From the NCBI RefSeq assembly GCF_009760925.1, contig NZ_VRLV01000003.1:558001-622000 (forward strand): 64,000 nt of DNA, given 5' to 3'. The stretch is from Nonomuraea typhae (GTDB lineage Bacteria > Actinomycetota > Actinomycetes > Streptosporangiales > Streptosporangiaceae). A model generated the notes under the pieces. That model had not been told where the DNA came from, searched no databases, and saw nothing but the letters and a program-made list of their open reading frames with translations. Every line of letters starts with the position of its first letter. Within the stretch, counting starts at the first letter, position 1. Positions 1 to 64,000 of the stretch are shown piece by piece. The position numbers and the translations under genes are program-made.

Positions 1-66
1 GGCCGCCGTGCCCGCGCCGGTCAGCGCGGTCGTCCGCAGAAAGGACCGGCGGCTTGAGTTGTGCAT
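1..66 (-). CDS. Tat-exported protein, N-terminal fragment (runs off the window)
   Basis: Only the first 22 codons are present. They begin with ATG at 66, preceded by a GGGAG ribosome-binding site six bases upstream, and read as a twin-arginine signal peptide with the motif SRRSFLR followed by the start of a hydrophobic stretch (TTALTGAG). An in-frame ATG at 93 is possible but has no comparable ribosome-binding site. The mature protein lies outside the window, so its function cannot be given; it is expected to be exported folded through the Tat system, whose tatA and tatC genes lie 23 kb away. Confidence 0.6.
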   Translation of the reverse strand, partial: MHNSSRRSFLRTTALTGAGTAA

Positions 67-194
67 GCCGTACTCCCGTAACTCGGGCCCCATGAGCCCC
101 TCTACACGTCCGGCGTCACCGTAGTGAGGCGAAGGAGAAGTCCACGGGAGCCGATCCGGAAACATCGGAGGAATCCGGCGTGAACAGAGCAGAC

Positions 195-1064
195 TCAGCC
201 CGCTTCGCCACTCGCCGCCAGCACGTCCCTGACCTGCGCCGCCGGCCCGTCCGGGAGGGCGCCGTGCAGCAGCTCCACCCGGTGCACCAGCCTGGGCCCG
301 AGCAGCGGCACCCCCTCCCCCACCGAGGCGGGCAGCAGAGTGAGCCCGTGCCCGGCCCTGACCAGGTTGAGCACGGTGTGCACGTCGTCCCCCGTGTAGG
401 CCAGGCCGTACCGGAAGCCGTCCCCGAGGAGCTGGCGCAGGCGCTCCAGCGGGCACAGGGACGTCTGCAGCCACGCGGCGTCCACGAGGTCGGCCAGGCG
501 CAGCCCGGCCCGGCCGGCGAGCGGGTGATCGGGCGGCAGGGCGACGACGAGGTCCTCCTCGGCAATGCCGAGCGCGGTCATCGGACCTGTGTCCGGCAGG
601 CGCAAGGGGTCGCTGGGGGCGGTGATGCCGTCGGCCAGGCCCAGCTCCGCCCGCCCGGCCGCCACCTCCGTGGCCGCGCCGTCCCGGCCGGCCGTCGTCA
701 GCTCGACGTGCAGGCGCGGCTGCGCGGCGCGCGCCCGTGCCAGCCGCCCGGCCACGACCGGGGTGACGGCCAGCGGGGAGGCGGCGACGGTGAGCCGGTG
801 GGCGGGTGCGGCGGCAGCCCGCCGTACGTCGGCTCGGGCGGCCTCGATGCGCAGCAGCAGCGGACCGGCGTGTTCCAGCAGGCGCGCCCCCGCCTCGGTG
901 AGCCGCACGGGGCGGCGGCGCAGCAACGGCAGCCCGAGGTCGGCCTCCAGTGCGGCGATCTGCTGGGAGACCGCGGACTGGGTGTAGCCGAGCTCCTGCG
1001 CCGCGCCCGAGAACGACTCCCAGCGCGCGACCGAGACGAGCGTGCGGAGCAGACGCGGATCCAT
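195..1064 (-). CDS. LysR-family transcriptional regulator
   Basis: A protein of 289 residues with a LysR layout: winged helix-turn-helix at about residues 1-60 (FSGAAQELGYTQSAVSQQIAALE) and a periplasmic-binding-fold effector domain at about 85-285. I start at the ATG at 1064 (MDPRLLRTLV, the usual LysR opening); another ATG lies two codons upstream at 1070. Neither has a clear ribosome-binding site, so a leaderless start is possible. It is divergent from the amidotransferase-like gene at 1134 with about 70 bp between them, the classical arrangement of a LysR regulator and its target. Ligand unknown. Confidence 0.88.
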   Translation of the reverse strand: MDPRLLRTLVSVARWESFSGAAQELGYTQSAVSQQIAALEADLGLPLLRRRPVRLTEAGARLLEHAGPLLLRIEAARADVRRAAAAPAHRLTVAASPLAVTPVVAGRLARARAAQPRLHVELTTAGRDGAATEVAAGRAELGLADGITAPSDPLRLPDTGPMTALGIAEEDLVVALPPDHPLAGRAGLRLADLVDAAWLQTSLCPLERLRQLLGDGFRYGLAYTGDDVHTVLNLVRAGHGLTLLPASVGEGVPLLGPRLVHRVELLHGALPDGPAAQVRDVLAASGEAG

Positions 1065-1133
1065 CAGCATTTCTTATCAGATCAGCAGAAACTCTCGTTG
1101 GCCTTATGAAGGCGGGCCGGTCAGGCTGGTGGC

Positions 1134-1829
1134 ATGAGAATCGCCCTGGTTGCCGATCGTTCGCCCAGCGTGCGGGCACACGCCCGGATTCCGCAGATCA
1201 TCGAGGCGCTCCGCGAGCGCGACGGCCTGGCCGTGGACGCCTACTGGGTTCCCACTCCCGAGGCCGGCACGGGCCTCGGCCGCTTCGACGGCATCTGGAT
1301 GCTGCCCGGCAGTCCCTACGCCAGCGAGGAGGGGGCGGTCGCGGCCGCCCGTACCGCCCGTGAGCAGGGCATCCCGTTCCTGGCCACCTGCGGCGGCTTC
1401 CAGCACGCGCTGCTGGAGTACGCGCGCAACGTCTGCGGCCTGACGGTCGCCCACGCCGAGAACGACCCGGGCGCGAGCGACTTCCTGCTGCTGCCGCTGA
1501 CGTGCTCGCTCGCCGGCCACGAGAGCCTGGTACGGCTCACGCCGGGTTCGCTGGCCGAGCGGGTGGTGGGCGCGCCGGCCGCCATGGCCGCCTACAACTG
1601 CAGCTACGGCTTCAACCCGGCCTTCGAACAGGCCCTGGCCGAGCGCGGCCTGGCCTTCACCGGCCGGGCCGAGGACGGCTCGGTCCGGGCGGCCGAACTC
1701 CCCGGGCACCCGTTCTACCTGGGCACGCTCTTCCAGCCGGAGCTGTCGGGCGACCCTTCGCGCCCGCATCCGATCATCTCGGCCTTCGCCGCCGCCGCGG
1801 CCGCGAAGGCGGCGGCGCTCAGCCGGTGA
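1134..1829 (+). CDS. Class I glutamine amidotransferase-like protein (CTP synthase C-terminal-region-related)
   Basis: A stand-alone glutamine-amidotransferase-like domain of 231 residues. The nucleophile elbow is ATCGGFQH (about residues 85-92), with the Cys encoded by TGC, and a late His-x-Glu-like region (TLFQPELSGD) matches the end of the catalytic triad region, with FQPE where CTP synthase has a His/Glu pair. It lacks a synthetase domain, and no partner synthase is adjacent. It resembles the family annotated as CTP synthase C-terminal-region-related (seleno)proteins, some members of which use selenocysteine; no in-frame TGA is used here. It is divergent from the LysR gene at 195-1064, which may control it. 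Substrate unknown. Confidence 0.75.
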   Translation: MRIALVADRSPSVRAHARIPQIIEALRERDGLAVDAYWVPTPEAGTGLGRFDGIWMLPGSPYASEEGAVAAARTAREQGIPFLATCGGFQHALLEYARNVCGLTVAHAENDPGASDFLLLPLTCSLAGHESLVRLTPGSLAERVVGAPAAMAAYNCSYGFNPAFEQALAERGLAFTGRAEDGSVRAAELPGHPFYLGTLFQPELSGDPSRPHPIISAFAAAAAAKAAALSR

Positions 1830-1840
1830 GGGACCTGCGG

Positions 1841-1872
1841 GCGAGCCGCACACCGGGACGGGTGCGGCTCGC
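1841..1872. terminator. Bidirectional hairpin terminator
   Basis: A perfect 11-bp inverted repeat (GCGAGCCGCAC / GTGCGGCTCGC) with a 10-nt loop sits in the 57-bp gap between the convergent amidotransferase-like gene and the small membrane protein gene. It can serve both strands. There is no U-tract, which is usual in actinomycetes. Confidence 0.7.
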
Positions 1873-1886
1873 CGTACCGGAGCTGA

Positions 1887-2057
1887 CTACTTCTTCATCG
1901 GGGTCCAGTTGGCGCCCACGCCCATCAGGTGCAGGGCGACGCAGAGCAGGCCGGCCGTGCCGAGCGTGGCGACGGTGACGACGCTGCCGACAGCCACGTT
2001 GGCGATCTCGAAGATCAGGGCGAGCACGAACAGCAGGGCGGCGACGAGGGCGAACAT
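1887..2057 (-). CDS. Small membrane protein, 56 residues
   Basis: A short gene read directly from the minus strand. The ATG at 2057 is preceded by a near-perfect CAGGAGG ribosome-binding site. The product has two hydrophobic segments, about residues 2-30 and 31-45, separated by a short turn, and ends NWTPMKK with a basic C terminus. It is probably an inner-membrane protein of the size class of small actinobacterial membrane polypeptides. No family recognised. It is convergent with the amidotransferase-like gene and shares its terminator. A TetR-like palindrome lies in its upstream region. Confidence 0.7.
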   Translation of the reverse strand: MFALVAALLFVLALIFEIANVAVGSVVTVATLGTAGLLCVALHLMGVGANWTPMKK

Positions 2058-2211
2058 TTCAACCTCCTGGCAGGTTGCCGGACACCGCGGGGGCGGGCCT
2101 CAGCGGGTGCGTCCGAGGGGCTGACGGGCTTCCGCCTTGGGGATTTCCGGCGAGATCGCCAAGAAAACTGTCGTGAAGGTGACGTTGGGTGCACCGATGA
2201 CGACAGCACTT

Positions 2212-2242
2212 TGACCGGGCGGTCAGTTTGGCCGGTCGGTCA
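2212..2242. promoter_or_regulatory. Possible TetR-type operator, two half-overlapping boxes
   Basis: TGACCGGGCGGTCA at 2212-2225 is a dyad (TGACCG/CGGTCA), followed after four bases by a related box GGCCGGTCGGTCA. GACCG..CGGTC dyads are typical of TetR-family operators in actinomycetes. The site lies upstream of the 56-residue membrane protein and at the 3' end of the next gene. No TetR gene is near, so the regulator would act in trans. Confidence 0.3.
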
Positions 2243-3805
2243 GGCGAGCTCGACGTCGTGATCGGAGAACAGGCGCCGCTGCTCCCCCGCCCTGCGCAGG
2301 CGCACCAGCGCCACCCGGCGCACACCGGCGTCCTCGGGCTGCTCGTGCCCGGCCAGGATCGCCAGGCGCCGCAGGCACAACAGCAGCCAGCCGCCGCACA
2401 TGTGGTACCCGTCGCGGCCGCGCGCCCGCAGCCAGGCGGCGGCGCACGCGGCGGCGGCCTCGGCCGGCCAGGAGCCCGGTCGCCGCGCGGCGAACCACTC
2501 CAGCAGCTCCAGCAGCCGCGGAGCGTGCGGCCCCGGCAGCCCGTCGGCGCGAACGACCTCGGCAGCGGCCTCCAGCCCGCCGCCCACGGAGCCGGCCGTG
2601 CCCTCGGCCGCCGAAGGCCCGCCCAGCCAGGCCGGCCCGGAGTCCTCGCCCGCCGGGGGCCTTTCGAGCCAGGCCAGTTCGGGTGGGATCCGCACGAAGG
2701 GGTCGGGCGGCAGGTCGTCCTCGGCACGCGGCAGGTGGTCGTCCGCCAGCGCGCCGGCGACCGCGACGTCCCGGCGCATCTTCTCGACGATGCCCGCGCA
2801 GTACCCGTCCCCGCCCAGCAGCCCGGCCAGCGACTCCACGGCATCCCCGGCCAGGCGGGCCACCGGGGGACACACCCGGGCCGAAGCGCCGGCGAAGCCG
2901 TGCGGGTCCAGGCGGGCGGTCCTGCACAGCTCGTGGCAGACCGCCTCCCCGATGAGCAGGTCGGTGTAGGCGTCGACGAGGCGGCGGGCCACGGGCTCGG
3001 GTTCGACCGGCACCCGGGGCAGCACGGAGCGCAGGCACGTGTCGAGGCCGCCGAGCGTGAGCGCGGCCACGAGCAGCCGGGCGACGGGCAGGGTCCGCCC
3101 GGCGAGGGCCAGCCCCTGGCCGAGCCGTCCGACGACCTGGGCGTCGCCGGCCGGCGCCCCGGCGAGCGTGAGCCGGCTGAGCGCGCCGCCGCGCAGCCCG
3201 TGGGTCTCGCGGGCGGGCTGGAACCACCAGTGCTCGCCGCCCCCGCGCAGCAGCAGGAAGGCCGTGGGCCCCTGGCCGGTCCGGGCCAGGACGGTCGTGG
3301 CGGCGGCGTGACTGCCGTTGTCGATCAGCGAGGTGCGCCCGTCCAGCCGCCAGGCGTGCCGGTCGCCGAAGGCGGCGATCTCGCGGGCCAGGATGTCCAC
3401 GCCGGGCTCGGCCGCGCCGATCGGCAGCCCCATCAGCTCGTGCTCGCGCAGCAGCCCGGCCACGGCACGGCGCTGGGCCCGGCTGCCGTCGAGCCAGACG
3501 GGCAGCGCCGACAGGAAGCTGGCCGCGATCGTGGTGGCCGCGGTCAGGTCGCGCCTGGCCAGGACGCGGAACAGCGCGAACGCCTCCTCCAGCGTGCTCA
3601 GCCGCCCGCCGGAGGCCGCCGGGATGAGGTACTCCGCCAGCCCCCACGCCAGCGCCGCCGCGCAGAGCCGCCGGGGGAACCGGCCCTCCCGGTCGGCGGC
3701 GACCGCGGCCGGGAAGGAGGCGGGGTTGCGCTCGTCGGCGGGGTCGGCCAGCGCCCGGTCGAGCTCGGCGGCGACCGCCAGGGCCCGGGTGGTCGCCTCG
3801 TCCAT
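2240..3805 (-). CDS. Acyl-CoA dehydrogenase-like protein (second of a pair)
   Basis: 521 residues with the acyl-CoA dehydrogenase fold: helical N-terminal domain (about 1-115), beta domain (about 120-210, with the test-for-flavin-like segment LIDNGSHAAATTV), and C-terminal helical domain (about 215-370), then an extra helical tail of about 150 residues not seen in standard 380-residue family members. The ATG at 3805 follows AGGGGAG at five bases. The segment aligning with the canonical catalytic YEGT motif reads VAGAL, so the usual glutamate base is absent. It lies downstream of a paralogue (3869-5455) and an ACP (5483-5761) in one unit, so I infer it acts on an ACP-bound or free acyl thioester. 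Substrate unknown. Confidence 0.72.
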   Translation of the reverse strand: MDEATTRALAVAAELDRALADPADERNPASFPAAVAADREGRFPRRLCAAALAWGLAEYLIPAASGGRLSTLEEAFALFRVLARRDLTAATTIAASFLSALPVWLDGSRAQRRAVAGLLREHELMGLPIGAAEPGVDILAREIAAFGDRHAWRLDGRTSLIDNGSHAAATTVLARTGQGPTAFLLLRGGGEHWWFQPARETHGLRGGALSRLTLAGAPAGDAQVVGRLGQGLALAGRTLPVARLLVAALTLGGLDTCLRSVLPRVPVEPEPVARRLVDAYTDLLIGEAVCHELCRTARLDPHGFAGASARVCPPVARLAGDAVESLAGLLGGDGYCAGIVEKMRRDVAVAGALADDHLPRAEDDLPPDPFVRIPPELAWLERPPAGEDSGPAWLGGPSAAEGTAGSVGGGLEAAAEVVRADGLPGPHAPRLLELLEWFAARRPGSWPAEAAAACAAAWLRARGRDGYHMCGGWLLLCLRRLAILAGHEQPEDAGVRRVALVRLRRAGEQRRLFSDHDVELA

Positions 3806-3868
3806 GCGGGCTCCCCTCATCAGGCCGGGCGCGGCGGCCTCAGCGCCGAGCGCCCGGCGCACTCCTCT

Positions 3869-5455
3869 TCAGGCCGGGCGTGACAGCGACAGCGCGCGCC
3901 GCCCGGAACACTCCGTGGCCAGTTCCAGGTACAGGCTCTCGGCCGTGTCGCCCGGCAGCGGGAGGTCCGGGCGCAACAGGGTGACGAGCGCGGGTGTCAG
4001 CCAGTGCCGCCGTTCCCCGGCCAGGTGCCGCCTGGCCAGGCAGAGCGCGGCGAAGACCCGGGCGTAGCGCTCCCCTGCGCGCTGGCCGCGTTCGGTGCGC
4101 GGGCCGGGCGCCTCGTGTGCGTCGGCGCGCAGCCGTACCCCCTCGGCGTGCAGCAGCGCGGCGGCCTCGGGCGCGCGCGACCGCAGCGCCGCGCAGACCT
4201 CGTCGAGACCGGCCGTGACGGGGTCGGCCGCGCCGGCGACGGCGAGCGCGCGCAACCCCAGGGGGTACGGCGGCGCCGCGCTGACGGGCAGGAAGGCGGG
4301 GTCGGCGCGGCGCGGGTCGGCGGCGGGCCCGGCCAGGCAGGGCAGCTGGGCGGCGAGCGCGCCGAGCATGTCGTGGGCGGCGCCGTGCAGCAGGACGAAC
4401 AGCCGGGCGTCGCGCAGCATCTTGTCGAAGATGCCGGACCAGTGGTCCTGGCGCAGCAGGTAGCGGGCGCCGAGGACGCCGGCCAGGCGGCGCAGCCGCT
4501 GCTCGGCCAGGTGCGGGATGAGGTACTTGGCGACGGCCGAGGAGATGGGCGCGAGCGCGGGCAGCTGCTGCAGGAGGCGGGCGCAGGAGTGCGCGACGGC
4601 TTCGGCCAGGCGCAGGTCGAGGTGGGCGGCGGCCAGTTCGGCGCGGACGGACGGCAGGTCGGCGGCGCGGCCGTGGCGCACGTGCTGGTGGCGCAGGAAG
4701 TCGAGGGCGCAGCGCAGGCCGGTGTCCAGGGCGCCGAGGCTGAAGGCGGGCAGGACGGTCCTGATCGTGGTCAGCGAGCGGCTGATCAGGGCTCCGGCGC
4801 CGCCGGGGCGGCCGAGGACGGCGGAGGCGGGCACGAACGCGCCGTGGAAGCGGATGCCCGCGACGTCGGCGCCGCGCACGCCGTGGGTGGGCACGCGGGG
4901 CAGCAGCTCGTACCCGGCGCTGGGCAGCCGGTCGAGGTCGGCGAGCAGCAGCGTGGACCCGCCGGAGGCGGGGTCGCGGCCGGTCAGGACGGCGAAGCGC
5001 GCCAGCCGTACGTTGCTGACCAGGGTGACGTCGCCGTCGAGCCGGTAGCCGCCGTCTGCGACGCCGGTGGTGAGCGGCTCGTGCAGGGCCAGGGCGGACC
5101 ACTGGCCGCGCAGGGTGGCTTCGGCGTAGGCGCGCTGCTGGGCCGGGGTGCCGGCCAGCCAGACGGGTACGCCGGCCAGCCACGGCGAGGTGGCGATGAG
5201 CGCGGCGGTGGGGTCGCGGCGGGCCACCACGCGGGCCAGGGCCAGCAGTTCCTCCAGCGCCGTCAGGCGGCCGCCGCGGGCGGCGGGCACGAGGAAGGCC
5301 GGGTACCCCCAGCCGCGCAGGCGGTCCAGGGAGGCGTGCGGCCACCGCTCGGTACGGTCGCCGGCCATGGCGGCGGCGTAGGTGAGCGGCCCGTTCGGCA
5401 GATGGGGGTCGCCAAGGGTGTGCTCGAGCGCCTCGGCGGTGGGGAAGGGGTTCAT
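3869..5455 (-). CDS. Acyl-CoA dehydrogenase-like protein (first of a pair)
   Basis: 528 residues, the same architecture as the neighbour: N-terminal helical domain (GGRLTALEELLALARVVARRDPT, about 60-85), beta domain, C-terminal four-helix domain (ALDTGLRCALDF onward) and a long extra tail. The segment RDARLFVLLHGAAHD aligns with the family's RDARIFRIYEGT motif, so His replaces the catalytic Glu. Such enzymes use FAD to introduce or recognise an alpha-beta double bond. It begins 28 bases after the ACP gene and ends 64 bases before its paralogue, all on one strand. A heterodimer of the two dehydrogenases acting on the adjacent ACP is an inference. Confidence 0.75.
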   Translation of the reverse strand: MNPFPTAEALEHTLGDPHLPNGPLTYAAAMAGDRTERWPHASLDRLRGWGYPAFLVPAARGGRLTALEELLALARVVARRDPTAALIATSPWLAGVPVWLAGTPAQQRAYAEATLRGQWSALALHEPLTTGVADGGYRLDGDVTLVSNVRLARFAVLTGRDPASGGSTLLLADLDRLPSAGYELLPRVPTHGVRGADVAGIRFHGAFVPASAVLGRPGGAGALISRSLTTIRTVLPAFSLGALDTGLRCALDFLRHQHVRHGRAADLPSVRAELAAAHLDLRLAEAVAHSCARLLQQLPALAPISSAVAKYLIPHLAEQRLRRLAGVLGARYLLRQDHWSGIFDKMLRDARLFVLLHGAAHDMLGALAAQLPCLAGPAADPRRADPAFLPVSAAPPYPLGLRALAVAGAADPVTAGLDEVCAALRSRAPEAAALLHAEGVRLRADAHEAPGPRTERGQRAGERYARVFAALCLARRHLAGERRHWLTPALVTLLRPDLPLPGDTAESLYLELATECSGRRALSLSRPA

Positions 5456-5482
5456 GCCGCGCTCCTGACCCGCTCGGTGTTC

Positions 5483-5761
5483 TCAGGCGGCTTGGGTCTC
5501 CTGCTCGCGCAGGCACAGCCGGTGGACCTCGTCGGCCAGTTCGCTCAGGGTCGCGGTGCGGAAGAGGACCTCGTTGTCGAGCTCGATGCCGAAGGTGCGC
5601 TCGATGCGGCCGCCGATGCGCAGCAGTTTGATCGATTCGACGAGGCTCAGGTCGGTGATGCGCGAGCTGGACGCGATGCCGCCCTCCTCGACCTGGAGGA
5701 CGCGGGCCACGATGCCCTTCATCGTGTTGCACACGGCCTGGTGGGTGAGCTGGTCGCCCAT
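5483..5761 (-). CDS. Acyl carrier protein
   Basis: A free-standing carrier protein of 92 residues. The phosphopantetheine site is read as Ser43 in SLVESIKLLR, where Glu replaces the more common Asp before the serine; the surrounding helix II and the pattern IGGRIERTFGIEL are typical. I start at ATG 5761, with GGAGGT seven bases upstream; a GTG at 5770 is less well placed. It heads a unit with two acyl-CoA-dehydrogenase-like proteins. There is no adenylation enzyme, ketosynthase or phosphopantetheinyl transferase nearby, so loading must rely on enzymes encoded elsewhere. Confidence 0.82.
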   Translation of the reverse strand: MGDQLTHQAVCNTMKGIVARVLQVEEGGIASSSRITDLSLVESIKLLRIGGRIERTFGIELDNEVLFRTATLSELADEVHRLCLREQETQAA

Positions 5762-5965
5762 GCGATGCACCTCCGCCTTTCTTCGCCTATGTAGGCAGTA
5801 AAGCCAGGCGGTGCGGGCACTCCAACCCCTGCCCCTGCCGTGCCGCCCCCTAATCGGCGGAGGGGGTCGCGGCTCCGGCCCGGCCGGAGTTTCCGGGGCC
5901 GGTACGCGCGGGGGACGCGCCGGAGGCGAGGATGGTGATCGCTGTCCGCTTCACGGACTTCTCCT

Positions 5966-5998
5966 CTCGTGCCGCACGAAGGGATCGTGCGGCACGAG
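5966..5998. terminator. Hairpin terminator after the chitinase gene
   Basis: A perfect 14-bp inverted repeat (CTCGTGCCGCACGA / TCGTGCGGCACGAG) with a 5-nt loop lies 30 bp past the chitinase stop codon, in the 266-bp gap before the ACP gene. It is well placed to end chitinase transcription. Nothing else was recognised in this gap. Confidence 0.75.
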
Positions 5999-6027
5999 CG
6001 TCCCATCCTCGCCTGCCGGAACTCTCT

Positions 6028-8589
6028 CTACCTCAGGCCCGCGTCCAGGGCGTTGGTCAGGGTGCCGGTGTCACCGGACATCTCCCAGATCATCGCGCCC
6101 AGCAGGCCCTTGCTCTTGATCCACGCGGTCTTCTTGCCGATCGACCACGTGTCGTCGAAGGTCCACCACTGGCCGCCGTTGCCGGTGAAGCAGGAGGTGG
6201 CGACCGCGGCCTCGTCGTGCTTGACCGTGCAGCCGGGCACGCCGGCGATCAGGTTGCTGTAGCCACGGGTGCCGGCCTCCTCGGCGAACTGGCCGGGTGC
6301 GGCGCCGTTGGCCGACTGCCATTCGCCGGACTTGCCGCCCTCGGCGACCTCCTTCCAGCCCCGGCCGTAATAGGCCAGGCCGATGGTGAGCTTGCGGGGA
6401 TTGACGCCGGCGTCGAGGTAGACGTTGACCGCCTTCTCGACGCTGAAGTCGGGGTTGTAGGGGCTGTCGGCGTCCAGGTAGAGGTTGCCCTGGTGGCCGG
6501 TGCGGAAGGGCTCCCACGAGTTGTCGCTGCCGGCGCCGTGGAAGTCGTAGCCCTGGATGTTGAAGATGTCCAGGTTGGGGGCGATGTTCGGCAGGTCCCA
6601 ACCGGCCGCGATCTTGGCCGGGTCGGCCGGGGTGAACGCGGTCAGCTGGTAGCGCTTGCCGGTCTGCGCGCCGAGTGCGTCGAGCTGGCGGCGGAACTCG
6701 GCGATGAGCAGGGTGTTGTTGGCCTTGTCGTTGGGGCTGACGTGGTTGCCCGCGTGCCCCTCGGCGCCCGGCCACTCCCAGTCGAGGTCGATGCCGTCGA
6801 AGATGCCGGCCGCGACCCCGGGCCCGCCAGCGGCGTTGACGACCGGGAGGTTGCCCTTGATGTAGATGTCGATGCAGGAGGAGACGAACTTCTTGCGCGC
6901 GGCGTCGGTGGCGGCCACGTCCGAGAAGTACTTGGAGTAGGTCCATCCGCCGAGCGAGATGAGGATCTTCAGGTGCGGGTGCTTGGCCTTGAGCTTCTTG
7001 AGCTGGTTGAAGTTGCCGCGCAGCTTCTCCCAGCCGGTGTCGGCCACGCCGTCCACGGACTGCGCGGAGCTGAAGGGCCGGCCGTAGTCGGCCTCGGCGT
7101 CGCCGGCGCCGTCGCCCTGGCTGGGGTCCTGCGGGTTGGGCGTGGTGGCCCTGGTGACGCCCTGCAGGCAGGTCAGGTTGACGGGGTCGATGTTGGCGAA
7201 GGCGTAGTTGATGTGGGTGAGCTTGGCGGCCGCGCCGTTGGTGTCGAGGTTCTTGACGAAGAACTGCCGGCCGTAGATGCCCCACTGGACGAAGTAGCCG
7301 ACGCGGGCGTAGCCGGTCTCGACGATGTCGAGCGTGGTGACCGAGACGGGCGCGCCGGCGGCCGAGAGGTTGTCGTACTGGTCGCGGGCGCGCACGGTGA
7401 AGGTGTACGGGGTGGACGGCGACAGCCCGGAGATCACCGCGGTGGTGCCGGTGACCGTGGCCGCGAGCGTGGCGCCCCGGTAGACGTCGTAGTTGGCGAC
7501 GGCGGTGTTGTCGGTGGAGGCGTTCCAGGCCAGGGTGACGCTGCCGGCGGTCCTGGCGGTGCTGCGCAGGTTGCCGGGGACGCTCGGGGCCTGGGTGTCG
7601 TCGGAGGGGTTGTTGGTGGTGACGGTCACCGGCGAGCTGGCCGCCGAGAGCGTGCCCTTGCGGTCCTTGGCCTTGACGGTGAAGGTGTAGGCGGTGTTCG
7701 GGGTCAGGCCGGTGACGGTGGCCTCGGTGCCCTCGGCGCTGGTGGCCAGGGCGCTGCCGTTGTACACCTCGTAGCCGGTGATGGGCAGGCTGCCGGGGGT
7801 GGCCGCGTTCCAGGCCAGGGTGACGGTCTTGGTGGTCTTCACCGGTGAGCGCAGGTTGCCGGGGGCGCCGGGCGGCGCGTCGGGCGAGCCGTCGCAGTTG
7901 ACGTCGTTGACGCGGCAGCTCGTGGGCTCGGCGTTGGCGGAGCTGACGGTGAAGGTCGGGCTGTACGGCTCGGTGGTGCGCCCGGCCGCGATGGTGGTGT
8001 TGTAGTGCGCGGGCGCGAGGGTGACCGTGCGCCCGCTCTGGCTGATGCTGGAGTGCTGGGCGTTGCTCGCGGTGACGCCGGCGGGCAGGTCGAAGACGAC
8101 CGTCCAGCCGTTGAGCGCGGTGGTGGAGTTGTTGGCGACGACGATCTTGGCTGAGGTGCCGTTGACGTCGTAGGTCGCGGTGACGGCCGCGGGCGCCGGC
8201 GGTTCGGGGCCGCTGCCGTCGCAGTTCGCGCCGTTGATCTTGCAGCTGGTCGGCTGTACGGCGGAGCTGAGCGTGACCTTGGGGCTGAAGGGTTCGGTGT
8301 TCTTGCCCGGCTGCAAGGTGTCGATGTAGTAGGCCGGGGTGAGCGTCACTCTCGTGCCGGTCTGTCGGACGGTGGCGTTCTGGGGATTGCTCGCGGTGAC
8401 GCCCGAGGGTAACTCGAACACGATCGACCAGCCCGACACCGAGGTGGTGCCGGGGTTGCTGACGACGAACGTGCCGGTTGTCCCCGACAGGCTGAAGGCG
8501 GCCAGCAGACGTCCCGCTGCATTGGCGGGCAGGGCCGACAGGGCGATGACCACGAGAACGGCGATCAGGGGGGTGAGTGATCGGCGCAC
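6028..8589 (-). CDS. Secreted GH18 chitinase with two CBM2-type and two fibronectin III modules
   Basis: 853 residues. A Sec signal peptide (about 1-24, ending PANA) is followed by two cellulose/chitin-binding type 2 modules (about 26-124 and 136-234, each ending in a Cys-x-N/D-x-x-x-Cys pattern), two fibronectin type III modules (about 240-330 and 338-420) and a GH18 catalytic domain (about 428-853). The GH18 signature FDGIDLDWEWPG is intact, with the catalytic Glu at its end, and SLGGWTYS is present. It hydrolyses chitin outside the cell by substrate-assisted catalysis. A palindrome shared with the neighbouring chitosanase and monooxygenase genes lies just upstream of the start codon, so the three probably form one regulon. 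Confidence 0.95.
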   Translation of the reverse strand: MRRSLTPLIAVLVVIALSALPANAAGRLLAAFSLSGTTGTFVVSNPGTTSVSGWSIVFELPSGVTASNPQNATVRQTGTRVTLTPAYYIDTLQPGKNTEPFSPKVTLSSAVQPTSCKINGANCDGSGPEPPAPAAVTATYDVNGTSAKIVVANNSTTALNGWTVVFDLPAGVTASNAQHSSISQSGRTVTLAPAHYNTTIAAGRTTEPYSPTFTVSSANAEPTSCRVNDVNCDGSPDAPPGAPGNLRSPVKTTKTVTLAWNAATPGSLPITGYEVYNGSALATSAEGTEATVTGLTPNTAYTFTVKAKDRKGTLSAASSPVTVTTNNPSDDTQAPSVPGNLRSTARTAGSVTLAWNASTDNTAVANYDVYRGATLAATVTGTTAVISGLSPSTPYTFTVRARDQYDNLSAAGAPVSVTTLDIVETGYARVGYFVQWGIYGRQFFVKNLDTNGAAAKLTHINYAFANIDPVNLTCLQGVTRATTPNPQDPSQGDGAGDAEADYGRPFSSAQSVDGVADTGWEKLRGNFNQLKKLKAKHPHLKILISLGGWTYSKYFSDVAATDAARKKFVSSCIDIYIKGNLPVVNAAGGPGVAAGIFDGIDLDWEWPGAEGHAGNHVSPNDKANNTLLIAEFRRQLDALGAQTGKRYQLTAFTPADPAKIAAGWDLPNIAPNLDIFNIQGYDFHGAGSDNSWEPFRTGHQGNLYLDADSPYNPDFSVEKAVNVYLDAGVNPRKLTIGLAYYGRGWKEVAEGGKSGEWQSANGAAPGQFAEEAGTRGYSNLIAGVPGCTVKHDEAAVATSCFTGNGGQWWTFDDTWSIGKKTAWIKSKGLLGAMIWEMSGDTGTLTNALDAGLR

Positions 8590-8605
8590 GTGCAGGACCT
8601 TTCTT

Positions 8606-8622
8606 TAAAGAAAGTTTCCTAA
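8606..8622. promoter_or_regulatory. Chitin-regulon palindrome, copy 1
   Basis: TAAAGAAAGTTTCCTAA, 17 bp upstream of the chitinase start. It matches the perfect palindrome TTAGGAAAGTTTCCTAA found at 10637 except for two bases in the left half. An operator overlapping the chitinase promoter or leader is inferred. Confidence 0.6.
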
Positions 8623-8706
8623 GAATTACACGGATCGTAAGCCCCGCCGGGCGCCCCGACAAGGGGAATGACTGGCAATCCTCACCGCGGGGGATCACCA
8701 TGGTTG

Positions 8707-8723
8707 TTAGGAATCTTTCCTAA
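8707..8723. promoter_or_regulatory. Chitin-regulon palindrome, copy 2
   Basis: TTAGGAATCTTTCCTAA, 22 bp upstream of the chitosanase ATG and adjoining its ribosome-binding site (GGAAGGAGG). Two central bases differ from the copy at 10637. With copy 1 it brackets the 155-bp divergent promoter region of the chitinase and chitosanase genes. Confidence 0.65.
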
Positions 8724-8744
8724 TAAACTCGGAAGGAGGGCGAT

Positions 8745-10478
8745 ATGCGTCGCTTATCCATCGCGTCGTTAGGCGTCCTGCTGCTGTCCGGGCTGCTCGC
8801 GCTCCCCGCGCAGGCCGCCACCACCCGCTACGAGGCCGAGAACGCCACCAGCTCCCGGGGCGCCGTCGAGGCCAATCATCCCGGATTCTCCGGCACCGGC
8901 TTCGTCAACAGCGACAACGCGGCCGGGCCGTACACCGAATGGACGGTGCACGCCCCCGCGGCGGGCACCGCGACCCTCGCCATCCGCTACGCCAACGGCA
9001 CCACCACGGCCCGCACCACCGACGTCGCCGTCAACGGCGCGGTCGTCTCCCCCGGGCGCGCCTTCGGGCCCACCGGCGCGTGGAGCGCCTGGGCCGCCTC
9101 CACGCTCACCGCGACGCTGAACGCGGGCGACAACACCGTGCGGATCACCGCCACCGGCGCCGGCGGCAACCCCAACCTCGACTACCTCGAGGTCACCACC
9201 GCGGCCGGGCCCGCCACCGAGTACCAGGCCGAGAGCGCGGCGCTGGAGCGGGCGAGCGTCGCCACCAACCACGCCGGGTACACCGGATCCGGCTTCGTCG
9301 ACTACGTCAACGCCGCCGGCGGCTCCATCGAGTGGAGCGTGAACGTGGCAGAGGCGGGCACGCACACGGTCGCCATCCGCTACGCCAACGGCACCGGCGC
9401 GGTCCGGCCCATGGACCTGGCCGTCAACGGCGTCACCGTCGCGGCCGGGGTGAGCTTCCCCGGCACCGGCGCGTGGAGCACCTGGGCCGAGAAGCACGTC
9501 GGCCTCACGCTCACCGCCGGCGTCAACACCGTCAGGGCGACCGGGGTCACCGCCGACGGCGGCCCCAACGTGGACCGGATCACCGTCAGCGGCTCCGGCG
9601 GCCCCGACGGCCAGGCGCCGACCGTCCCCGGCGGACCGCGCGTGACCGGCACCTCGGCCGCCAGCATCTCGCTGGCCTGGACCGAGTCCGCCGACAACGT
9701 CGGCGTCACCGGCTACCGCGTCTACGAGGGCGCCGCCGTGGTGGCCGCCTCCCCCACGCCCGCCGCCACCATCGGGGGCCTGGCCGCGGGCTCCACGCAC
9801 ACCTACACCGTCACCGCCCTGGACGCCGCCGGCAACGAGTCCGCCGCCAGCGTCCCCGTGACCGGCCGCGCCGACCCGGGCGGCGGCGGCCCCACGGCCG
9901 AGCAGCTCCTGGCCAAGGTCACCACCTGCCAGCAGATCTCCAACGGCCGCTACAAGACCGACGCCGACGTCTCCTCGGCCACGATCCCGGTCTGCGCCAA
10001 GACCGGCGCGGTCCACTGGACGGGCGACATGGACATCGACTGCGACGGCGTGCGCACCGCGCAGTGCAACGAGGACACCGACTGCTGCTTCCAGCCCCAG
10101 ACCTTCTGTACGGCGAGCGGCGGCGGCTACCTCAACGCCGCGCGCCTGCCGTATATGGTGGTCCCGAGCCCGAGCGGCACCTGGGACTACCGCAGCCGCG
10201 GCATCGGGTGCGGGACCGTGGTCGCGATCGTCTACAACGGACAGGTGGAGTACACCGTCATGGGCGACACCGGGCCCGCCGCGATCATCGGCGAGGCATC
10301 CTACGCGGCCGCGGCGAACCTGGGCGTCAATCCCGATCCGCGCAACGGCGGCACCGACGGGCCGGTCGCCTACATCGTCTTCACCGGCGCCGGGACGAAG
10401 GTGCAGACGATCGACGACCACGAGCAGGCGGTGACGCTCGGCAGGCAGCTGGCTCAGCGGTTCGTGCAGGACAACTGA
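8745..10478 (+). CDS. Secreted GH75 chitosanase with two CBM6/CBM35-like modules
   Basis: 577 residues: signal peptide (about 1-24, cleavage after AQA), two carbohydrate-binding modules of the CBM6/CBM35 type (about 27-150 and 155-283, both opening YEAENA or YQAESA and containing AIRYANGT), a fibronectin III module (about 290-375) and a C-terminal chitosanase domain (about 385-577). The GH75 hallmarks are visible: DMDIDCDG, a cluster of cysteines (QCNEDTDCC), PYMVVPSP and GDTGPAAIIGEAS with the acidic residues expected for an inverting hydrolase. It cleaves chitosan in the medium. It is divergent from the chitinase gene and followed by a strong terminator. Confidence 0.9.
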   Translation: MRRLSIASLGVLLLSGLLALPAQAATTRYEAENATSSRGAVEANHPGFSGTGFVNSDNAAGPYTEWTVHAPAAGTATLAIRYANGTTTARTTDVAVNGAVVSPGRAFGPTGAWSAWAASTLTATLNAGDNTVRITATGAGGNPNLDYLEVTTAAGPATEYQAESAALERASVATNHAGYTGSGFVDYVNAAGGSIEWSVNVAEAGTHTVAIRYANGTGAVRPMDLAVNGVTVAAGVSFPGTGAWSTWAEKHVGLTLTAGVNTVRATGVTADGGPNVDRITVSGSGGPDGQAPTVPGGPRVTGTSAASISLAWTESADNVGVTGYRVYEGAAVVAASPTPAATIGGLAAGSTHTYTVTALDAAGNESAASVPVTGRADPGGGGPTAEQLLAKVTTCQQISNGRYKTDADVSSATIPVCAKTGAVHWTGDMDIDCDGVRTAQCNEDTDCCFQPQTFCTASGGGYLNAARLPYMVVPSPSGTWDYRSRGIGCGTVVAIVYNGQVEYTVMGDTGPAAIIGEASYAAAANLGVNPDPRNGGTDGPVAYIVFTGAGTKVQTIDDHEQAVTLGRQLAQRFVQDN

Positions 10479-10483
10479 TGGTG

Positions 10484-10519
10484 CCCGGCCCTCGCTGCGA
10501 CGCGCGGGCGAGGGCCGGG
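10484..10519. terminator. Hairpin terminator after the chitosanase gene
   Basis: A perfect 12-bp stem (CCCGGCCCTCGC / GCGAGGGCCGGG) with a 12-nt loop begins five bases after the chitosanase stop codon. It separates the chitosanase transcript from the next promoter. Confidence 0.75.
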
Positions 10520-10541
10520 GGCCGGTGAGTCCCCCCTATTT

Positions 10542-10558
10542 ATAGGAAAGTTTCCTAT
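10542..10558. promoter_or_regulatory. Chitin-regulon palindrome, copy 3
   Basis: ATAGGAAAGTTTCCTAT, the core of a longer perfect palindrome at 10538-10562 with 12-bp arms around a central G. It lies 152 bp upstream of the monooxygenase start and 95 bp from copy 4 (centre to centre), a distance close to nine helical turns that could allow looping. Confidence 0.65.
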
Positions 10559-10636
10559 AAATTTGGGAGCGTAGGGTGTCCCCTCCGGCCCGTCAATCCC
10601 TTGCGCCGGAGGCTGTCGTCCGAGATAGTTGAACTC

Positions 10637-10653
10637 TTAGGAAAGTTTCCTAA
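10637..10653. promoter_or_regulatory. Chitin-regulon palindrome, copy 4 (perfect)
   Basis: TTAGGAAAGTTTCCTAA is a perfect 17-bp palindrome, 57 bp upstream of the monooxygenase start codon. AGGAAA..TTTCCT dyads are reminiscent of operators of ROK-family regulators of chitosan and chitin genes (CsnR type) in Streptomyces; that comparison is from memory. No ROK gene lies in this window. Confidence 0.7.
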
Positions 10654-10709
10654 CAGAATAGGCAACCACTGCCCTCCATCACCCCCCCATTGATGAGCAG
10701 GAGAGACAG

Positions 10710-11576
10710 TTGCGAACCCGAAACAAGGTCGCGCTCGCGACCGCGGCCGGCCTGCCCGCCGCCTTGCTGGCCACGGTCCTCACCACCGCCCCCGCCTACG
10801 CTCACGGCACCCTGTCCAACCCGCCCAGCAGGGTCTACACCTGCAAGAACGAGGGCCCGGAGACCCCCAAGTCCGACGCCTGCAAGGCGGCCGTCGCCGC
10901 CGGAGGCACGCAGGCGTACTACGACTGGAACGAGGTTTCCCTGCTGGAGGCCGGCGGCCGCCACCGCCAGCTCATCCCCGACGGCAAGCTGTGCAGCGCC
11001 GGTCGTGACAAGTACCGGGGCCTCGACCTCCAGCGCGCCGACTGGCCCGCCACCCCCTTCACCGCGGGCCCGCGCACGATCACCTACCACGCCTCCGCAC
11101 CCCACGCGAACAGCAACTTCGAGTTCTACATCACGCGCGAAGGCTGGAACCCCACCATGCCGCTGCGCTGGTCGGACCTGGTGCACATCAAGACGTTCAA
11201 CAACGTCAACCCGACGACGTTCACGAACTGGACCATCGACATCCCGCAGCGCACCGGCCGGCACATCCTGTACTCGATCTGGCAGCGGGTCGTCGGCAGC
11301 AACGAGGCGTTCTACACCTGCTCCGACGTGCAGTTCGGCGGCAGCCAGCCCACCCCGACGCCGACCCCCACCCCGACGCCCACGCCGACTCCCACGGTCA
11401 CCCCCACCCCGACGCCCACGCCGACGCAGCCCGGCGGAACCTGGACCTCCGGCACCGCCTACCGGCCCGGCGACCGGGTGACCTACAACGGCGCGACCTA
11501 CCAGTGCCTGCAGACGCACACCGCGATTCCCGGCTGGGAGCCGCCGAACGTCCCGGCACTCTGGCAGCGCGTCTGA
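10710..11576 (+). CDS. AA10 lytic polysaccharide monooxygenase with C-terminal CBM5/12
   Basis: 288 residues. The signal peptide ends APAYA at residue 31, so mature proteins begin with His32 (HGTLSNPP), which with His132 (APHANSNFEF) forms the copper histidine brace of the AA10 family. A Pro-Thr linker (about 214-238) leads to a chitin-binding CBM5/12 module (about 240-288, GTAYRPGDRVTYNGATYQC). It oxidatively breaks crystalline chitin for the neighbouring chitinase. The start is a TTG at 10710 with AGGAG upstream; no in-frame ATG or GTG fits. Two operator palindromes precede it. Confidence 0.93.
   Translation: MRTRNKVALATAAGLPAALLATVLTTAPAYAHGTLSNPPSRVYTCKNEGPETPKSDACKAAVAAGGTQAYYDWNEVSLLEAGGRHRQLIPDGKLCSAGRDKYRGLDLQRADWPATPFTAGPRTITYHASAPHANSNFEFYITREGWNPTMPLRWSDLVHIKTFNNVNPTTFTNWTIDIPQRTGRHILYSIWQRVVGSNEAFYTCSDVQFGGSQPTPTPTPTPTPTPTPTVTPTPTPTPTQPGGTWTSGTAYRPGDRVTYNGATYQCLQTHTAIPGWEPPNVPALWQRV
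11350..11431 (+). repeat. Coding tandem repeat for a Pro-Thr linker
   Basis: Alternating CCN and ACN codons give roughly twelve Pro-Thr pairs interrupted once by Val. This is the flexible linker between the catalytic and chitin-binding modules of the monooxygenase. The DNA is a low-complexity C-rich repeat prone to length change. Confidence 0.8.
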
Positions 11577-11582
11577 CGCCTG

Positions 11583-11617
11583 CGCGCCGCCCGGGGATGC
11601 GCCACCCGGGCGGCGCG
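11583..11617. terminator. Bidirectional hairpin terminator
   Basis: A perfect 13-bp stem (CGCGCCGCCCGGG / CCCGGGCGGCGCG) with a 9-nt loop lies in the 46-bp gap between the convergent monooxygenase and SRPBCC genes and can end both transcripts. Confidence 0.8.
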
Positions 11618-11622
11618 GGAGC

Positions 11623-12144
11623 CTAGGTGCCCATCGGCGGCGAGCCGGGAGGCCGCGGCATGCCCGTGACGGGCGGCGCCGTACCCGTGGCGGGCGGCGG
11701 GACCTCACCGCGCCACGCGCCGGTCTCGCCGCCGCGGGTCTCGATGAAGTCCTTGAACCGGCGCAGGTCCCCCTGCACGCGCATGCGGACCAGCTGCAGC
11801 CAGTCGCCCGCGGTCTCGACGAAGCCCTCCGGGTCGTACTCCATCTGGAGCGTGACCCGGGTGGTGGTCGCGTCGATGTGACGGAAGGTGACGATTCCGC
11901 CGTGATGCGGCGGCCCGACGGTGCGCCAGGCCACCTTCTCGTCGGGGCGTTGCTCGGTGATCTCGGTCTCGAACTCGCGCCTGACCCCGGCGATCTCGGC
12001 CTGCCAGGCGTTGCGCGTGTCGGAGAGCTGCTTGACCGACTCCACCCCTTCCATGAATTCGGGGAACGTCTCGAACTGCGTCCACTGGTTGTAGGCGACG
12101 CGGATCGGGACTCGGACGTCTAGGGCGTACTCGATGGAACTCAT
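11623..12144 (-). CDS. SRPBCC (polyketide cyclase/dehydrase-like) family protein
   Basis: 173 residues. Residues about 1-140 form a START/Bet v1-like domain with typical landmarks: PIRVAYNQWTQFETFPEFM near the N terminus and DWLQLVRMRVQGDLRRFKDFIE in the long C-terminal helix. The last 30 residues are Pro/Gly-rich and probably disordered. Such proteins bind hydrophobic ligands in a deep cavity; this subgroup is common and uncharacterised in actinomycetes. It follows helY on the same strand. Its AGGAGG ribosome-binding site is buried in the arm of a hairpin at 12152-12174. Confidence 0.85.
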   Translation of the reverse strand: MSSIEYALDVRVPIRVAYNQWTQFETFPEFMEGVESVKQLSDTRNAWQAEIAGVRREFETEITEQRPDEKVAWRTVGPPHHGGIVTFRHIDATTTRVTLQMEYDPEGFVETAGDWLQLVRMRVQGDLRRFKDFIETRGGETGAWRGEVPPPATGTAPPVTGMPRPPGSPPMGT

Positions 12145-12151
12145 GGCAGCG

Positions 12152-12174
12152 CCTCCTGCCCGCGGGACAGGAGG
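12152..12174 (-). terminator. Hairpin between helY and the SRPBCC gene that includes the ribosome-binding site
   Basis: CCTCCTG / CAGGAGG arms (7 bp) enclose CCGCGGG with one mismatch. On the minus-strand transcript the 3' arm is the SRPBCC ribosome-binding site. It could end helY transcription or limit translation of the downstream gene. Confidence 0.45.
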
Positions 12175-12183
12175 ACTAACGCC

Positions 12184-14907
12184 TCACGTCATGGACGAAT
12201 AGGCCACCACGCCCCGGCGCATGGCGTCCATCGCCTTGTTCGCCGTCTGGCGGACCTTGCTGTCCTTGGGCGCGGCGGCGCCGAGCTGGCTGAGCAGGTC
12301 CATGAGCTGCTTGACCCAGCGCACGAAGTCGCCCGCCGCCAGTTCGGCGCCGTTGACGCCGTCCATGAGGACCGCGTCCAGGCTGTGCCCCTTGGTCCAG
12401 CGGAAGGCGGCCCAGGCGAAGCCGAGGTCGGGCTCGCGGATGGTCTGCAGGCCGTGGTCGTTCTCGATCGCCTCCAGCTCGCCCCACAGCCGCACCATCT
12501 TGGTCAGCGCGTCCTGAGCTCGCCCCGCAGGGATCTTGGGACGGCGGGCGTCGTCGGCCTGGCGCGACTCGAAGACCAGCGCGGACACGCACGCGGCCAG
12601 TTCCGCGGGCTCCAGCTCCTCCCACAGCCCCTGGCGCAGGCACTCGGCGGTCAGCAGGTCGAGCTCGGTGTAGAGGCGGCCCAGGCGGCGGCCCTCCTCG
12701 GTGACGGTCTCGTCCTCCAGGTAGCCGAGCTGCTCCAGCACCGCGCAGATGCGGTCGAAGGTGCGGGAGATGACGTGCGAGCGGCCCTCGACCCGGCGGC
12801 GCAGCCCCTCGGTCTCGCGCAGCAGCTTGTGGTAGCGCTCGGCCCAGCGGGCGTGGTCCTCGCGCTCGTCGCAGCCGTGGCAGGGATGCTGGCGGATACG
12901 GCGGCGCAGCTCGTTGATCTCGTCGTCCTCCATCGCGTGGTCGCGGGCGCGCTGCGGCTTGCCCAGGTCGCGGTCGCCGATCTTGGCCAGGAGGCTGGAG
13001 ACCAGGTTGGCGCGTTCCTTGGGGGCACGCGGGTTGAAGTTCTTCGGGATGCGCAGCTTCTCGATGGGCTCCACCGGCACCGGGAAGTCGGCCGGGTCGA
13101 GCTTCTTGACCTGCTTGCCGATGGTCAGCACCAGCGGGCTCGGCCCGTGGCCGCGCGGGTTGCGGCCCGGGTCGAGCACGATCGCCAGGCCCGCGCGCCG
13201 GCCGCCGGGCACGCGGATGACGTCACCGGGCTGCAACGCCTCCAGCGACTTGACCGCGGCCGCCCGGCGCGCGGCGCCGCGGGCCTTGGACAGCTCGGCC
13301 TCGCGGTCGGACAGCCGGCGGCGCAGCCCCGCGTACTCGGTGAAGTCGCCCAGGTGACAGGTCATCGCCTCCTGGTAGCCCTCGAGCGCCTCCTCCTGCT
13401 TGCGCAGCTGCTTGGCCAGGCCGACCACCGCCCGGTCGGCCTGGAACTGGGCGAAGGACGCCTCCAGCAGGGTCTTGGTGCGCTCGCGGCCGAACTGGCC
13501 GACGAGGTTGACCGCCATGTTGTAGGAGGGCTGGAAGCTGGAGCGCAGCGGGTAGGTGCGGGTGCCGGCCAGGCCGGCCACGGCCAGCGGGTCCATGCCC
13601 GGCTGCCACAGCACCACCGCGTGGCCCTCGACGTCGATGCCGCGCCGCCCCGCCCGGCCGGTGAGCTGGGTGTACTCCCCCGGCGTCAGGTCGGCGTGGG
13701 TCTCGCCGTTCCACTTGTCCAGCTTCTCGATGACGACGCTGCGGGCGGGCATGTTGATGCCCAGCGCGAGGGTCTCGGTGGCGAAGACCGCCTTGACCAG
13801 GCCGCGGGTGAACAGCTCCTCGACGACCTCCTTGAAGGCCGGCAGCATGCCCGCGTGGTGGGCGGCCAGGCCGCGCTCCAGGCAGTCGCGCCACTCGAGG
13901 TAGCCGAGCACGGCGAGGTCCTCGTCGGGCAGGTGGGCGGTGCGCTCGTCGACGATCTGCCGGATCTCGTGCTGCTCGCGCTCGGTCGTCAGCCGGATCC
14001 CGGCATACAGGCACTGCATGACCGCGGCGTCGCAGCCGGCCCGGGAGAAGATGAAGGTGATCGACGGCAGCAGGCCCTCGCCGTCCAGCTTCTCGATGAC
14101 CTGGGCGCGGTCCGGGGGCCGGGAGCGAGTGGGCCGGCCGTACCCTCTCCTGCCCTTGCCCTGGGTGAGGCGCTCGGCGTCGCGGGTGACGCGCATGAGG
14201 GTGGGGTTGATGCGCGGGGTGAGCTCGTCGGCGATGAACAGGTCGTAGATCCGGTTGCCGATCATCATGTGCTGCCACAGCGGCACCGGGCGGTGCTCGT
14301 CGACGATCACGGTGGTGTCGCCGCGCACCTCGCCCAGCCACTCCCCGAACTCCTCGGCGTTGGAGACCGTCGCCGACAGCGCCACGAGCCGGACCGACTC
14401 GGGCAGGTGGATGATGACCTCTTCCCAGACGGCGCCGCGGAAGCGGTCGGCCAGATAGTGCACCTCGTCCATGACGACGAAGCCGAGCCCGGCCAGCGTG
14501 GCCGAACCGGCGTAGAGCATGTTGCGCAGCACCTCGGTGGTCATGACCACGATCGGGGCCTCGCCGTTGACGCTGTTGTCGCCGGTCAGCAGGCCGACCT
14601 TGGCGGTGCCGTACCGCTTGACGAGGTCGTTGTACTTCTGGTTGGACAGCGCCTTGATCGGGGTGGTGTAGAAGCACTTCATGCCCTGCTCGAGGGCGAG
14701 GTGGACGGCGAACTCGCCGACGACCGTCTTGCCCGAGCCGGTGGGCGCGGCCACCAGGACCCCGTCGCCCGCCTCCAGGGCCCGGCAGGCGTCGAGCTGG
14801 AAGTCGTCGAGCGCGAAGTCGTACAGTCCACGGAACGATCTGAGTGCGCCGCCGTCGTCCCCGAACTTCTCGCGGAAGGCCGCGTACCGCTCCGCTGGCG
14901 TTGTCAT
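12184..14907 (-). CDS. helY: HelY-type Ski2-like DEAD/DEAH-box RNA helicase
   Basis: 907 residues from the ATG at 14907. Helicase motifs are complete: Walker A APTGSGKT (about 53-60), TTPIKALSNQ, DEVH box (MDEVHYLAD, about 147), SAT, AHHAGMLP and QLTGRAGRRG. The C-terminal half carries the DSHCT-type region with a Cys/His cluster (HPCHGC, about 700). It is an ATP-dependent superfamily 2 helicase of the Ski2/Mtr4 group. In many actinobacteria helY sits at the end of the pafBC-tatAC run after a diacylglycerol kinase gene, as here, although tatC is now 8 kb away. Confidence 0.92.
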   Translation of the reverse strand: MTTPAERYAAFREKFGDDGGALRSFRGLYDFALDDFQLDACRALEAGDGVLVAAPTGSGKTVVGEFAVHLALEQGMKCFYTTPIKALSNQKYNDLVKRYGTAKVGLLTGDNSVNGEAPIVVMTTEVLRNMLYAGSATLAGLGFVVMDEVHYLADRFRGAVWEEVIIHLPESVRLVALSATVSNAEEFGEWLGEVRGDTTVIVDEHRPVPLWQHMMIGNRIYDLFIADELTPRINPTLMRVTRDAERLTQGKGRRGYGRPTRSRPPDRAQVIEKLDGEGLLPSITFIFSRAGCDAAVMQCLYAGIRLTTEREQHEIRQIVDERTAHLPDEDLAVLGYLEWRDCLERGLAAHHAGMLPAFKEVVEELFTRGLVKAVFATETLALGINMPARSVVIEKLDKWNGETHADLTPGEYTQLTGRAGRRGIDVEGHAVVLWQPGMDPLAVAGLAGTRTYPLRSSFQPSYNMAVNLVGQFGRERTKTLLEASFAQFQADRAVVGLAKQLRKQEEALEGYQEAMTCHLGDFTEYAGLRRRLSDREAELSKARGAARRAAAVKSLEALQPGDVIRVPGGRRAGLAIVLDPGRNPRGHGPSPLVLTIGKQVKKLDPADFPVPVEPIEKLRIPKNFNPRAPKERANLVSSLLAKIGDRDLGKPQRARDHAMEDDEINELRRRIRQHPCHGCDEREDHARWAERYHKLLRETEGLRRRVEGRSHVISRTFDRICAVLEQLGYLEDETVTEEGRRLGRLYTELDLLTAECLRQGLWEELEPAELAACVSALVFESRQADDARRPKIPAGRAQDALTKMVRLWGELEAIENDHGLQTIREPDLGFAWAAFRWTKGHSLDAVLMDGVNGAELAAGDFVRWVKQLMDLLSQLGAAAPKDSKVRQTANKAMDAMRRGVVAYSSMT

Positions 14908-14989
14908 ACCGATCAGCCTACCGAAACCGCCTTTCCGGTCAGGCCAGGTAGTCACCCACACCCTGCTCAAACAGGGCGAATCCCGGGCT

Positions 14990-15880
14990 CTAGCTGAGAA
15001 CCGTCAGGGCGCCCGGCTCGACCCGGCAGGTCACCGGCGCCGCCCCGACCCGCTCGCCGTCGGCGTAGGCCACCACGTCCGGCGCCTCCACCCTGACCTC
15101 GCGCACCCGGTGGACCGAGACCGCCGGGTGCCGGACGTGCGTCCCCTTGTACACCCGCGGGAAGACCCGCACGAACTCCGCCTTGGGCACCGCGCCCAGC
15201 ACCACGACGTCCAGAAGGCCGTCGTCGGGCCGGGCGTCCGGGCTGATGCGCATGCCCGCGCCGTAGGTGCCGGTGTTGGCCACCGAGACCAGCATCGCCT
15301 CGCGCTCCAGCGTCTCCTCGCCGTCCAGCGTCACCCGGAACGGGATCGGCCGGAACGCGCGCAGTTCCGCGGCCAGCGCCACCAGGTACTTCGCCATGCC
15401 GGGCGGCCAGGTCAGCCGGTTGGCCCGCTCGTTGACCCGCGAGTCGAAGCCGCAGCACACCACGCCGGCGAACCACTCCCCGTCCGCGCCCGCCCGCTCG
15501 ATCCAGGCGGCGTCCACGGCCCTCGCGCGCAGGCGCAGCACCGTGTCGGCCGCGGCCAGCTGGTCCTTGACCGGCAGCCCGTAGGCGGCGGCGATGTCGT
15601 TGCCGGTTCCCGCCGGGATGATCCCGAGCGGCACGCCGGTCCCCGCCACCGCCTGCACCGCCAGGTGCACCAGCCCGTCGCCGCCGAAGGCCACCAGCGC
15701 GTCCGGGCGTTCGGCGGCAGCCGTACACGCTCGCTCCAGGGCGTCGGCGGCGTCGTCGCCGACGATCACCGACACCTCGGCGCCCCCGTCGCGCAGGCGG
15801 CGCACCACCGGCTCCAGCAGGCGCAGCGTCCGGCCCCCGCGGGCGGCCGGATTGACGAGCAGGGCGAGATGCGAGGACAT
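14990..15880 (-). CDS. Diacylglycerol/lipid kinase (DagK family)
   Basis: 296 residues with the DAGK catalytic signature: VNPAARGG at the N terminus, FGGDGLVH (about 64-71) and IPAGTGNDIA (about 88-97) for ATP binding, then the C-terminal beta-sandwich with a late GLLDVVVLG segment. It transfers the ATP gamma-phosphate to a lipid such as diacylglycerol, recycling it to phosphatidic acid at the membrane. Its place upstream of helY on the same strand matches the arrangement I recall from Streptomyces; the tatC gene that would precede it has been displaced by the block 15.9-23.1 kb. Confidence 0.88.
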   Translation of the reverse strand: MSSHLALLVNPAARGGRTLRLLEPVVRRLRDGGAEVSVIVGDDAADALERACTAAAERPDALVAFGGDGLVHLAVQAVAGTGVPLGIIPAGTGNDIAAAYGLPVKDQLAAADTVLRLRARAVDAAWIERAGADGEWFAGVVCCGFDSRVNERANRLTWPPGMAKYLVALAAELRAFRPIPFRVTLDGEETLEREAMLVSVANTGTYGAGMRISPDARPDDGLLDVVVLGAVPKAEFVRVFPRVYKGTHVRHPAVSVHRVREVRVEAPDVVAYADGERVGAAPVTCRVEPGALTVLS

Positions 15881-15907
15881 TCCCGGAACCTATCGGGGAT
15901 CCGGGAA
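15880..15907 (-). terminator. Hairpin after the Xre-like gene
   Basis: TTCCCGGA / TCCGGGAA, an 8-bp perfect stem with a 12-nt loop, lies 10 bp past the stop of the Xre-like gene and overlaps the diacylglycerol kinase start codon. A terminator or a translation-modulating structure is possible. Confidence 0.4.
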
Positions 15908-15917
15908 GGGTGCCAGA

Positions 15918-16670
15918 TCAGCCACTGGGTGTGGGCCTGGGCACCTCGACCACCTTCGTGGTCGAACTCACCAGGCCCTCGCCCATGATCACCTGCCCGT
16001 CGTCGCTCTTGGTCACCTCGAAGTGGTGCATCCCGGGCGCCACCCCGGTCCAGGTGTAGCGCTGCCAGCGGCCGCAGTCGTACCCGACCCGCTCGCCGCC
16101 CGGCTGCAGGGCGATCGCGTAGGAGGTGACGCCCCGCGGGCAGGACATGTTCGCCCAGATCTCCACGTTGCCCGGTTCCGCCATAGTCCAGCGGCGCGAC
16201 GGCAGCCGCACGGTCAGGTGCTCGATCGTCCAGCGGAACCCCTGCCCGGCCACCGGCTCCGGCGGAGGGGCCGCCGTGGCCTGCGGGGTGCGATCCACCG
16301 TCGCCAGCCACACCACGCCCGCCACCAGCAGGACGGCCGGCGCCAGGGCGTAGGCCCACCATCGGCGACGGCGCGGTGCCGGCGGATCCTCCGGCTGTTC
16401 CCGGCTCTGCGCCGCCTCGGCCTGCCGCCACTGCTCCTCCCACGGCCCCGGCTCCTGCCCGCAGGCCGTCACGTACGCCGTCACGAAGTCGAGCGGGGGC
16501 AACTCCTCCGGGCTCAGCCTCCGGGAGACCGTACTGGAGTGGTAGCCCATGCGGCGGCCCACCTCTTCCAGCGACAGCTGCCCGCGCAGCCGCCGGAGGT
16601 CGTCGATCAGCTCGGCCACCGGTCCCGCCGTCCGGTCGATGGGGCGGTCCTTCCGTCCTCCGCGCGCCAC
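15918..16670 (-). CDS. Membrane-anchored Xre-family helix-turn-helix protein
   Basis: 250 residues: a cytoplasmic helix-turn-helix of the Xre/HTH_31 type (about 18-75, LSLEEVGRRMGYHSSTVSRRLS), an acidic linker and RRRRWW stop-transfer cluster, one transmembrane helix (about 106-124) and an outside domain of about 120 residues with two cysteines (SCPRG, YDCGRW) that may form a disulphide. This one-pass layout resembles RodZ-like or anti-sigma-style sensors, but no family was recognised for the outer domain. It is divergent from the 13-codon ORF and MerR gene. Confidence 0.7.
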   Translation of the reverse strand: MARGGRKDRPIDRTAGPVAELIDDLRRLRGQLSLEEVGRRMGYHSSTVSRRLSPEELPPLDFVTAYVTACGQEPGPWEEQWRQAEAAQSREQPEDPPAPRRRRWWAYALAPAVLLVAGVVWLATVDRTPQATAAPPPEPVAGQGFRWTIEHLTVRLPSRRWTMAEPGNVEIWANMSCPRGVTSYAIALQPGGERVGYDCGRWQRYTWTGVAPGMHHFEVTKSDDGQVIMGEGLVSSTTKVVEVPRPTPSG

Positions 16671-16803
16671 GCCTGCCTCCTACGGATGCCCGGGCCATTG
16701 CGGATGTTGCTGCCTTTCTTGCGCAACACCGGCGCCCGCCAAACTACCCGGCTCAGAGGAAGGATCGACTCCGTCCGGCATCTCTCATGAAGGAGGGCGA
16801 CAC

Positions 16804-16845
16804 ATGCACACCTTTTCCGACGGGGTCGGCTGGGGCGGCGCCTGA
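16804..16845 (+). CDS. 13-codon ORF with strong ribosome-binding site (peptide or leader)
   Basis: ATG at 16804 is preceded by AAGGAGG seven bases upstream, one of the best ribosome-binding sites in the window. It encodes MHTFSDGVGWGGA and stops at TGA two bases before a 15-bp perfect hairpin. It could be a tiny structural gene or a leader peptide upstream of merR. No matching family is known to me, and there is no run of regulatory codons. Confidence 0.4.
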   Translation: MHTFSDGVGWGGA

Positions 16846-16846
16846 G

Positions 16847-16895
16847 TCCCCGCCCCGGCTCCCTCGCACGGGGGCGGAGAGAGCCGGGGCGGGGA
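16847..16895 (+). terminator. Strong hairpin between the 13-codon ORF and merR
   Basis: TCCCCGCCCCGGCTC / GAGCCGGGGCGGGGA form a perfect 15-bp stem with a 19-nt loop. It begins one base after the 13-codon ORF stop and ends 50 bp before merR, so it can end the mini-gene transcript or act as an attenuator. Confidence 0.7.
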
Positions 16896-16945
16896 TCGCG
16901 GCGGATCGCTTGAGCGCGCCCGCCGCCGTGCAGGTTAATGTGAAC

Positions 16946-17356
16946 ATGAAGTCACGCGAGCGGATCACCATCGGGGAACTGGCCGAGCGGTTCGGCCTGG
17001 CCACCCACGTGCTGCGGCATTGGGAGACCATGGGCCTGCTGGAACCCGCGCGGCAGACGGGCGGCCAGCGCACCTACGAGCAGACCGACCTCGAGCGGGT
17101 GGCGGTCATCCTCATGGGCAAGGAGGCCGGGTTCACGCTGGGGCAGCTGCGGATGCTGCTGTCGGCGCCACACAACCCGATGCGGCACCGCCCGCTCCTT
17201 CAGGAGCACGTGCGGGAGCTGGAACATCGCATCGCGCAGGCGCAGGCGGCCAAGACCCTCATCGAGCACGCGCTGGCCTGCCCGCACAGCTTCGCCGAGT
17301 GCGAGCACGCCCGCGAGCAGATCGCCGCCCGCATCCCGCCCGCTCCCGAAGGCTAG
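16946..17356 (+). CDS. MerR-family transcriptional regulator
   Basis: 136 residues with the MerR opening ITIGELAERFGLATHVLRHWETMGLL, a wing (RTYEQTDLERVAVI) and the long dimerisation helix, then a short C-terminal tail with the metal- or thiol-like cluster CPHSFAECEH. Function of the tail is unknown. There is no ribosome-binding site before the ATG at 16946; a TTGAGC (16910) and TTAATG (16935) pair with the 19-bp spacing typical of MerR-controlled promoters ends five bases before it, which would fit a leaderless, self-regulated transcript. Its TAG stop overlaps the stop codon of the convergent LysR gene. Confidence 0.85.
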   Translation: MKSRERITIGELAERFGLATHVLRHWETMGLLEPARQTGGQRTYEQTDLERVAVILMGKEAGFTLGQLRMLLSAPHNPMRHRPLLQEHVRELEHRIAQAQAAKTLIEHALACPHSFAECEHAREQIAARIPPAPEG

Positions 17357-18297
17357 GCGGACTGGCTCGCCTCCGGTTCGGGGAACCAGGCCCCGGCGGG
17401 CGCCGTGAGCCAGTCGCCGGCCTCGGCCAGATCGTCCAGGGCCCGGTGCAGGGCGCGCAGCCCGGGGTGCTCGCCGTCCGTGCGCCAGATCATCACCCAG
17501 GGGAAGATCGCGACCGGGTCCACGAGGGGCCGCAGCACCGCGCCGGGGATGGCCGGCTGGGTGGCCAGGGTGAGGATGGGGGCGTCGCGGTCGCGGATGT
17601 GCTGGGCGAGCTCGTCGCCGCCCCGCACGTGCGGATGGGCCAGGCCGGGGTCGACGCCGAAGGGCGCGAGAAGCTGCAGCACCGCGTGTTCCCACCCGGG
17701 CGTGGCGTGGTCGCCCGCGCGGATGCACGGGCTCGTGTCCCGCAACGACTCCAGAGGTACGGCGGGCAGCCCGGCGAGCCGGTGCCGCTCGGGGACCAGG
17801 ACCGCGACCCGCTCGTGGCGGACCGGGCGCTGCCGTACGCCGTCGAGGAGGCCGGGGCTGCGGCCGAACGTCACGTCCAGGCGGCCGTCCAGGAGCAGCG
17901 AGGCGGCCGTCTCCGTGCCGGTGTGGAAGCGGGCGAAGAACTCCACGCCGGGCGCGTGCCCGCGGGCGGCGGCCAGGACCAGCGCCGGGGTGAGGCCGGC
18001 GCCCACGACGTCGACGGTCAGCGACCGGGGCTGGCCGCGCAGCTCCAGCATCGTCGTGTCGTACAGCGCGAGGATCTCCCGTGCCCGGGTCAGCAGGAGC
18101 CTGCCCTCCGGGGTGAGCGTGACCTTGCGGGTCGTGCGTTCCAGCAGGCGGCGGCCGACCCGGTCCTCCAGCCGCCGGACGTCGCGGCTGAGCGCCTGCT
18201 GCGCCACGAACAGGCGCTGGGCGGCGCGGCTGAAGTGAAGCTCGTCGGCGACGGTCACGTAGTGGCGAAGGAGCCGGATTTCCACGTCGTCTGGCAC
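17353..18297 (-). CDS. LysR-family transcriptional regulator
   Basis: 314 residues with an N-terminal LysR helix-turn-helix (FSRAAQRLFVAQQALSRDVRRLEDRVGRRLLER) and an effector-binding domain (about 92-300). It is divergent from the MFS transporter at 18390 with about 90 bp between them, so it probably controls that transporter and perhaps the maleylpyruvate-isomerase-family gene behind it. Its stop codon overlaps the merR stop within CTAG. Ligand unknown. Confidence 0.9.
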   Translation of the reverse strand: MPDDVEIRLLRHYVTVADELHFSRAAQRLFVAQQALSRDVRRLEDRVGRRLLERTTRKVTLTPEGRLLLTRAREILALYDTTMLELRGQPRSLTVDVVGAGLTPALVLAAARGHAPGVEFFARFHTGTETAASLLLDGRLDVTFGRSPGLLDGVRQRPVRHERVAVLVPERHRLAGLPAVPLESLRDTSPCIRAGDHATPGWEHAVLQLLAPFGVDPGLAHPHVRGGDELAQHIRDRDAPILTLATQPAIPGAVLRPLVDPVAIFPWVMIWRTDGEHPGLRALHRALDDLAEAGDWLTAPAGAWFPEPEASQSA

Positions 18298-18389
18298 ACC
18301 CTCTTCCTACCCGATTAACACAGCCGACGCGTGAATCGCGTTCGAACAGGTGTTGGACCCCGGGCCGGGGCCGCCACCAGGATCGGGGC

Positions 18390-19703
18390 ATGGCCGGACG
18401 AGGAACGATCATGCTTGCCTACGGGCTGACCGGCGTCGTGAACGCGGTCTGGGGCGCCACGCTCCCCGCCACCGACGCGCGCCTGGAACTCGGGCCGGGG
18501 CGACTCGGCGGGCTGCTCATGGCCCTGGCCGCCGGCGCGCTCGTGGCCATGCCGGTGGCCGGGTGGCTGGCCGACCGGTGGGGCGGGCAGCGCCTGCTGC
18601 GGGCCTGCGCTCCGGCGGCGGCCCTGGCCCTGGCGGGCCCGGCGCTGGCCACCGGACCGGAGGCGCTGGTGGCCGCCGCCGTGGTGCTGGGGGTTCTGTT
18701 CGGGCTGCTCAACGTGGCCCTGAGCGTCCAGGCGGCGGCCGCCGAACGGGCGCTGGGCCGGCCGGTCATGGCGACGGTGCACGGCACGTGGACGCTCGGG
18801 GCGGTGGCGGGCGGCGCGGCCATCACGGCGTCGTTGCGCGCCGGCGCGGACGTGCGCCTGCTCATGGCCGCGGGCGCCGCCACCTTGGCCCTCGCCATGG
18901 CCCTCGCCTTGGCCGCCGGCAAACCCACCCCACCCGGAAACCCCCACCGATCCGGATATGTCCCCCACGCCGCCCACGCCGCCCAGCCCGGCCAACCCAG
19001 CCAGCCCGGCCAACCCAGCCAGACCGGCCAGACCGGCCAGACCGGCCAGACCGGCCACCACGATCTTCCTGGCCAATCCGACCGGAAGGGCCGGGACGGC
19101 CCGCGGGTGGGGCGGCCGTGGGTCATGGTGATGCTGGGGGTGATCGGCGCGGCGGCCTTCGTCACCGAGGGCGCCGCCACCGACTGGGCCGGGGTGCACG
19201 CGACCCGCGTCCTGGGCGCCGACCCGGCCACCGGGTCGCTGGTGTACACCGTCTTCTTCGTGGCGATGACGGCGGTGCGCTTCGTCGGCGACGCCGTACG
19301 GACCGCGCTCGGCGTCGTCACCACCATCCTGCTGGCCGGCACGACCGCCACCGCGGGCTACGCCCTCGTCCTCCTGTCGGGCTTCCTGCCCGCGGCGAAC
19401 GCGGCGAACGCGGCGAACGGGGCGAGCGCGGCGGTGGCCTGCGCCGTGGCCGGCTGGGCGCTGGCCGGCGCCGGCATGGCCGTGGTGTGGCCGATCGTGG
19501 CGAGTCTCCTGGGCGCCTCAGACGGGGCCGCCCGCCGCCTGTCCGCGGTCACGACCGTCAGCTACGGCGGCGGCCTGATCGGGCCCGCCCTCATCGGCTA
19601 CGTCGCGACCACGGCCACGCTCCCCCTCGCCCTGCTGATCCCGGCGGCGCTGGCGCTCCTCGTGGCCACAGTCGCACCACCCCTGATCAAAGCCGCTTCC
19701 TAA
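18390..19703 (+). CDS. MFS transporter with a repeat-expanded central loop
   Basis: 437 residues, about twelve hydrophobic helices in two bundles. The first bundle ends near residue 172; the second begins with VMVMLGVIGAAAFVTEGAATDWAGVH (about 245), a segment typical of the subfamily of sugar/quorum-molecule-like MFS carriers annotated YbjJ. The central cytoplasmic loop carries an imperfect Gln/Pro/Gly/Ser/Thr repeat encoded by a 72-bp minisatellite. A second short repeat (three Ala-Ala-Asn units) occurs near residue 335. It is probably an exporter of an unknown small molecule, controlled by the divergent LysR regulator. Confidence 0.82.
   Translation: MAGRGTIMLAYGLTGVVNAVWGATLPATDARLELGPGRLGGLLMALAAGALVAMPVAGWLADRWGGQRLLRACAPAAALALAGPALATGPEALVAAAVVLGVLFGLLNVALSVQAAAAERALGRPVMATVHGTWTLGAVAGGAAITASLRAGADVRLLMAAGAATLALAMALALAAGKPTPPGNPHRSGYVPHAAHAAQPGQPSQPGQPSQTGQTGQTGQTGHHDLPGQSDRKGRDGPRVGRPWVMVMLGVIGAAAFVTEGAATDWAGVHATRVLGADPATGSLVYTVFFVAMTAVRFVGDAVRTALGVVTTILLAGTTATAGYALVLLSGFLPAANAANAANGASAAVACAVAGWALAGAGMAVVWPIVASLLGASDGAARRLSAVTTVSYGGGLIGPALIGYVATTATLPLALLIPAALALLVATVAPPLIKAAS
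18984..19055 (+). repeat. In-frame minisatellite inside the MFS gene
   Basis: Two exact copies of an 18-bp unit (CAGCCCGGCCAACCCAGC) are followed by four exact copies of the 9-bp unit CAGACCGGC. The repeat keeps frame and encodes a Gln-Pro-Gly/Ser then Gln-Thr-Gly series in a cytoplasmic loop. Unit lengths divisible by three allow expansion without frameshift. Confidence 0.9.
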
Positions 19704-19722
19704 CCTCATCCGGAGACGCATC

Positions 19723-20355
19723 ATGCCCCGTGTAGCCATGGTTCCCGACGTGGAAGCCGAACGACTCAGCCTGGCCGGCCTCCTCGGCACGCTCACCCGC
19801 GACGAGTGGGCGGCGCCGTCGCTGTGCCCGGGCTGGAGCGTGCGCGACGTGGTCGCCCATCTCACGCTCGCCGACCGCGAGTTCACCCGTACGGCACTGC
19901 GCGTGCTACGGGCCCGCGGCGACTTCGACCGGGTCACCGGCGACATGGCCAGAGAGCGCGCCCGGAAGTACTCCCCGGCCGAGCTCGTGGCCCAGTTCCG
20001 GGAGACCGCCGGCCGGCCGCGCCGCTTCCCGATGAGCGGCGCGCTGGATCCGCTGACCGACATCCTGGTGCACGCCCAGGACATCGCCCGCCCCCTGGGC
20101 CGGGACCACCCCATGCCCCTCGACCGGGCGCTGCCCGCGCTGCACCACGTGTGGAGCAGCGTCTTCTACGGCACCCGCAAGCGCTTCACCGGCCTCCGCC
20201 TGAGCGCCACCGACGCCGCCTGGAGCGCGGGCGACGGGCCGCTCACCATCCGCGGGCCCGTCGCCGGCCTGCTCCTTCTGTCCACGGGACGGCGGGCGGC
20301 GCTGCCCGGCCTGACCGGAGACGGCCTGCGCGAGGCCACGGCCAGACTCGGGTAG
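19723..20355 (+). CDS. Maleylpyruvate isomerase/DinB-family mycothiol-dependent enzyme
   Basis: 210 residues with the four-helix DinB/MDMPI fold: LCPGWSVRDVVAHLTLAD (about 35-52, first metal His), then DILVHAQDIARPLG (about 111-124, second His in a His-x-x-Asp-Ile pattern). Family members use a bound metal and mycothiol as thiol cofactor for isomerisation or transfer reactions. It begins 20 bases after the MFS transporter and 44 bases before the lanthipeptide synthetase, all on the plus strand, so these genes may be co-transcribed. Substrate unknown. Confidence 0.8.
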   Translation: MPRVAMVPDVEAERLSLAGLLGTLTRDEWAAPSLCPGWSVRDVVAHLTLADREFTRTALRVLRARGDFDRVTGDMARERARKYSPAELVAQFRETAGRPRRFPMSGALDPLTDILVHAQDIARPLGRDHPMPLDRALPALHHVWSSVFYGTRKRFTGLRLSATDAAWSAGDGPLTIRGPVAGLLLLSTGRRAALPGLTGDGLREATARLG

Positions 20356-20398
20356 ACCCAGAACTGCCGGGTTTACAGGGCGGGATCGCCGGAGTCTG

Positions 20399-22936
20399 AT
20401 GGAGGACGGGCTTCCCCGGGAGGCGATCGTGCGCTACGAACAGTTCTCCTTCACGGATCCGGTCTTCTACGACCTGCCGTCCCGCTCACCCCTGGCGCAC
20501 CACCGCTACGCCCCGGACCGCCCGGTCCCCGCCGGGTGGCACCGGGAGCGCCGCGACGTGTGGACCGCCCTGACCCCCTCCGGCCGGGCGCTCCCGCGGC
20601 AGGGCTGGAAGATCCACGTCTCGGCCACCGCGGACAGCGCCGGCAAGGCCGTGGACGCCGTCTGGGACTACTGCGTCCCCCGCACGATCGCCTTCAAGTT
20701 CCTGACCGACCACTCCGGCTTCCACGTGCGCAACGGCAAGAACGCCGAACGCGGCGGCAGCGGCAAACTCATCACCGTCTACCCGGCGGACTCCGAGCTG
20801 GAACCGGCCCTGACCCGCCTGGCCGCCGAGCTCCACGGCGTGAAGGGCCCCTACATCCTCTCCGACGTCCGCTGGCAGGACGGCCCTCTGTACGTGCGCT
20901 ACGGCGGCTTCACCGAACGCCACTGCTTCGACGAGCGCGGCGAACGGGTGCCGGCCATCGAGACCCCGGACGGCCTCCTGGTGCCCGACCGGCGCGAACC
21001 CGGCTTCGCCGTACCGGACTGGGTGGAGGTCCCGGCCTTCCTGGAACCCAGCGTGAAGGCCCGCCGCGAGCCCGACACCCCGCACGAGCTCCCCTTCCGC
21101 ATCGAACGGCCGCTGCACTTCTCCAACGGCGGCGGCGTCTACCTGGCCGAGGACCTGCGGTCCGGCCGGCGTGTGGTGGTGAAGGAGGCCCGCCCGTTCG
21201 CCGGTCTGGACGCCGCCGGGCGCGACGCCGTGCAACGCCTGCGCCACGAGCGTGCCTTCCTGGACCGGCTGCGCGGCACCGGCACCGTGCCCGAGTTGTA
21301 TGACTACCTCACGTGCTGGGAGCACGAGTTCCTGGTCGAGGAGTACATCGAGGGCGAATCCCTGCTCAGCGTGATGACCCGCACCTATCCCCTGATCCAC
21401 GCCGACCCGGCCGGGCACGAGGTGGCCGCATACGCCCGCTGGGCGCTCGGCGTGCTGGCGCGGGTCTCGGCCGCGATCCGCGCCCTGCACGGGTACGGCG
21501 TGGCCATCGGCGACCTGCATCCGCGCAACATCCTGGTGCGGCCGGACGGTCAGATCAGGTTCGTCGACCTGGAGGTCGCCTCGCTCGCCGGGGACAGGAC
21601 GACGGCCGTCCTGGGCGCACCCGGGTACGCGGCCCCGGACGGCCGCGGCGGGGCGGACGCCGACCGGTACGCGGTGGCGTGCCTGTATCTGAGCATGTTC
21701 CTGCCGCTGACGGCCCTGCTCCCGCTGGCCCCCGGCAAGGCCGCCGTGCTGGCGGACGCCGCCGCGGAGCGGTTCGGCCTCGACCGCGCGCTGCTGGACG
21801 AGCCGGTGCGCGAGCTGAGCACGGGACAACACCACCCGCACCTGGCCGCGCCCCCGGAAACCGGCACGCTCGACTGGCCCGCGCTGCGCGCCTCCCTGAG
21901 CCGGGCCATCCTCGCCTCGGCCACCCCCGAGCGCACCGACCGGCTCTTCCCCGGCGACATCGAGCAGTTCTCCGCCAACGGCCTCGGCCTGGCCCACGGC
22001 GCCGCCGGAGTCCTGCACGCGCTGCGCCTGACCGGCCACGAGCGCCTGCCCGAGCACGAGGAGTGGCTGCTGGAAGGGGTACGGCAGCGCCGCCACCACA
22101 GTTGCCTCGGCCTCTACGACGGCCTGCACGGCATCGCCTACACCCTGGAGGAACTGGGCAGGCGGGACGACGCGCTGGCCGTGCTGGGCAAGGTGAAGGA
22201 CGTCTCCCTGGACCTGCTGCCGGCCGGCCTGTACGACGGCCTGGCCGGGGCCGGGCTCAACCTGCTGCACTTCGCCGGCCGTACCGGGGACGAGTCGCTG
22301 CGCGAGCGGGCCGTCGCGGCGGGTCTGGAACTGGCCCGGCGGTGGGAGAGCGCGCGCTACCGCCCCGGCCTCCTCTACGGCCCGTCGGGGCAGGCGCTGC
22401 TGCACGTGCGGCTGTTCGAGGCCACCGGCGACCCGGTCTTCCTCGGCCACGCCGCCACCGCCCTGCGTGCGGACCTCGCCGTCTGCGCCACGCTGCCCGA
22501 CGGCAGCCTGCAGGTCGACGAGGGCTGGCGCATGATGCCGTACCTGGCCACCGGCAGCGTGGGCATCGGCACGGTCCTGGCCGAGTACCTGCGCCACCGG
22601 GAGGACGCGGCCTTCGCCGGCGCCCTGGCCGCGATCCGGCGCGCGGCCCGGGCCGAGTTCGTCATCGGCTCCGGCCTGATGAACGGCAGGGCCGGATTCA
22701 TCGCCTTCCTGGCCCATCCGCGTGACCCGGAGCTCCTCGACCTGCACCTGCGCCGCCTGTCGTGGCATCTGCTGGCCTACCGGGGGCATGCCGCCTTCCC
22801 CGGCGACCAGCTGATGCGGCTGTCCATGGACCTGGCCACCGGCAGCGCGGGAATCCTGGCCGCGCTGAGCGCGGCCTTCGACGGCACGCCCGTTCTGCCC
22901 TTCCTCACCGGCTCAGAAAGGACACGATCGGCATGA
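20399..22936 (+). CDS. Class III lanthionine synthetase (LanKC, RamC/AmfT-like)
   Basis: 845 residues in three parts. An N-terminal phosphothreonine/serine-lyase-like domain (about 1-215, opening RYEQFSFTDPVFYDLP) precedes a Ser/Thr kinase domain (about 235-500, VVVKEARPF lysine, GVAIGDLHPRNIL catalytic loop, VDLEVA metal motif) and a LanC-like cyclase (about 530-845). The cyclase has no Cys-Cys-His zinc site, which puts it in class III rather than IV. It phosphorylates and eliminates Ser/Thr in a precursor and adds Cys to form lanthionine or labionin. The next gene overlaps it by ATGA and encodes the precursor. GTG at 20429 (GGGAGG five bases upstream) is an alternative start. Confidence 0.93.
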   Translation: MEDGLPREAIVRYEQFSFTDPVFYDLPSRSPLAHHRYAPDRPVPAGWHRERRDVWTALTPSGRALPRQGWKIHVSATADSAGKAVDAVWDYCVPRTIAFKFLTDHSGFHVRNGKNAERGGSGKLITVYPADSELEPALTRLAAELHGVKGPYILSDVRWQDGPLYVRYGGFTERHCFDERGERVPAIETPDGLLVPDRREPGFAVPDWVEVPAFLEPSVKARREPDTPHELPFRIERPLHFSNGGGVYLAEDLRSGRRVVVKEARPFAGLDAAGRDAVQRLRHERAFLDRLRGTGTVPELYDYLTCWEHEFLVEEYIEGESLLSVMTRTYPLIHADPAGHEVAAYARWALGVLARVSAAIRALHGYGVAIGDLHPRNILVRPDGQIRFVDLEVASLAGDRTTAVLGAPGYAAPDGRGGADADRYAVACLYLSMFLPLTALLPLAPGKAAVLADAAAERFGLDRALLDEPVRELSTGQHHPHLAAPPETGTLDWPALRASLSRAILASATPERTDRLFPGDIEQFSANGLGLAHGAAGVLHALRLTGHERLPEHEEWLLEGVRQRRHHSCLGLYDGLHGIAYTLEELGRRDDALAVLGKVKDVSLDLLPAGLYDGLAGAGLNLLHFAGRTGDESLRERAVAAGLELARRWESARYRPGLLYGPSGQALLHVRLFEATGDPVFLGHAATALRADLAVCATLPDGSLQVDEGWRMMPYLATGSVGIGTVLAEYLRHREDAAFAGALAAIRRAARAEFVIGSGLMNGRAGFIAFLAHPRDPELLDLHLRRLSWHLLAYRGHAAFPGDQLMRLSMDLATGSAGILAALSAAFDGTPVLPFLTGSERTRSA

Positions 22937-23085
22937 CTCACGTGCTCGACCTGCAACGGCTCACGAACCCGGACGCCGACGCCGAGAGGGCGGTGGCCGG
23001 CAACAGCAGCATCAGCTTCACCCTCTGCGGCGACAGCAGCACCTTGAGCGTGCTGCTGTGCCACGGCTGCCACTGCCCGCACTAG
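22933..23085 (+). CDS. SapB/AmfS-like class III lanthipeptide precursor
   Basis: A 50-residue peptide whose ATG overlaps the synthetase stop (ATGA), so translation is coupled. The leader has the class III recognition motif VLDLQRL (residues 4-10). The core holds two Ser-x-x-Ser-x-x-x-Cys units, Ser25-Ser28-Cys32 and Ser36-Ser39-Cys43, joined by CGDSS (32-36), the same linker as in SapB from Streptomyces coelicolor. Unlike SapB it goes on for seven more residues, HGCHCPH, adding two Cys and three His. A surfactant-like morphogen is the natural guess for the SapB part; the tail is unexplained. No ABC transporter (ramA/ramB type) or RamR is nearby. Confidence 0.85.
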   Translation: MTHVLDLQRLTNPDADAERAVAGNSSISFTLCGDSSTLSVLLCHGCHCPH

Positions 23086-23214
23086 GGGCCCTCGGTGGGG
23101 GCCCGCCTCACCCCGGGGCGTGGCCCTTCACCCGTCACCGATGCAGCACCGTCGCCCGGGCGGACAGACGCACCGCCCGGACACCACCCATGCCGCGGCC
23201 AAGGGGGCGGGCGG

Positions 23215-24111
23215 TCACCGGGAGTCGGGGCCGGTCTCCAGGTCGACCGGCGTGTCCAGGTCGGCCGAGGTTTGCAGGTCGAGCGGGGACTCCTGGTCGT
23301 CGTCCAGGCCGGTGTACTCATCCTCCGCCGGCAGGCGCCTCTCGCGGATGTACATCACCAGCTCAGCCACCCCGAACAGGACCACCATGGGCACGCTCAG
23401 CGCGAGCATCGTGAAGATGTCGCCGCCGGGCGTGATGACGGCGCTGAACACGAACAGCAAGAAGATGATCATGCGGCGGTGCTTGGCCAGCGTCGACCGC
23501 GGCAGCACGCCGATGATGTTCAGGAAGACCATGAGCAGCGGCACCTCGAACGAGATGCCGAACACCAGCAGCATGATCACCCAGTAGCTGAGGTACTCGT
23601 CCATCTCGATGAGCGGCACCGCGCTGGCGGGCATGAAGCTCAGCAGGAAACCGAGGCCGGTGTCCATCAGGAAGTAGGCGAAGGCGGCGCCGCCGATGAA
23701 CAGCGGGATCGCGATCGACATGAAGACGACGGTGTGCTTCTTCTCGTTCCGGTACAGGGCCGGGGTGACGAACCGCCACACCTGGAACAGCCACACCGGA
23801 GACGAGGCGACCACGCCGACCAGCGCCGCGACCTTGAGGTTGACGAAGAACGACTCGAAGACGCCCCGCACCGCGAAGGTGCACTCGGGCCGCACGGCCT
23901 TGGATGCCTCGAGCGAGCAGTACGGCTCGGACATGAACTTCCACACCGGGTCGAAGAAGATCAACCCGACGACCGTCGCCACCGCAAGGGCCAGTACGGA
24001 GATGACGACGCGGTTGCGCAGCTCACGGAGGTGATCCATGAGCGGCATACGCCCCTCGGGGTCGGGAGGTGTTTCCGCGCCCCCGGGCCTCGTCCGTTTG
24101 AGCAGCGCCAT
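23215..24111 (-). CDS. tatC: Sec-independent protein translocase subunit TatC
   Basis: 298 residues with six membrane helices and the TatC hallmarks: MPLMDHLRELRNR near the N terminus (about 22-34), FESFFVNLKVA, SPVWLFQVWRFVTPALY (about 102-118) and FEVPLLMVFL. A longer acidic C-terminal tail of about 45 residues follows helix six. With TatA it moves folded proteins carrying twin-arginine signals such as the one at the left end of this window. It lies 26 bases after tatA. The gene after it is on the opposite strand, where dagK would normally follow. Confidence 0.97.
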   Translation of the reverse strand: MALLKRTRPGGAETPPDPEGRMPLMDHLRELRNRVVISVLALAVATVVGLIFFDPVWKFMSEPYCSLEASKAVRPECTFAVRGVFESFFVNLKVAALVGVVASSPVWLFQVWRFVTPALYRNEKKHTVVFMSIAIPLFIGGAAFAYFLMDTGLGFLLSFMPASAVPLIEMDEYLSYWVIMLLVFGISFEVPLLMVFLNIIGVLPRSTLAKHRRMIIFLLFVFSAVITPGGDIFTMLALSVPMVVLFGVAELVMYIRERRLPAEDEYTGLDDDQESPLDLQTSADLDTPVDLETGPDSR

Positions 24112-24137
24112 CTAGGGTCCTTGTCCTGGGAGGGGGA

Positions 24138-24476
24138 TCAGGCCTGCTTGTCCGCCTGGGCGCTCGCACGCAGCCGGGCGGCCTCCTCTTCGAGGCGGCG
24201 AGCCTGCTCTTCTGGCGCCAGCGGGGGAGACGCCGGCGGGATCTGCTGCGGGGTGGGCGACGCGGGCTGCGGCTGAGCCTGGCCCTGGGGCACCGTCTGC
24301 CCCTGCACCACCGTGGTCTTGTTCTCGTCGTCGTCGTCCTTGCGGAGGCTGCTGGTCTCAGCCTTGAAGATGCGCAAGGATCGGCCCACACCGCGAGCGA
24401 GGTCGGGCAACTTCTTGCCGCCGAAGAGCAGCAGAAGCACCACGATGATGACGATCCACTCAGGTCCGAAGGGCAT
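24138..24476 (-). CDS. tatA: Sec-independent protein translocase subunit TatA
   Basis: 112 residues. A single N-terminal membrane helix (about 5-20), the FGGKKLPDLARGVGRSLRIFK amphipathic-helix motif and a long charged and Gln/Pro-rich tail (about 45-112) identify TatA rather than TatB. It oligomerises to form the Tat pore. It sits between a 62-residue membrane protein and tatC in the pafB-pafC-tatA-tatC run. Confidence 0.96.
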   Translation of the reverse strand: MPFGPEWIVIIVVLLLLFGGKKLPDLARGVGRSLRIFKAETSSLRKDDDDENKTTVVQGQTVPQGQAQPQPASPTPQQIPPASPPLAPEEQARRLEEEAARLRASAQADKQA

Positions 24477-24542
24477 GACGACTTCCTTAGTGAGAATGAG
24501 AGGCTGTCTCAGCCACGATCGTACGCTGCCCAGGGCCCAGAC

Positions 24543-24731
24543 TCATCCCTCCCCGGCCTTGTTCATCCCGATTTGACCGTGCAGCCGTGCTCCGGCGGGC
24601 GAAATCCGGGCGTGGGCGTCGGACAGCTCCCTGCTCAGCCCACGTGCCGCGGCCAGGACTTTCGCCCCGGCGACCGCCAGCACCGCGAGGCCGGCCACCC
24701 CCAGCGCGACCGCCACGATGATCCACGTCAT
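24543..24731 (-). CDS. Small single-span membrane protein between pafC and tatA
   Basis: 62 residues, starting with an ATG that overlaps the pafC stop codon (ATGA). One transmembrane helix (about 2-30, IIVAVALGVAGLAVLAV) is followed by a soluble helix of about 30 residues (LSRELSDAHARISPAG). The tight coupling to pafC makes it a real gene. No family recognised; its place just before tatA suggests a link to Tat or to the PafBC response, but that is only position. Confidence 0.7.
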   Translation of the reverse strand: MTWIIVAVALGVAGLAVLAVAGAKVLAAARGLSRELSDAHARISPAGARLHGQIGMNKAGEG

Positions 24732-25693
24732 GTCTGGTGAGCGTACAGGGCCAGGGTGCGTTCGGCCTCCGCGCGCACCCGCTGGGCCATCGCCTCGGGG
24801 GCGGTGACGCGGCCGGAGTCGCCCAGGCGCAGCGCCAGCTTGAGCACCCAGTCCTCGTCGCGGGCGCGCAGCGCGATGCGCAGCCTGCCCTCGCCCAGCT
24901 CGGTGACCGCCTCGACCGGGTAGTACTCGGCCACCCACCGCCCGGCCGCGCCGACCTCGAGCTCGACCAGCTCGTCGGTGGGCGAGGGGCGGAAGACGCC
25001 CTGGGTGACGTCGATGGGCTCGGCGTCGGCGGGCGGGTCGGCGGGCACGTCGAGGACGTCCACGCCGACCACCCGATCCAGCCGGAACAGCCGCATCGCC
25101 TCGGCGCGGTAACACCAGCCCTCCATGTACGTGCGGCCGTCGACCACCATCACCCGGGTGGGATCGACCTCGCGCGGCGTCACCTCGTCGCGGCCCGGCA
25201 CGTAGTAGCGCAGCGACAGCCGGCGCTTCCTGGTCAGCGCGTCACGCACCCGCGGCAGCGCGTCGGGGGCCGCGTCGACGTCCACCGCGACCTGGCTGCT
25301 CACCGCCGCCGCGCCCTCGCCCGCGGCCCGCTCCAGCTTGGCCACCACCCGCGGCAGCGCGTCGCCCGGCACCTCGGCGAACTCCGGCATCGCCCCGAGC
25401 ATCCGCAGCGCCACCAGCAGGGCGCTGGCCTCGTCGATGCCCAACCGCAGCGGCCGGGCGATGGTGTCGGCGTTGTCGATGACGATCTCGCCGCCGTCCC
25501 AGGAGACGTCGATGAGGTCGCCCGGGGTGTGGCCGGGCAGCCCGCACATCCAGACCAGTTGCAGGTCGTCGATGAGCTGCTTCTCGCTGAGACCGAAGAC
25601 CTCGGCCACCTCGCCGACCTGCGCGCCCGGATGCGACATCAGGTACGGCACGAGCGCCAGCAGCCTCGGCAGCCGATCAGCGCTTCCGCTCAC
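24728..25693 (-). CDS. pafC: WYL-domain transcriptional regulator PafC
   Basis: 321 residues: N-terminal winged helix (about 8-60, VGEVAEVFGLSEKQLIDDLQLV), a WYL domain (about 150-225, with RYYVPGRDEVTPREVDP and TYMEGWCYRAEAMRLFRLDR) and a WCX C-terminal extension (about 230-321). With PafB it forms the heterodimer that activates the mycobacterial mitomycin-C/DNA-damage regulon, probably by sensing nucleic acid through WYL. It follows pafB with a 113-bp gap that holds small hairpins and precedes the small membrane protein and tatA. Confidence 0.93.
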   Translation of the reverse strand: MSGSADRLPRLLALVPYLMSHPGAQVGEVAEVFGLSEKQLIDDLQLVWMCGLPGHTPGDLIDVSWDGGEIVIDNADTIARPLRLGIDEASALLVALRMLGAMPEFAEVPGDALPRVVAKLERAAGEGAAAVSSQVAVDVDAAPDALPRVRDALTRKRRLSLRYYVPGRDEVTPREVDPTRVMVVDGRTYMEGWCYRAEAMRLFRLDRVVGVDVLDVPADPPADAEPIDVTQGVFRPSPTDELVELEVGAAGRWVAEYYPVEAVTELGEGRLRIALRARDEDWVLKLALRLGDSGRVTAPEAMAQRVRAEAERTLALYAHQT

Positions 25694-25771
25694 GCCCTAG
25701 CCCCCTTCCTCACGACCACCGCCCGGTACGGCCCTGCGCCGCCGGTCCCCGCTTGCCGGGGTGACCATCAT

Positions 25772-25789
25772 GCCCGGCGCGAGCCGGGC
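25772..25789. other. Compact hairpin in the pafB-pafC gap
   Basis: GCCCGGC / GCCGGGC with a GCGA loop (7-bp stem) occurs in the 113-bp gap between pafB and pafC, with a weaker CCCCG/CGGGG stem just to its left. The gap is long for two genes whose products form a heterodimer, so the structure may be a processing site or a weak terminator. Confidence 0.35.
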
Positions 25790-25806
25790 AGGCGTCAGAC
25801 CACCGC

Positions 25807-26754
25807 TCACGCCATCGCCCCCTTGAGCCGCCTGATCACGGCCTCGCGGGCGTCCGGCGGGTCCAGCAGCACCACGTCGGACCCCATGCTGGCGATCCAC
25901 CCCGCCAGCCGCTCGGGGTCGGTGAAGCGCAGCTCCACCTCGTCCCATCCGTCCTCCGCCGCCCGGGTGAGCGTGGCGAGCTGGCGCAGGCCCTCTCCCG
26001 CGCCCTGCCGTACCCGGACGAGGGCCACGCGCTCCTCGGCCTCCTCCCCCGGGAACCCGATCATCTCCCGGAGGTCCACCCCGGCCGGGACCTCGACCAC
26101 GCCCGCGCGCCCGACGGCGGCGACCTGCCCCATGACGCGGCTGACGCGGAAGGCGCGCGGCGCGTCGCGGTCGCGGTCGAAGCCGGCGAGGTACCAGCGG
26201 CCGCGCCTGCTGACCACGCCCCACGGCTCGACGGTCCTGGTGCGCACGTTCTCGCTGCCGGCGCTGCGGTAGTCGAAGCGGACCACCCGCCGGTCGCGCA
26301 CGGCCTCCCACAGAGCGGGGAAGGCCGGGTCGCGGGTGTCGACGCGCAGCTCGAGGGCTCCGCCGACGGTCTCGTCGGTGGCCACGCCGCCGGCGCGCAG
26401 CTTCAGCAGCGCCCCCGAGGCGGCCTCGGCCAGGCTGGCCCGCTGCCACACCTGGGCGGCCAGGCCCAGCACGGCGGCCTCGTCGGGCTCGAGGGTGATC
26501 TCGGGCAGCTCGTAGGACTGGCGCTCGATGCGGTAGCCGGGCTCGTCCTCCCAGGGGTCGCGCACGACGTCGATGGGGATGCCGATCTCGCGCAGCTCGT
26601 TCTTGTCCCGCTCGAACATGCGCTGGAAGGCTTCGTCCCCGTCGCGGTCGTATCCGGGTACGGCTTGGCGGATCTGCTCGGCCGACAGCGGGCGGCGCGT
26701 GGCGAGCAGGCAGATCACGAGGTTGAGCAACCGCTCTGTCTTACGGCGCGACAT
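25807..26754 (-). CDS. pafB: WYL-domain transcriptional regulator PafB
   Basis: 315 residues from the ATG at 26754, which has GAGGAG upstream. The N terminus MSRRKTERLLNLVICLLATRR and a winged helix (about 1-70) lead to a WYL domain (about 135-225, RVVRFDYRSAG, EPWGVVSRRGRWYLAGFDRDR) and a WCX domain. It pairs with PafC as a DNA-damage-response activator; the name comes from its proteasome-accessory locus, not from a direct role in proteolysis. A longer upstream reading frame exists but runs antisense to the next gene. Confidence 0.93.
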   Translation of the reverse strand: MSRRKTERLLNLVICLLATRRPLSAEQIRQAVPGYDRDGDEAFQRMFERDKNELREIGIPIDVVRDPWEDEPGYRIERQSYELPEITLEPDEAAVLGLAAQVWQRASLAEAASGALLKLRAGGVATDETVGGALELRVDTRDPAFPALWEAVRDRRVVRFDYRSAGSENVRTRTVEPWGVVSRRGRWYLAGFDRDRDAPRAFRVSRVMGQVAAVGRAGVVEVPAGVDLREMIGFPGEEAEERVALVRVRQGAGEGLRQLATLTRAAEDGWDEVELRFTDPERLAGWIASMGSDVVLLDPPDAREAVIRRLKGAMA

Positions 26755-26793
26755 CTGCCTCACTCCTCTTGTGTTCGACGCTACCCTGCCCTG

Positions 26794-27861
26794 GTGATCA
26801 GATGGCGCAAGGGCGAGGTGACGCGGATCCGGCGCGAGTGGCCGGGGGCGGTGGAGCTCGACGTCGCCGTTCCCGAGGGTGAGGTCCGGGCGCTGGCCTA
26901 CCCTCCCCTGGTGGGCCACCCGGAACCCGGCGACGAGGTGCTGCTCAACACGACGGCACTCGCGATGGGTCTCGGTACGGGAGGTTACGCCATGGTGGTG
27001 GCCCTCCCGAACAAATTGCCGGAAGATCCCTCGGGCCCGGGTCACCTCGTGAAGGCGCGCTACACCCCGCTGCAGGCCACGGTGCTGGGCGCCGACGAGC
27101 AGGACTCGCCGTATCACGAGCTTCTGCGGGAGGCCGACTCGCTGGACGGCATGCCGGTCGTGGCGGCCGACCTGCACTCGGCGCTGACGCCGATCCTGTG
27201 CGGGCTGTACGCGGGCCGCGCGGGCACCCGGGCCGTCTACGTGATGCAGGACGGCGGGGCGCTGCCGGCCTGGTTCTCGATGTCGTGCGCCCGGCTGCGG
27301 GAGATCGGCTGGCTGGCCGGGGTGGTGACGGTCGGGCAGGCGTTCGGCGGCGACGTGGAGGCGGTGACGACGCACACGGGGCTGCTGGCGGCCCGGCACG
27401 TCCTGGGGGCCGAGGTGGCGATCGTCACCCAGGGGCCCGGCAACCTGGGCACGGGCACCCGGTGGGGGTTCTCCGGCGTGTCGGCGGGCGAGGCGGTCAA
27501 CGCGGCGGCGGCGCTGGAGGGGCGGCCGGTGGCGGCGCTGCGGGTCAGCGAGGGCGACAAACGCGAGCGGCACATAGGCGTCTCCCACCACTCGCTGACC
27601 GCCTACGGACGGGTGGCGCTGGCGCCCGCGCAGGTTCCGGTGCCCGAGTTGCCCGGGGCGTTCGGCGAGCGGGTCAAGGAGCAGGCGGCGCCGCTGGCCG
27701 TACGCCACGAACTGGTTCCGGTGGCGGTGGACGGTCTGCGCGAGGCGCTGGGCGAGGCGCCGGTGAAACTGTCGACGATGGGCCGCGGCCTGGAGGAGGA
27801 TCCGGCCTATTTCCTCACGTCAGCGGCGGCGGGCCGGCACGCGGCGCGCCTTTTGGCGTAG
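26794..27861 (+). CDS. DUF3866-family protein
   Basis: 355 residues, GTG start at 26794 (MIRWRKGEV), divergent from pafB with 39 bp between. The sequence has family landmarks such as EVLLNTTALAMGLGTGGYAMVVAL (about 48-71), VVAADLHSALTP (about 128) and TQGPGNLGTGTRWGFSG (about 211). The family is of unknown function and is usually found next to pafB in actinobacteria, as here. No signal peptide or membrane helix; probably cytoplasmic. The conserved His and Gly-rich loops look enzymatic, but no reaction can be assigned. Confidence 0.85.
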   Translation: MIRWRKGEVTRIRREWPGAVELDVAVPEGEVRALAYPPLVGHPEPGDEVLLNTTALAMGLGTGGYAMVVALPNKLPEDPSGPGHLVKARYTPLQATVLGADEQDSPYHELLREADSLDGMPVVAADLHSALTPILCGLYAGRAGTRAVYVMQDGGALPAWFSMSCARLREIGWLAGVVTVGQAFGGDVEAVTTHTGLLAARHVLGAEVAIVTQGPGNLGTGTRWGFSGVSAGEAVNAAAALEGRPVAALRVSEGDKRERHIGVSHHSLTAYGRVALAPAQVPVPELPGAFGERVKEQAAPLAVRHELVPVAVDGLREALGEAPVKLSTMGRGLEEDPAYFLTSAAAGRHAARLLA

Positions 27862-27964
27862 TCATGAGGTCCTTCAGGGGTAGACGCGAGTTCCGACCAT
27901 AGGTGGAGACGGTTCAGACCTGAGTGTGATGACGGTCACCGCCTGCGCGCGAGACCGTGGGGTC

Positions 27965-29158
27965 ATGAAAAGGACACGCATCGGGGCGGGCGTCGTCCTG
28001 GCCGCGGCGGCCATGCTGCTCGCGGCCTGTGGGAGTGGCCCGGCCCGGGGATCAGGCACCACCGCCGCTCCGTCGCCGCCGCCGTCGGCGACGGACTCCC
28101 CGGCCGGGCACGGGCTGCACGGCTCGTCCACTCCGGCTCCGGCCGCCCCGTTGCGTGAGGGCGAGCGGTTCGTGACCGCCAAGATGCCCGCGGCCTACAC
28201 GCCGGTGCCGCCCAACGGCGGCACCGACGTCTACCGCTGCTTCCTCGTCGACCCCGGCCTGGGCGAGGCCGACGCCTTCCTGACCGGCACCCAGTTCACG
28301 GCGCAGAACACCGACGTGGTCCACCACGCGATCCTGTTCCAGGTGGGGCCGGGCCAGATCGCGCAGGTGCGCGAGACCGACGCCAAGGATCCCGGCGAGG
28401 GCTGGACGTGCTTCGGCGACTCCGGCATCGGCGAGGCGGCCTGGATCGGCCACTGGGCGCCCGGCGCCGACGAGGTCCTGCTGGATCCGAAGCTCGGCTA
28501 CTCGATGCCCAAGGGCAGTGCCCTGGTCATGCAGGTCCACTACAGCACGCTCGCCCTGGACGGCAAGCCGGCGGGCAGCGACCAGTCGAGCGTCCGGCTG
28601 CGCGTGTCCTCCGACGCCCGCACCCCGCTGATGACGACGTTGTTCGCCGCCCCCATCGAGCTTCCCTGCACCGGCCGGGAGAAGGGCCCGCTGTGCGAGC
28701 GCGGCGCGGCCGTGGCCGACGTGGGCAAGCGCTTCGGCGACGAGTCGGCCACCGAGGTGGGCAACCTTCTCCAGGCCTGCTCCGGCGGCAAGGCCAGGCC
28801 CGGCCCCACCCAGCACTGCGACGTGCGCTCCCCCGGCACCTTCACCCTGCACGCGCTGGCCGGCCACATGCACCTGCTGGGGCGGGCCATCAAGGTCGAG
28901 CTCAACCCCGGGAAGGCCAAGGCGCAGACGCTCCTGGAAGTGCCCGACTACAACTTCGACAACCAGGCGCTGCAGCCGCTGCCCAAGCCGGTGACGGTGA
29001 AGAAGGGCGACACCATCCGGGTCACCTGCACCCATGACGCGTCCCTGCGCGCCCAGCTGCCCCTGCTGAGAAACCTGCCGCCCCGCTACGTGGTCTGGGG
29101 CGAAGGCACCCAGGACGAGATGTGCCTGGGCATCGGGGTGGCCTCGGCGGCGTCGTAG
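27965..29158 (+). CDS. Lipoprotein with a PHM-like copper monooxygenase fold
   Basis: 397 residues. A lipoprotein signal ends LLAAC with Cys22, followed by a Pro/Ser/Thr-rich linker. The body (about 70-397) keeps the full ligand set of type II ascorbate-dependent copper monooxygenases: His120-His121 and His192 for one copper, His301-x-His303 and Met386 for the other. In animals such enzymes hydroxylate peptides or dopamine; bacterial versions are largely uncharacterised. It should be anchored on the outer face of the membrane. It lies alone between the DUF3866 gene and a convergent DUF3291 gene whose end it overlaps by 73 bp. Confidence 0.8.
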   Translation: MKRTRIGAGVVLAAAAMLLAACGSGPARGSGTTAAPSPPPSATDSPAGHGLHGSSTPAPAAPLREGERFVTAKMPAAYTPVPPNGGTDVYRCFLVDPGLGEADAFLTGTQFTAQNTDVVHHAILFQVGPGQIAQVRETDAKDPGEGWTCFGDSGIGEAAWIGHWAPGADEVLLDPKLGYSMPKGSALVMQVHYSTLALDGKPAGSDQSSVRLRVSSDARTPLMTTLFAAPIELPCTGREKGPLCERGAAVADVGKRFGDESATEVGNLLQACSGGKARPGPTQHCDVRSPGTFTLHALAGHMHLLGRAIKVELNPGKAKAQTLLEVPDYNFDNQALQPLPKPVTVKKGDTIRVTCTHDASLRAQLPLLRNLPPRYVVWGEGTQDEMCLGIGVASAAS

Positions 29159-29583
29159 AAGTCCTTGAAGGTGAACGCCTCCGGGCCGGGCCCCTGGGCC
29201 CGGAGGACCTCCAGGCGCGCAAACCCCTCCGCCGTCGTCGGCCGGTGTCCCTCCGGGATCCACCACATCACGCTGTACGGCTCGGCGATGTGGTGGAACC
29301 ACTCCCGGCGGCGGCGCAGATAGTCCAGGTGGGCCGAGCGGTAGACGAAGTTCCACAGGGCTTCCCGGGACTCCCAGACCGACAGGGTGGTGGCCAGGAA
29401 GTCGTCGTGCTCGTAGCTCAGCAGTTCCCGGGGGTCGTCCTCGTTGGCCTGCATCCGCCAGACGAATCCGGGGGCGGCGTCGGCCAGGGCGTTGATGGGC
29501 TCCAGGCCGTCAATGAAGTCGGCGATGCGGGGGTCGTCGGCGGGGGCCAGGAGCTGGGCGACGTTCATCTGTGCCAGGTGCAT
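29086..29583 (-). CDS. DUF3291-family protein
   Basis: 165 residues opening MHLAQMNVAQLLAPADDPRIADFIDGLEPIN, a pattern typical of DUF3291, with the conserved PGFVWRMQ, SVWESREALWNFVYR and EWFHHI segments. The fold is related to antibiotic-biosynthesis-monooxygenase (dimeric alpha-beta barrel) proteins. Function unknown, possibly a small stress or haem-related enzyme. The last 25 residues fall past the conserved domain and overlap the convergent lipoprotein gene. It lies 32 bases downstream of a COG2345 regulator on the same strand. Confidence 0.82.
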   Translation of the reverse strand: MHLAQMNVAQLLAPADDPRIADFIDGLEPINALADAAPGFVWRMQANEDDPRELLSYEHDDFLATTLSVWESREALWNFVYRSAHLDYLRRRREWFHHIAEPYSVMWWIPEGHRPTTAEGFARLEVLRAQGPGPEAFTFKDFYDAAEATPMPRHISSWVPSPQTT

Positions 29584-29615
29584 GGGTCTTACCTCACCAT
29601 GCCCGGCCTTCTATG

Positions 29616-30278
29616 TCAATCTTCATTTGTTTTAGAAGGTTCCCCGAGGTCGAGAGCCACGGTCACGCAGCACTCCCCCGGCCGGGGATCGAGGGCGGCG
29701 CGGCCCGGCTCGGCGCCCATGCCCGCCAGCACTCCCCGGCACAGCGCCAGGTTCATGGCGCACACCAGCACCGGCTGCTCCTCCGACAGAGCGTGGAAGG
29801 GGCAGTTGCGCATCCGCAGGACGTCGTCCTCGGCGTAGGGCTCGTAGCCGCGTTCGCGCAGCACGCCGTCCACCGGCTCGTCCCGGTGCAGCCGCCCCAG
29901 CCGCTCCCCCGCCCGCCGGGCGGCCCGCTCGGCCCGCTCCCCGGCGCCGAGCACGTCCACGACCTCGGCCAGCAGGGAGGCCATCACCCCGTAGTCGCGC
30001 GGCGGCAGGCTCACCGCCCGCTCGGTCTTGGCCCGCGCATACACCTTGGCCGGCCGCCCGCTGCCCGGCCCCTTCTTCTCCTGGGCCCGCAGCCCGGCCG
30101 TCAGCAGCCCGGCTTCGACAAGCTTGTCCAGGTGGTGGGCGGCCAGCGTCCGCGACACCCCGACCGCCTCCGCCGCCGGCCCCCTGCCGACCCCGCCGCC
30201 CGCGGCCACCACGTAGTCGTACAACGCCCGCCGTACGGGATCCTGCAGCTGGGCCAGGGCGTCGAGGTCGTCGTTCAC
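29616..30278 (-). CDS. COG2345-type helix-turn-helix regulator, possibly metal- or Fe-S-sensing
   Basis: 220 residues. An N-terminal winged helix (about 8-75, SRTLAAHHLDKLVEAGLL, KGPGSGRPAKVYA) is followed by a domain with a Cys/His pattern: NCPFHALSEEQPVLVC, then CRG, then ECCVTV. This spacing resembles the iron-sulphur-binding region of SufR-like members of COG2345, although I cannot tell which metal it holds. It sits 32 bases before the DUF3291 gene, which it may control together with itself. Confidence 0.82.
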   Translation of the reverse strand: MNDDLDALAQLQDPVRRALYDYVVAAGGGVGRGPAAEAVGVSRTLAAHHLDKLVEAGLLTAGLRAQEKKGPGSGRPAKVYARAKTERAVSLPPRDYGVMASLLAEVVDVLGAGERAERAARRAGERLGRLHRDEPVDGVLRERGYEPYAEDDVLRMRNCPFHALSEEQPVLVCAMNLALCRGVLAGMGAEPGRAALDPRPGECCVTVALDLGEPSKTNED

Positions 30279-30287
30279 GCCGTGAGT

Positions 30288-30627
30288 CTAAGTTCCCGGC
30301 CGGTGCGCCGCGAGGACGTCCACCACGAACGCCAGGGTGCCGGCGGGCCCGATCCCGGGCGGGACACCCGGCTGCCGACCGTCCGCCCGCGCCACGCCTT
30401 GTCCAGTAGTGGACGACCGCCACGTCGCCGCCTGCAGCCGGGAGCCCTGCCCTCGGCGAGCCGGCCGACCTGGAGCCCTTCCGGCGGCCTGCGGGGGGAA
30501 GACGATCGCCGGCGCGCGCCGAACGGGCCGCCGGCTTCAGGGCGAGGTCCCGCGGCGCCGAGCAGGCGGACAGCACAGCGGTCAGCACGAGGGAGGAGGC
30601 CGGCGCGAACACCGTCGGCCGCCGCAT
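30288..30627 (-). pseudogene. Decayed FKBP-type peptidyl-prolyl isomerase lipoprotein gene
   Basis: The start is intact: ATG at 30627 opens a lipoprotein signal with lipobox LSAC. After it FKBP fragments appear in three different frames: GGDVAVVHYW (frame 1), then KAWRGRTVGSRV (frame 2), then VPPGIGPAGTLAFVVDVLAA ending at TAG 30288 (frame 3). The closing segment matches the end of the intact FKBP next door (TLVFVVDVLSAY). At about 340 bp it is too short for a full domain, so deletions and frameshifts have both occurred. Two adjacent FKBP genes by pafA are normal in Streptomyces, so this is probably the second copy in decay. Confidence 0.75.
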
Positions 30628-30644
30628 CGGCGTCCCTCCACAGC

Positions 30645-30675
30645 GACATCTCGTGGCCCCGGGCCACGAGATGTC
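30645..30675. terminator. Hairpin terminator after the FKBP gene
   Basis: A perfect 15-bp inverted repeat (GACATCTCGTGGCCC / GGGCCACGAGATGTC) around a single C lies 23 bp past the FKBP stop and 17 bp before the FKBP pseudogene start. It would insulate the dead gene from readthrough. Confidence 0.7.
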
Positions 30676-30697
30676 ACCGCGCCGCCGGATCCCTGCG

Positions 30698-31612
30698 TCA
30701 GTACGCCGAGAGCACGTCCACCACGAACACGAGCGTGCTGTTGGCCGGGATGCCCTTCTGCTCCTGCGCCCCGTAGCCCATCGCCGGCGGGATGCTCATC
30801 ACCACGCGGCTGCCGACCGGCACCCCCGTCAGCCCCTTCTGCCAGCCCTGGATGACCCCGCTCAGCGGGAAGTTCGCCGGCTGGCCGCTCGCCCAGCTGG
30901 AGTCGAACTCCTTGTCGGTCCCCCAGATCTTGCCCGTGTAGTGCACGTCGAGCGTCTGGGTGGCCTCGACCGGCTTGCCGGTGCCCTTGATCAGGGTCTT
31001 GACCACGAGGTCCTTGGGCGCCTTCTCGTCGGTCTTGGTGGTCAGCGTGGGCGCCTTGTCGCCGCCCGGGTTGACGACCTTCACGCCCTTGAGCGTCTCG
31101 CCGGTCTCCTTGCCGGTGGCGGCCTTGAGGGCGGCGGGCGGGCTGCCGACCACGTCCATGACGAAGACCTTGGTCACCTGCGACGGCGGGTTGTTCTCGT
31201 CGGCCATCACGGCCATCAGGCGGCCGCCGTGCTTGACCTTGACGAAGCCGTCCTGCAGGACCTTGGGCAGCGTCTGGTCGACCGCGATCGTCTCCGGCTT
31301 CTTGGTGTCGTAGGACGAGCCCTGGAAGGCGTTCGACTTGCCGTCCCAGTCGTAGACGGTGAGGTTGACCATCAGCTTGTCGCCGCTCTTGACCGCGGGG
31401 CCGGTGCCCTCGCTGATCACCTCGAAGGACGACTTCTTGGCGGGCGTGCCGGAGGGGAAGGTCACGGTCGGCTTGGCGTTCACGGCACCGGCGACCTTCA
31501 CCCCCGACGACGCGGCAGCCGATGTGGTTCCGCCGCCGCTGTCGGCGGACCCGCAGGCGGCGGCGGTGAAGATCAAGGGCACGGCGGCCAGTACGGCCAA
31601 GCGGCGTCGCAT
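30698..31612 (-). CDS. FKBP-type peptidyl-prolyl cis-trans isomerase lipoprotein, two FKBP domains
   Basis: 304 residues from ATG 31612. A lipoprotein signal ends TAAAC, so the protein is anchored on the outer face of the membrane. An N-terminal FKBP-like domain (about 60-165) is divergent; the C-terminal domain (about 205-304) is canonical, with LDVHYTGKIW, FDSSW, VIQGWQKGLTGVPVGSRV and IPPAMGYG. It catalyses proline isomerisation in exported proteins. It lies 76 bp downstream of pafA, its usual neighbour in actinobacteria. Confidence 0.92.
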   Translation of the reverse strand: MRRRLAVLAAVPLIFTAAACGSADSGGGTTSAAASSGVKVAGAVNAKPTVTFPSGTPAKKSSFEVISEGTGPAVKSGDKLMVNLTVYDWDGKSNAFQGSSYDTKKPETIAVDQTLPKVLQDGFVKVKHGGRLMAVMADENNPPSQVTKVFVMDVVGSPPAALKAATGKETGETLKGVKVVNPGGDKAPTLTTKTDEKAPKDLVVKTLIKGTGKPVEATQTLDVHYTGKIWGTDKEFDSSWASGQPANFPLSGVIQGWQKGLTGVPVGSRVVMSIPPAMGYGAQEQKGIPANSTLVFVVDVLSAY

Positions 31613-31688
31613 GGACAATCCTCGGGGACAGACGGCAGGTTCGCGTCACACTATCCGAGTTCGATGTAGGCCCGAGGTAAACGCACCT

Positions 31689-33047
31689 CTACATTCCGGC
31701 GATGAGCTTGTCCACCCTCTCGTCCACGCTGCGGAACGGGTCTTTGCACAGCACGGTGCGCTGCGCCTGGTCGTTGAGTTTGAGGTGCACCCAGTCGACG
31801 GTGAAGTCGCGGCGCTTCTCCTGGGCCTTGCGGATGAACTCGCCCCGCAGCCGCGCCCGGGTGGTCTGCGGCGGCACCGACTTGGCCTCGAAAATCCGGA
31901 TGTCGGACGTCACCCGTTCCACCGCGCCGCGCTTTTGCAGCAGGTAGAACAGGCCGCGTTTGCGGTGCACGTCGTGGTAGGCCAGGTCGAGCTGGGCCAC
32001 GCGCGGTGAGGACAGCGGCAGGTCGTACTTCTTGCGGTAGCGCTCGATGAGCTGGTATTTGGTCACCCAGTCGATCTCGCGGCTGACCAGGTCGAGGTTG
32101 CCGGTCTCCACCGCGCGCAGGGTGCGCTCCCACAGCTCCAGCACCCGCCGGGAGATGGGGTCGCCGCCGCGCCGGTCGACGAAGTCCTTGGCCTTGGAGA
32201 GGTATTCCTGCTGGATCTCCAGGGAGGAGGCCTCCCGCCCGTTGGCCAGCCGTACCCGCCGGCGGCCGGTCATGTCGTGGGAGACCTCGCGGATGGCCCG
32301 GATCGGGTTCTCCAGCGACAGGTCGCGCATCACCGTGCCCGCCTCGATCATGCGCAGCACCAGGTCGGTCGCGCCGACCTTGAGCAGCATCGTGGCCTCG
32401 CTCATGTTCGAGTCGCCGACGATGACGTGCAGGCGGCGGAAACGCTCGGCGTCGGCGTGGGGCTCGTCGCGGGTGTTGATGATGGGCCGGCTGCGGGTGG
32501 TGGCGCTGGAGACGCCCTCCCAGATGTGCTCGGCGCGCTGCGAGACGCAGTAGACGGCGCCGCGCGGGGTCTGCAGCACCTTGCCGGCGCCGCAGATGAT
32601 CTGCCGGGTCACCAGGAACGGGATGAGCACGTCGGCCAGGCGGCCGAACTCGCCGTGCCGGCCGACGAGGTAGTTCTCGTGGCAGCCGTAGGAGTTGCCG
32701 GCGGAGTCGGTGTTGTTCTTGAACAGGTAGATGTCGCCGGCGATGCCCTCCTCGCGCAGGCGTTTCTCGGCGTCGACGAGGAGCCCTTCGAGGATGCGCT
32801 CGCCGGCCTTGTCGTGGGTGACGAGTTCGACGACGTTGTCGCACTCGGGGGTGGCGTACTCGGGATGGCTGCCCACGTCCAGATACAGGCGGGCGCCGTT
32901 ACGGAGGAAGACGTTGCTCGATCGGCCCCAGGACACGACTCGGCGGAACAGGTAACGGGCGACCTCGTCCGGGGACAGCCTGCGCTGGCCCCTGAACGTG
33001 CAGGTCACGCCGTACTCATTTTCGAGCCCGAAGATGCGACGATCCAT
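31689..33047 (-). CDS. pafA: Pup-protein ligase PafA
   Basis: 452 residues from ATG 33047 ([13 protein letters not shown]), with GAGGTG upstream. The glutamine-synthetase-like fold shows GLENEYGV for ATP/Mg, [19 protein letters not shown] with the catalytic Asp, [20 protein letters not shown] and [13 protein letters not shown]. It activates the C-terminal glutamate of Pup and links it to substrate lysines for proteasomal degradation. In most actinobacteria prcA lies directly upstream; here 8 kb of unrelated genes intervene. Confidence 0.97.
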
Positions 33048-33132
33048 CACCTCACACTATGCCCACGGATCGGCGAGCGGGAGGGATCTTCCCAGCCGTT
33101 TTTGCGCCACGCGCGCCGCATGTGCCGATAAA

Positions 33133-33822
33133 TCACTCTTTGTGGGGTACGGCGGCGCCGCCCCCCAGCATGCGGCCCTTGCCGGCCAGGATGTGCTCCT
33201 CCATCAGCCGGCCGGCCGTGGCGGCGTCACCGGCGGAGATGCGCTCGATGATCTCCCGGTGCTGCGCGTTGGAGAGCTCCCTGGCCGCCGCAGGCTCCAG
33301 GCCATGGCGACGAAACAGGTGCAATTCCTTCGAAATATCGTCATAAAGCTCAACAAGCCGAGGATTTCCCGACAAGGCGACAATCCGCCGGTGCAGATCG
33401 ACGTTCAGCGGATAGTAGTGATCCATGTCGGCGCACCCCCGCAGCCGCTCGACCACCTCCAGCAGCTCGGCCACGTCGCCCTGGCCGGCCCGCTCGGCGG
33501 CCAGCCGACCGGCCAGCCCGAACAGGCTCGCCCGGATGTCGTAGAGCTGGGCCGCCTGCTCGACCGAGATCTCTCTGACGAACATGCCGCGGTTGGCGCG
33601 GAACTCGGCCAGCCGGCTGCGCTCGAGCTGCCGGCACGCCTCGCGGACCGGCCCCCGGCTGACGCCGAGCCGCATGGCCAGCGCCGACTCGTTGATCCGG
33701 TCGCCGCCTTTGAGCACGCCGTTGATGATCATGTTTTCCAGCTCTTCGACGATCAGCTGGGGAAGGGAGGTGGCCTGGCGCTCGGCCACGCGGCGCCGGA
33801 GCGCGTCGGTGTAATCGCCCAC
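33133..33822 (-). CDS. GntR-family regulator (FadR/FCD subgroup)
   Basis: 229 residues. The winged helix (about 22-85, LGVSRGPVREACRQLERSRLAEFRANRGMFV) is followed by an FCD domain (about 95-215) with metal-type residues in DLHRRIVALSGN and the late AQHREIIERISAGD. It is divergent from the sugar-acid operon at 33925 and most likely represses it until the hydroxy-acid inducer is present. A dyad lies in the gap between them. Confidence 0.92.
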   Translation of the reverse strand: MGDYTDALRRRVAERQATSLPQLIVEELENMIINGVLKGGDRINESALAMRLGVSRGPVREACRQLERSRLAEFRANRGMFVREISVEQAAQLYDIRASLFGLAGRLAAERAGQGDVAELLEVVERLRGCADMDHYYPLNVDLHRRIVALSGNPRLVELYDDISKELHLFRRHGLEPAAARELSNAQHREIIERISAGDAATAGRLMEEHILAGKGRMLGGGAAVPHKE

Positions 33823-33857
33823 TGGATCTTCACTACCCTACCTTCCCGCAAATTGCA

Positions 33858-33878
33858 AATCGTTGACAGTTGACGATT
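33858..33878. promoter_or_regulatory. Candidate GntR operator
   Basis: AATCGT-9 bp-ACGATT is an inverted repeat that also contains the direct repeat GTTGAC-A-GTTGAC, placed between the gntR gene and the sugar-acid operon. The embedded TTGACA could be a -35 element of the operon, so a bound repressor would block polymerase. Confidence 0.5.
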
Positions 33879-33924
33879 CTGAGAGAGAAGCTCCTCCCAA
33901 CCACCCCCGGAACGAGGGAGCAAG

Positions 33925-35034
33925 ATGAAGATCAAGGACATCCGGGCCAGCGTGCACACCACCTCCATCGAAGTGCCGCTGCTGGAGGGCAGGGTCGCCG
34001 GATACGGCAGGGCCGAGCAGAAGGAGTTCGTCTTCTGCGAGGTCGAGACCGACGAGGGCCTGACCGGCGTGTCGATCACCGGCCACTTCCTGGCCAGGTC
34101 CGTCGTCGCCGCCCTCGAGCACCACTTCCTGCCCGCCGTACTCGACCTCGACCCGCGCGACATCGAAGCCGTCCACCAGCGCGTCTGGCAGAAGCTCAAC
34201 CCGCGCACGATGACCGGCGTGGTCTCCAGCGCCCTGTCCCTGCTGGACATCGCCCTGTGGGACATCGCCGGCAAGCACGAGGGCCGCCCGGTCGCCTCCC
34301 TGCTCGGCGGCGCCCGCACCCAGCTGCCGGTCTACGTGACGTTCGGCTTCCCGCAGTACGACAAGGACCAGCTGGCCGAGGCCGCCCGCCTGCAGGTGGC
34401 GGCCGGCTTCACCGCGCTGAAGATGGTCGTCGCCGTGGACAAGGGCGGCTGGCGCGAGGACGCCCGGCGCATCCGCGCCGTGCGCGAGGCGGTGGGCGGC
34501 GACATCGACCTCATGATCGACGCCAACTACCTGTTCACCCCCACCGACGCCAAGTACCTGGCCCGCGCGGTCGAGGACTGCCATCTGACCTGGTTCGAGG
34601 AGCCGCTGCACCAGAACGACGCCCGCGCCATGGCCGACCTGCGCGAGCACACCTCGATCCCGCTGGCCGCCGGGCAGATGGAAGGCCATCGCTGGCGCCT
34701 GCGCGAGCTGGTCGAACGGCGGGCCGTGGACATCCTCCAGCCCAACCCCTGCTACTGCGGCGGCTTCACCGAGGCCCGCAAGGCCGCCCACCTGGCCCAG
34801 ATCTACAACCTGCCGATCGCGCACGGCGGCGGCTGGCCGCTGTTCAGCATGCACACCCTCGCGGGGCTGATGAACGGCTGGATCCTCGAATGGCACATCG
34901 GCATGGGCCAGGTCGGGCAGCAGCTGTTCCCCGGCTCCCCCGCGCCCGAGGCGGGGAAGATCTCGATCTCCGGCAAGCCGGGGCTCGGCCTCGACGTCGA
35001 TCGCGGGGCGCTCCACGACACCCTGGTGAGGTAG
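33925..35034 (+). CDS. Mandelate racemase/muconate lactonizing enzyme family protein
   Basis: 369 residues of the enolase superfamily: an N-terminal capping domain (about 1-125) and a TIM barrel with the metal ligands MIDANYLF (Asp), WFEEPLHQND (Glu) and AAGQMEGHRW (Glu). The second-strand lysine site reads ALKMVV rather than Lys-x-Lys, and the sixth-strand acid/base may be the His in IAHGGGW. The family removes an alpha proton from carboxylate substrates, often dehydrating or epimerising sugar acids. It is first in an operon with a dicarboxylate symporter and a tartrate-dehydratase-like enzyme. Confidence 0.88.
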   Translation: MKIKDIRASVHTTSIEVPLLEGRVAGYGRAEQKEFVFCEVETDEGLTGVSITGHFLARSVVAALEHHFLPAVLDLDPRDIEAVHQRVWQKLNPRTMTGVVSSALSLLDIALWDIAGKHEGRPVASLLGGARTQLPVYVTFGFPQYDKDQLAEAARLQVAAGFTALKMVVAVDKGGWREDARRIRAVREAVGGDIDLMIDANYLFTPTDAKYLARAVEDCHLTWFEEPLHQNDARAMADLREHTSIPLAAGQMEGHRWRLRELVERRAVDILQPNPCYCGGFTEARKAAHLAQIYNLPIAHGGGWPLFSMHTLAGLMNGWILEWHIGMGQVGQQLFPGSPAPEAGKISISGKPGLGLDVDRGALHDTLVR

Positions 35035-35036
35035 CC

Positions 35037-36326
35037 ATGCGGGCATTAGCACGCAACACCAGCATGCAGGTGCTGGTCGCGGCCATCGCCGCCGCGGTGT
35101 TCGGGCTGGTGTGGCCGGACGTCGGCGCCCAGCTCAAGCCCCTGGCCGACACCTTCATCGCGCTCATCAAGCTGGTCATCGCGCCCGTGGTGTTCCTGGT
35201 CGTGGTCAGCGGCATCGTCTCGGCCGGCAACCTGAAGTCCGTCGGCAGGATCGCGCTGAAGGCGATCATCTACTTCGAGATCGTCACCACCATCGGCATG
35301 CTCATCGGGCTGGCCGCCGTCAACCTCCTGCAGCCCGGCGCCGGGGTCGCCCCACCCGCCGGCGCCTCGGAGGACGTGACGGACTACGTCAAGGGCGGCA
35401 CCGAGCGCACCTTCGCCGAGTGGATCACCCACATGATCCCCGACAACGCCGTCGGCTCCTTCGCCACCGGCGAGGTCCTCCAGGTGCTGATCTTCGCCGT
35501 GCTGTTCGCCGTGGCCCTGCTGGCCCTGCCGCAGGAGGTCGGCGAGCCCATCGCCCGCGGCTGCACGCGCCTGGCCGAGGTGTTCTTCAGCATGATCCGC
35601 TTCATCATGTACCTGGCGCCGATCGGCACCTTCGGCGCCGTCGCCTACACCGTCGGCAAGTACGGGCCCGAGACCCTGACCGCGCTCATGAAGCTCGTCG
35701 GCGTCTCCGTCCTCGCGCTGGCCGTCTTCATGCTGGTCGTCCTGGTCCCCGTGTGCCGCATGGCCGGCTTCTCCTACCTGCGCCTGGTCCGCGCCCTGCG
35801 CCGCGAGCTCTACATCGTGCTGGGGACCTCGTCGTCCGAGTCGGTCATGCCGCAGCTCATGGCCCGCCTGGAGGAGTTCGGCTGCAAGCGCTCGGTCGTG
35901 GGGCTGGTCGTCCCGACCGGCTACTCCTTCAACCTCGACGGCGTGGCCGTGGTCATCCCCATCTGCGTCGTCTTCATCGGCCAGGTGTACGGCGTGCCGC
36001 TCAGCTTCGGCGACCAGCTCCTGCTGTTCCTGGTCTTCCTGGTGCTGTCCAAGGGCACCGCCGGGGTGACCGGGTCGGCGTTCGTGACGCTGGCCAACAC
36101 CGTGGCGGCCGTGCGGCTGGTGCCCATCGCCGGCCTGGCCCTGGTGCTGTCGGTCGACCGCTTCCTCTCCCTGATCAGGGCCGTCACGAACGTGCTCGGC
36201 AACGCCGTGGCCGCGGTGGTCGTGGCCCGCTGGGAGGAGGGCGGCCTCGACCGGGACAAGTTCGAGCAGACCATCGGCTACCCGAGCAAGGAGAAGGTCC
36301 ATGCCGCAGATCATCGGCATTCATGA
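35037..36326 (+). CDS. Dicarboxylate/amino acid:cation symporter (DctA/GltP family)
   Basis: 429 residues, about eight membrane helices plus re-entrant loops. Family motifs are visible: a serine-rich hairpin GTSSSESVMPQLM (about 262-274), PTGYSFNLDGVAVV (about 294-307) and SKGTAGVTGSAFVTL (about 337-351). It brings in C4-dicarboxylates or acidic amino acids with cations. Starting two bases after the first dehydratase gene and overlapping the next by 26 bp, it is surely part of the operon and probably imports its substrate. Confidence 0.92.
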   Translation: MRALARNTSMQVLVAAIAAAVFGLVWPDVGAQLKPLADTFIALIKLVIAPVVFLVVVSGIVSAGNLKSVGRIALKAIIYFEIVTTIGMLIGLAAVNLLQPGAGVAPPAGASEDVTDYVKGGTERTFAEWITHMIPDNAVGSFATGEVLQVLIFAVLFAVALLALPQEVGEPIARGCTRLAEVFFSMIRFIMYLAPIGTFGAVAYTVGKYGPETLTALMKLVGVSVLALAVFMLVVLVPVCRMAGFSYLRLVRALRRELYIVLGTSSSESVMPQLMARLEEFGCKRSVVGLVVPTGYSFNLDGVAVVIPICVVFIGQVYGVPLSFGDQLLLFLVFLVLSKGTAGVTGSAFVTLANTVAAVRLVPIAGLALVLSVDRFLSLIRAVTNVLGNAVAAVVVARWEEGGLDRDKFEQTIGYPSKEKVHAADHRHS

Positions 36327-37467
36327 GGGAACCATCCCGATCAGCTCGTCCATCGCCAACGCCTACATCGACTTCAGCCGCATGGACTGCTCCATCGTGG
36401 CGATCGTCAGCGACGTCATGCGCGACGGCCGCCCGCTGACCGGCTACGGCTTCAGCTCCAACGGCCGCTACAGCGCCGGCGACATCATCCGCCGCCGCAT
36501 CGCCCCCCGCCTCCTGGAAGCCGACCCCGACGACCTGCTGACCGGCGACGGCGTCACCTTCGACCCGGTCAAGGCGCTGCCGGTCATGACCAGCGGCGAG
36601 AAGCCCGGCGGCCACGGCGAACGCTCCGTCGCGATCGGCGTCCTGGACATGGCGCTGCACGACCTGGCCGCCAAGATCGAGGACAAGCCTCTCTACCGGT
36701 GGCTGTCCGACCGTCACGCCCTCGGCGAGCCGGACGAGTCCGTCTTCGTCTACGCCGCGGGCGGCTACTACGCCCCCGGCAAGACGCTCAAGGACCTCCA
36801 GGAGGAGATGCGGCGCTTCCTCGGCCTCGGCTACACCACCGTCAAGATGAAGATCGGCGGCGCGTCGCTGACAGAGGACCTGCGCCGCGTCGAGGCCGTC
36901 CTCGACGTCGTGGACGGCTCCCGCCTGGCCGTGGACGCCAACGGCCGCTTCGACCTCGCCACCGCGCTGGCGTACGGCAAGGCCCTGGAGCCCTACGGCC
37001 TGGCCTGGTACGAGGAACCCGGCGACCCGCTCGACCACGCCCTGCACGCCACCCTGGCCGAGCACTACCCGGGGCCGCTGGCCACCGGCGAGAACCTGTT
37101 CTCCCTCCAAGACGCCCGCAACCTGCTGCGCTACGCGGGCATGCGCCCCGACCGCGACATCATCCAGATCGACCCGGTGCTGAGCTACGGCCTGGCCGAG
37201 TACCTGCGCATCCACGCCATGCTGCGCCGGCGCGGCTGGTCGCCCCGGCGCTGCATCCCGCACGGCGGGCACCAGTTCGCCCTGCACATCTCGGCCGCGC
37301 TCAAGCTCGGCGGGAACGAGTCCTACCCGGGCGAGTTCGAACCCACGGGCGGCTTCGCCGACGACGCCGTCGTGGAGAACGGGCGCATCCGGCTGCCGGA
37401 CCTGCCGGGCATCGGCTTCGAGAACAAGGCAAAGCTGCACCAGGTCTTCCAGTCCCTGCACACCTGA
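36301..37467 (+). CDS. D-tartrate dehydratase-like enolase-superfamily enzyme
   Basis: 388 residues. The N terminus (SSSIANAYIDFSRMDCSIVAIVSDV, GYGFSSNGRY) and GEKPGGHGERSVAIGVLDMALHDLAAKI match the D-tartrate dehydratase group. Active-site features are complete: VKMKIGG (Lys-x-Lys), VDANGRF, YEEPGDPLD, ATGENLF and IPHGGHQFAL with the acid/base His. It would dehydrate a hydroxy-dicarboxylate such as tartrate to oxaloacetate; the exact isomer is unproven. It overlaps the symporter gene by 26 bp, and the symporter probably supplies its substrate. Confidence 0.85.
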   Translation: MPQIIGIHEGTIPISSSIANAYIDFSRMDCSIVAIVSDVMRDGRPLTGYGFSSNGRYSAGDIIRRRIAPRLLEADPDDLLTGDGVTFDPVKALPVMTSGEKPGGHGERSVAIGVLDMALHDLAAKIEDKPLYRWLSDRHALGEPDESVFVYAAGGYYAPGKTLKDLQEEMRRFLGLGYTTVKMKIGGASLTEDLRRVEAVLDVVDGSRLAVDANGRFDLATALAYGKALEPYGLAWYEEPGDPLDHALHATLAEHYPGPLATGENLFSLQDARNLLRYAGMRPDRDIIQIDPVLSYGLAEYLRIHAMLRRRGWSPRRCIPHGGHQFALHISAALKLGGNESYPGEFEPTGGFADDAVVENGRIRLPDLPGIGFENKAKLHQVFQSLHT

Positions 37468-37671
37468 CCCAGCCCGGCCGTGGAGGCGGTCAGAGGGGTG
37501 GAGACGCAGGTAACCGGCCGGCGGGGCGCTCGTCACGGCGGCCCGCCCCGCACGCCGGCCGGCCGTCCCCCTGGACGGGGGCCGGCCACGTGCGGCGGGT
37601 GGGGGTGGGCGCGGCTCCGCCGTACCAGAGGGACCGCGACCGCCGCGCTCACCATGGACCGCAACCACCGC
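37468..37671. other. Intergenic region with GC-rich inverted repeats
   Basis: The 204 bp between the convergent sugar-acid operon and the ABC-F gene hold several GC-rich dyads, the clearest being CCGTCC-CCCT-GGACGG near 37563-37578 inside longer GGCC repeats. These probably act as terminators for both sides. No gene was recognised here. Confidence 0.4.
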
Positions 37672-39288
37672 CTATAGGGACAGGCGCGGCCAATCGGACA
37701 GGTCGCGCAGGAGCTGGCGATCGTGGGTGGCCAGCACGACGGCCGCCTGCGTGGCGCGCAGGGCCTCGGTCAGCTCCTCCACCAGCGCCATCGACAGGTG
37801 GTTGGTCGGCTCGTCCAGGATCACCACCTGCGGGCGGGCGGCCAGCAGCATGGCCAGGTCCAGGCGGCGCTGCTGGCCGATCGACAGCTCGCGCACCGGC
37901 TTGTGCGCGGCCTCGGCGGGCAGCAGGCCGAGCTGGGACAGTCCCACCCGGTCCGGCTCGGCCAGCACGCCCCGGCTGACCGGGCGTGCGGTCGCGGCCT
38001 CGAACACCTCGTAGGCGGGCCGGTGCGACGGCGGCGGCGACTCCTGCCACAGCACCCCGATCCGCCCGCCGCGCTGCACGCTCCCGGCGTCGGGCTCGAG
38101 CGCCCCGGCGAGTACGGCCAGCAGCGTCGATTTCCCGGCGCCGTTGGGACCGGTCACCACGAGCCTCTCGCCGGCGCGCAGGTGCAGCGACTGCGGCGTG
38201 CGCAACCGGTCGCGTACCTCGACGCCGTCGGCGCGCAGCAGCGTCACTCCGGTCGGCGCGGGCAGCGGCGGCGCCTGGAAGCGCATCGGCGGCTTGGGCA
38301 CGTCCAGCACCTGGGCCTCCAGCGCTTCCTGGCGCCGGTGCACGGCCCGGACCAGGGCGGGCGCCCGGGTCGCGCGGGTGTGCTTGCCGGTGCCCTTGTC
38401 GGGGCGCCAGCCGGACTGCAGCCGGTTCTGCGCGGCCGACAGGTCGTCGGCCAGGCGGCGGCGTTCGCTCTGCTGGTCGCGGTAGTCGGACTCCCAGCGT
38501 TCACGCTCGGCCAGGCGGCCCTCGCGGTAGCCGGCGTAGCCGCCGCCGTAGGTACGGGGCAGGCCGTCGCGGGTCGGGTCGAGGTCGAGCACGGTCGTCA
38601 CGACGTCGTCCAGCAGCGCCCGGTCGTGGCTGACCAGCACCACCGCGCCCGGGTGCTCGCGCAGCCTGGCGGTCAGGTACGCCAGCCCGGCGGCGTCGAG
38701 ATGGTTGGTCGGCTCGTCGAGCAGCAGCAGGTCGTGCCCGGCCCCGAGCAGGCAGGCCAGCCTGATGCGGTAACGCTGCCCGACCGACAGGCCGGCCAGC
38801 GGGCGGGTGCGGTCGTCCACGGCGCCGAGCGCGGCCAGCGAGACGTCGACGCGCCGGTCGGCCTCCCAGGCGTCCAGCGATTCGGCGTCGGCCAGCGCGC
38901 GGGCGTAGTCCTCCTCGGCGCCGGGCCGTCCCTCGGCCAGGGCGGCCGTGGCCTCCTCGAAGGCGGCCAGGACCCGCCGGACCCCGGCCAGTTCGACGTC
39001 GATGAGGTCGCCGACGGTCCGGTCGTCACCGACGGGCATCTCCTGGTCGGCCACACCGGCCGTGCCGACGCGGGTGACCTCGCCGGAGTCCGGGACCAGG
39101 GCGCCGGCCAGCACCTGCAGCAGGGTGGTCTTGCCCCGGCCGTTCTCGCCGACCACGCCCAGGCGGTCGCCAGGGGAGACGGTCACGGTGACGCCGTTGA
39201 GCACCTGCCGGCCGCCGCGGACGACGCGGACCTCGGTCGCGGCCAGGTGAGCACGTGCGCGGGCGGGCAGGGAAAGAGCGGTAGACAC
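37672..39288 (-). CDS. ABC-F family ATPase, antibiotic-resistance type
   Basis: 538 residues from a GTG at 39288 with GGAGG four bases upstream. Two ATPase domains are joined by a linker with no membrane part: Walker A GENGRGKTT and GPNGAGKST, signatures LSVGQRYRI and LSIGQQRRL, Walker B LLLLDEPTNHLD and VVILDEPTNHLS. The interdomain linker (about 245-330) is long and basic. Such proteins bind the ribosomal E site and push out bound antibiotics (OleB, VmlR and LmrC types). A very short leader ORF and a hairpin precede it, which is the usual control for resistance ABC-F genes. Confidence 0.88.
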   Translation of the reverse strand: MSTALSLPARARAHLAATEVRVVRGGRQVLNGVTVTVSPGDRLGVVGENGRGKTTLLQVLAGALVPDSGEVTRVGTAGVADQEMPVGDDRTVGDLIDVELAGVRRVLAAFEEATAALAEGRPGAEEDYARALADAESLDAWEADRRVDVSLAALGAVDDRTRPLAGLSVGQRYRIRLACLLGAGHDLLLLDEPTNHLDAAGLAYLTARLREHPGAVVLVSHDRALLDDVVTTVLDLDPTRDGLPRTYGGGYAGYREGRLAERERWESDYRDQQSERRRLADDLSAAQNRLQSGWRPDKGTGKHTRATRAPALVRAVHRRQEALEAQVLDVPKPPMRFQAPPLPAPTGVTLLRADGVEVRDRLRTPQSLHLRAGERLVVTGPNGAGKSTLLAVLAGALEPDAGSVQRGGRIGVLWQESPPPSHRPAYEVFEAATARPVSRGVLAEPDRVGLSQLGLLPAEAAHKPVRELSIGQQRRLDLAMLLAARPQVVILDEPTNHLSMALVEELTEALRATQAAVVLATHDRQLLRDLSDWPRLSL

Positions 39289-39302
39289 GCTTCCTCCAAG
39301 AG

Positions 39303-39320
39303 GCGGGGTGGAAACCCCGC
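39303..39320 (-). promoter_or_regulatory. Hairpin before the ABC-F start codon
   Basis: GCGGGGT / ACCCCGC, a 7-bp stem with a 4-nt loop, lies between the leader peptide ORF and the ABC-F ribosome-binding site. It could be the anti-antiterminator or a terminator arm of an attenuator. Confidence 0.45.
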
Positions 39321-39411
39321 AAAGAAACGGACGGCGGATGCGCCTCGCCGCGCCCGGGGCCGCATCGTGGGCCTGCATCGGGCGTAGTCGGGGGCTCGGC
39401 GCCGTCCCCTC

Positions 39412-39435
39412 TTAGAGGAAGAAGTAATAGTGCAT
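39412..39435 (-). CDS. ABC-F leader peptide
   Basis: ATG at 39435 opens a seven-residue ORF, MHYYFFL, ending TAA at 39412, preceded by an AAGGT sequence eight bases upstream. It lies about 120 bp before the ABC-F start on the same strand. Resistance ABC-F genes are often controlled by drug-dependent stalling on short, aromatic-rich leader peptides. The aromatic run TyrTyrPhePhe is consistent with that role. Confidence 0.6.
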   Translation of the reverse strand: MHYYFFL

Positions 39436-39473
39436 GTCGGTGACCTTATCGGGTGTCCTGTTGCGGTCGCACC

Positions 39474-39818
39474 TTATTTATCGGTACGGCCGGCCAGCAC
39501 GGCGAACACCACCACGTTGTCCGCGTACTCCCGGGTGACCGGGTCGAACGCCCCGCCGCAGGTGATGAGGCGGAGCTGGGCCGGGCCGGTGCCGGCGTAG
39601 ACGCGGTCGGCGGGGAACTCCCGCTTGGGGAACGTCTCCACCAAGCCGACCCGGAACGTGGCCGTGCGCCGGTCGGCGCGGACGACCTTGATCAGCGCGC
39701 CGGGTTCGAGCCCGGCGACGCCGTGGAAGACGGCCGGTCCGGTCGGGGAGTCCGCGTGGCCCGTAGAGGGCGGCGCACCGCCCCGGCCGGCGGGATCAGC
39801 GGGACGCCTGCCCGCACG
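39474..39818 (-). pseudogene. Class F sortase, N-terminally truncated
   Basis: The 114-codon frame encodes the C-terminal two thirds of a class F sortase: STGHADSPTGPAVFHGVAG holds the catalytic His, RLITCGGAF the catalytic Cys and TREYADNVVVFA the Arg that follows. The N-terminal membrane anchor and first beta strands are missing. The frame opens right after the TGA of the preceding surface-protein gene, in the same frame and with no ATG or GTG nearby, so a deletion seems to have removed about 80-100 codons. Sortases link surface proteins to the cell wall. Confidence 0.65.
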
Positions 39819-40388
39819 TCAGCCGCCTCCGCCCGGCCGCCGCCACTTCCATCTCCCCGGGGTGCCGCGCCGTCCCAGGGTGCCGCGCCGGGTCCAGACG
39901 GCGGCGCCCACCACGGCCAGGGACAATCCCGCGGCGCCCGGCAGCCAGGTGAGCGAGCCCTCCCCCGTGGTGGGCTCGCTCACCGTCACGTCCACGCCGC
40001 CTGACAGGCGGGCGGCCCCGCCGTACCCCGTGTGGGCGCCCCCGTGCGGGCGCCCGCCGACCACCAGGAGGACGTCCTGGCCGCTCGCCTCGCCGTCGCA
40101 GTATCCGTAGACCGGCTGCCGGCCGCGCGGGGTGCCGGCCGGGACGCGCACGTCGTCCTCCCAGCGGCCGCCGGCGAAGCCGTCGATCGGGATCTCGCCG
40201 AACGAGGCGGGCCCGTCGATCCGCCCCGTCTCGGTGTCCGGGCCGCAGCGCAGCCGCACCGTCAGCCATCCCCCGGCCCGTACCTCGGACGGCCAGATCG
40301 CCAGCCCGTCATCCGCGTGCGCCGGAGCCACCCCCGCGGCCGGCACGGCGACGGCGAGCCCGATCACGGTCGCGATGATCACCCGCAC
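39819..40388 (-). CDS. Surface-type secreted protein with C-terminal membrane anchor, sortase partner
   Basis: 189 residues from a GTG at 40388 that has GGAGG six bases upstream. The protein has a signal peptide (about 1-25, ending APAHA), a beta-rich domain (about 28-125, LAIWPSEVRAGGWLTVRLRC with one likely disulphide), a short Thr/Gly linker, a C-terminal transmembrane helix (about 150-168) and a basic tail. This layout is typical of proteins encoded with class F sortases in actinomycetes. Its sortase partner, which directly follows, is truncated. Confidence 0.7.
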   Translation of the reverse strand: MRVIIATVIGLAVAVPAAGVAPAHADDGLAIWPSEVRAGGWLTVRLRCGPDTETGRIDGPASFGEIPIDGFAGGRWEDDVRVPAGTPRGRQPVYGYCDGEASGQDVLLVVGGRPHGGAHTGYGGAARLSGGVDVTVSEPTTGEGSLTWLPGAAGLSLAVVGAAVWTRRGTLGRRGTPGRWKWRRPGGGG

Positions 40389-40463
40389 CCGGCACCTCCA
40401 GCGATGATCGGCTATCAATCACCACTTACCGCCGCGGGGCCCAACGTAATATCCGCAGACTGG

Positions 40464-41021
40464 CTACGGGGTGTAAATCTCCTGCACCCGGACGATCTTC
40501 CCCTTGTAGACGGTGATCAGCGACGGGCGCTCGGTCGTCTTGAACCGCTTGATCAGCGCCGCGCGCGAGCACTTCTTGTTGCCGAGGCCGGTGCGCCGGT
40601 CCACGGTCATGGCGGCCGAGCTCGGCTTGCAGCCGAACGCCGACAGGAACACCACGTTCTTCGCGATCGGCGAGGCGTAGGCGGTCACGTCACCCTCGGG
40701 CGGGCCGACGAAGTAGCCCTCGGTGTGCTTGTCCTTCTTCCACTTGATCGGCTCGTATTCCGCCTTGCCGCCCCTGATGTGGGTGATCCAGCCGCGCAGG
40801 ATGCCGTCGCGGCGCGAGTGGACGCCCTTGGTGAAGTCGTGCCCGGGATCCTTCTGGAACGTGGTCCCGAAGATCTCGGGCGCCTTGAACGTGGGCGTGG
40901 CCGCAAAGGACGCCGCAAGGGCCGGCGTGTAGGTCGAACCGGCCTGAGCGCTGCCGGCGAAGGACAAGGCCACGGCGCCCGTAGCGGCACCGGCCAGAAG
41001 GATTCGGGTCAAAGTCTTCAC
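40464..41021 (-). CDS. Secreted protein of unknown function
   Basis: 185 residues from a GTG at 41021 (MKTLTRILLAGAATGAVALSFAGSAQA), whose first 27 residues form a clear Sec signal peptide. A GTG at 41036 is also in frame. The mature part is rich in Lys and aromatic residues, with two cysteines (FGCKPSS, KKCSRA) that may form a disulphide. I recognise no family. It lies between the sortase partner gene and the prcBA terminator. Confidence 0.65.
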   Translation of the reverse strand: MKTLTRILLAGAATGAVALSFAGSAQAGSTYTPALAASFAATPTFKAPEIFGTTFQKDPGHDFTKGVHSRRDGILRGWITHIRGGKAEYEPIKWKKDKHTEGYFVGPPEGDVTAYASPIAKNVVFLSAFGCKPSSAAMTVDRRTGLGNKKCSRAALIKRFKTTERPSLITVYKGKIVRVQEIYTP

Positions 41022-41077
41022 GAGATCTTCGACCACGGTTGCGGCCGAAAAGTTCGCGGTGGGTGACCGGAAACACA

Positions 41078-41112
41078 GGGGCGCCGTGGCCGGAAGCCGG
41101 CCACGGCGCCCC
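41078..41112. terminator. prcBA operon terminator
   Basis: A perfect 16-bp stem (GGGGCGCCGTGGCCGG / CCGGCCACGGCGCCCC) with a 3-nt loop lies 12 bp after the prcA stop codon. It is the strongest hairpin in the window and would end prcBA transcription before it reaches the secreted-protein gene. Confidence 0.85.
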
Positions 41113-41124
41113 GCAGGCGCGGCG

Positions 41125-41934
41125 TTACAGCGGCGACGAGCCGTCGTCGACGTCCCCGTCGGGCCCGGTGGGCGGTCCGGTGGGCGCGTCACCCGGCTCC
41201 GATGCCTGCCCGGCTTCGGAGGAGGCGGGCGTTTCGGCGGCCGGCGGCGCGGCCGGGAGGATGCGCTCCAGGCGGGTCCCGGTCAGCCGCAGGAACTTGC
41301 GGTTCTCCCGGTTGCGGTCGAGCACGGCCACCTCGAGCTGGGCCACCGGCGGCCGCTCGCCGCCCGGCTCGGTCAGCGCCACCAGCGCCACCTCGAGCGC
41401 GTCGGCCAGCGGCATCGCCTCGCGGTAGCGCTCCTTCAGCCGCCCGGCCACGGCCTCGGCCTGACCGCCCATGACCGTGAAGCCGTGCTCGTCGAAGACC
41501 GAGCCGTCGAAGGTGAGCCGGTAGATGGCGTCCCCGTCGGGCTGGTCGCCGACCTCGGCCACGACCACCTCGACCTCGAGCGACTTGATCGACTCGGTGA
41601 AGATGCGGCCGAGGTTGGAGGCGTACAGGTTGGCCAGGCCGCGGCCGGTGACGTCGGAGCGGTCGTAGGTGTAGCCGTTGATGTCGGCGTAGCGGATGCC
41701 GCCGAGGCGCAGCTCCTCGAACTCGTTGTAGCGGCCCACCGCGGCGAAACCGATGCGGTCGTAGATCTCGCTGATCTTGTGCAGCGCCCGCGACGGGTTG
41801 GGCGCGACGAACAGGATGCCGTCCTGGTACTGCAGCACCACGACCGAGCGGCCTCGCGCGATGCCCTTGCGCGCGTAGTCCGCCTTGTCCCGCATGATCT
41901 GCTCAGGGGAGGCATATCCAAAAGGCATGGACAC
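41125..41934 (-). CDS. prcA: Proteasome subunit alpha PrcA
   Basis: 269 residues. The N terminus MPFGYASPEQIMRDKADYARKGIARG is the typical gating segment and alpha-subunit helix; NGYTYDRSDVTGRGLANLYASNLG and GGQAEAVAGRLKERY follow. The last 45 residues are an acidic Pro-rich tail. It forms the outer rings of the 20S core and docks the ARC/Mpa ATPase. The GTG at 41934 fits AAGGA nine bases upstream better than the ATG at 41928. It begins 15 bases after prcB. Confidence 0.97.
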   Translation of the reverse strand: MSMPFGYASPEQIMRDKADYARKGIARGRSVVVLQYQDGILFVAPNPSRALHKISEIYDRIGFAAVGRYNEFEELRLGGIRYADINGYTYDRSDVTGRGLANLYASNLGRIFTESIKSLEVEVVVAEVGDQPDGDAIYRLTFDGSVFDEHGFTVMGGQAEAVAGRLKERYREAMPLADALEVALVALTEPGGERPPVAQLEVAVLDRNRENRKFLRLTGTRLERILPAAPPAAETPASSEAGQASEPGDAPTGPPTGPDGDVDDGSSPL

Positions 41935-41949
41935 CGCAGGTGTTCCTTT

Positions 41950-42798
41950 CTAGCGCAGCGGGGCGATGGGGCCGTCGGGGGCGATCATCCGGGCTTCGAG
42001 CATCTGCTCGACGTAGCCGGAGACCTCCTCGTCGGTGAGTCGGCGGAACCCGTCGGCGTCGATCAAGGACACGATGGGCCAGATCTTGCGGGTCACGTCG
42101 GGACCGCCGGTCGCCGAGTCGTCGTCGGCCGCGTCGTAGAGCGCCTGGATGAGCGTTATCGCGGTGTCGTCGGCGCCGGCGCCGTCGCGGTAGAGCTTCT
42201 TGAGCGAGCCGCGGGCGAAGATGGAGCCGGAGCCGATCGCGTCGAAGCGCTCCCGCTCGTACGGCCCGCCGGCCACGTCGTAGCTGAAGATGCGGCCCTC
42301 GTCGTCGTCGGGGTCGTAGGCGGCGAACAACGGCACCACCACCAGGCCCTGCATGGCCATGCCGAGATTGCCGCGGATCATGGTGGCCAGCCGGTTGGCC
42401 TTGCCGTTGACCGACAGCGTGCGGCCTTCCATCTTCTCGTAGTGCTCCAGCTCCACGCGGTAGAGCCGGGCCATCTCGATGCCGGTGCTGGCGGTGCCCG
42501 CGATGCCCATGACGGAGTAGTCGTCGGTGCGGAAGACCTTCTGCACGTCCCGCTGCGAGATCATGTTGCCCGAGGTGGCGCGCCGGTCGCCGGCCATGGC
42601 CACTCCGCCCGCGAACGTGGCCGCCACGATCGTCGTGGCGTGCGGAACCTGGTCGCCGATCGGGGTGGCCAGGATCTCGTCGCGCACCGGCAGCAATTCC
42701 GGCGCGTACGAGCTGACGAACTCGGTGAACGACGAATTCCCTGAGTTCTGGAAAAGCCGATCGACCAAGCCGGCGGGCAGATCCCTGTGCGATGCCAC
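41950..42798 (-). CDS. prcB: Proteasome subunit beta PrcB
   Basis: 282 residues from a GTG at 42798, with GGGAGG upstream. A 54-residue propeptide ends VPHA, and the mature chain begins TTIVAATF, so the catalytic Thr is residue 55; mature Asp17 (GDRRAT) and Lys33 (DVQKVF) complete the active site. The residue before the cleavage point is Ala rather than the common Gly. It forms the proteolytic inner rings of the 20S core. In most genomes pup lies directly upstream; here 12 kb separate them. Confidence 0.97.
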
Positions 42799-42971
42799 GC
42801 GACTCCCTCCCAAAACGTCAATACCTCTAGGCCAGACCCTACTCATGTTGGGTTGCCCCTTGCACTTCCCACGATCAGCTCAGGGCGAACCGTTCATCAG
42901 ATCGTTTCTTTACGCCCGGGTGCGGTCGTGCGATTGTCGGTATGTCTGCACGTCCGCAAGTGGAGGCCGAC

Positions 42972-44324
42972 ATGCGACCTGTGCTTCTCGGCGCCGCCCT
43001 CCTCCTGGCCCTCGCCGCGTGCGGCACCGGACAGCCGTCGAGCCCCGGCAGCGTGACGCTCACGATCGCGGCCAACGCGATCTCCGGCGGGAAGAACGCG
43101 GAGAGCGCGGACTGGATCAGGAGCTGGGTGATCCCGCAGTTCGAGCAGCGGCATCAGAACGTCAAGGTGCTCTTCCAGCCGAGCGGCGTGGACGACGAGC
43201 AGTACAAGCAGAAGGTCGCCCTCGACCTGAAGGCGAAGCGGGGCGCGGACGTCATCGACGTGGACGGCATCTGGGTGGGCGAGTTCGCGCAGGCCGGCTA
43301 CATCAGGCCGCTGGCGGAGGTCGGCGGCCCGTCGGTGGACGGCTGGGAGGGCTGGTCGCAGATCCCGCAGGCGGTGCAGGGCCTCGGCATCTTCGACGGC
43401 AAGAGGTATGCGCTGCCGCAGGGCACCGACGGCCGGGTGCTGTTCTACAACAAGGAGCTGTTCAGGAAGGCCGGGCTGCCGGAGGCGTGGCAGCCGGTGA
43501 GCTGGCAGGAGATCCTCGACGCCGGGACGAAGCTGAAGGCGGCGGGCGTGCCGGTGCCGATCCAGATCAACGCCGGCAGCGCGATGGGCGAGGCCACGAC
43601 CATGCAGGGCGCGCTGCCGCTGCTGGCCGGGGCCGGCGCCGAGGTGTACTCCGGCGGCAAGTGGGCGGGCGCCTCCACGGCGATGAAGGACGTGCTCGGC
43701 TTCTACCGGCAGGTCTACGCCGAGGGGCTGGGCGATCCGAAGCTGCAGCAGGAGGCCAAGGGACGCGACAAGTCCTTCGCCCGGTTCGCCGAGGGCAAGA
43801 TCGCCATTCTGGCGGAGAGCGACTACTTCTGGCGCTCGGTCGTCGAGCCGAAGGCCGGGGTGGCGCCCATGGCCGCCCGGGACGCGGTCGTCGGGTACGC
43901 CAAGATCCCGGCCAAGCGGCCGGGCGCGGGCATCCGCGGCCAGGACTTCGTCTCCATGTCCGGCGGCGCCGTGCGCGTGCTCAACCCCGCCTCGAAGAGC
44001 CCGGCGCTGGCCTGGCAACTGCTGGCGTTCATGCACTCGGCCGAGGCGACCAAGGCGCAGCTGGCCGGGCAGGTGCGCATCAGCTCCCGGGACGACGTCA
44101 ACGCCGAGGTGCTGACGGCCGACCCGATGCTCAAGTTCGTCGCGGAGGAGGTGCTGCCGATCACCGCCTACCGGCCACCGCTGGCGGTCTATCCGCAGGT
44201 GTCGGCGGCGCTTCAGGAGGCCACCGCGGCGGTGGTGTCGGGCGGGACGCCGGAGCAGGCGGCGACGGGCTACCAGACCAAGCTGGAGCGCCTGGTCGGC
44301 GGCGCGGCCAACATCGCCGGATGA
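42972..44324 (+). CDS. Sugar ABC transporter substrate-binding lipoprotein
   Basis: 450 residues from ATG 42972 with GGAGG nine bases upstream. A lipoprotein signal ends LAAC. The body is a family 1 solute-binding protein: VDVIDVDGIWVGEFAQAGYIRPL-type segment (about 85-125), PQGTDGRVLFYNKELFRKAG and the GEATTMQ region. It binds an oligosaccharide outside the membrane and delivers it to the two permeases that follow; the next start codon overlaps its stop (ATGA). Confidence 0.92.
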   Translation: MRPVLLGAALLLALAACGTGQPSSPGSVTLTIAANAISGGKNAESADWIRSWVIPQFEQRHQNVKVLFQPSGVDDEQYKQKVALDLKAKRGADVIDVDGIWVGEFAQAGYIRPLAEVGGPSVDGWEGWSQIPQAVQGLGIFDGKRYALPQGTDGRVLFYNKELFRKAGLPEAWQPVSWQEILDAGTKLKAAGVPVPIQINAGSAMGEATTMQGALPLLAGAGAEVYSGGKWAGASTAMKDVLGFYRQVYAEGLGDPKLQQEAKGRDKSFARFAEGKIAILAESDYFWRSVVEPKAGVAPMAARDAVVGYAKIPAKRPGAGIRGQDFVSMSGGAVRVLNPASKSPALAWQLLAFMHSAEATKAQLAGQVRISSRDDVNAEVLTADPMLKFVAEEVLPITAYRPPLAVYPQVSAALQEATAAVVSGGTPEQAATGYQTKLERLVGGAANIAG

Positions 44325-45196
44325 GCACAGACGCCGCCGGGCTCGGGCGGGCCAGGGCCACCGCGTTCATGCTGCCCGCGCTCGTGCTCGTCGTGGTCTT
44401 CCTCGTCTTCCCCGCCCTCTGGACGATCTACCTGGGCCTGACCGACTACCGGCTGACCGGCCTCGAGGCGGCCGAGCCGCGGGTGGTCGGCCTGGAGAAC
44501 TACGCGGCGGCGCTGGGCGACCCGCGCTTCCAGACCTCGCTGTGGCTGACGGTCGCCTACGTGGGCGGCTCGGCCGTCGTGGGCCAGGCGGGGCTGGGCT
44601 TCGCGCTCGCCTGGGTGCTGCGCACCCGGACCGGGCCGCTGCGCCGCCTGGTGGAGGGCACGGTGCTGCTGTCGTGGATCCTGCCCTCGACGGTGGTGGG
44701 GTTCCTGTGGTTCGCGCTGCTCGACCGCGACGGCGGCACCCTCAACGCGCTGCTGGGCACGCCCGGGACGGCCTGGCTGCTGGACCACCCGCTGCTGTCG
44801 ATCATCGTCTTCAACACCTGGCGGGGCACGGCGTTCTCGATGATGCTGTACGCGGCGGCGCTGGAGACCGTGCCGCCCTCGCACCTGGAGACCGCCCGCC
44901 TGGCCGGCGCGGGCGTCGTGCAGCAGCTACGGGACGTCGTCTTGCCGCACATCAGGCGGCACGTGCTGACGAACCTGCTGCTGATCAGCCTGTGGACGTT
45001 CAACGACTTCACGCCGTTCGTGCTGACCGGCGGCGGGCCCGAGGGCCGCTCGGAGATCCTGCCGATCTACGTCTACAACGTGGCGCTGCGCGGCGGCGAG
45101 CTCGGCGCGGGCGCGGCCGTCTCCTTCCTCATCCTGCTCATCAACCTCGTCTTCGCCCTGGCCTACCTGCGGCTGCTGCGCGGACGGCCGCGATGA
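44321..45196 (+). CDS. Sugar ABC transporter permease (MalF type)
   Basis: 291 residues, six membrane helices. The N terminus FMLPALVLVVVFLVFPALW and the EAA loop ETARLAGAGVVQQLRDVVLPHI place it in the MalF/UgpA group. It overlaps both the substrate-binding protein gene and the second permease gene by four bases, so translation of the transporter is coupled. Confidence 0.92.
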   Translation: MSTDAAGLGRARATAFMLPALVLVVVFLVFPALWTIYLGLTDYRLTGLEAAEPRVVGLENYAAALGDPRFQTSLWLTVAYVGGSAVVGQAGLGFALAWVLRTRTGPLRRLVEGTVLLSWILPSTVVGFLWFALLDRDGGTLNALLGTPGTAWLLDHPLLSIIVFNTWRGTAFSMMLYAAALETVPPSHLETARLAGAGVVQQLRDVVLPHIRRHVLTNLLLISLWTFNDFTPFVLTGGGPEGRSEILPIYVYNVALRGGELGAGAAVSFLILLINLVFALAYLRLLRGRPR

Positions 45197-46011
45197 TCCG
45201 GCACACCGTCGGCCGCCTGGCCGCCACCGTCTTCATCGCCGTCACGCTGGCGTTGTTCGCGCTGCCGATGCTGTGGCTGGCGTCGGCGCCGTTCGACGCC
45301 TCCCCGACGATCACCACGTCGGTGCCGGAGTTCACGCTGGCCAACTTCGCCGCCATCCTGGACAACCCCTACGCGCTGGGCTCCATCGTCAACTCGATCA
45401 TCCAGGGGGGCGGCGCCGCCGTACTCGTGGTGGTGCTGGCGGCGCTGGCCGCCTACGCGCTGTCGCGGGTGCGGGTGCCCGGCCGCGACGTGCTGCTCTA
45501 CCTGCTCCTGCTGCTGTCGTCGGTGGTGACGGGCACGGCGGCGATGGTCCCGATCTTCGAGCTGGCGACCCGGCTCAACCTCGTCGACACCCATCTGGGC
45601 GTGATCCTGGTCGTCTCGGGCGGGCTGCTCCCGGCGGCGATCTTCATCCTGAAGGACTTCATGGACGCCACGCCGACCTCCTACGAGGAGTCGGCGCGGG
45701 TCTTCGGCGCCTCGCCGCTGCAGATCCTGCGGCACGTCACCATCCCGCTGGTACGGCCCGGCCTGGCGACCATCGCGGTGTGGGCGCTGGCCGGGGTGTG
45801 GGGCGGGTTCCTGTTCCAGTTCATCCTGCTGCGCGATCCGGAGAAGGCGCCGGGCTCGGTGATCCTCTACACCCTCTACACCGAGGGCGGCTCGCCCAGG
45901 CTGGCGCTCATCTCGACGTTCTCGCTGCTGTACTCGCTGCCGGTCGTCGCCATGTACCTGTTCGTCTCCCACCGCTACGGCTTCCGCTTCCACGGAGGGA
46001 TCAAGGCATGA
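45193..46011 (+). CDS. Sugar ABC transporter permease (MalG type)
   Basis: 272 residues, six membrane helices, with the MalG-type EAA loop EESARVFGASPLQILRHVTIPL. With the MalF-type permease it forms the channel. It begins inside the end of the previous gene (ATGA) and overlaps a 23-codon ORF at its own end. Confidence 0.92.
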   Translation: MIRHTVGRLAATVFIAVTLALFALPMLWLASAPFDASPTITTSVPEFTLANFAAILDNPYALGSIVNSIIQGGGAAVLVVVLAALAAYALSRVRVPGRDVLLYLLLLLSSVVTGTAAMVPIFELATRLNLVDTHLGVILVVSGGLLPAAIFILKDFMDATPTSYEESARVFGASPLQILRHVTIPLVRPGLATIAVWALAGVWGGFLFQFILLRDPEKAPGSVILYTLYTEGGSPRLALISTFSLLYSLPVVAMYLFVSHRYGFRFHGGIKA

Positions 46012-46075
46012 CCGAGCCTGTCGAGGTCATCATGAGACGCAGCATCCTGATCACGGCGTCGACGGAGTCGATGCC

Positions 46076-46079
<4 letters not shown>
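46008..46079 (+). CDS. 23-codon ORF coupled between permease and ATPase genes
   Basis: ATG at 46008 overlaps the permease stop (ATGA), and its own TGA at 46077 overlaps the GTG of the ATPase gene (GTGA). It encodes MTEPVEVIMRRSILITASTE and three more residues. It bridges the two genes for ribosomes and may serve as a translational relay rather than a functional peptide. No family recognised. Confidence 0.45.
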
Positions 46080-47119
<1,040 letters not shown>

Positions 47120-47127
47120 CCATCTCC

Positions 47128-47155
47128 GTTACATGTCACGAACATCGCGTAGCAT
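47128..47155 (+). promoter_or_regulatory. Promoter of the MarR gene (likely leaderless)
   Basis: GTTACA at 47128 and TAGCAT at 47150 are spaced by 16 bp, and the GTG start codon at 47163 lies seven bases past the -10 element, where transcription would begin. That is the signature of a leaderless mRNA. Confidence 0.45.
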
Positions 47156-47162
47156 GGCGGGC

Positions 47163-47600
47163 GTGAGCACCGACCAGCACGCCCTCGACGCCTGGACCGC
47201 CTACCACCGCCTGCGCCTGCACGTGGACGCCGAGATCGCCCGCGACCTGGAGCGCGCCTGCGGGCTGTCCATGGCCGACTACGACGTGCTGGAGGCGCTC
47301 GCCGCGCTGGAGGACGGCGAGCACTGCATCCGGGTGCGCGACCTCACCGCGCACCTGCACTGGGCGCACGGCCGCCTGTCGCGCCAGCTCGGCCGGATGG
47401 AGCAGCGCGGCCTCGTCGCCCGCGAGAAGTGCGAGCTCGACGGCCGCGGCGAGGACGTCCTGCTGACCGCCGACGGGCGGCTCGCCCAGCGGGAGGCGGC
47501 CCCGGTCCACCTGGCCGCGATCCGCCGCCACTTCACCGGGGCGCTCACCCCCGAACAGCTCACCACCCTCACCGGCATCGCCCGCCGCCTCGTTCCATAA
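47163..47600 (+). CDS. MarR-family transcriptional regulator
   Basis: 145 residues from GTG 47163; in-frame ATGs at 47133 and 47154 are upstream but lie within the putative promoter. The winged helix (about 35-95, IRVRDLTAHLHWAHGRLSRQLGRMEQRGLVAREK) and DGRGEDVLLTADGR wing are typical. It follows the sugar ABC operon on the same strand, and may regulate it or itself. Ligand unknown. Confidence 0.85.
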   Translation: MSTDQHALDAWTAYHRLRLHVDAEIARDLERACGLSMADYDVLEALAALEDGEHCIRVRDLTAHLHWAHGRLSRQLGRMEQRGLVAREKCELDGRGEDVLLTADGRLAQREAAPVHLAAIRRHFTGALTPEQLTTLTGIARRLVP

Positions 47601-47665
47601 CGATTTGGGGATACCAACCGCGCAACCGCCTGTACGCGGCGTGCGGTGGGGACGACGATGGTCAT

Positions 47666-48094
47666 ATGCGAGCACGCGGCATCGCCCTTGGCTCCCAGGC
47701 CGCCCGGGTGCTGACCCTGCTGCGGGAGTGGCCGGATCTCCAGACCACCCTCCCCTCCTGCAGAGCCGGTGTCGGCGTGGCCGTCGGCAACAACGAGATC
47801 CTGCACCTGCACGCCGGTGACGACGCCGAGCTGTGCCTGACCCGCCCCACCATCTACCGGCTCTATCCCGCGCTGGCCGGAACCAACTGCGTCATCCTGG
47901 GACGCAGCGAGGACTGGATCGGCATCCGCCTCGGCACCGCCCTCGACACCGACCTGCTGCTCAGCCTGCTCAGCGTCGCCATCAAGACGTGCGTCTGCGG
48001 CGAATGCGACCAGACGATCACCCCTTGCTCGGCCGCCGCCTTCAGCGAGGATCCATGGCCCGCTCGGCAGCCCGCCGGCATCGTTCCCGTGTGA
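47666..48094 (+). CDS. Luciferase-family protein (DUF5519-like)
   Basis: 142 residues. The core (about 25-115) has VGVAVGNNEILHLHAGDDAELCLTRPTIYRL and WIGIRLGTALDTDLLLSLLSVAI, which match proteins annotated as luciferase family/DUF5519 in actinomycetes. They are not light-emitting as far as I know. The C-terminal 30 residues contain three Cys (CVCGEC) and overlap the convergent ptsI gene by 53 bp. Function unknown. Confidence 0.7.
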   Translation: MRARGIALGSQAARVLTLLREWPDLQTTLPSCRAGVGVAVGNNEILHLHAGDDAELCLTRPTIYRLYPALAGTNCVILGRSEDWIGIRLGTALDTDLLLSLLSVAIKTCVCGECDQTITPCSAAAFSEDPWPARQPAGIVPV

Positions 48095-49739
48095 GCCCGG
48101 CCAGCGCCTCACGCACCGCCGGCACACACGCCGCCGACATCGACAGACTGCTCACCCCCAGGCCCACCAGCAGCGGCGCCACCGCCGGATCGCCCGCCGC
48201 CTCGCCGCACACCCCGACCGGCTTGCCCGCCGCCAGCCCCGCCCGCGCGCACTCGGCCACCAGCCGCAGCAGCGCGGGCTGACGCGGGTCCAGTAGGTCG
48301 GCCAGGCGCGGATGCTGCCGGTCGGCCGCGAAGGCGTACTGGCCCAGGTCGTTGGTGCCGACGCTGAGGAAGTCCAGGTGTTCCAGCAGCCGGTCGGCCA
48401 CCAGCGCCGCCGCCGGCACCTCGACCATCGCCCCGACCCGCCGCAGCCCCGCGGCCCTGGCCCGCCGCGCGAACGCCGCCGCCTCCTGCCACGTGGCCAC
48501 CATGGGCGCCATCACCCACACCTCGGCCCGCGCCCGCTCGGCGGCGCTCGCGATCGCCGCGAGCTGCTCATCCAGTACTGCCGGCCGTACCCGGTCCACG
48601 CGCAGGCCGCGGATGCCGAGGGCCGGGTTCGGCTCGGCGTCCAGGCCCAGGAACGGCAGCGGCTTGTCGGTGCCGGCGTCCAGGGTGCGCACGACGACCT
48701 TGGGGCAGCGGGCGAACACCTCGGCGTAGGCGGCGTGCTGCTCCCGCGGCGCCGGGGCGGCGTGCCGGTCGAGGAAGAGCAGCTCGGTCCGGAACAGGCC
48801 CACCCCTTCGGCCGAGGTCCAGTCCTCGTCCCGGACGTCGGCGGCGGAGCCGATGTTGAGCAGGAGCGGGACGGCGTGGCCGTCGGCGGTGCGGCCCCTG
48901 CCGCCGCCCGAGCGCAGGCGCTCGCGGTAGGCGTCGTGGCCGCGCCGCAGGGTCTCGGCCTCCTCCTCGCTCAGCCCCGGGGTCACCCGGCCGGCCGTAC
49001 CGTCCACCGCGACCAGCTCGCCGTCGGCCAGCGCCGTCGCGCCCGCGCAGGCCACCACCGCGGGCAGGGCGCGGGCCCTGGCCAGGATGGCCGTGTGGCT
49101 GGTCGGGCCGCCGCGCTCGGTGACGACGGCCAGCACGTCCGGGCCCAGCGTGACGGTGTCGGCCGGGGACAGGTCCTCGGCCACCAGCACGAACGGCCGC
49201 CCCGGCGCCGGGATCCCGGGCATCGGCCGCCCGAGCGCGGCGGCGACGGCGCGGTTGCGCAGGTCGTCCAGGTCGGCGGCACGCTCGGCGAAGTACCCGC
49301 CCAGCTCCGCCAGCGCCGCCCGGTGCCGGGCGAAGGCCCGGTCCAGCGCATGCGCCGCCCACACCGCGGCCCCGGAAACCGGCTCCGGCCCGTCACCCGG
49401 CCCGCCCCGGCCACAGACCACACCGCCGACACCCGGACCATCACCGACGCCCGCGCCGGGGTTTCCGGCGGCCAGGCGTTCGGCCTCCTCGCGCAGCATC
49501 GGGTCGGCGGCCATCATCGCCTGCGCCTCCAGGACCTCGGCCGCCTCCCCCGCCATCAGGGCGGCCCGGCGGCGCAGGTCGGCGGCCACCGCCTCCAGCG
49601 CCGTCACGGCCAGGGCCACCGCTCCGGCCCCGACGGCGAATCCGGGAGGCGGAGGCAGCGCGGGCGGCGCCGCCATGCGGGCGACGGGCCCGGCGACGCG
49701 CCCGGGGCTGACCCCGAGGCCGGTCAGCGGCTCACTCAT
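48042..49739 (-). CDS. ptsI: PTS enzyme I (phosphoenolpyruvate-protein phosphotransferase)
   Basis: 565 residues. The N-terminal HPr-binding and phosphohistidine domain has ERGGPTSHTAILAR with the active His; the C-terminal PEP-binding barrel shows GLFRTELLFLD, RTLDAGTDKPL, GTNDLGQYAFAADRQ and GVCGEAAGDP with the active Cys. A Gly/Pro-rich insert of about 30 residues lies near residue 95. It takes phosphate from PEP and passes it to HPr, whose gene overlaps its start by eight bases. It is last in the PTS operon. Confidence 0.95.
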   Translation of the reverse strand: MSEPLTGLGVSPGRVAGPVARMAAPPALPPPPGFAVGAGAVALAVTALEAVAADLRRRAALMAGEAAEVLEAQAMMAADPMLREEAERLAAGNPGAGVGDGPGVGGVVCGRGGPGDGPEPVSGAAVWAAHALDRAFARHRAALAELGGYFAERAADLDDLRNRAVAAALGRPMPGIPAPGRPFVLVAEDLSPADTVTLGPDVLAVVTERGGPTSHTAILARARALPAVVACAGATALADGELVAVDGTAGRVTPGLSEEEAETLRRGHDAYRERLRSGGGRGRTADGHAVPLLLNIGSAADVRDEDWTSAEGVGLFRTELLFLDRHAAPAPREQHAAYAEVFARCPKVVVRTLDAGTDKPLPFLGLDAEPNPALGIRGLRVDRVRPAVLDEQLAAIASAAERARAEVWVMAPMVATWQEAAAFARRARAAGLRRVGAMVEVPAAALVADRLLEHLDFLSVGTNDLGQYAFAADRQHPRLADLLDPRQPALLRLVAECARAGLAAGKPVGVCGEAAGDPAVAPLLVGLGVSSLSMSAACVPAVREALAGLTRERCRRAAERAMDPR

Positions 49740-49992
49740 CGTCGAGGTCCCGGGCCAGCAGCGCCGCCAGGACCTCCAGGGCCGCCTCGTCGTCGGACGA
49801 CAGCGTCACCACCGTCCCGTGCACCGCCCCCAGCGACAGCACGCCCAGCATGCTGGCGGCCGGCACCTCCTTGCCGCCGGCCACCCGGATCCGCACCGGC
49901 ACCCCGAGCCGGATCGCCTCCTGCACGAACACCTTGGCCGGTCGGGCGTGCAGTCCGGCGCGCGAGGCGACGGCGACGCTGCGCTCAGGCAT
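49732..49992 (-). CDS. ptsH: PTS phosphocarrier HPr
   Basis: 86 residues. AGLHARPA holds the phosphoacceptor His, and AASMLGVLSLGA the regulatory Ser region. It carries phosphate from enzyme I to EIIA. Its start overlaps the end of the dehydrogenase gene and its end overlaps ptsI. Confidence 0.93.
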   Translation of the reverse strand: MPERSVAVASRAGLHARPAKVFVQEAIRLGVPVRIRVAGGKEVPAASMLGVLSLGAVHGTVVTLSSDDEAALEVLAALLARDLDDE

Positions 49993-51004
49993 CGGAGCCC
50001 TCCTCGAGGGTGACCTTGATGGCGGCGCCGCGGGCGACCAGGTCGATGGCGTCCAGGACGCGCTCCAGCGGCAGCCGGTGGGTGATGAGGTCGGCGACGG
50101 GCACCGCCCCGGAGGCGATCAGCTCCAGCGCGGCGGTGTTGTGCGCCGGGGAGGAGCCGTTGGCGCCGACGACGGTCAGCTCCCGGTAGTGGATGAGGTT
50201 GGCGTCGAGGCGGACGATCGGGTCGTCCTTGGGCAGGCCGCCGAACAGGCTGATGCGCCCGCTCCTGGCCGCCATGCGCACGGCCTGCTCCTGGGCGGCG
50301 CCCGAGGCGGCCGCGGTGATCACGACGTCGGCGCCGCGCCCGCCGGTGAGCTTGAGCACCCGCTCGACGGCGTCGGCGTCCACGGCGGCGTCCACCGCGG
50401 CGTCCGGGTGCACGAGGCCGGCGGCCATGGCCAGCCGTTCCGCGTTGACGTCCACGAGGAACACCCGTGCCGCGCCGCGCGCCCGCGCCAGCCGTACGTG
50501 CAGGCAGCCGATGGGACCCGCGCCCATCACCACGACGTCGTCGCCCGCGCCGACGCCCGCCAGGTCCTGCCCGTTGAGGACGCAGGCCAGCGGCTCGGTC
50601 AGCGACGCCTCGGCGAAGGAGACGCCGCCGGGGATGCGGTTGACGCCGCCGACGGCCGGCACCTTGTCCGGGACCGCCATGTACTCGGCGAAACCGCCGT
50701 CGTAGTGGTAGCCCATCGACTCCTGCCGCGGGCAGACGGTCATGCGCCCGCGCCGGCACTCGGCGCAGCGCCCGCACGGGATCGCCGCGATGACCTGCAC
50801 GCGCTCGCCGGTGCCGGCCACCTCGCCGGCGATCTCGTGCCCCATGACCCGCGGCGGCCGCAGGTGGTGGTGGCCGTGCCGGTAGATCTTGTTGTCGGTG
50901 CCGCAGGTCGAGCAGTTGCGCACCCGGATGATCAGGTCACCTTCCGGCATCGGCGCCTCTTCGACCCGGATGTCGCCGGGGGCGTGGAATCGGGCGACTT
51001 TCAC
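49985..51004 (-). CDS. Zinc-dependent alcohol/polyol-phosphate dehydrogenase
   Basis: 339 residues from GTG 51004, which overlaps the EIIA stop (GTGA). Medium-chain dehydrogenase: the catalytic-zinc ligands CSTCGTDN and GHE, four structural Cys (CGRCAECRRGRMTVC) and a Rossmann GAGPIGCLHVRLA. It belongs to the sorbitol/galactitol-phosphate dehydrogenase-like group. In this operon it probably oxidises the imported hexitol phosphate to a ketose phosphate with NAD; the substrate is inferred. Confidence 0.88.
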   Translation of the reverse strand: MKVARFHAPGDIRVEEAPMPEGDLIIRVRNCSTCGTDNKIYRHGHHHLRPPRVMGHEIAGEVAGTGERVQVIAAIPCGRCAECRRGRMTVCPRQESMGYHYDGGFAEYMAVPDKVPAVGGVNRIPGGVSFAEASLTEPLACVLNGQDLAGVGAGDDVVVMGAGPIGCLHVRLARARGAARVFLVDVNAERLAMAAGLVHPDAAVDAAVDADAVERVLKLTGGRGADVVITAAASGAAQEQAVRMAARSGRISLFGGLPKDDPIVRLDANLIHYRELTVVGANGSSPAHNTAALELIASGAVPVADLITHRLPLERVLDAIDLVARGAAIKVTLEEGSDA

Positions 51005-51417
51005 GACAGCTCCTTGAGCACACTCTCGGCGTCCGCGGCCTCGCGCAGGGCGCGGGCCCGGTCCGGGTCCAGCAGAATCTCGGCCAGCTCGGCCAGCAGC
51101 GCCACGTGACCGTCGCCGCGGGCGGCGATGCCGACGCACACGCTGACCCGTTCGCCGTCCCAGTCGAGCCCATCGGGGAAGCGCACGTAGCAGATGGCGT
51201 CGCGCAGCACGTGCTCACGCGACAGCCCGTGCGGGATGGCCACGCCCTCCCCGACGTAGGTGGAGATCGAGCGCTCGCGCTCCAGCATCGCGCCGATGTA
51301 CGGCTCGGCCGCCGCACCCACCTCCACCAGCAGGCGGCCGCAGCGCTCGACGGCCTCCTCCCGGGTGGCCGCGCGCTCGTTCAGCAGCACGGCCCGCGCC
51401 TCGAGCACCTCACGCAC
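51001..51417 (-). CDS. PTS EIIA component (mannitol/fructose type)
   Basis: 138 residues with the PTS EIIA type-2 signature GEGVAIPHGLS, whose His accepts phosphate from HPr. It overlaps the EIIB gene by eight bases and the dehydrogenase gene by four. Confidence 0.93.
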   Translation of the reverse strand: MREVLEARAVLLNERAATREEAVERCGRLLVEVGAAAEPYIGAMLERERSISTYVGEGVAIPHGLSREHVLRDAICYVRFPDGLDWDGERVSVCVGIAARGDGHVALLAELAEILLDPDRARALREAADAESVLKELS

Positions 51418-51718
51418 CGACGACGCCGCCCTTCTTGATGGTGTCCACGAGCCTGGTCACGGCCGGGTCGCCCAGGAAGACCTGGAAGGCGATGACCACC
51501 TTGCCCGGCGCGCCCGCCTGCGCGCGGGCGGCCAGTCCGGCGTGGGTGACGACCACGTCGGCGTCGTCCGGGATCTCGTTGACGGGCGTGTGCGCCACCT
51601 CGACGCCGGCGCCCTTGAGCTGCTTGCGCAGGGTGGTGGCGAGCATGACGCTGCTGCCCATGCCCGCGTCGCAGGCCACGACGACCTTGCGGATGTCCTT
51701 GCTGTCGATGACGGTCAT
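51410..51718 (-). CDS. PTS EIIB component (mannitol type)
   Basis: 102 residues. The phosphoacceptor Cys is in VVVACDAGMGSSVMLATTL, a mannitol-type EIIB motif. It passes phosphate from EIIA to the sugar carried by EIIC. It overlaps EIIC and EIIA genes at both ends. Confidence 0.92.
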   Translation of the reverse strand: MTVIDSKDIRKVVVACDAGMGSSVMLATTLRKQLKGAGVEVAHTPVNEIPDDADVVVTHAGLAARAQAGAPGKVVIAFQVFLGDPAVTRLVDTIKKGGVVGA

Positions 51719-52863
51719 GATCCGGCCTTTCTCGGAAGGTCCTGCCCGTCCCCGGCGGGCTCGGGCTCTGGCTCGGGTACGGCCGGCGCCGCCGCCTGAC
51801 CGGCGCCGGGGGTCTTCTCGCCCCGCCCGAAGCCGAGCAGCAGGGCGGCGACGGCGAAGGAGACCACGGCGGCGATCACCACGCCGAGCATGACGCCGAA
51901 CCAGGCGCCCCGGGGCGTGACGGCCACGTAGGCGAAGATGCTGCCCGGCGAGGGCGTGGCCACCAGTCCGGCGCCGGTCGCGATGAACGTGAACACCCCG
52001 GCCGCCCCGCCCGCGATGACCGCGAGGATCATCCGCGGCTTCATCAGCACATACGGGAAGTAGATCTCGTGGATGCCGCCGAAGAAGTGGATGATCATCG
52101 CCGCCGGGGTGCTCGGCCGCAGGGTCCGCGGCCCGAACAGCAGGTAGGCCACCAGCAGCCCGAGCCCGGGGCCCGGGTTGCTCTCCAGCATGAACAGGAT
52201 CGACCTGCCGGCCTCCTTGGCCTGCACGACGCCCAGCGGGCCGAGGACGCCGTGGTTGATGGCGTTGTTGAGGAACAGCACCTTGGCCGGTTCGATGAGC
52301 ACCGAGGCCAGCGGCAGCAGGTTGCTGACGACCAGCCAGTTGACCGCGTCCCCGGCGGCCTGGGTGACGACGCGGACGACGGGCCCGATGGCCAGCGCGC
52401 CCGCGACGGCCATGGCGCCGCCGACGATGCCGGCGGTGAAGTTGTCGACCAGCATCTCGAAGCCGGCTTTGGTCCGCTCCTCGGTGACTTTGTCGACATA
52501 TTTCAGGATGAGCGCGGCCAGCGGGCCGATGATCATCGCGCCGAGGAACATCGGGATGTCCGCGCCGACCACCACGCCCATCGTGGCGACCGCGCCCACC
52601 ACCGCGCCGCGCTGGCCGTGGACCATGCGGCCGCCGGTGTAGCCGATGAGGATCGGCAGCAGGCTCGTGATGATGGGCCCGACGAGCTTGGCCAGGCCCT
52701 CGTTCGGCAGCCAGCCGGTCGGGATGAACAACGCCGTGATCAGGCCCCAGGCGATGAACGCACCGATGTTCGGCATGATCATGCCGGCGAGGTAGCCGCC
52801 GGCACGCTGGATGGCGGCCTTGACTCCGGTCCCGGTGACCGGGGGTGTGTAGGTGTCGGCCAT
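51715..52863 (-). CDS. PTS EIIC permease (mannitol type)
   Basis: 382 residues, about eight to ten membrane helices. The MtlA-like segments GAFIAWGLITALFIPTGWLPN, GGRMVHGQRGAVVGAVATMG, NNAINHGVLGPLG and FFGGIHEIYFPYVLMKPRMIL are present; the GIHEIYFP motif is the sugar-binding Glu. It forms the membrane channel for a hexitol such as mannitol. The A and B domains that E. coli fuses to it are separate genes here. Confidence 0.93.
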   Translation of the reverse strand: MADTYTPPVTGTGVKAAIQRAGGYLAGMIMPNIGAFIAWGLITALFIPTGWLPNEGLAKLVGPIITSLLPILIGYTGGRMVHGQRGAVVGAVATMGVVVGADIPMFLGAMIIGPLAALILKYVDKVTEERTKAGFEMLVDNFTAGIVGGAMAVAGALAIGPVVRVVTQAAGDAVNWLVVSNLLPLASVLIEPAKVLFLNNAINHGVLGPLGVVQAKEAGRSILFMLESNPGPGLGLLVAYLLFGPRTLRPSTPAAMIIHFFGGIHEIYFPYVLMKPRMILAVIAGGAAGVFTFIATGAGLVATPSPGSIFAYVAVTPRGAWFGVMLGVVIAAVVSFAVAALLLGFGRGEKTPGAGQAAAPAVPEPEPEPAGDGQDLPRKAGS

Positions 52864-52888
52864 GGACGTGCGCTCCTTCGGGGGGATG

Positions 52889-53821
52889 TCAGGGGTGGAG
52901 CAGCCGATCCGGGTCGGGCGCGCCCACCCGGACCAGCTCGTGGTTCAGATCCGCCGGGCCCGGCATCCGGCTGCCCGGCAGCGTTGCGGCCGCGGCTCCC
53001 CAGGCCACGGCCACGGCCAGCGCCTCGGGCCCGCGCGCGCCGGCCGCCAGGAACCCGGCCGCCATCGCGTCCCCCGCGCCGACCGGGCTGCGGGGCGTGG
53101 CCGGGGCCGTGCCGTACCAGACTCCCCCGCCCTCGACCAGCAGCGCCCCGTCGGCGCCGAGGCTGGCCAGGACCGCGCGGGCGCCCGCGGCGCGCATCTT
53201 CTCCGCCGCCTCGATCGCGTCCCCGAGCCGGACCGGCCGGATCCCGGTGGCCTCGGCGAGCTCGTCCCGGTTGGGCTTGACCAGATGGGGGCCGGCGGCC
53301 AGCGCCGCGGTGAGGGCGGGCCCGCTGGTGTCGACCGCGACCCGCAGCCCCTCGGCGACGAAGAGCCGGCACAGCTCCGCGCAGACCTCCGCGCGCATGC
53401 GCGGCGGCAGGCTGCCGGAGACGACCACCCAGTCACCGGGCCGCGCCGCGTCGAGCACCGCGCGGGCCAGGCGCTCCAGCTCGTGCGGGCTCAGCGCCGT
53501 CCCCGGCTCGTTGACCTTGGTGATCGTGCCGCCCGGCTCGGCCAGCGTGATGTTGGAGCGGGTCGAACCGGCCACCGCGACCGTCACCATGTCCAGGCCC
53601 GCCCGCGACAGCAGGCCGACGAGCTGCCTGCCCTCCTCGCCCCCGTAGGGCACCACCGCGCACGAGGGCACGCCGTTGGCCAGCAGCGCGCGAGAGACGT
53701 TCACGCCCTTGCCGCCGGGCTCCACGTGGGCGGCGGTGGAGCGGATGACGGCGCCGCGCTCCAGGGCGGGGACCTCGACCGTGCGGTCCAGGCTGGGGTT
53801 CAGGGTGAGGGTGACGATCAC
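52889..53821 (-). CDS. PfkB-family sugar-phosphate kinase (FruK/LacC-like)
   Basis: 310 residues with EPGGKGVNVSRAL (PfkB signature 1) and SPVGAGDAMAAGFLA (signature 2 with the catalytic Asp). The opening VTLTLNPSLDRTVEV is typical of 1-phosphofructokinase and tagatose-6-phosphate kinase. It would phosphorylate the ketose phosphate produced by the dehydrogenase. It overlaps deoR by four bases. Confidence 0.92.
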   Translation of the reverse strand: MIVTLTLNPSLDRTVEVPALERGAVIRSTAAHVEPGGKGVNVSRALLANGVPSCAVVPYGGEEGRQLVGLLSRAGLDMVTVAVAGSTRSNITLAEPGGTITKVNEPGTALSPHELERLARAVLDAARPGDWVVVSGSLPPRMRAEVCAELCRLFVAEGLRVAVDTSGPALTAALAAGPHLVKPNRDELAEATGIRPVRLGDAIEAAEKMRAAGARAVLASLGADGALLVEGGGVWYGTAPATPRSPVGAGDAMAAGFLAAGARGPEALAVAVAWGAAAATLPGSRMPGPADLNHELVRVGAPDPDRLLHP

Positions 53822-54579
53822 GCCCGGATCACCTCGGGACCCGCGGCGGCCAGCTGCGCGGCCAGGGCCGGGTCCAGGCCGGTGTCGGTGACGAGCACGT
53901 CGATCTCGTCGAGCGTCGCGAACCTGGCCAGGTGGGTGACGGTGAACTTCGTGTGGTCGGCCAGCAGCACGCTGCGCTCGGCCGCCTCGATCATGGCCCG
54001 CTTGATCGCCGCCTCGGCCGGGTCCGGCGTGGTCAGGCCGTGGGCGGCCGAGCAGCCGTTGGCGGCCATGAACGCCACGTCCGCGTGCAGTTGCCGCAGC
54101 GGCCGCAGCGCCAGGTCGTCGACCGTGGCCAGCGTCCGCCCGCGCACCCGGCCGCCGAGCATGATCACGGTCAGGTTCGACCGGGTGGCCAGCGCGGTGG
54201 CCAGCGGCGGCGAGTTCACGATGACGGTCAGCTCGCGGTCGGCGGGCAGCACCCGGACCAGCCGGCCCGTGGTCGTGCCCGCGTCGATGATCACCGAGCC
54301 GTCCTCGGGCAGCTCGGCGAGGGCGGCCTTGGCGATGCGCTCCTTCTCCGCGGTCATGACCTCGTCACGGGCGGCCAGGCCCGGCTCGAAGCCCAGCCGC
54401 TCCACCGGGATCGCCCCACCATGCACCCGCCGCAGCACGCCCGCCCGCTCCAGCACGGTCAGGTCCCGGCGGATCGTCTCCGTGGTGACCTCGAGTTCCT
54501 CGGCCAGCCGCGCCACATCCACCCGCCCGGCCTCACGCGCCCGGCGCAGGATGTCTTGCTGACGCTCCTCGGCATACAT
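53818..54579 (-). CDS. DeoR-family transcriptional regulator
   Basis: 253 residues. The N-terminal helix-turn-helix (about 1-57, QQDILRRAREAGRVDVARLAEELEVTTETIRRDL) and the DeoR C-terminal sugar-phosphate domain (DAGTTTGRLVRVLP, VNSPPLATAL, DHTKFTVTHLARFATLDEIDVLVTD) are complete. It heads the PTS operon and is probably its self-regulating repressor, sensing a sugar phosphate. There is no ribosome-binding site right before its ATG; a four-codon ORF with one precedes it. Confidence 0.93.
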   Translation of the reverse strand: MYAEERQQDILRRAREAGRVDVARLAEELEVTTETIRRDLTVLERAGVLRRVHGGAIPVERLGFEPGLAARDEVMTAEKERIAKAALAELPEDGSVIIDAGTTTGRLVRVLPADRELTVIVNSPPLATALATRSNLTVIMLGGRVRGRTLATVDDLALRPLRQLHADVAFMAANGCSAAHGLTTPDPAEAAIKRAMIEAAERSVLLADHTKFTVTHLARFATLDEIDVLVTDTGLDPALAAQLAAAGPEVIRA

Positions 54580-54588
54580 GATGTTGAT

Positions 54589-54603
54589 TTACCGCCGTTT
54601 CAT
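54589..54603 (-). other. Four-codon upstream ORF before deoR
   Basis: ATG at 54603 with AAAGGAG seven bases upstream encodes MKRR and a TAA at 54589, nine bases before the deoR ATG. It places the only good ribosome-binding site of the region on the mini-ORF, so deoR may depend on reinitiation. Confidence 0.4.
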
Positions 54604-54616
54604 GTGGTTTCTCCTT

Positions 54617-54645
54617 TGTTTAACGGGTATTCGAGACGCGGTCAA
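54617..54645 (-). promoter_or_regulatory. Candidate PTS operon promoter
   Basis: TTGACC (54640-54645) and TAAACA (54617-54622) are spaced by 17 bp, a good match to a housekeeping actinobacterial promoter on the minus strand. The -10 overlaps the mini-ORF's ribosome-binding site, so transcription may instead start further upstream. Confidence 0.4.
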
Positions 54646-54799
54646 GAGGACGGACGCGCCACGCCCGCCACAGGAAGTGGCGCATCCGCACCCGGGGCTC
54701 AGGGCGTGACCGGAATGCCGGCCAGGCCCCTCCCGGCGTTCACGACAACCGTTTGCAGCCCGTACGGCCCCGCCGTACCCGTGGGCAATACTGGAAACC

Positions 54800-55834
54800 A
54801 TGTCCACCAAGGACTGGATCCTCCACCTCGACCTCGACTCCTTCATGGCCTCCGTCGAGATCCTCCGCCACCCCGAACTCCGCGACCGCCCCGTCATCGT
54901 CGGCGGCAACGGCGACCCCACCATCCCCCGCACCGTCGTCGCCACCGCCTCCTACGCCGCCCGCGAACACGGCGTCCACTCCGGCATGCCCATGCGCACC
55001 GCCCTGCGCAAAAGCCCCGACGCCGTCTTCCTCCCCAGCGACATGCCCGCCTACGAAGCCGCCTCCGCCCACGTCATGGACACCCTGCGCCGCTTCCCCG
55101 TCACCCTCGAAATCTGGGGCCTCGACGAAGCCTTCATCGGCGCCCGCACCGACAACCCCTTCGAACTCGCCCGCACCCTCCAGAAAGCCGTCCTCGACGA
55201 AACCGGCCTCACCTGCTCCATCGGCATCGGCGACAACAAACACCAGGCCAAACTCGCCGCCCAATTCCAGAAACCCGCCGGAATCTCCCAGCTCACCAGC
55301 GACCAATGGCCCGCCGTCATGGGACCCCGCCCCACCTCAGCCCTCTGGGGAATCGGCGCCAAAACCACCACCAAACTCGCCGACATGGGACTCCACACCG
55401 TCGCCGACCTCGCCGCCGCCGACCCCCGCGAACTCGCCCGCCGCTTCGGCCCCACCAACGGACCCTGGCTGCGCTACCTCGCCCTCGGCAAAGGCGAAAC
55501 CACCGTCACCGACACACCCTGGGTGCCACGCGGCCACAGCCACGAAACCACCTTCACCACCAACCTCACCGACGCCACCGCCATCCGGGAACACGTCGCC
55601 GCCTTCGCCCGCCAACTGGCCGGAGAAGCGGCCGGCGAACGACGCCTCGTCATCCGGGTGACCGTCAAGGTGAGGTTCGCGCCCTTCATCACCCAGACCC
55701 GGCAGACCAAACTCGACACACCCACCACCGACCCCGAACCCATCCAGGCGGCCGCCCTGGCAGCACTGGAACGCTTCACCCTCGACCGGGCGGTACGGCT
55801 ACTCGGCGTGGGAGTGGAATACGCCAACCGGTGA
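54800..55834 (+). CDS. dinB: DNA polymerase IV (Y-family, DinB)
   Basis: 344 residues. LHLDLDSFMASVEILRHPEL is the N-terminal catalytic Asp motif; VIVGG and ASYAAREHGVHSGMPMRTA follow, and the second catalytic site reads EIWGLDEAF, with Gly where most family members have Ser before the Asp-Glu pair. The thumb, helix-hairpin-helix (WGIGAKTTTKLADMG) and little-finger (about 230-340) regions are present. It is an error-prone translesion polymerase. Codon use (GAA, AAA and C-ending codons on a C-rich strand) differs clearly from the neighbouring PTS genes. Confidence 0.92.
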   Translation: MSTKDWILHLDLDSFMASVEILRHPELRDRPVIVGGNGDPTIPRTVVATASYAAREHGVHSGMPMRTALRKSPDAVFLPSDMPAYEAASAHVMDTLRRFPVTLEIWGLDEAFIGARTDNPFELARTLQKAVLDETGLTCSIGIGDNKHQAKLAAQFQKPAGISQLTSDQWPAVMGPRPTSALWGIGAKTTTKLADMGLHTVADLAAADPRELARRFGPTNGPWLRYLALGKGETTVTDTPWVPRGHSHETTFTTNLTDATAIREHVAAFARQLAGEAAGERRLVIRVTVKVRFAPFITQTRQTKLDTPTTDPEPIQAAALAALERFTLDRAVRLLGVGVEYANR

Positions 55835-55842
55835 GCGCGTCC

Positions 55843-56826
55843 TCACACCGGGACAGCCCGCGACAGGAACGCGAACCACCGCTCATCGTCCAAGCGCATG
55901 AGCTCCGCCATCTCCTCCACCGAGACCGGCTCACACACCTCCGCAGGCTCCAGATACGACACCGCCCGCCAGACGGTCACCGCATCATCCCGGAACTGCC
56001 CGATCCCCGTATTACACGGCAAACACAGCGCGAACCTGACATCACCCGTCCGATGACAGTGATCGATATGCTCCGGCGGCCGATCCCAGCAGACCACGCA
56101 CAAGCCATGCTGGGCGGCGATCACACCCTCGGCCTGCTCATGCGTGAGGCGATACCGCTGGGACAGGTGGGAGGAGCGGGTCGGCGCCACCGGGGCCGCC
56201 CGCCGCTCGGGAAGGACGACGTAGTCGGGCCAGAGCACATGGCCCTCCAGGTAGAGGGCGGCCGCTTCCATGAGGACATAGTCGTCAGCGAAGTGCCCCA
56301 GGCCGTTGTTGCAGTTGAAACAGAGGATGCCGCGAACGTCGCCGGTGGCGTGGGAGTGGTCGACGAACGTGCCGGGAACGGCCTGGCAGATGGCGCAGAG
56401 CCCGCCCTGGTGGGCGAGCATGCGCTCGAAGTCGTCTTCGGTGATGCCGTAGCGGCGCTTGAGATGGTAGTTACGTGTGCTGCCGTGAGTCCGAATGCGC
56501 ACCTCACGCATCGCGCGGTTGTGGCAAGGCTTGCAGTAGGCAGTCAGCCCACTACGTTCGGCGCGATTTCGCCCAAATTCATCCGTGGGTTTTATTTCGG
56601 CACAGCGAGGACAACGCTTGAACCCGTCAGGCACCTCAACCTTGTCCCGAACGACTTTCCCTTCCTCAGCCTTCCGCTTCCGATAACTCGCGGTGGACCG
56701 CACCCGAAAGCAAGCCCGGCAATACCGCGCCAGCCCATCGGCCATGCGCTTGTTCTTCCCGAACTGAGAGACCTCTTTGTCTTCTCCACAATCCGGGCAA
56801 TGCTTAACCCCCGAGGGCGTTTCCAC
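55843..56826 (-). CDS. Tandem endonuclease VII protein with two zinc ribbons
   Basis: 327 residues built by duplication. Two zinc-binding modules, CPDCGEDKEVSQFGK..YCRAC (about 10-40) and CPRCAEIKPTDEFGR..YCKPC (about 71-102), precede two recombination-endonuclease-VII-like HNH domains: GLCAICQAVPGTFVDHSHATG (about 142-175) and GLCVVCWDRPPEHIDHCHRTG (about 240-275), each with two Cys-x-x-Cys pairs and the catalytic D/H. It presumably cuts branched or structured DNA. It begins 34 bases after pup on the same strand. An endonuclease VII-like gene near pup is a recurring feature that I recall from Streptomyces; the double form is unusual. Confidence 0.82.
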   Translation of the reverse strand: METPSGVKHCPDCGEDKEVSQFGKNKRMADGLARYCRACFRVRSTASYRKRKAEEGKVVRDKVEVPDGFKRCPRCAEIKPTDEFGRNRAERSGLTAYCKPCHNRAMREVRIRTHGSTRNYHLKRRYGITEDDFERMLAHQGGLCAICQAVPGTFVDHSHATGDVRGILCFNCNNGLGHFADDYVLMEAAALYLEGHVLWPDYVVLPERRAAPVAPTRSSHLSQRYRLTHEQAEGVIAAQHGLCVVCWDRPPEHIDHCHRTGDVRFALCLPCNTGIGQFRDDAVTVWRAVSYLEPAEVCEPVSVEEMAELMRLDDERWFAFLSRAVPV

Positions 56827-56859
56827 CCGTTTTCACCCCTTTCAAATGTCCGCTTTGCC

Positions 56860-57069
56860 CTACTCTCCGCCCTTTTGTACGTAGCTGCGCACGAACTCCT
56901 CTGCGTTCTCTTCGAGAACTTCGTCTATTTCGTCCAGAATTGCGTCGACGTCGTCCGTGAGCTTCTCCTGCCGCTCCTGAACGTCCGCGGACGCCGAGGC
57001 CTCGGTCTCCTCGACCTCGCTCTCACGCCGCCCGGCCTGCTTCTGGCCGCCGGTGTCCTTCGTCGCCAT
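56860..57069 (-). CDS. pup: Prokaryotic ubiquitin-like protein Pup
   Basis: 69 residues from ATG 57069, with GGAGG seven bases upstream. The acidic coiled-coil DDVDAILDEIDEVLEENAEEFV (about 39-60) binds the proteasomal ATPase, and the chain ends YVQKGGE. Ending in Glu rather than Gln means it needs no deamidation by Dop before PafA can use it. It tags proteins for the 20S proteasome and is otherwise disordered. Confidence 0.96.
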   Translation of the reverse strand: MATKDTGGQKQAGRRESEVEETEASASADVQERQEKLTDDVDAILDEIDEVLEENAEEFVRSYVQKGGE

Positions 57070-57261
57070 GTCGTAACCTCCGTGTGGGGGATTGCCTCTA
57101 AGCCATATCTTCCCCGAACCGGGCGACATTTCGCGTGGATCACCCCGCGATCTTCACCAGCCGGCTCCGGGCCCCTCTGGCTCCCACCCTACGTAACCCT
57201 GCCTCCGCTGCGCGGCCGGTCCACCCCACGCCCTCGGCCCTCGAGCTGACCTGGCGAAACC

Positions 57262-58143
57262 TCAGACACCACACACGACGCACCCGCGCTTGGTCCGCCG
57301 GTAGTAGTGCCAGGTGGCCCCGGCCACTCCCAAACCCCAGACGACATACCCCGGCACAGCCACCCACATAAACGCAACCTCCTGGGCAATCCCGCGAACC
57401 GTCTCAAGAGTCAGCTGCACCAACCCCATCCCGAAATATCCACACAAGGCCACCGAGACCAGCACCCCGGCCCCCAGCACCAGCCACCGCGGCACCCGCC
57501 GCCCGGCCAGCGGCGGCACCCACCTCGGCCAGATCCTCCCGAACCCGTGCACCAGCGCCAGTGGCAGCAGCACTCCCGCGAGCACGAACCCGATCTCGAA
57601 GATCGCCAGTTGCAGCCCGCCATCGTAGGGAACGGCGTCGATCAGCGTGAACTGGGCGACCGCCCGGACGGCGAACCCGGCGATGGCGACGTAGGCGGCG
57701 GTGTAGGCCCAGGCGGGGGTGTGGAGGAGGGCCGGGATCCGGCTGCAGCGGGTGCAGCCACGCACGCGCCGCTGGAAGCGCAGGGCCGTGGCGCCCGCCA
57801 GGATCGCGACGCCGAGGCAGCCGATCCGGCTGAGGGCGCCGAGGGGGTCGGTGGGGATCCCGAGTCCGGGCAGGATGACGCCGACGAGGTCCAGGAGCAG
57901 CATGGCGGCGGCTCCGCCCAGCAGGGCCGTGACGGCCCAGGCGGCTGCCACGAGGAGGACGGTTCCGCCGGTGGCCCACGACGCGGCCACGATCAGGGGG
58001 GTGGCGGCGCACAGGGGGATCACGATCCACGGGGGTAGCACGAGGTCGGTTCCGCGGGCCCAGCCGGGGGTGGTGCCGAGGGTCCAGAAGAGCTGGAGGG
58101 CGGCGTAGAGGGGTGGCCAGAGGAGGGCGAGTGCGCGGGTCAT
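57262..58143 (-). CDS. Polytopic membrane protein with Cys-x-x-Cys motifs, between pup and dop
   Basis: 293 residues from ATG 58143, with about seven or eight hydrophobic helices. Two Cys pairs, RGCTRCSRIP (about 149) and RGCVVCGV at the extreme C terminus, suggest metal binding or a disulphide. I recognise no family. It lies between pup and dop on the same strand, but long gaps on both sides argue for its own promoter. Confidence 0.65.
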   Translation of the reverse strand: MTRALALLWPPLYAALQLFWTLGTTPGWARGTDLVLPPWIVIPLCAATPLIVAASWATGGTVLLVAAAWAVTALLGGAAAMLLLDLVGVILPGLGIPTDPLGALSRIGCLGVAILAGATALRFQRRVRGCTRCSRIPALLHTPAWAYTAAYVAIAGFAVRAVAQFTLIDAVPYDGGLQLAIFEIGFVLAGVLLPLALVHGFGRIWPRWVPPLAGRRVPRWLVLGAGVLVSVALCGYFGMGLVQLTLETVRGIAQEVAFMWVAVPGYVVWGLGVAGATWHYYRRTKRGCVVCGV

Positions 58144-58583
58144 GGCAGCAGTCTGTCGCCGCGTGGGGTGGGGCCCCCTCCCTCGCGGCGGCGATGCCGC
58201 TCCCCCGCGCGGGGGAGATCGCCTGTTCCGGAGTTCTCCGTTCCTGGGGTACGGCAGGCGTGAACGTGGCCGGTCGCGGGGTCCTGCCGGCGTGGGCCTG
58301 TTGTCTTCGTGTGAGCCCGGCTGCGGTCGCATGCCCCCGCGAGTCCACCTGGACGTGTGTCCGGACCCCGCGGGCCCCGCCTGCACGCGTATCCCGGCTT
58401 CCGGTCTGTCTGTGTCCAGGCCCAGAGCATGGACACGCGCCACAGCCTGGTGGAGGCGGCCTCCGAGCCTCAGGTTCACGCCTCCGGCCTCTCCGGCGCC
58501 CTGAAACCCAGGCTCGCGGCTCCCCGTACCCGGACCTCGCCCGTCGTGAGAGCCCGGCCCCGAGCGTCCAGGCGGCGGTGGTG
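58144..58583. other. 440-bp gap between the membrane protein and dop
   Basis: No convincing gene was found: open frames here have atypical composition and no ribosome-binding sites. An 18-bp perfect palindrome without loop, CTCCCCCGCGCGGGGGAG, lies at 58200-58217, about 370 bp past the dop stop. The region probably holds the promoter of the membrane protein gene and decayed sequence. Confidence 0.45.
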
Positions 58584-60098
58584 TCAGTCGCCGCCCGTGA
58601 GGGCGGCTACGAGGTCGGCGGCGGTGCGGCAGCGGTCGAAGAGTTCGCCTACGTGGGCTTTTGTGCCGCGGAGGGGTTCGAGGGTGGGGACGCGCTGGAG
58701 TGATTCGCGGCCGGGGATGTCGAAGATGACGGAGTCCCAGGAGGCGGCGGCGACGGATTCGCTGTATTGGCGCAGGCAGCGGCCGCGGAAGTAGGCGCGG
58801 GTGTCGTTGGGCGGGTTTTCGACGGCGCGCTGGACTTCTTCCTCGGTGACGAGGCGCTGCATGCGGCCGCGGGCGACGAGCCGGTTGTAGAGGCCGCGGT
58901 CGGGGCGGATGTCGGAGTATTGGAGGTCGACGAGTTGCAGGCGGGGGTGGGACCAGGCGAGGCCGTCGCGGGTGCGGTAGCCCTCGAGGAGTTCGAGTTT
59001 GGCGACCCAGTCGAGTTCGCGGGAGAGCTGCATGGGGTCGTCGGCGAGGCGGGTGAGGACGGATTCCCAGCGGTCGAGGATGTCTTTGTTCATTTCCTCT
59101 TGGGCGGTGCCGCGTTCTTCGACGTACTTGCGGGCTTGCTCGAGGTATTCCATCTGGAGCTGGATGGCGGTGAGTTTGCGGCCGTCGCGCATGGCGATTT
59201 CGTAGCGGCAGGTGGGGTCGTGGGAGACGGCGCGGAGGGCTTGGACGGGGTTTTCGACGGCGAGGTCGCGGCTGAGGAAGCCGTCTTCGATCATGGCGAG
59301 GACGAGGGCCGTGGACCCCAGCTTCAGGTATGTCGATATTTCCGACATGTTGGCGTCGCCGATGATGACGTGGAGGCGCCGGTACTTCTCCGGGTCGGCG
59401 TGCGGTTCGTCCCGGGTGTTGATGATGGGCCGCTTGAGCGTCGTCTCCAGCCCCACCTCGACTTCGAAGAAGTCGGCCCGCTGGGAGATCTGGAAGCCCT
59501 CGCCCCGCGAGTCCTGCCCGATGCCGACCTTGCCGGCGCCGGTCACCACCTGGCGGGAGACGAAGAACGGGGTCAGGTGCCTGACGATGTCGGCGAACGG
59601 CGTGGCCCGGCGCATGAGGTAGTTCTCGTGGCAGCCGTAGGAGGCGCCCTTGGCGTCGGTGTTGTTCTTGTAGAGCTGGATGGGGGCGTTCGTCGGGATC
59701 GCCGAGGCCCGGGTGGCGGCGTCGTACATGACGCGTTCGCCGGCCTTGTCCCAGATGACGGCGGCGCGGGGGTTGGTGCACTCGGGCGTGGAGTATTCGG
59801 GGTGGGCGTGGTCGACGTAGAGGCGGGCGCCGTTGGTGAGGATGACGTTGGCCAGCCCGAGGTCCTCGTCGGTGAGCTGGCTCGGGTCGGCCACTTCGCG
59901 GGCGAGGTCGAAGCCGCGTGCGTCGCGCAGCGGGTTCTCCTCCTCGAAGTCCCATCTGGCGCGTCGCGCCCGGGCCGCGGAGGCGGCCAGGTAGGCGTTC
60001 ACGACCTGTGAGGAGGTCACCATGGCGTTGGCGCCTGGCTGACCTGGCACGGAAATGCCGTACTCGGTCTCGATGCCCATCACCCGACGCACCGTCAT
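58584..60098 (-). CDS. dop: Pup deamidase/depupylase Dop
   Basis: 504 residues from ATG 60098 ([14 protein letters not shown]), with GAGAGGT upstream. Homologous to Paf[12 protein letters not shown] for ATP/Mg, [19 protein letters not shown] with the catalytic Asp, [32 protein letters not shown]. It has the extra Dop loop (about 40-75, [21 protein letters not shown]). It removes Pup from substrates; because this Pup ends in Glu, only the depupylase activity is needed. Confidence 0.97.
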
Positions 60099-60136
60099 GC
60101 GCACCTCTCGTCGTCCGGCCAAATCGCTATCCGCCG

Positions 60137-60165
60137 TTTATATGCCCGAGCCTATGCCCTTCACA
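60137..60165 (-). promoter_or_regulatory. Candidate dop promoter
   Basis: On the minus strand, TATAAA at 60142-60137 is preceded at about 17 bp by GTGAAG. It lies 39 bp upstream of the dop start codon in an otherwise AT-poor region. Confidence 0.35.
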
Positions 60166-60184
60166 GTGCCCCGAGGCCACAGAG

Positions 60185-61288
60185 TTATGGCACCGACGCC
60201 TTTTCTGCCTGTGAGGGATCGGTTGCCGGGGTTCGTGATGGCCTGCGTGGTCTGAGGAGTCGCTGGATCGGGCGTTCGACGCAGGCGTAGACGAGATAGG
60301 ACACCAGGATCGCGGCGAGCGTGGTGAGCAGGGCGGTGAGCCAGGGCGGCAGGCCGCGGGTGAGCAGCGGCACGAGGACGACGGCGGCGGCCGAGTGGAA
60401 GAGGTAGAGCGGGTAGGTGGTGCCGCCGAGCGCGGTGAGGAGCCGGTTGGGGCGCGTGCGCAGCAGGCCGATGGCGACCAGGGCCATGACCACGAAGATC
60501 GCGGTGACGGTGAGGATGACGCCGAGGTCGGTGACGGGCATGGCGGCCTGTCCGGCGGCTTTGACGCGGCGCTCGACCCGTTCGAGGGCGGCGTTGAGCG
60601 CGAGGGCGTATCCGGCGGCGACGTAGAGCCAGGGCAGCCAGGCGGAGCCGCGCCGGTGGATGAGGTAGAGGGACATGCCGGCCACGAAGTAGGGGGCGTA
60701 GGCGGGCATGACGATCTCGTTGACGACGGGGTTGTCGAGGAACAGGGCTCCGGTGGCGGCGGTCAGCCAGACGCCGCCGAGGATGAGGATGCGGTTGTGG
60801 GTGATGCCGATGAGGATCATCACGACCATGATCAGGTAGAAGCGCAGCTCGGCCCAGAGCGACCAGTAGACGCCGATGGCGTCGATGCCTTTGAACAGGC
60901 GCTGGAACATGGTGGCGTTGAGGGCGTACTCGGCGCCGGTGAGCTTCGGGTCGGGGCCTTTGAGCGCCAGGACGCCGTAGAGGCCGAAGGCGACGGCGAG
61001 GCTGAGCCAGTAGGCGGGGTAGAGGCGGACGAAGCGGGAGCGGGCGAAGGCTCCCAGGCCGCGTCCCCAGGCGCTCATGAGGATGACGAAGCCGCTGATC
61101 ATGAAAAACAGTTCGACGCCGAGGATGCCCAGCCCGGCCAGGGGCGCCACCGCGGGGAAGAGTTCCGCGGGCTGTTCGCCCCAGACCGATTTGAACGCGA
61201 CCAGGTAGTGGAAGGCCACGACGGCCAGCGCCGCGACGAACCGCAGCAGATCTAGTTCAGCAAGCCGCTCCGGCGCCCGTCGATGCAC
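60185..61288 (-). CDS. Acyltransferase 3 family membrane protein (OafA/YrhL)
   Basis: 367 residues, about ten membrane helices. The family's catalytic region is visible: LRFVAALAVVAFHYLVAF with the active His, and ARSRFVRLYPAYW with the conserved Arg. It transfers an acyl group, usually acetyl, to a surface sugar or similar acceptor. Start at GTG 61288 (MHRRAPERL); a short ORF overlaps it in another frame and may couple its translation. Confidence 0.9.
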   Translation of the reverse strand: MHRRAPERLAELDLLRFVAALAVVAFHYLVAFKSVWGEQPAELFPAVAPLAGLGILGVELFFMISGFVILMSAWGRGLGAFARSRFVRLYPAYWLSLAVAFGLYGVLALKGPDPKLTGAEYALNATMFQRLFKGIDAIGVYWSLWAELRFYLIMVVMILIGITHNRILILGGVWLTAATGALFLDNPVVNEIVMPAYAPYFVAGMSLYLIHRRGSAWLPWLYVAAGYALALNAALERVERRVKAAGQAAMPVTDLGVILTVTAIFVVMALVAIGLLRTRPNRLLTALGGTTYPLYLFHSAAAVVLVPLLTRGLPPWLTALLTTLAAILVSYLVYACVERPIQRLLRPRRPSRTPATDPSQAEKASVP

Positions 61289-61360
61289 GCCCGCTTTGAC
61301 GTGTCTTGGGCATCACTTGGTTCCCTTTTGGTATCAAAAGCCCCAGGAGTCTCAGCAGCA

Positions 61361-62599
61361 TCACGCGTAGAGGCGGAGAAGGTCGTCCTCGGTTTCGCGG
61401 CGGACGACGACGCGGGCGGCTCCGTCCCGTACGGCGATGACCGGCGGCCTGGGCACGTGGTTGTAGTTTCCGGCCATCGACCGCTGGTAGGCGCCGCTGG
61501 CGGGGACGGCGAGGATGTCGCCGGGCGCCAGGTCGGCGGGCAGGTCGGCGTCGCGGACGAGGATGTCGCCGCTTTCGCAGTGTTTGCCGACGACCGTGGC
61601 GGCGCGGGGCGCGGCGGCGGAGGGGCGGGAGGCGAGCCGGGTGGTGTAGGCGGCGCCGTACATCGCGGGACGGGGGTTGTCGCTCATGCCGCCGTCGACG
61701 CTGACGTAGGGGCCTTTGACGGTGCCGACCGTGTAGAGGGCGACGGTGGAGGGGCCGGCGATGGAGCGGCCGGGTTCGACGGACAGGTGCAGGTCGCCGG
61801 TTTCCTTCTGGAGGACGGCCACGAGTTCGGAGGGCGTGGGGGGCTGGGGGTCGCCGGGGCGGTAGGCGATGCCGAGGCCGCCGCCGAGGTCGAGGCGTTC
61901 GATGCCGAGGGGGCGGGCGAACGCGGCCATGCGGTGGGCGGCTTCGGCGAAGCCGTCCAGGGTGAGGATCTGGGAGCCGATGTGGGAGTGCAGGCCGCGC
62001 AGGCGCAGGGAGGGCCGGGCGCGGACGCGTTCGACGGCGCGGGCGGCGTCTCCGGCGGCCAGGGAGAAGCCGAATTTGGAGTCGTCGCCGCCGGTGGCGA
62101 TGGATTTGTGGGTGCGGGCGTCGACGCCGGGGGTGACGCGGATCATGACGTCCTGGACGCGGCCGTGCTCGGCGGCGACGGCGGCCAGGCGGTCGAGCTC
62201 GGTGAAGGCGTCGAGGACAACGCAGCCGATGCCCCAGGCGACGGCGCGGCGTAGTTCGGCGACGGATTTGTTGTTGCCGTGGAAGACGACGCGGGCGGGT
62301 GGCATGCCGCCGGCCTGGGCGACGGCGAGTTCGCCGCCGGTGCACACGTCGAGGTTGAGGCCGAGGGGGCCGAGCCAGCGCACGACTTCCGGGCACAGGA
62401 ACGCCTTGCCGCCGTAGTGGACGTCGCCGTCGGGCAGGGCGTCGCGCCAGGCGCGGGCGCGGGCGTGGAAGTCGGCTTCGTCGAGGATGTAGGCGGGGGT
62501 GCCGTGCTCGCGGGCCAGGTCGGTGACGGCGAGGCCGCCGAGGTGCAGCACGCCTTCGGGCCATGCCGCCGTGGCGGGCCACACGCTGTCGATGCTCAT
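61361..62599 (-). CDS. Diaminopimelate decarboxylase-like PLP enzyme
   Basis: 412 residues of the fold III decarboxylase family. The PLP lysine is in VHYGGKAFLCPEV, phosphate-binding Gly loops LGGGLGIAY and SVEPGRS follow, and the second-domain Cys is in VVGKHCESGDILVRD. SKFGF and HIGSQI are LysA hallmarks. It would decarboxylate meso-diaminopimelate to lysine, unless the genome has a second LysA for that step. It is divergent from an amino-acid ABC transporter. Confidence 0.9.
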   Translation of the reverse strand: MSIDSVWPATAAWPEGVLHLGGLAVTDLAREHGTPAYILDEADFHARARAWRDALPDGDVHYGGKAFLCPEVVRWLGPLGLNLDVCTGGELAVAQAGGMPPARVVFHGNNKSVAELRRAVAWGIGCVVLDAFTELDRLAAVAAEHGRVQDVMIRVTPGVDARTHKSIATGGDDSKFGFSLAAGDAARAVERVRARPSLRLRGLHSHIGSQILTLDGFAEAAHRMAAFARPLGIERLDLGGGLGIAYRPGDPQPPTPSELVAVLQKETGDLHLSVEPGRSIAGPSTVALYTVGTVKGPYVSVDGGMSDNPRPAMYGAAYTTRLASRPSAAAPRAATVVGKHCESGDILVRDADLPADLAPGDILAVPASGAYQRSMAGNYNHVPRPPVIAVRDGAARVVVRRETEDDLLRLYA

Positions 62600-62712
62600 G
62601 GCGGCTCAGCGTAGGAAGCGTGCCGGGTGCGCGGGGGCGAGCCTCAGCGGTTTCGATGCTCAGGGGCGGAAGCGTTCACCTGCCTTGGGAACGACGCGGA
62701 GGCTCGCCAACG

Positions 62713-63609
62713 ATGTCGGCCATGCGAAAACACCTGGTCATCGCGCTGGTCGCGGTGTGTGCGCTGGGCGTGGGCTGCGGCCGGTCGGGTTCCGGTACGG
62801 CGGCGCCCCAAGGTACGGCGGGCCCCCAAGGTACGGCGGAGGGCGGCAGGAGCGCCAAGGAACTGGTGCCGGAGAGCGTCCGCGCGGCCGGCGTGCTGCG
62901 CGTGGCGACGGCGGAGGGTTATCCGCCGATGGAGATGTACAAGCCGGGCACGCAGGAGCTGACGGGCGTGGACCCGGATCTGGCGGTCGCGATCGGCGAG
63001 CGGCTCGGGCTGCGGACGACGGTGACGAACGCCTCGTTCGACGGCCTGCTGCCGGGGCTGCAGGGCGGCCGCTGGGATCTGGTGATGTCGTCGATGAGCG
63101 ACACCGAGCAGCGCCGGAAGGTGGTCGATTTCGTCGACTACTTCAACGCCGGCGGTTCGGTGCTGGTCAAGAAGGGCAACCCGGAGGGCATCAAGTCCCT
63201 GGCCGATCTGTGCGGCAGGAAGGTCGTGCTGGCCAAGGGCTCGTCGAACCTGGACATCGGGCAGCGGCAGAACGACAAGTGCGCGGCCAAGATGGAGATC
63301 CTGCAGAGCGCGGACGCGCCGACGGGCCTGCTGACGATCGACTCGGGCCGGACGGTGGCGACGATCGTGGATTCGCCGGTGGCGTACATGTACGCGAAGG
63401 AGACCGGCAAGTACGAGGTGCTGCCGGAGCAGTATGACGCGGGCCCGTGGGGCATCGCGGTCGGCAAGCGGAACGCGGGGCTGCGTGACGCGGTCGCCAA
63501 GGCGTTGCAGGAGATGGTCGGCGACGGCTCCTACCGGGCGATCCTCGACAAGTACGGCACCGGCCCGAACGCGGTGGCGAAGGTGACGATCAACGCGGGC
63601 GCGCCGTGA
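62713..63609 (+). CDS. Amino-acid ABC transporter substrate-binding lipoprotein
   Basis: 298 residues from ATG 62713. A lipoprotein signal ends LGVGC, then a short repeat of GTA-Pro-Gln units. The body is a family 3 solute-binding protein: LRVATAEGYPPMEM, GVDPDLAVAIGERLGL, FDGLLPGLQGGRWDLVMSSMSDTEQR. It delivers amino acids to the permease whose GTG overlaps its stop (GTGA). Confidence 0.92.
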   Translation: MSAMRKHLVIALVAVCALGVGCGRSGSGTAAPQGTAGPQGTAEGGRSAKELVPESVRAAGVLRVATAEGYPPMEMYKPGTQELTGVDPDLAVAIGERLGLRTTVTNASFDGLLPGLQGGRWDLVMSSMSDTEQRRKVVDFVDYFNAGGSVLVKKGNPEGIKSLADLCGRKVVLAKGSSNLDIGQRQNDKCAAKMEILQSADAPTGLLTIDSGRTVATIVDSPVAYMYAKETGKYEVLPEQYDAGPWGIAVGKRNAGLRDAVAKALQEMVGDGSYRAILDKYGTGPNAVAKVTINAGAP

Positions 63610-64000
63610 AGGTCGAGGCGGTCACGCCGCGGCGGCCGGGCCGGATCGCGGCCGCCGCGCTGGCCGGGCTGGTCCTGGTGTGGCTGGTCTACACGGTGGT
63701 CGTCAACGAGAACCTGCACTGGGATGTGATCGCGGCGTTCCTGTTCGACGGCCGGATCCTGGGCGGGCTGCTGGTGACGGTGGCGCTGACGGTGCTGTCG
63801 ATGGGCGTGGGCGTGGCGCTGGGGGTGGCGGCGGCGGTGATGCAGTTGTCGGACAGCCCGGTGCTGCGCGGCGCGGCGGGCCTGTACACGTGGTTCTTCC
63901 GCGGCACTCCCCTGCTGGTGCAGCTGATCTTCTGGTTCAACATCGGGCTGGTCTTCCCGGTGATCGGGATCGGGGTGCCGTTCGGCGGGCCGATGCTGGT
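63606..64000 (+). CDS. Amino-acid ABC transporter permease (HisM type), 5' part
   Basis: At least 131 residues before the window ends. GTG at 63606 overlaps the previous stop. Membrane helices at about 15-35, 50-80 and 90-120, with TWFFRGTPLLVQLIFWF, a hallmark of polar-amino-acid permeases. It is partial because the window ends. Confidence 0.9.
   Translation, partial: MKVEAVTPRRPGRIAAAALAGLVLVWLVYTVVVNENLHWDVIAAFLFDGRILGGLLVTVALTVLSMGVGVALGVAAAVMQLSDSPVLRGAAGLYTWFFRGTPLLVQLIFWFNIGLVFPVIGIGVPFGGPML

Follow-up and report, generated by a model that had tools for sequence, protein, structure and literature searches.

An orphan SapB-like class III lanthipeptide gene pair with a Cys/His-rich precursor tail between tatC and dagK of Nonomuraea typhae

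Between tatC and dagK of the soil actinomycete Nonomuraea typhae, in a 64-kb stretch of DNA that we call the window, lie a class III lanthionine synthetase gene (LanKC) and its SapB/RamS-family precursor gene (LanA) with neither ram-type ABC exporters nor a ramR-type regulator beside them, and a close copy of the pair occupies an unrelated site in N. endophytica. The observation behind the original prediction is thereby confirmed, and its interpretation is partly supported. We consider it reasonably probable that the pair is a functional two-gene module, exported and trimmed in trans, descended from a common ancestor and SapB-like in role.

The gene pair and its surroundings

The predicted class III synthetase was borne out by the 845-codon frame at 20399-22936(+), which scored 1032.7 bits with the NCBIfam class III LanKC model NF038151 (cut-off 575) and has the lyase-kinase-cyclase architecture (Pfam RamC_N, Pkinase and LANC_like). 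A class IV identity was ruled out, the corresponding model giving 377.5 bits, under its cut-off of 650. The class III LanKC chain 8sao aligned with residues 50-835 of the 845-aa frame and, judged by eye in this alignment, the kinase lysine, the catalytic-loop Asp/Asn and the DFE-type motif are all present (VVVKEARP/VIIKEARP, GDLHPRN/GDLQPAN and VDLE/IDFE, LanKC versus 8sao). Because a 1-nt indel in the N. endophytica copy leaves ATG 20399 unconserved, and because GGGAGG-N5-GTG ahead of LanKC is common to both species, comparison of the two sequences suggests that translation probably starts at GTG 20429.

LanA (MTHVLDLQRLTNPDADAERAVAGNSSISFTLCGDSSTLSVLLCHGCHCPH), whose start codon overlaps the LanKC stop (ATGA) as had been proposed, passed the cut-offs of three family models (RamS PF19402, 46.4 bits against 24.3; NF038159, 52.3 against 30; NF033212 SapB_AmfS, 42.9 against 25). 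In common with SapB and AmfS, it has a RamS-family leader (x-L-D-L-Q, thus LxLQ), two S-x-x-S-x-x-x-C units (S25/S28/C32 and S36/S39/C43), a CGDSS linker and an adjoining LanKC. The linker had been correctly foreseen, but relative to SapB-type cores the second unit is displaced by one residue towards the C-terminus (CGDSSTLS rather than CGDSSLS). The pair further differs from the SapB/AmfS systems (ramS/amfS, ramC/amfT, ramAB, ramR) in the extra CHGCHC(PH) tail of its precursor, in a synthetase that falls in a separate deep branch, and in the lack of adjoining ram-type ABC exporters and response regulator.

In agreement with the predicted position, Pfam-backed dagK and tatC frames flank the pair (Table 1). 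The gap between these two genes measured 1-319 bp in 50 of the 52 genus genomes that have both on one contig, compared to 1,330 bp in N. endophytica (G015), the closest relative, and 7,340 bp in N. typhae; the insert is lineage-specific. When repeats were sought across 15850-23260 (minimum length 16, seed 11), the matches were imperfect and mostly GC-rich, and no mobile-element ends clearly bounded the insert. A conserved Tat/Pup link was rejected, as 50 of the 52 genomes contain no comparable insert and the N. endophytica pair lies elsewhere; since the latter copy lacks the Pup/Tat setting, that setting says little about function.

Table 1 Features of the locus, in window coordinates
Feature	Position	Strand	Remarks
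dagK	14990-15880	-	Pfam DAGK_cat + YegS_C
Lineage-specific insert	15881-23214		7.3 kb, dagK frame to tatC frame; gap comparison across genus
HTH_31-domain protein	15918-16670	-	dagK end of insert
LysR-type regulator	17353-18297	-	Divergent from MFS gene
MFS carrier	18390-19703	+	Part of separate LysR-MFS module; unlikely exporter
Maleylpyruvate isomerase-family mycothiol-dependent enzyme	19723-20355	+	TIGR03083
DNA block common to N. typhae and N. endophytica (L009)	20361-23076	+	2.7 kb, 81%
Possible promoter, weak	20372-20400	+	TTTACA-N17-TCTGAT; hexamers identical in two species
LanKC, class III lanthionine synthetase (lyase-kinase-cyclase)	20429-22936	+	835 aa from probable start; open frame reaches up to ATG 20399
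LanA precursor, SapB/RamS family	22933-23085	+	50 aa; C-terminal CHGCHCPH tail; PF19402, NF038159, NF033212
Codons for CHGCHCPH	23059-23082	+	CHGCHC identical in both species
tatC	23215-24111	-	129 bp from LanA stop

The absence of ramA/ramB exporters and of ramR beside the pair also held. With a profile made from 25 exporter-like frames in the examined loci, two frames were picked out across the 64-kb window, 37672-39378(-) and 46076-47119(+), both with Pfam ABC_tran (the latter also with TOBE_2) and both without predicted membrane segments; by these two measures the window contains no exporter-type, ramAB-like ABC frame. The regulators of the insert are the HTH_31 and LysR proteins, and no ramR-type response regulator was found in it. 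The durhapeptin precursor of S. durhamensis likewise belongs to the SapB/AmfS family; it has the SxxSxxxC motif twice in tandem and is accompanied by a LanKC. Unlike the orphan pair, the dur cluster includes a transporter, an ABC-domain protein and a response regulator (PMC13380574). A linked protease is commonly missing from class III clusters of actinobacteria, according to PMC7268733 and PMC10885120.

The MFS carrier at 18390 had been put forward as one candidate exporter. MFS, the TIGR03083 enzyme, LanKC and LanA are co-directional, separated by 19 and 43 bp (73 bp with the start at 20429) ahead of the ATGA overlap, and could be read as a four-gene operon in which the carrier would handle export while the mycothiol-dependent enzyme (19723) would tailor the peptide or protect the cell. 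We find this reading very doubtful. The LysR-MFS module occurs without LanKC in four other genomes (G015, G009, G047 and G006; 3.5-kb loci examined), which makes the carrier a poor candidate, and we rejected it as a dedicated exporter. In N. endophytica, this module is 323 kb away from the pair, and the MFS-type gene that precedes the pair is on the opposite strand and best matched by Sugar_tr; moreover, the DNA shared by the two species starts just upstream of LanKC. Three further loci with weaker MFS matches (L115, L117 and L118) had no hit to LysR or LanKC.

A promoter scan of 19600-23300 found no consensus sigma-70 promoter. The TTTACA-N17-TCTGAT element is only a suggestion, because its second hexamer fails the rule of the scan; its spacer has diverged between the species (9 of 17 positions equal).

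A second copy at an unrelated site in N. endophytica

Close copies of the pair were found in two of the 54 genus genomes, N. typhae included, the other being N. endophytica (locus L009), where LanKC is 78% and LanA 81% identical. There the pair stands in unrelated surroundings at a locus unrelated to the tatC-dagK site, and similarity breaks off at either end of the two genes, the two-gene block alone being shared. We read the pair as a compact, self-contained module that has probably relocated; this reading rests on two genomes, with transfer and independent gain as the alternatives. The flanks of the N. endophytica pair match scattered places in the N. typhae genome and so define no single empty site for that location. 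In the plasmid collection searched, 44 records contained LanKC relatives, none of which reached 60% identity, and hence no close copy was present there.

Between the two species, dN/dS was 0.35 for LanKC, 0.18 for LanA, 0.32 for tatC and 0.30 for dagK, with dS values of 0.42, 0.66, 0.33 and 0.33, respectively, and neither gene of the pair contains a stop codon. Judging from these substitution ratios, the LanKC-LanA block is under purifying selection. Neither ram genes beside the pair nor a degenerate synthetase, which the original prediction had named as contrary findings, were encountered in the relative: the N. endophytica synthetase is intact, and the ABC profile detected no frame in the 22.5 kb of L009. 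The lack of a detected exporter, ram-type regulator and consensus promoter beside the pair, together with the presence of close copies in so few genomes, might point to a silent leftover, that is, a synthetase and precursor still intact yet unused, with no exporter kept. We regard this as highly improbable, given the uninterrupted frames, the dN/dS ratios of LanKC and LanA, both well below 1 at a divergence no smaller than that of tatC and dagK, and the kept active-site motifs of LanKC.

The CHGCHC tail of the precursor

By our own observation on the precursors read, rather than by a curated criterion, SapB-like cores end at most two residues past the second ring cysteine (0-2 residues), whereas LanA continues for seven and its N. 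endophytica counterpart for five. Such reading needed an identifiable short frame, and none came from eight loci (L072, L078, L080, L083, L084, L085, L088 and L129). The tail is a feature that the original prediction did not mention. A six-frame scan of all 133 loci collected found CHGCHC at these two only, and a two-row profile search revealed no third CHGCHC precursor in 345 genomes of the order, 396 of the phylum and 394 of the class. These draws overlap, the E-value limits were 0.01, 0.01 and 0.001, respectively, and at most 17-20 first-look candidates per genome were scored, so that a precursor with this kind of tail but a strongly divergent core could have escaped.

The tail might define the product. 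Cys46 and Cys48, with His44 and His47, could give rise to a disulfide, to a third thioether ring or to a site that binds metal or haem, and the peptide would then be a metallophore, a redox-active or a crosslinked coat peptide and not a plain SapB analogue. CHGCH fits C-x-x-C-H, and CHGCHC is encoded by identical DNA in both species despite the LanA dS given above, although the species are closely related and six Cys/His/Gly codons leave little room for synonymous change. By the family rule, Cys43 would belong to the second ring, which would leave Cys46 and Cys48 alone free; in addition, Pfam and NCBIfam searches identified no metal or cytochrome family among the insert genes. A precedent is noursin, a class III lanthipeptide that binds copper and carries a histidine crosslink (PMC10206099). 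Noursin and the LanKC-Hbt lanthipeptides share with the orphan system a class III synthetase, a His-containing core and possible metal binding. The noursin core, however, has one Cys, a labionin and a Thr-to-His crosslink, and its cluster codes for a peptidase as well as a putative transporter (PMC10206099), whereas LanA has two Cys units and no Thr-x-x-His. A noursin-type histidinobutyrine crosslink was rejected, T30 and T37 of the LanA core having no His at +3. On balance, we deem a tail-defined product unlikely. The conserved tail makes for a testable extension of SapB chemistry, be it through a disulfide, a third ring or a metal.

Export in trans and possible role

The suggestion of an unlinked exporter gained a concrete candidate: contig C54 (locus L041) carries a complete ram-like cluster composed of a LanKC (class III, 1013.7 bits with NCBIfam), a LanA, two ABC proteins, an S9 prolyl oligopeptidase and a response regulator with a LuxR-type domain, and the ABC pair recurs in its N. 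endophytica counterpart (L054). Precursors of this genus-wide type of cluster also accompany a class III LanKC and end in SVLLCH or similar, but they stop at CH, without the GCHC extension of the orphan LanA, and the orphan pair lacks the ABC proteins, peptidase and response regulator of L041. The N. typhae genome is listed with 7.09% contamination; the grouping of the C54 LanKC with that of N. endophytica speaks for this enzyme being the host's own. The orphan LanKC is 50% identical to the C54 enzyme and sits in a separate deep branch, and the core peptides differ, so that sharing of an exporter would need tolerance of unlike substrates. We nevertheless consider the C54 cluster probably a likelier export partner in trans than the adjacent MFS carrier.

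For the favoured reading, that of a functional module served in trans, family membership suggests that LanKC would bind the VLDLQ leader, phosphorylate and eliminate core Ser/Thr, and close one thioether unit, either lanthionine or labionin, at S25/S28/C32 and a second at S36/S39/C43. The product would be a modified, hydrophobic peptide that has two rings and ends in the Cys/His tail. Export and trimming would most likely fall to the paired ABC proteins and the S9 prolyl oligopeptidase of C54, and M1 (AplP-type) proteases may finish the N-terminus. Four M1-family protease loci are present in the N. typhae genome, and leader removal by unlinked proteases is established for class III peptides (PMC8960859 and PMC10885120). 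The similar divergence of module and host genes suggests that the module was present in the common ancestor of the two sister species, the tatC-dagK site being specific to the N. typhae lineage. Its most likely role, and the weakest step here, would be that of a SapB-like surface-active peptide in aerial growth; with no exporter beside either copy, the pair could instead be silent or act inside the cell. We think it quite unlikely that the peptide gained a new chemistry together with its conserved tail, a free CHGCHC end binding metal or haem or disulfide-crosslinking a surface coat, with the pair moving around the genome as a two-gene plug-in dependent on resident ram-type export.

Each of the two sister species combines one canonical cluster with an exporter-less satellite, which sits at a different site in each. 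They are thus a clean natural setting in which to ask if a single set of lanthipeptide export and leader-removal functions can handle several synthetase-precursor modules unlinked to it. Should the satellite depend wholly on resident exporters, mining strategies that look for linked transporters may wrongly discard such pairs as dead. An oligopeptide-type ABC system (Pfam SBP_bac_5, BPD_transp_1 and oligo_HPY) lies 7.6-13 kb downstream of the N. endophytica pair. A solute-binding protein is the mark of an ABC importer, and this system, which has one, is therefore of the importer kind. Other transporters, this system included, could also serve the orphan peptide.

A SapB-like pair in a lineage-specific insert

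The LanKC open frame matched the class III synthetase model at 1032.7 bits (cut-off 575) and the class IV model at 377.5, below its cut-off of 650, and contains domains of the RamC_N, kinase and LANC-like types. Among solved structures, the best matches are class III LanKC chains (8sao and others), to which residues 50–835 aligned; judged by eye in this alignment, the kinase lysine, catalytic-loop and DxE-type motifs are all present. The LanA precursor scored above the curated cut-offs of the RamS, SapB/AmfS and NF038159 models. These matches are far beyond chance; the synthetase and SapB-like precursor of the original prediction are real. The better LanKC start appears to be GTG 20429, because a 1-base indel between the two genomes puts ATG 20399 out of frame in Nonomuraea endophytica; GGGAGG-N5-GTG is common to the window and L009, the N. 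endophytica copy of the pair. Also identical in both are TTTACA and TCTGAT, 17 bp apart with spacers equal at 9 of 17 places, which hint at a promoter, a candidate not called by a consensus promoter scan.

Coordinates of the features and loci discussed (window positions unless a locus or contig is named)
Feature	Location	Strand	Family or remark
LanKC, class III lanthionine synthetase, full-length	20399-22936 (open frame)	+	NF038151
LanA precursor, 50 residues, overlaps LanKC frame	22933-23085	+	PF19402 (RamS), NF033212 (SapB/AmfS), NF038159
Lyase-kinase part of fifth synthetase-like gene	L005:1501-2736 = contig C23:10652-11887		class IV (LanL) above class III; only matched part scanned
tatC-dagK junction, window	15881-23214		six-gene insert
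tatC-dagK junction, sister species	L053:4937-6115		P450 insert
LanKC locus on contig C6	L043:6150-12534
Tandem LanKC locus	L105:8202-15405
LanKC locus with Radical_SAM protein	L042:6441-15079

Homologues of tatC and dagK (the latter confirmed by Pfam) were each found in 53 of the 54 genus genomes, the miss being one that is 63% complete (G033), and lay on one contig in 52. The gap between them is 1–319 bp in 50 of these 52, 1,330 bp in G015 (evidently N. endophytica) and 7,340 bp in the genome of the window. The N. endophytica gap is occupied by an opposite-strand cytochrome P450 gene; the window's contains genes for an HTH_31 protein, LysR, an MFS protein and a TIGR03083 enzyme, followed by the lanthipeptide pair. 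Judging from these gap sizes and contents, the predicted insertion between tatC and dagK is right and is lineage-specific. The Pup/Tat neighbourhood is incidental and no functional clue, since the N. endophytica pair sits elsewhere, with a beta-lactamase-family gene on one side and an opposite-strand MFS/Sugar_tr gene on the other. The junction itself, with different inserts in the two sister species, may be an insertion-prone spot.

Exporters and partners in trans

The MFS gene at 18390, proposed earlier as a possible exporter of the peptide, has matches at E ≤ 1e-40 in 8 of the 54 genomes, its own included. In G015, G009, G047 and G006, which hold the four closest matches, the divergent LysR gene accompanies it, and the 3.5-kb MFS loci contain no LanKC; G047 and G006 carry a related TIGR03083-type gene nearby (43–44% identity), and the loci of three weaker matches had neither a LysR nor a LanKC match. 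Because LysR–MFS is kept elsewhere in the genus without LanKC in these 3.5-kb loci, the MFS gene has a separate history, and we rejected it as the exporter.

We searched 38 LanKC loci (window, L009, L010, L011, L041–L052, L054, L055 and L091–L110), a non-random sample picked for resemblance to this LanKC or its precursor, with a profile built from 25 exporter-like ABC frames. In 29 of them, LanKC has an ABC protein with predicted membrane segments no more than 5 kb away, and none was found in seven (window, L009, L043, L049, L050, L051 and L105), for which at least 8.6 kb was examined on each side, except for L105 (6.0 kb on one side); in the other two (L097 and L107) the contig ends soon after LanKC. 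Exporter absence is therefore uncommon, yet not unique. In L050, a short frame beside LanKC with a sub-threshold DrrA1-3_C match is perhaps a remnant. The only ABC frames in the window's 64 kb, at 37672 and 46076, lack membrane segments. The absence of a ram-type exporter holds for both copies: no ABC frame was found in the 22.5 kb of L009, where the synthetase is intact. The orphan reading survives its refutation tests as a real finding. Outside L009, 7.6–13 kb downstream of LanKC, N. endophytica has an oligopeptide-type system (SBP_bac_5, BPD_transp_1 and an ATPase with oligo_HPY, by Pfam). A solute-binding protein is the mark of an ABC importer, and by this component the system is of the importer kind, although some role for the pair is conceivable.

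The window's genome has four long LanKC matches (window and contigs C54, C33 and C6) and a weaker fifth, for which the class IV model is the better fit. The C54 locus (LanKC at 1013.7 bits) is a complete ram-like cluster. Besides the precursor it encodes an S9 prolyl oligopeptidase, a response regulator carrying a LuxR-type domain and a pair of ABC proteins, of which both have ABC_tran and one also has ABC_membrane; the ABC pair is also present in its N. endophytica counterpart (L054). Despite the 7.09% contamination listed for the genome, the C54 LanKC seems to be the host's own, as it groups, as expected, with an N. endophytica LanKC. This cluster offers a concrete candidate for a partner in trans. 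The genome also has four M1-peptidase loci, candidates for an AplP-type enzyme. In published work, class III leaders are often cut by proteases encoded off-cluster, namely AplP-type M1 enzymes, M16 pairs and the S9 enzyme FlaP, which cleaves behind a proline of the leader (PMC10885120, PMC8960859). In the orphan leader, residue 13 is a proline, which would be compatible with an S9 cut.

Divergence from the N. endophytica copy and the Cys/His tail

A scan with six peptide patterns gave L009 as the only close copy of LanKC in the named genome collection (77% identity in the best segment, 77.6% over 835 codons), and two distant loci at 47%. The DNA alignment is limited to 20361–23076 (81% identical), beginning 68 bp upstream of GGGAGG-N5-GTG and stopping at the last codons of the precursor. 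Between the two species, dN and dS (Nei–Gojobori, own script) were 0.149 and 0.423 for LanKC, 0.119 and 0.657 for LanA (48 codons only), 0.106 and 0.333 for tatC, and 0.098 and 0.325 for dagK. LanKC and LanA are both under purifying selection. As the pair has diverged about as much as the two housekeeping genes or slightly more, the simplest reading is that it was inherited from the common ancestor and changed place in one lineage or both; transfer and independent gain are conceivable alternatives.

Both precursors end in CHGCHC, followed by PH in the window only. A six-frame scan of 133 loci found CHGCHC in six, all copies of these two precursors, and profile searches of 345, 396 and 394 genomes (overlapping draws) gave no third tailed precursor. 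The 28 genus precursors of L013–L040 and one in L002 stop at CH after the ring cysteine, and the SapB-like precursors read from other genera stop within two residues of it. C43 is predicted to be the ring cysteine, leaving C46 and C48, which could form a disulfide, bind a metal or close a third thioether ring on S35 or a different spare Ser. C-x-x-C-H is the form of haem attachment, and the fit of CHGCH to it is probably a coincidence. In open-licence PMC papers, the tail string occurred only in two Fusobacterium papers, apparently in primer text, and no account of the pair was found there under Nonomuraea, missing-transporter or SapB topics (title and abstract start). The pair belongs to the SapB/AmfS kind, with a minimal relocated module and a new Cys/His tail as its notable features.

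Related LanKC loci

In a LanKC tree (66 rows, 61 different; quick method, midpoint root for drawing only), the window and N. endophytica sequences pair with support of 100 and share a long stem (0.5), outside both the ABC-linked group found across the genus and the SapB-type group from other genera. The two lie within a mixed set of eight rows (with L010, L105, L011/L050 and L042/L055) that has several long branches and an inner order not resolved by the tree.

A supported lineage without an ABC exporter comprises L043, a further LanKC of the window's genome, L049 and L051; in all three genomes LanKC has genes for a SpoIIE-domain protein and an M50 peptidase beside it, and a pattern search found no precursor nearby. 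L105 has two tandem LanKC genes, each with its own MSYILDLQ-type precursor, and an adjacent 2OG-Fe(II) oxygenase gene; the 18 kb examined contains no ABC frame, which makes it another exporter-less SapB-like locus of the same family. L042 and L055 have one ABC exporter each, and L042 also encodes a Radical_SAM protein; this may be a mixed RiPP cluster whose LanKC both species share.
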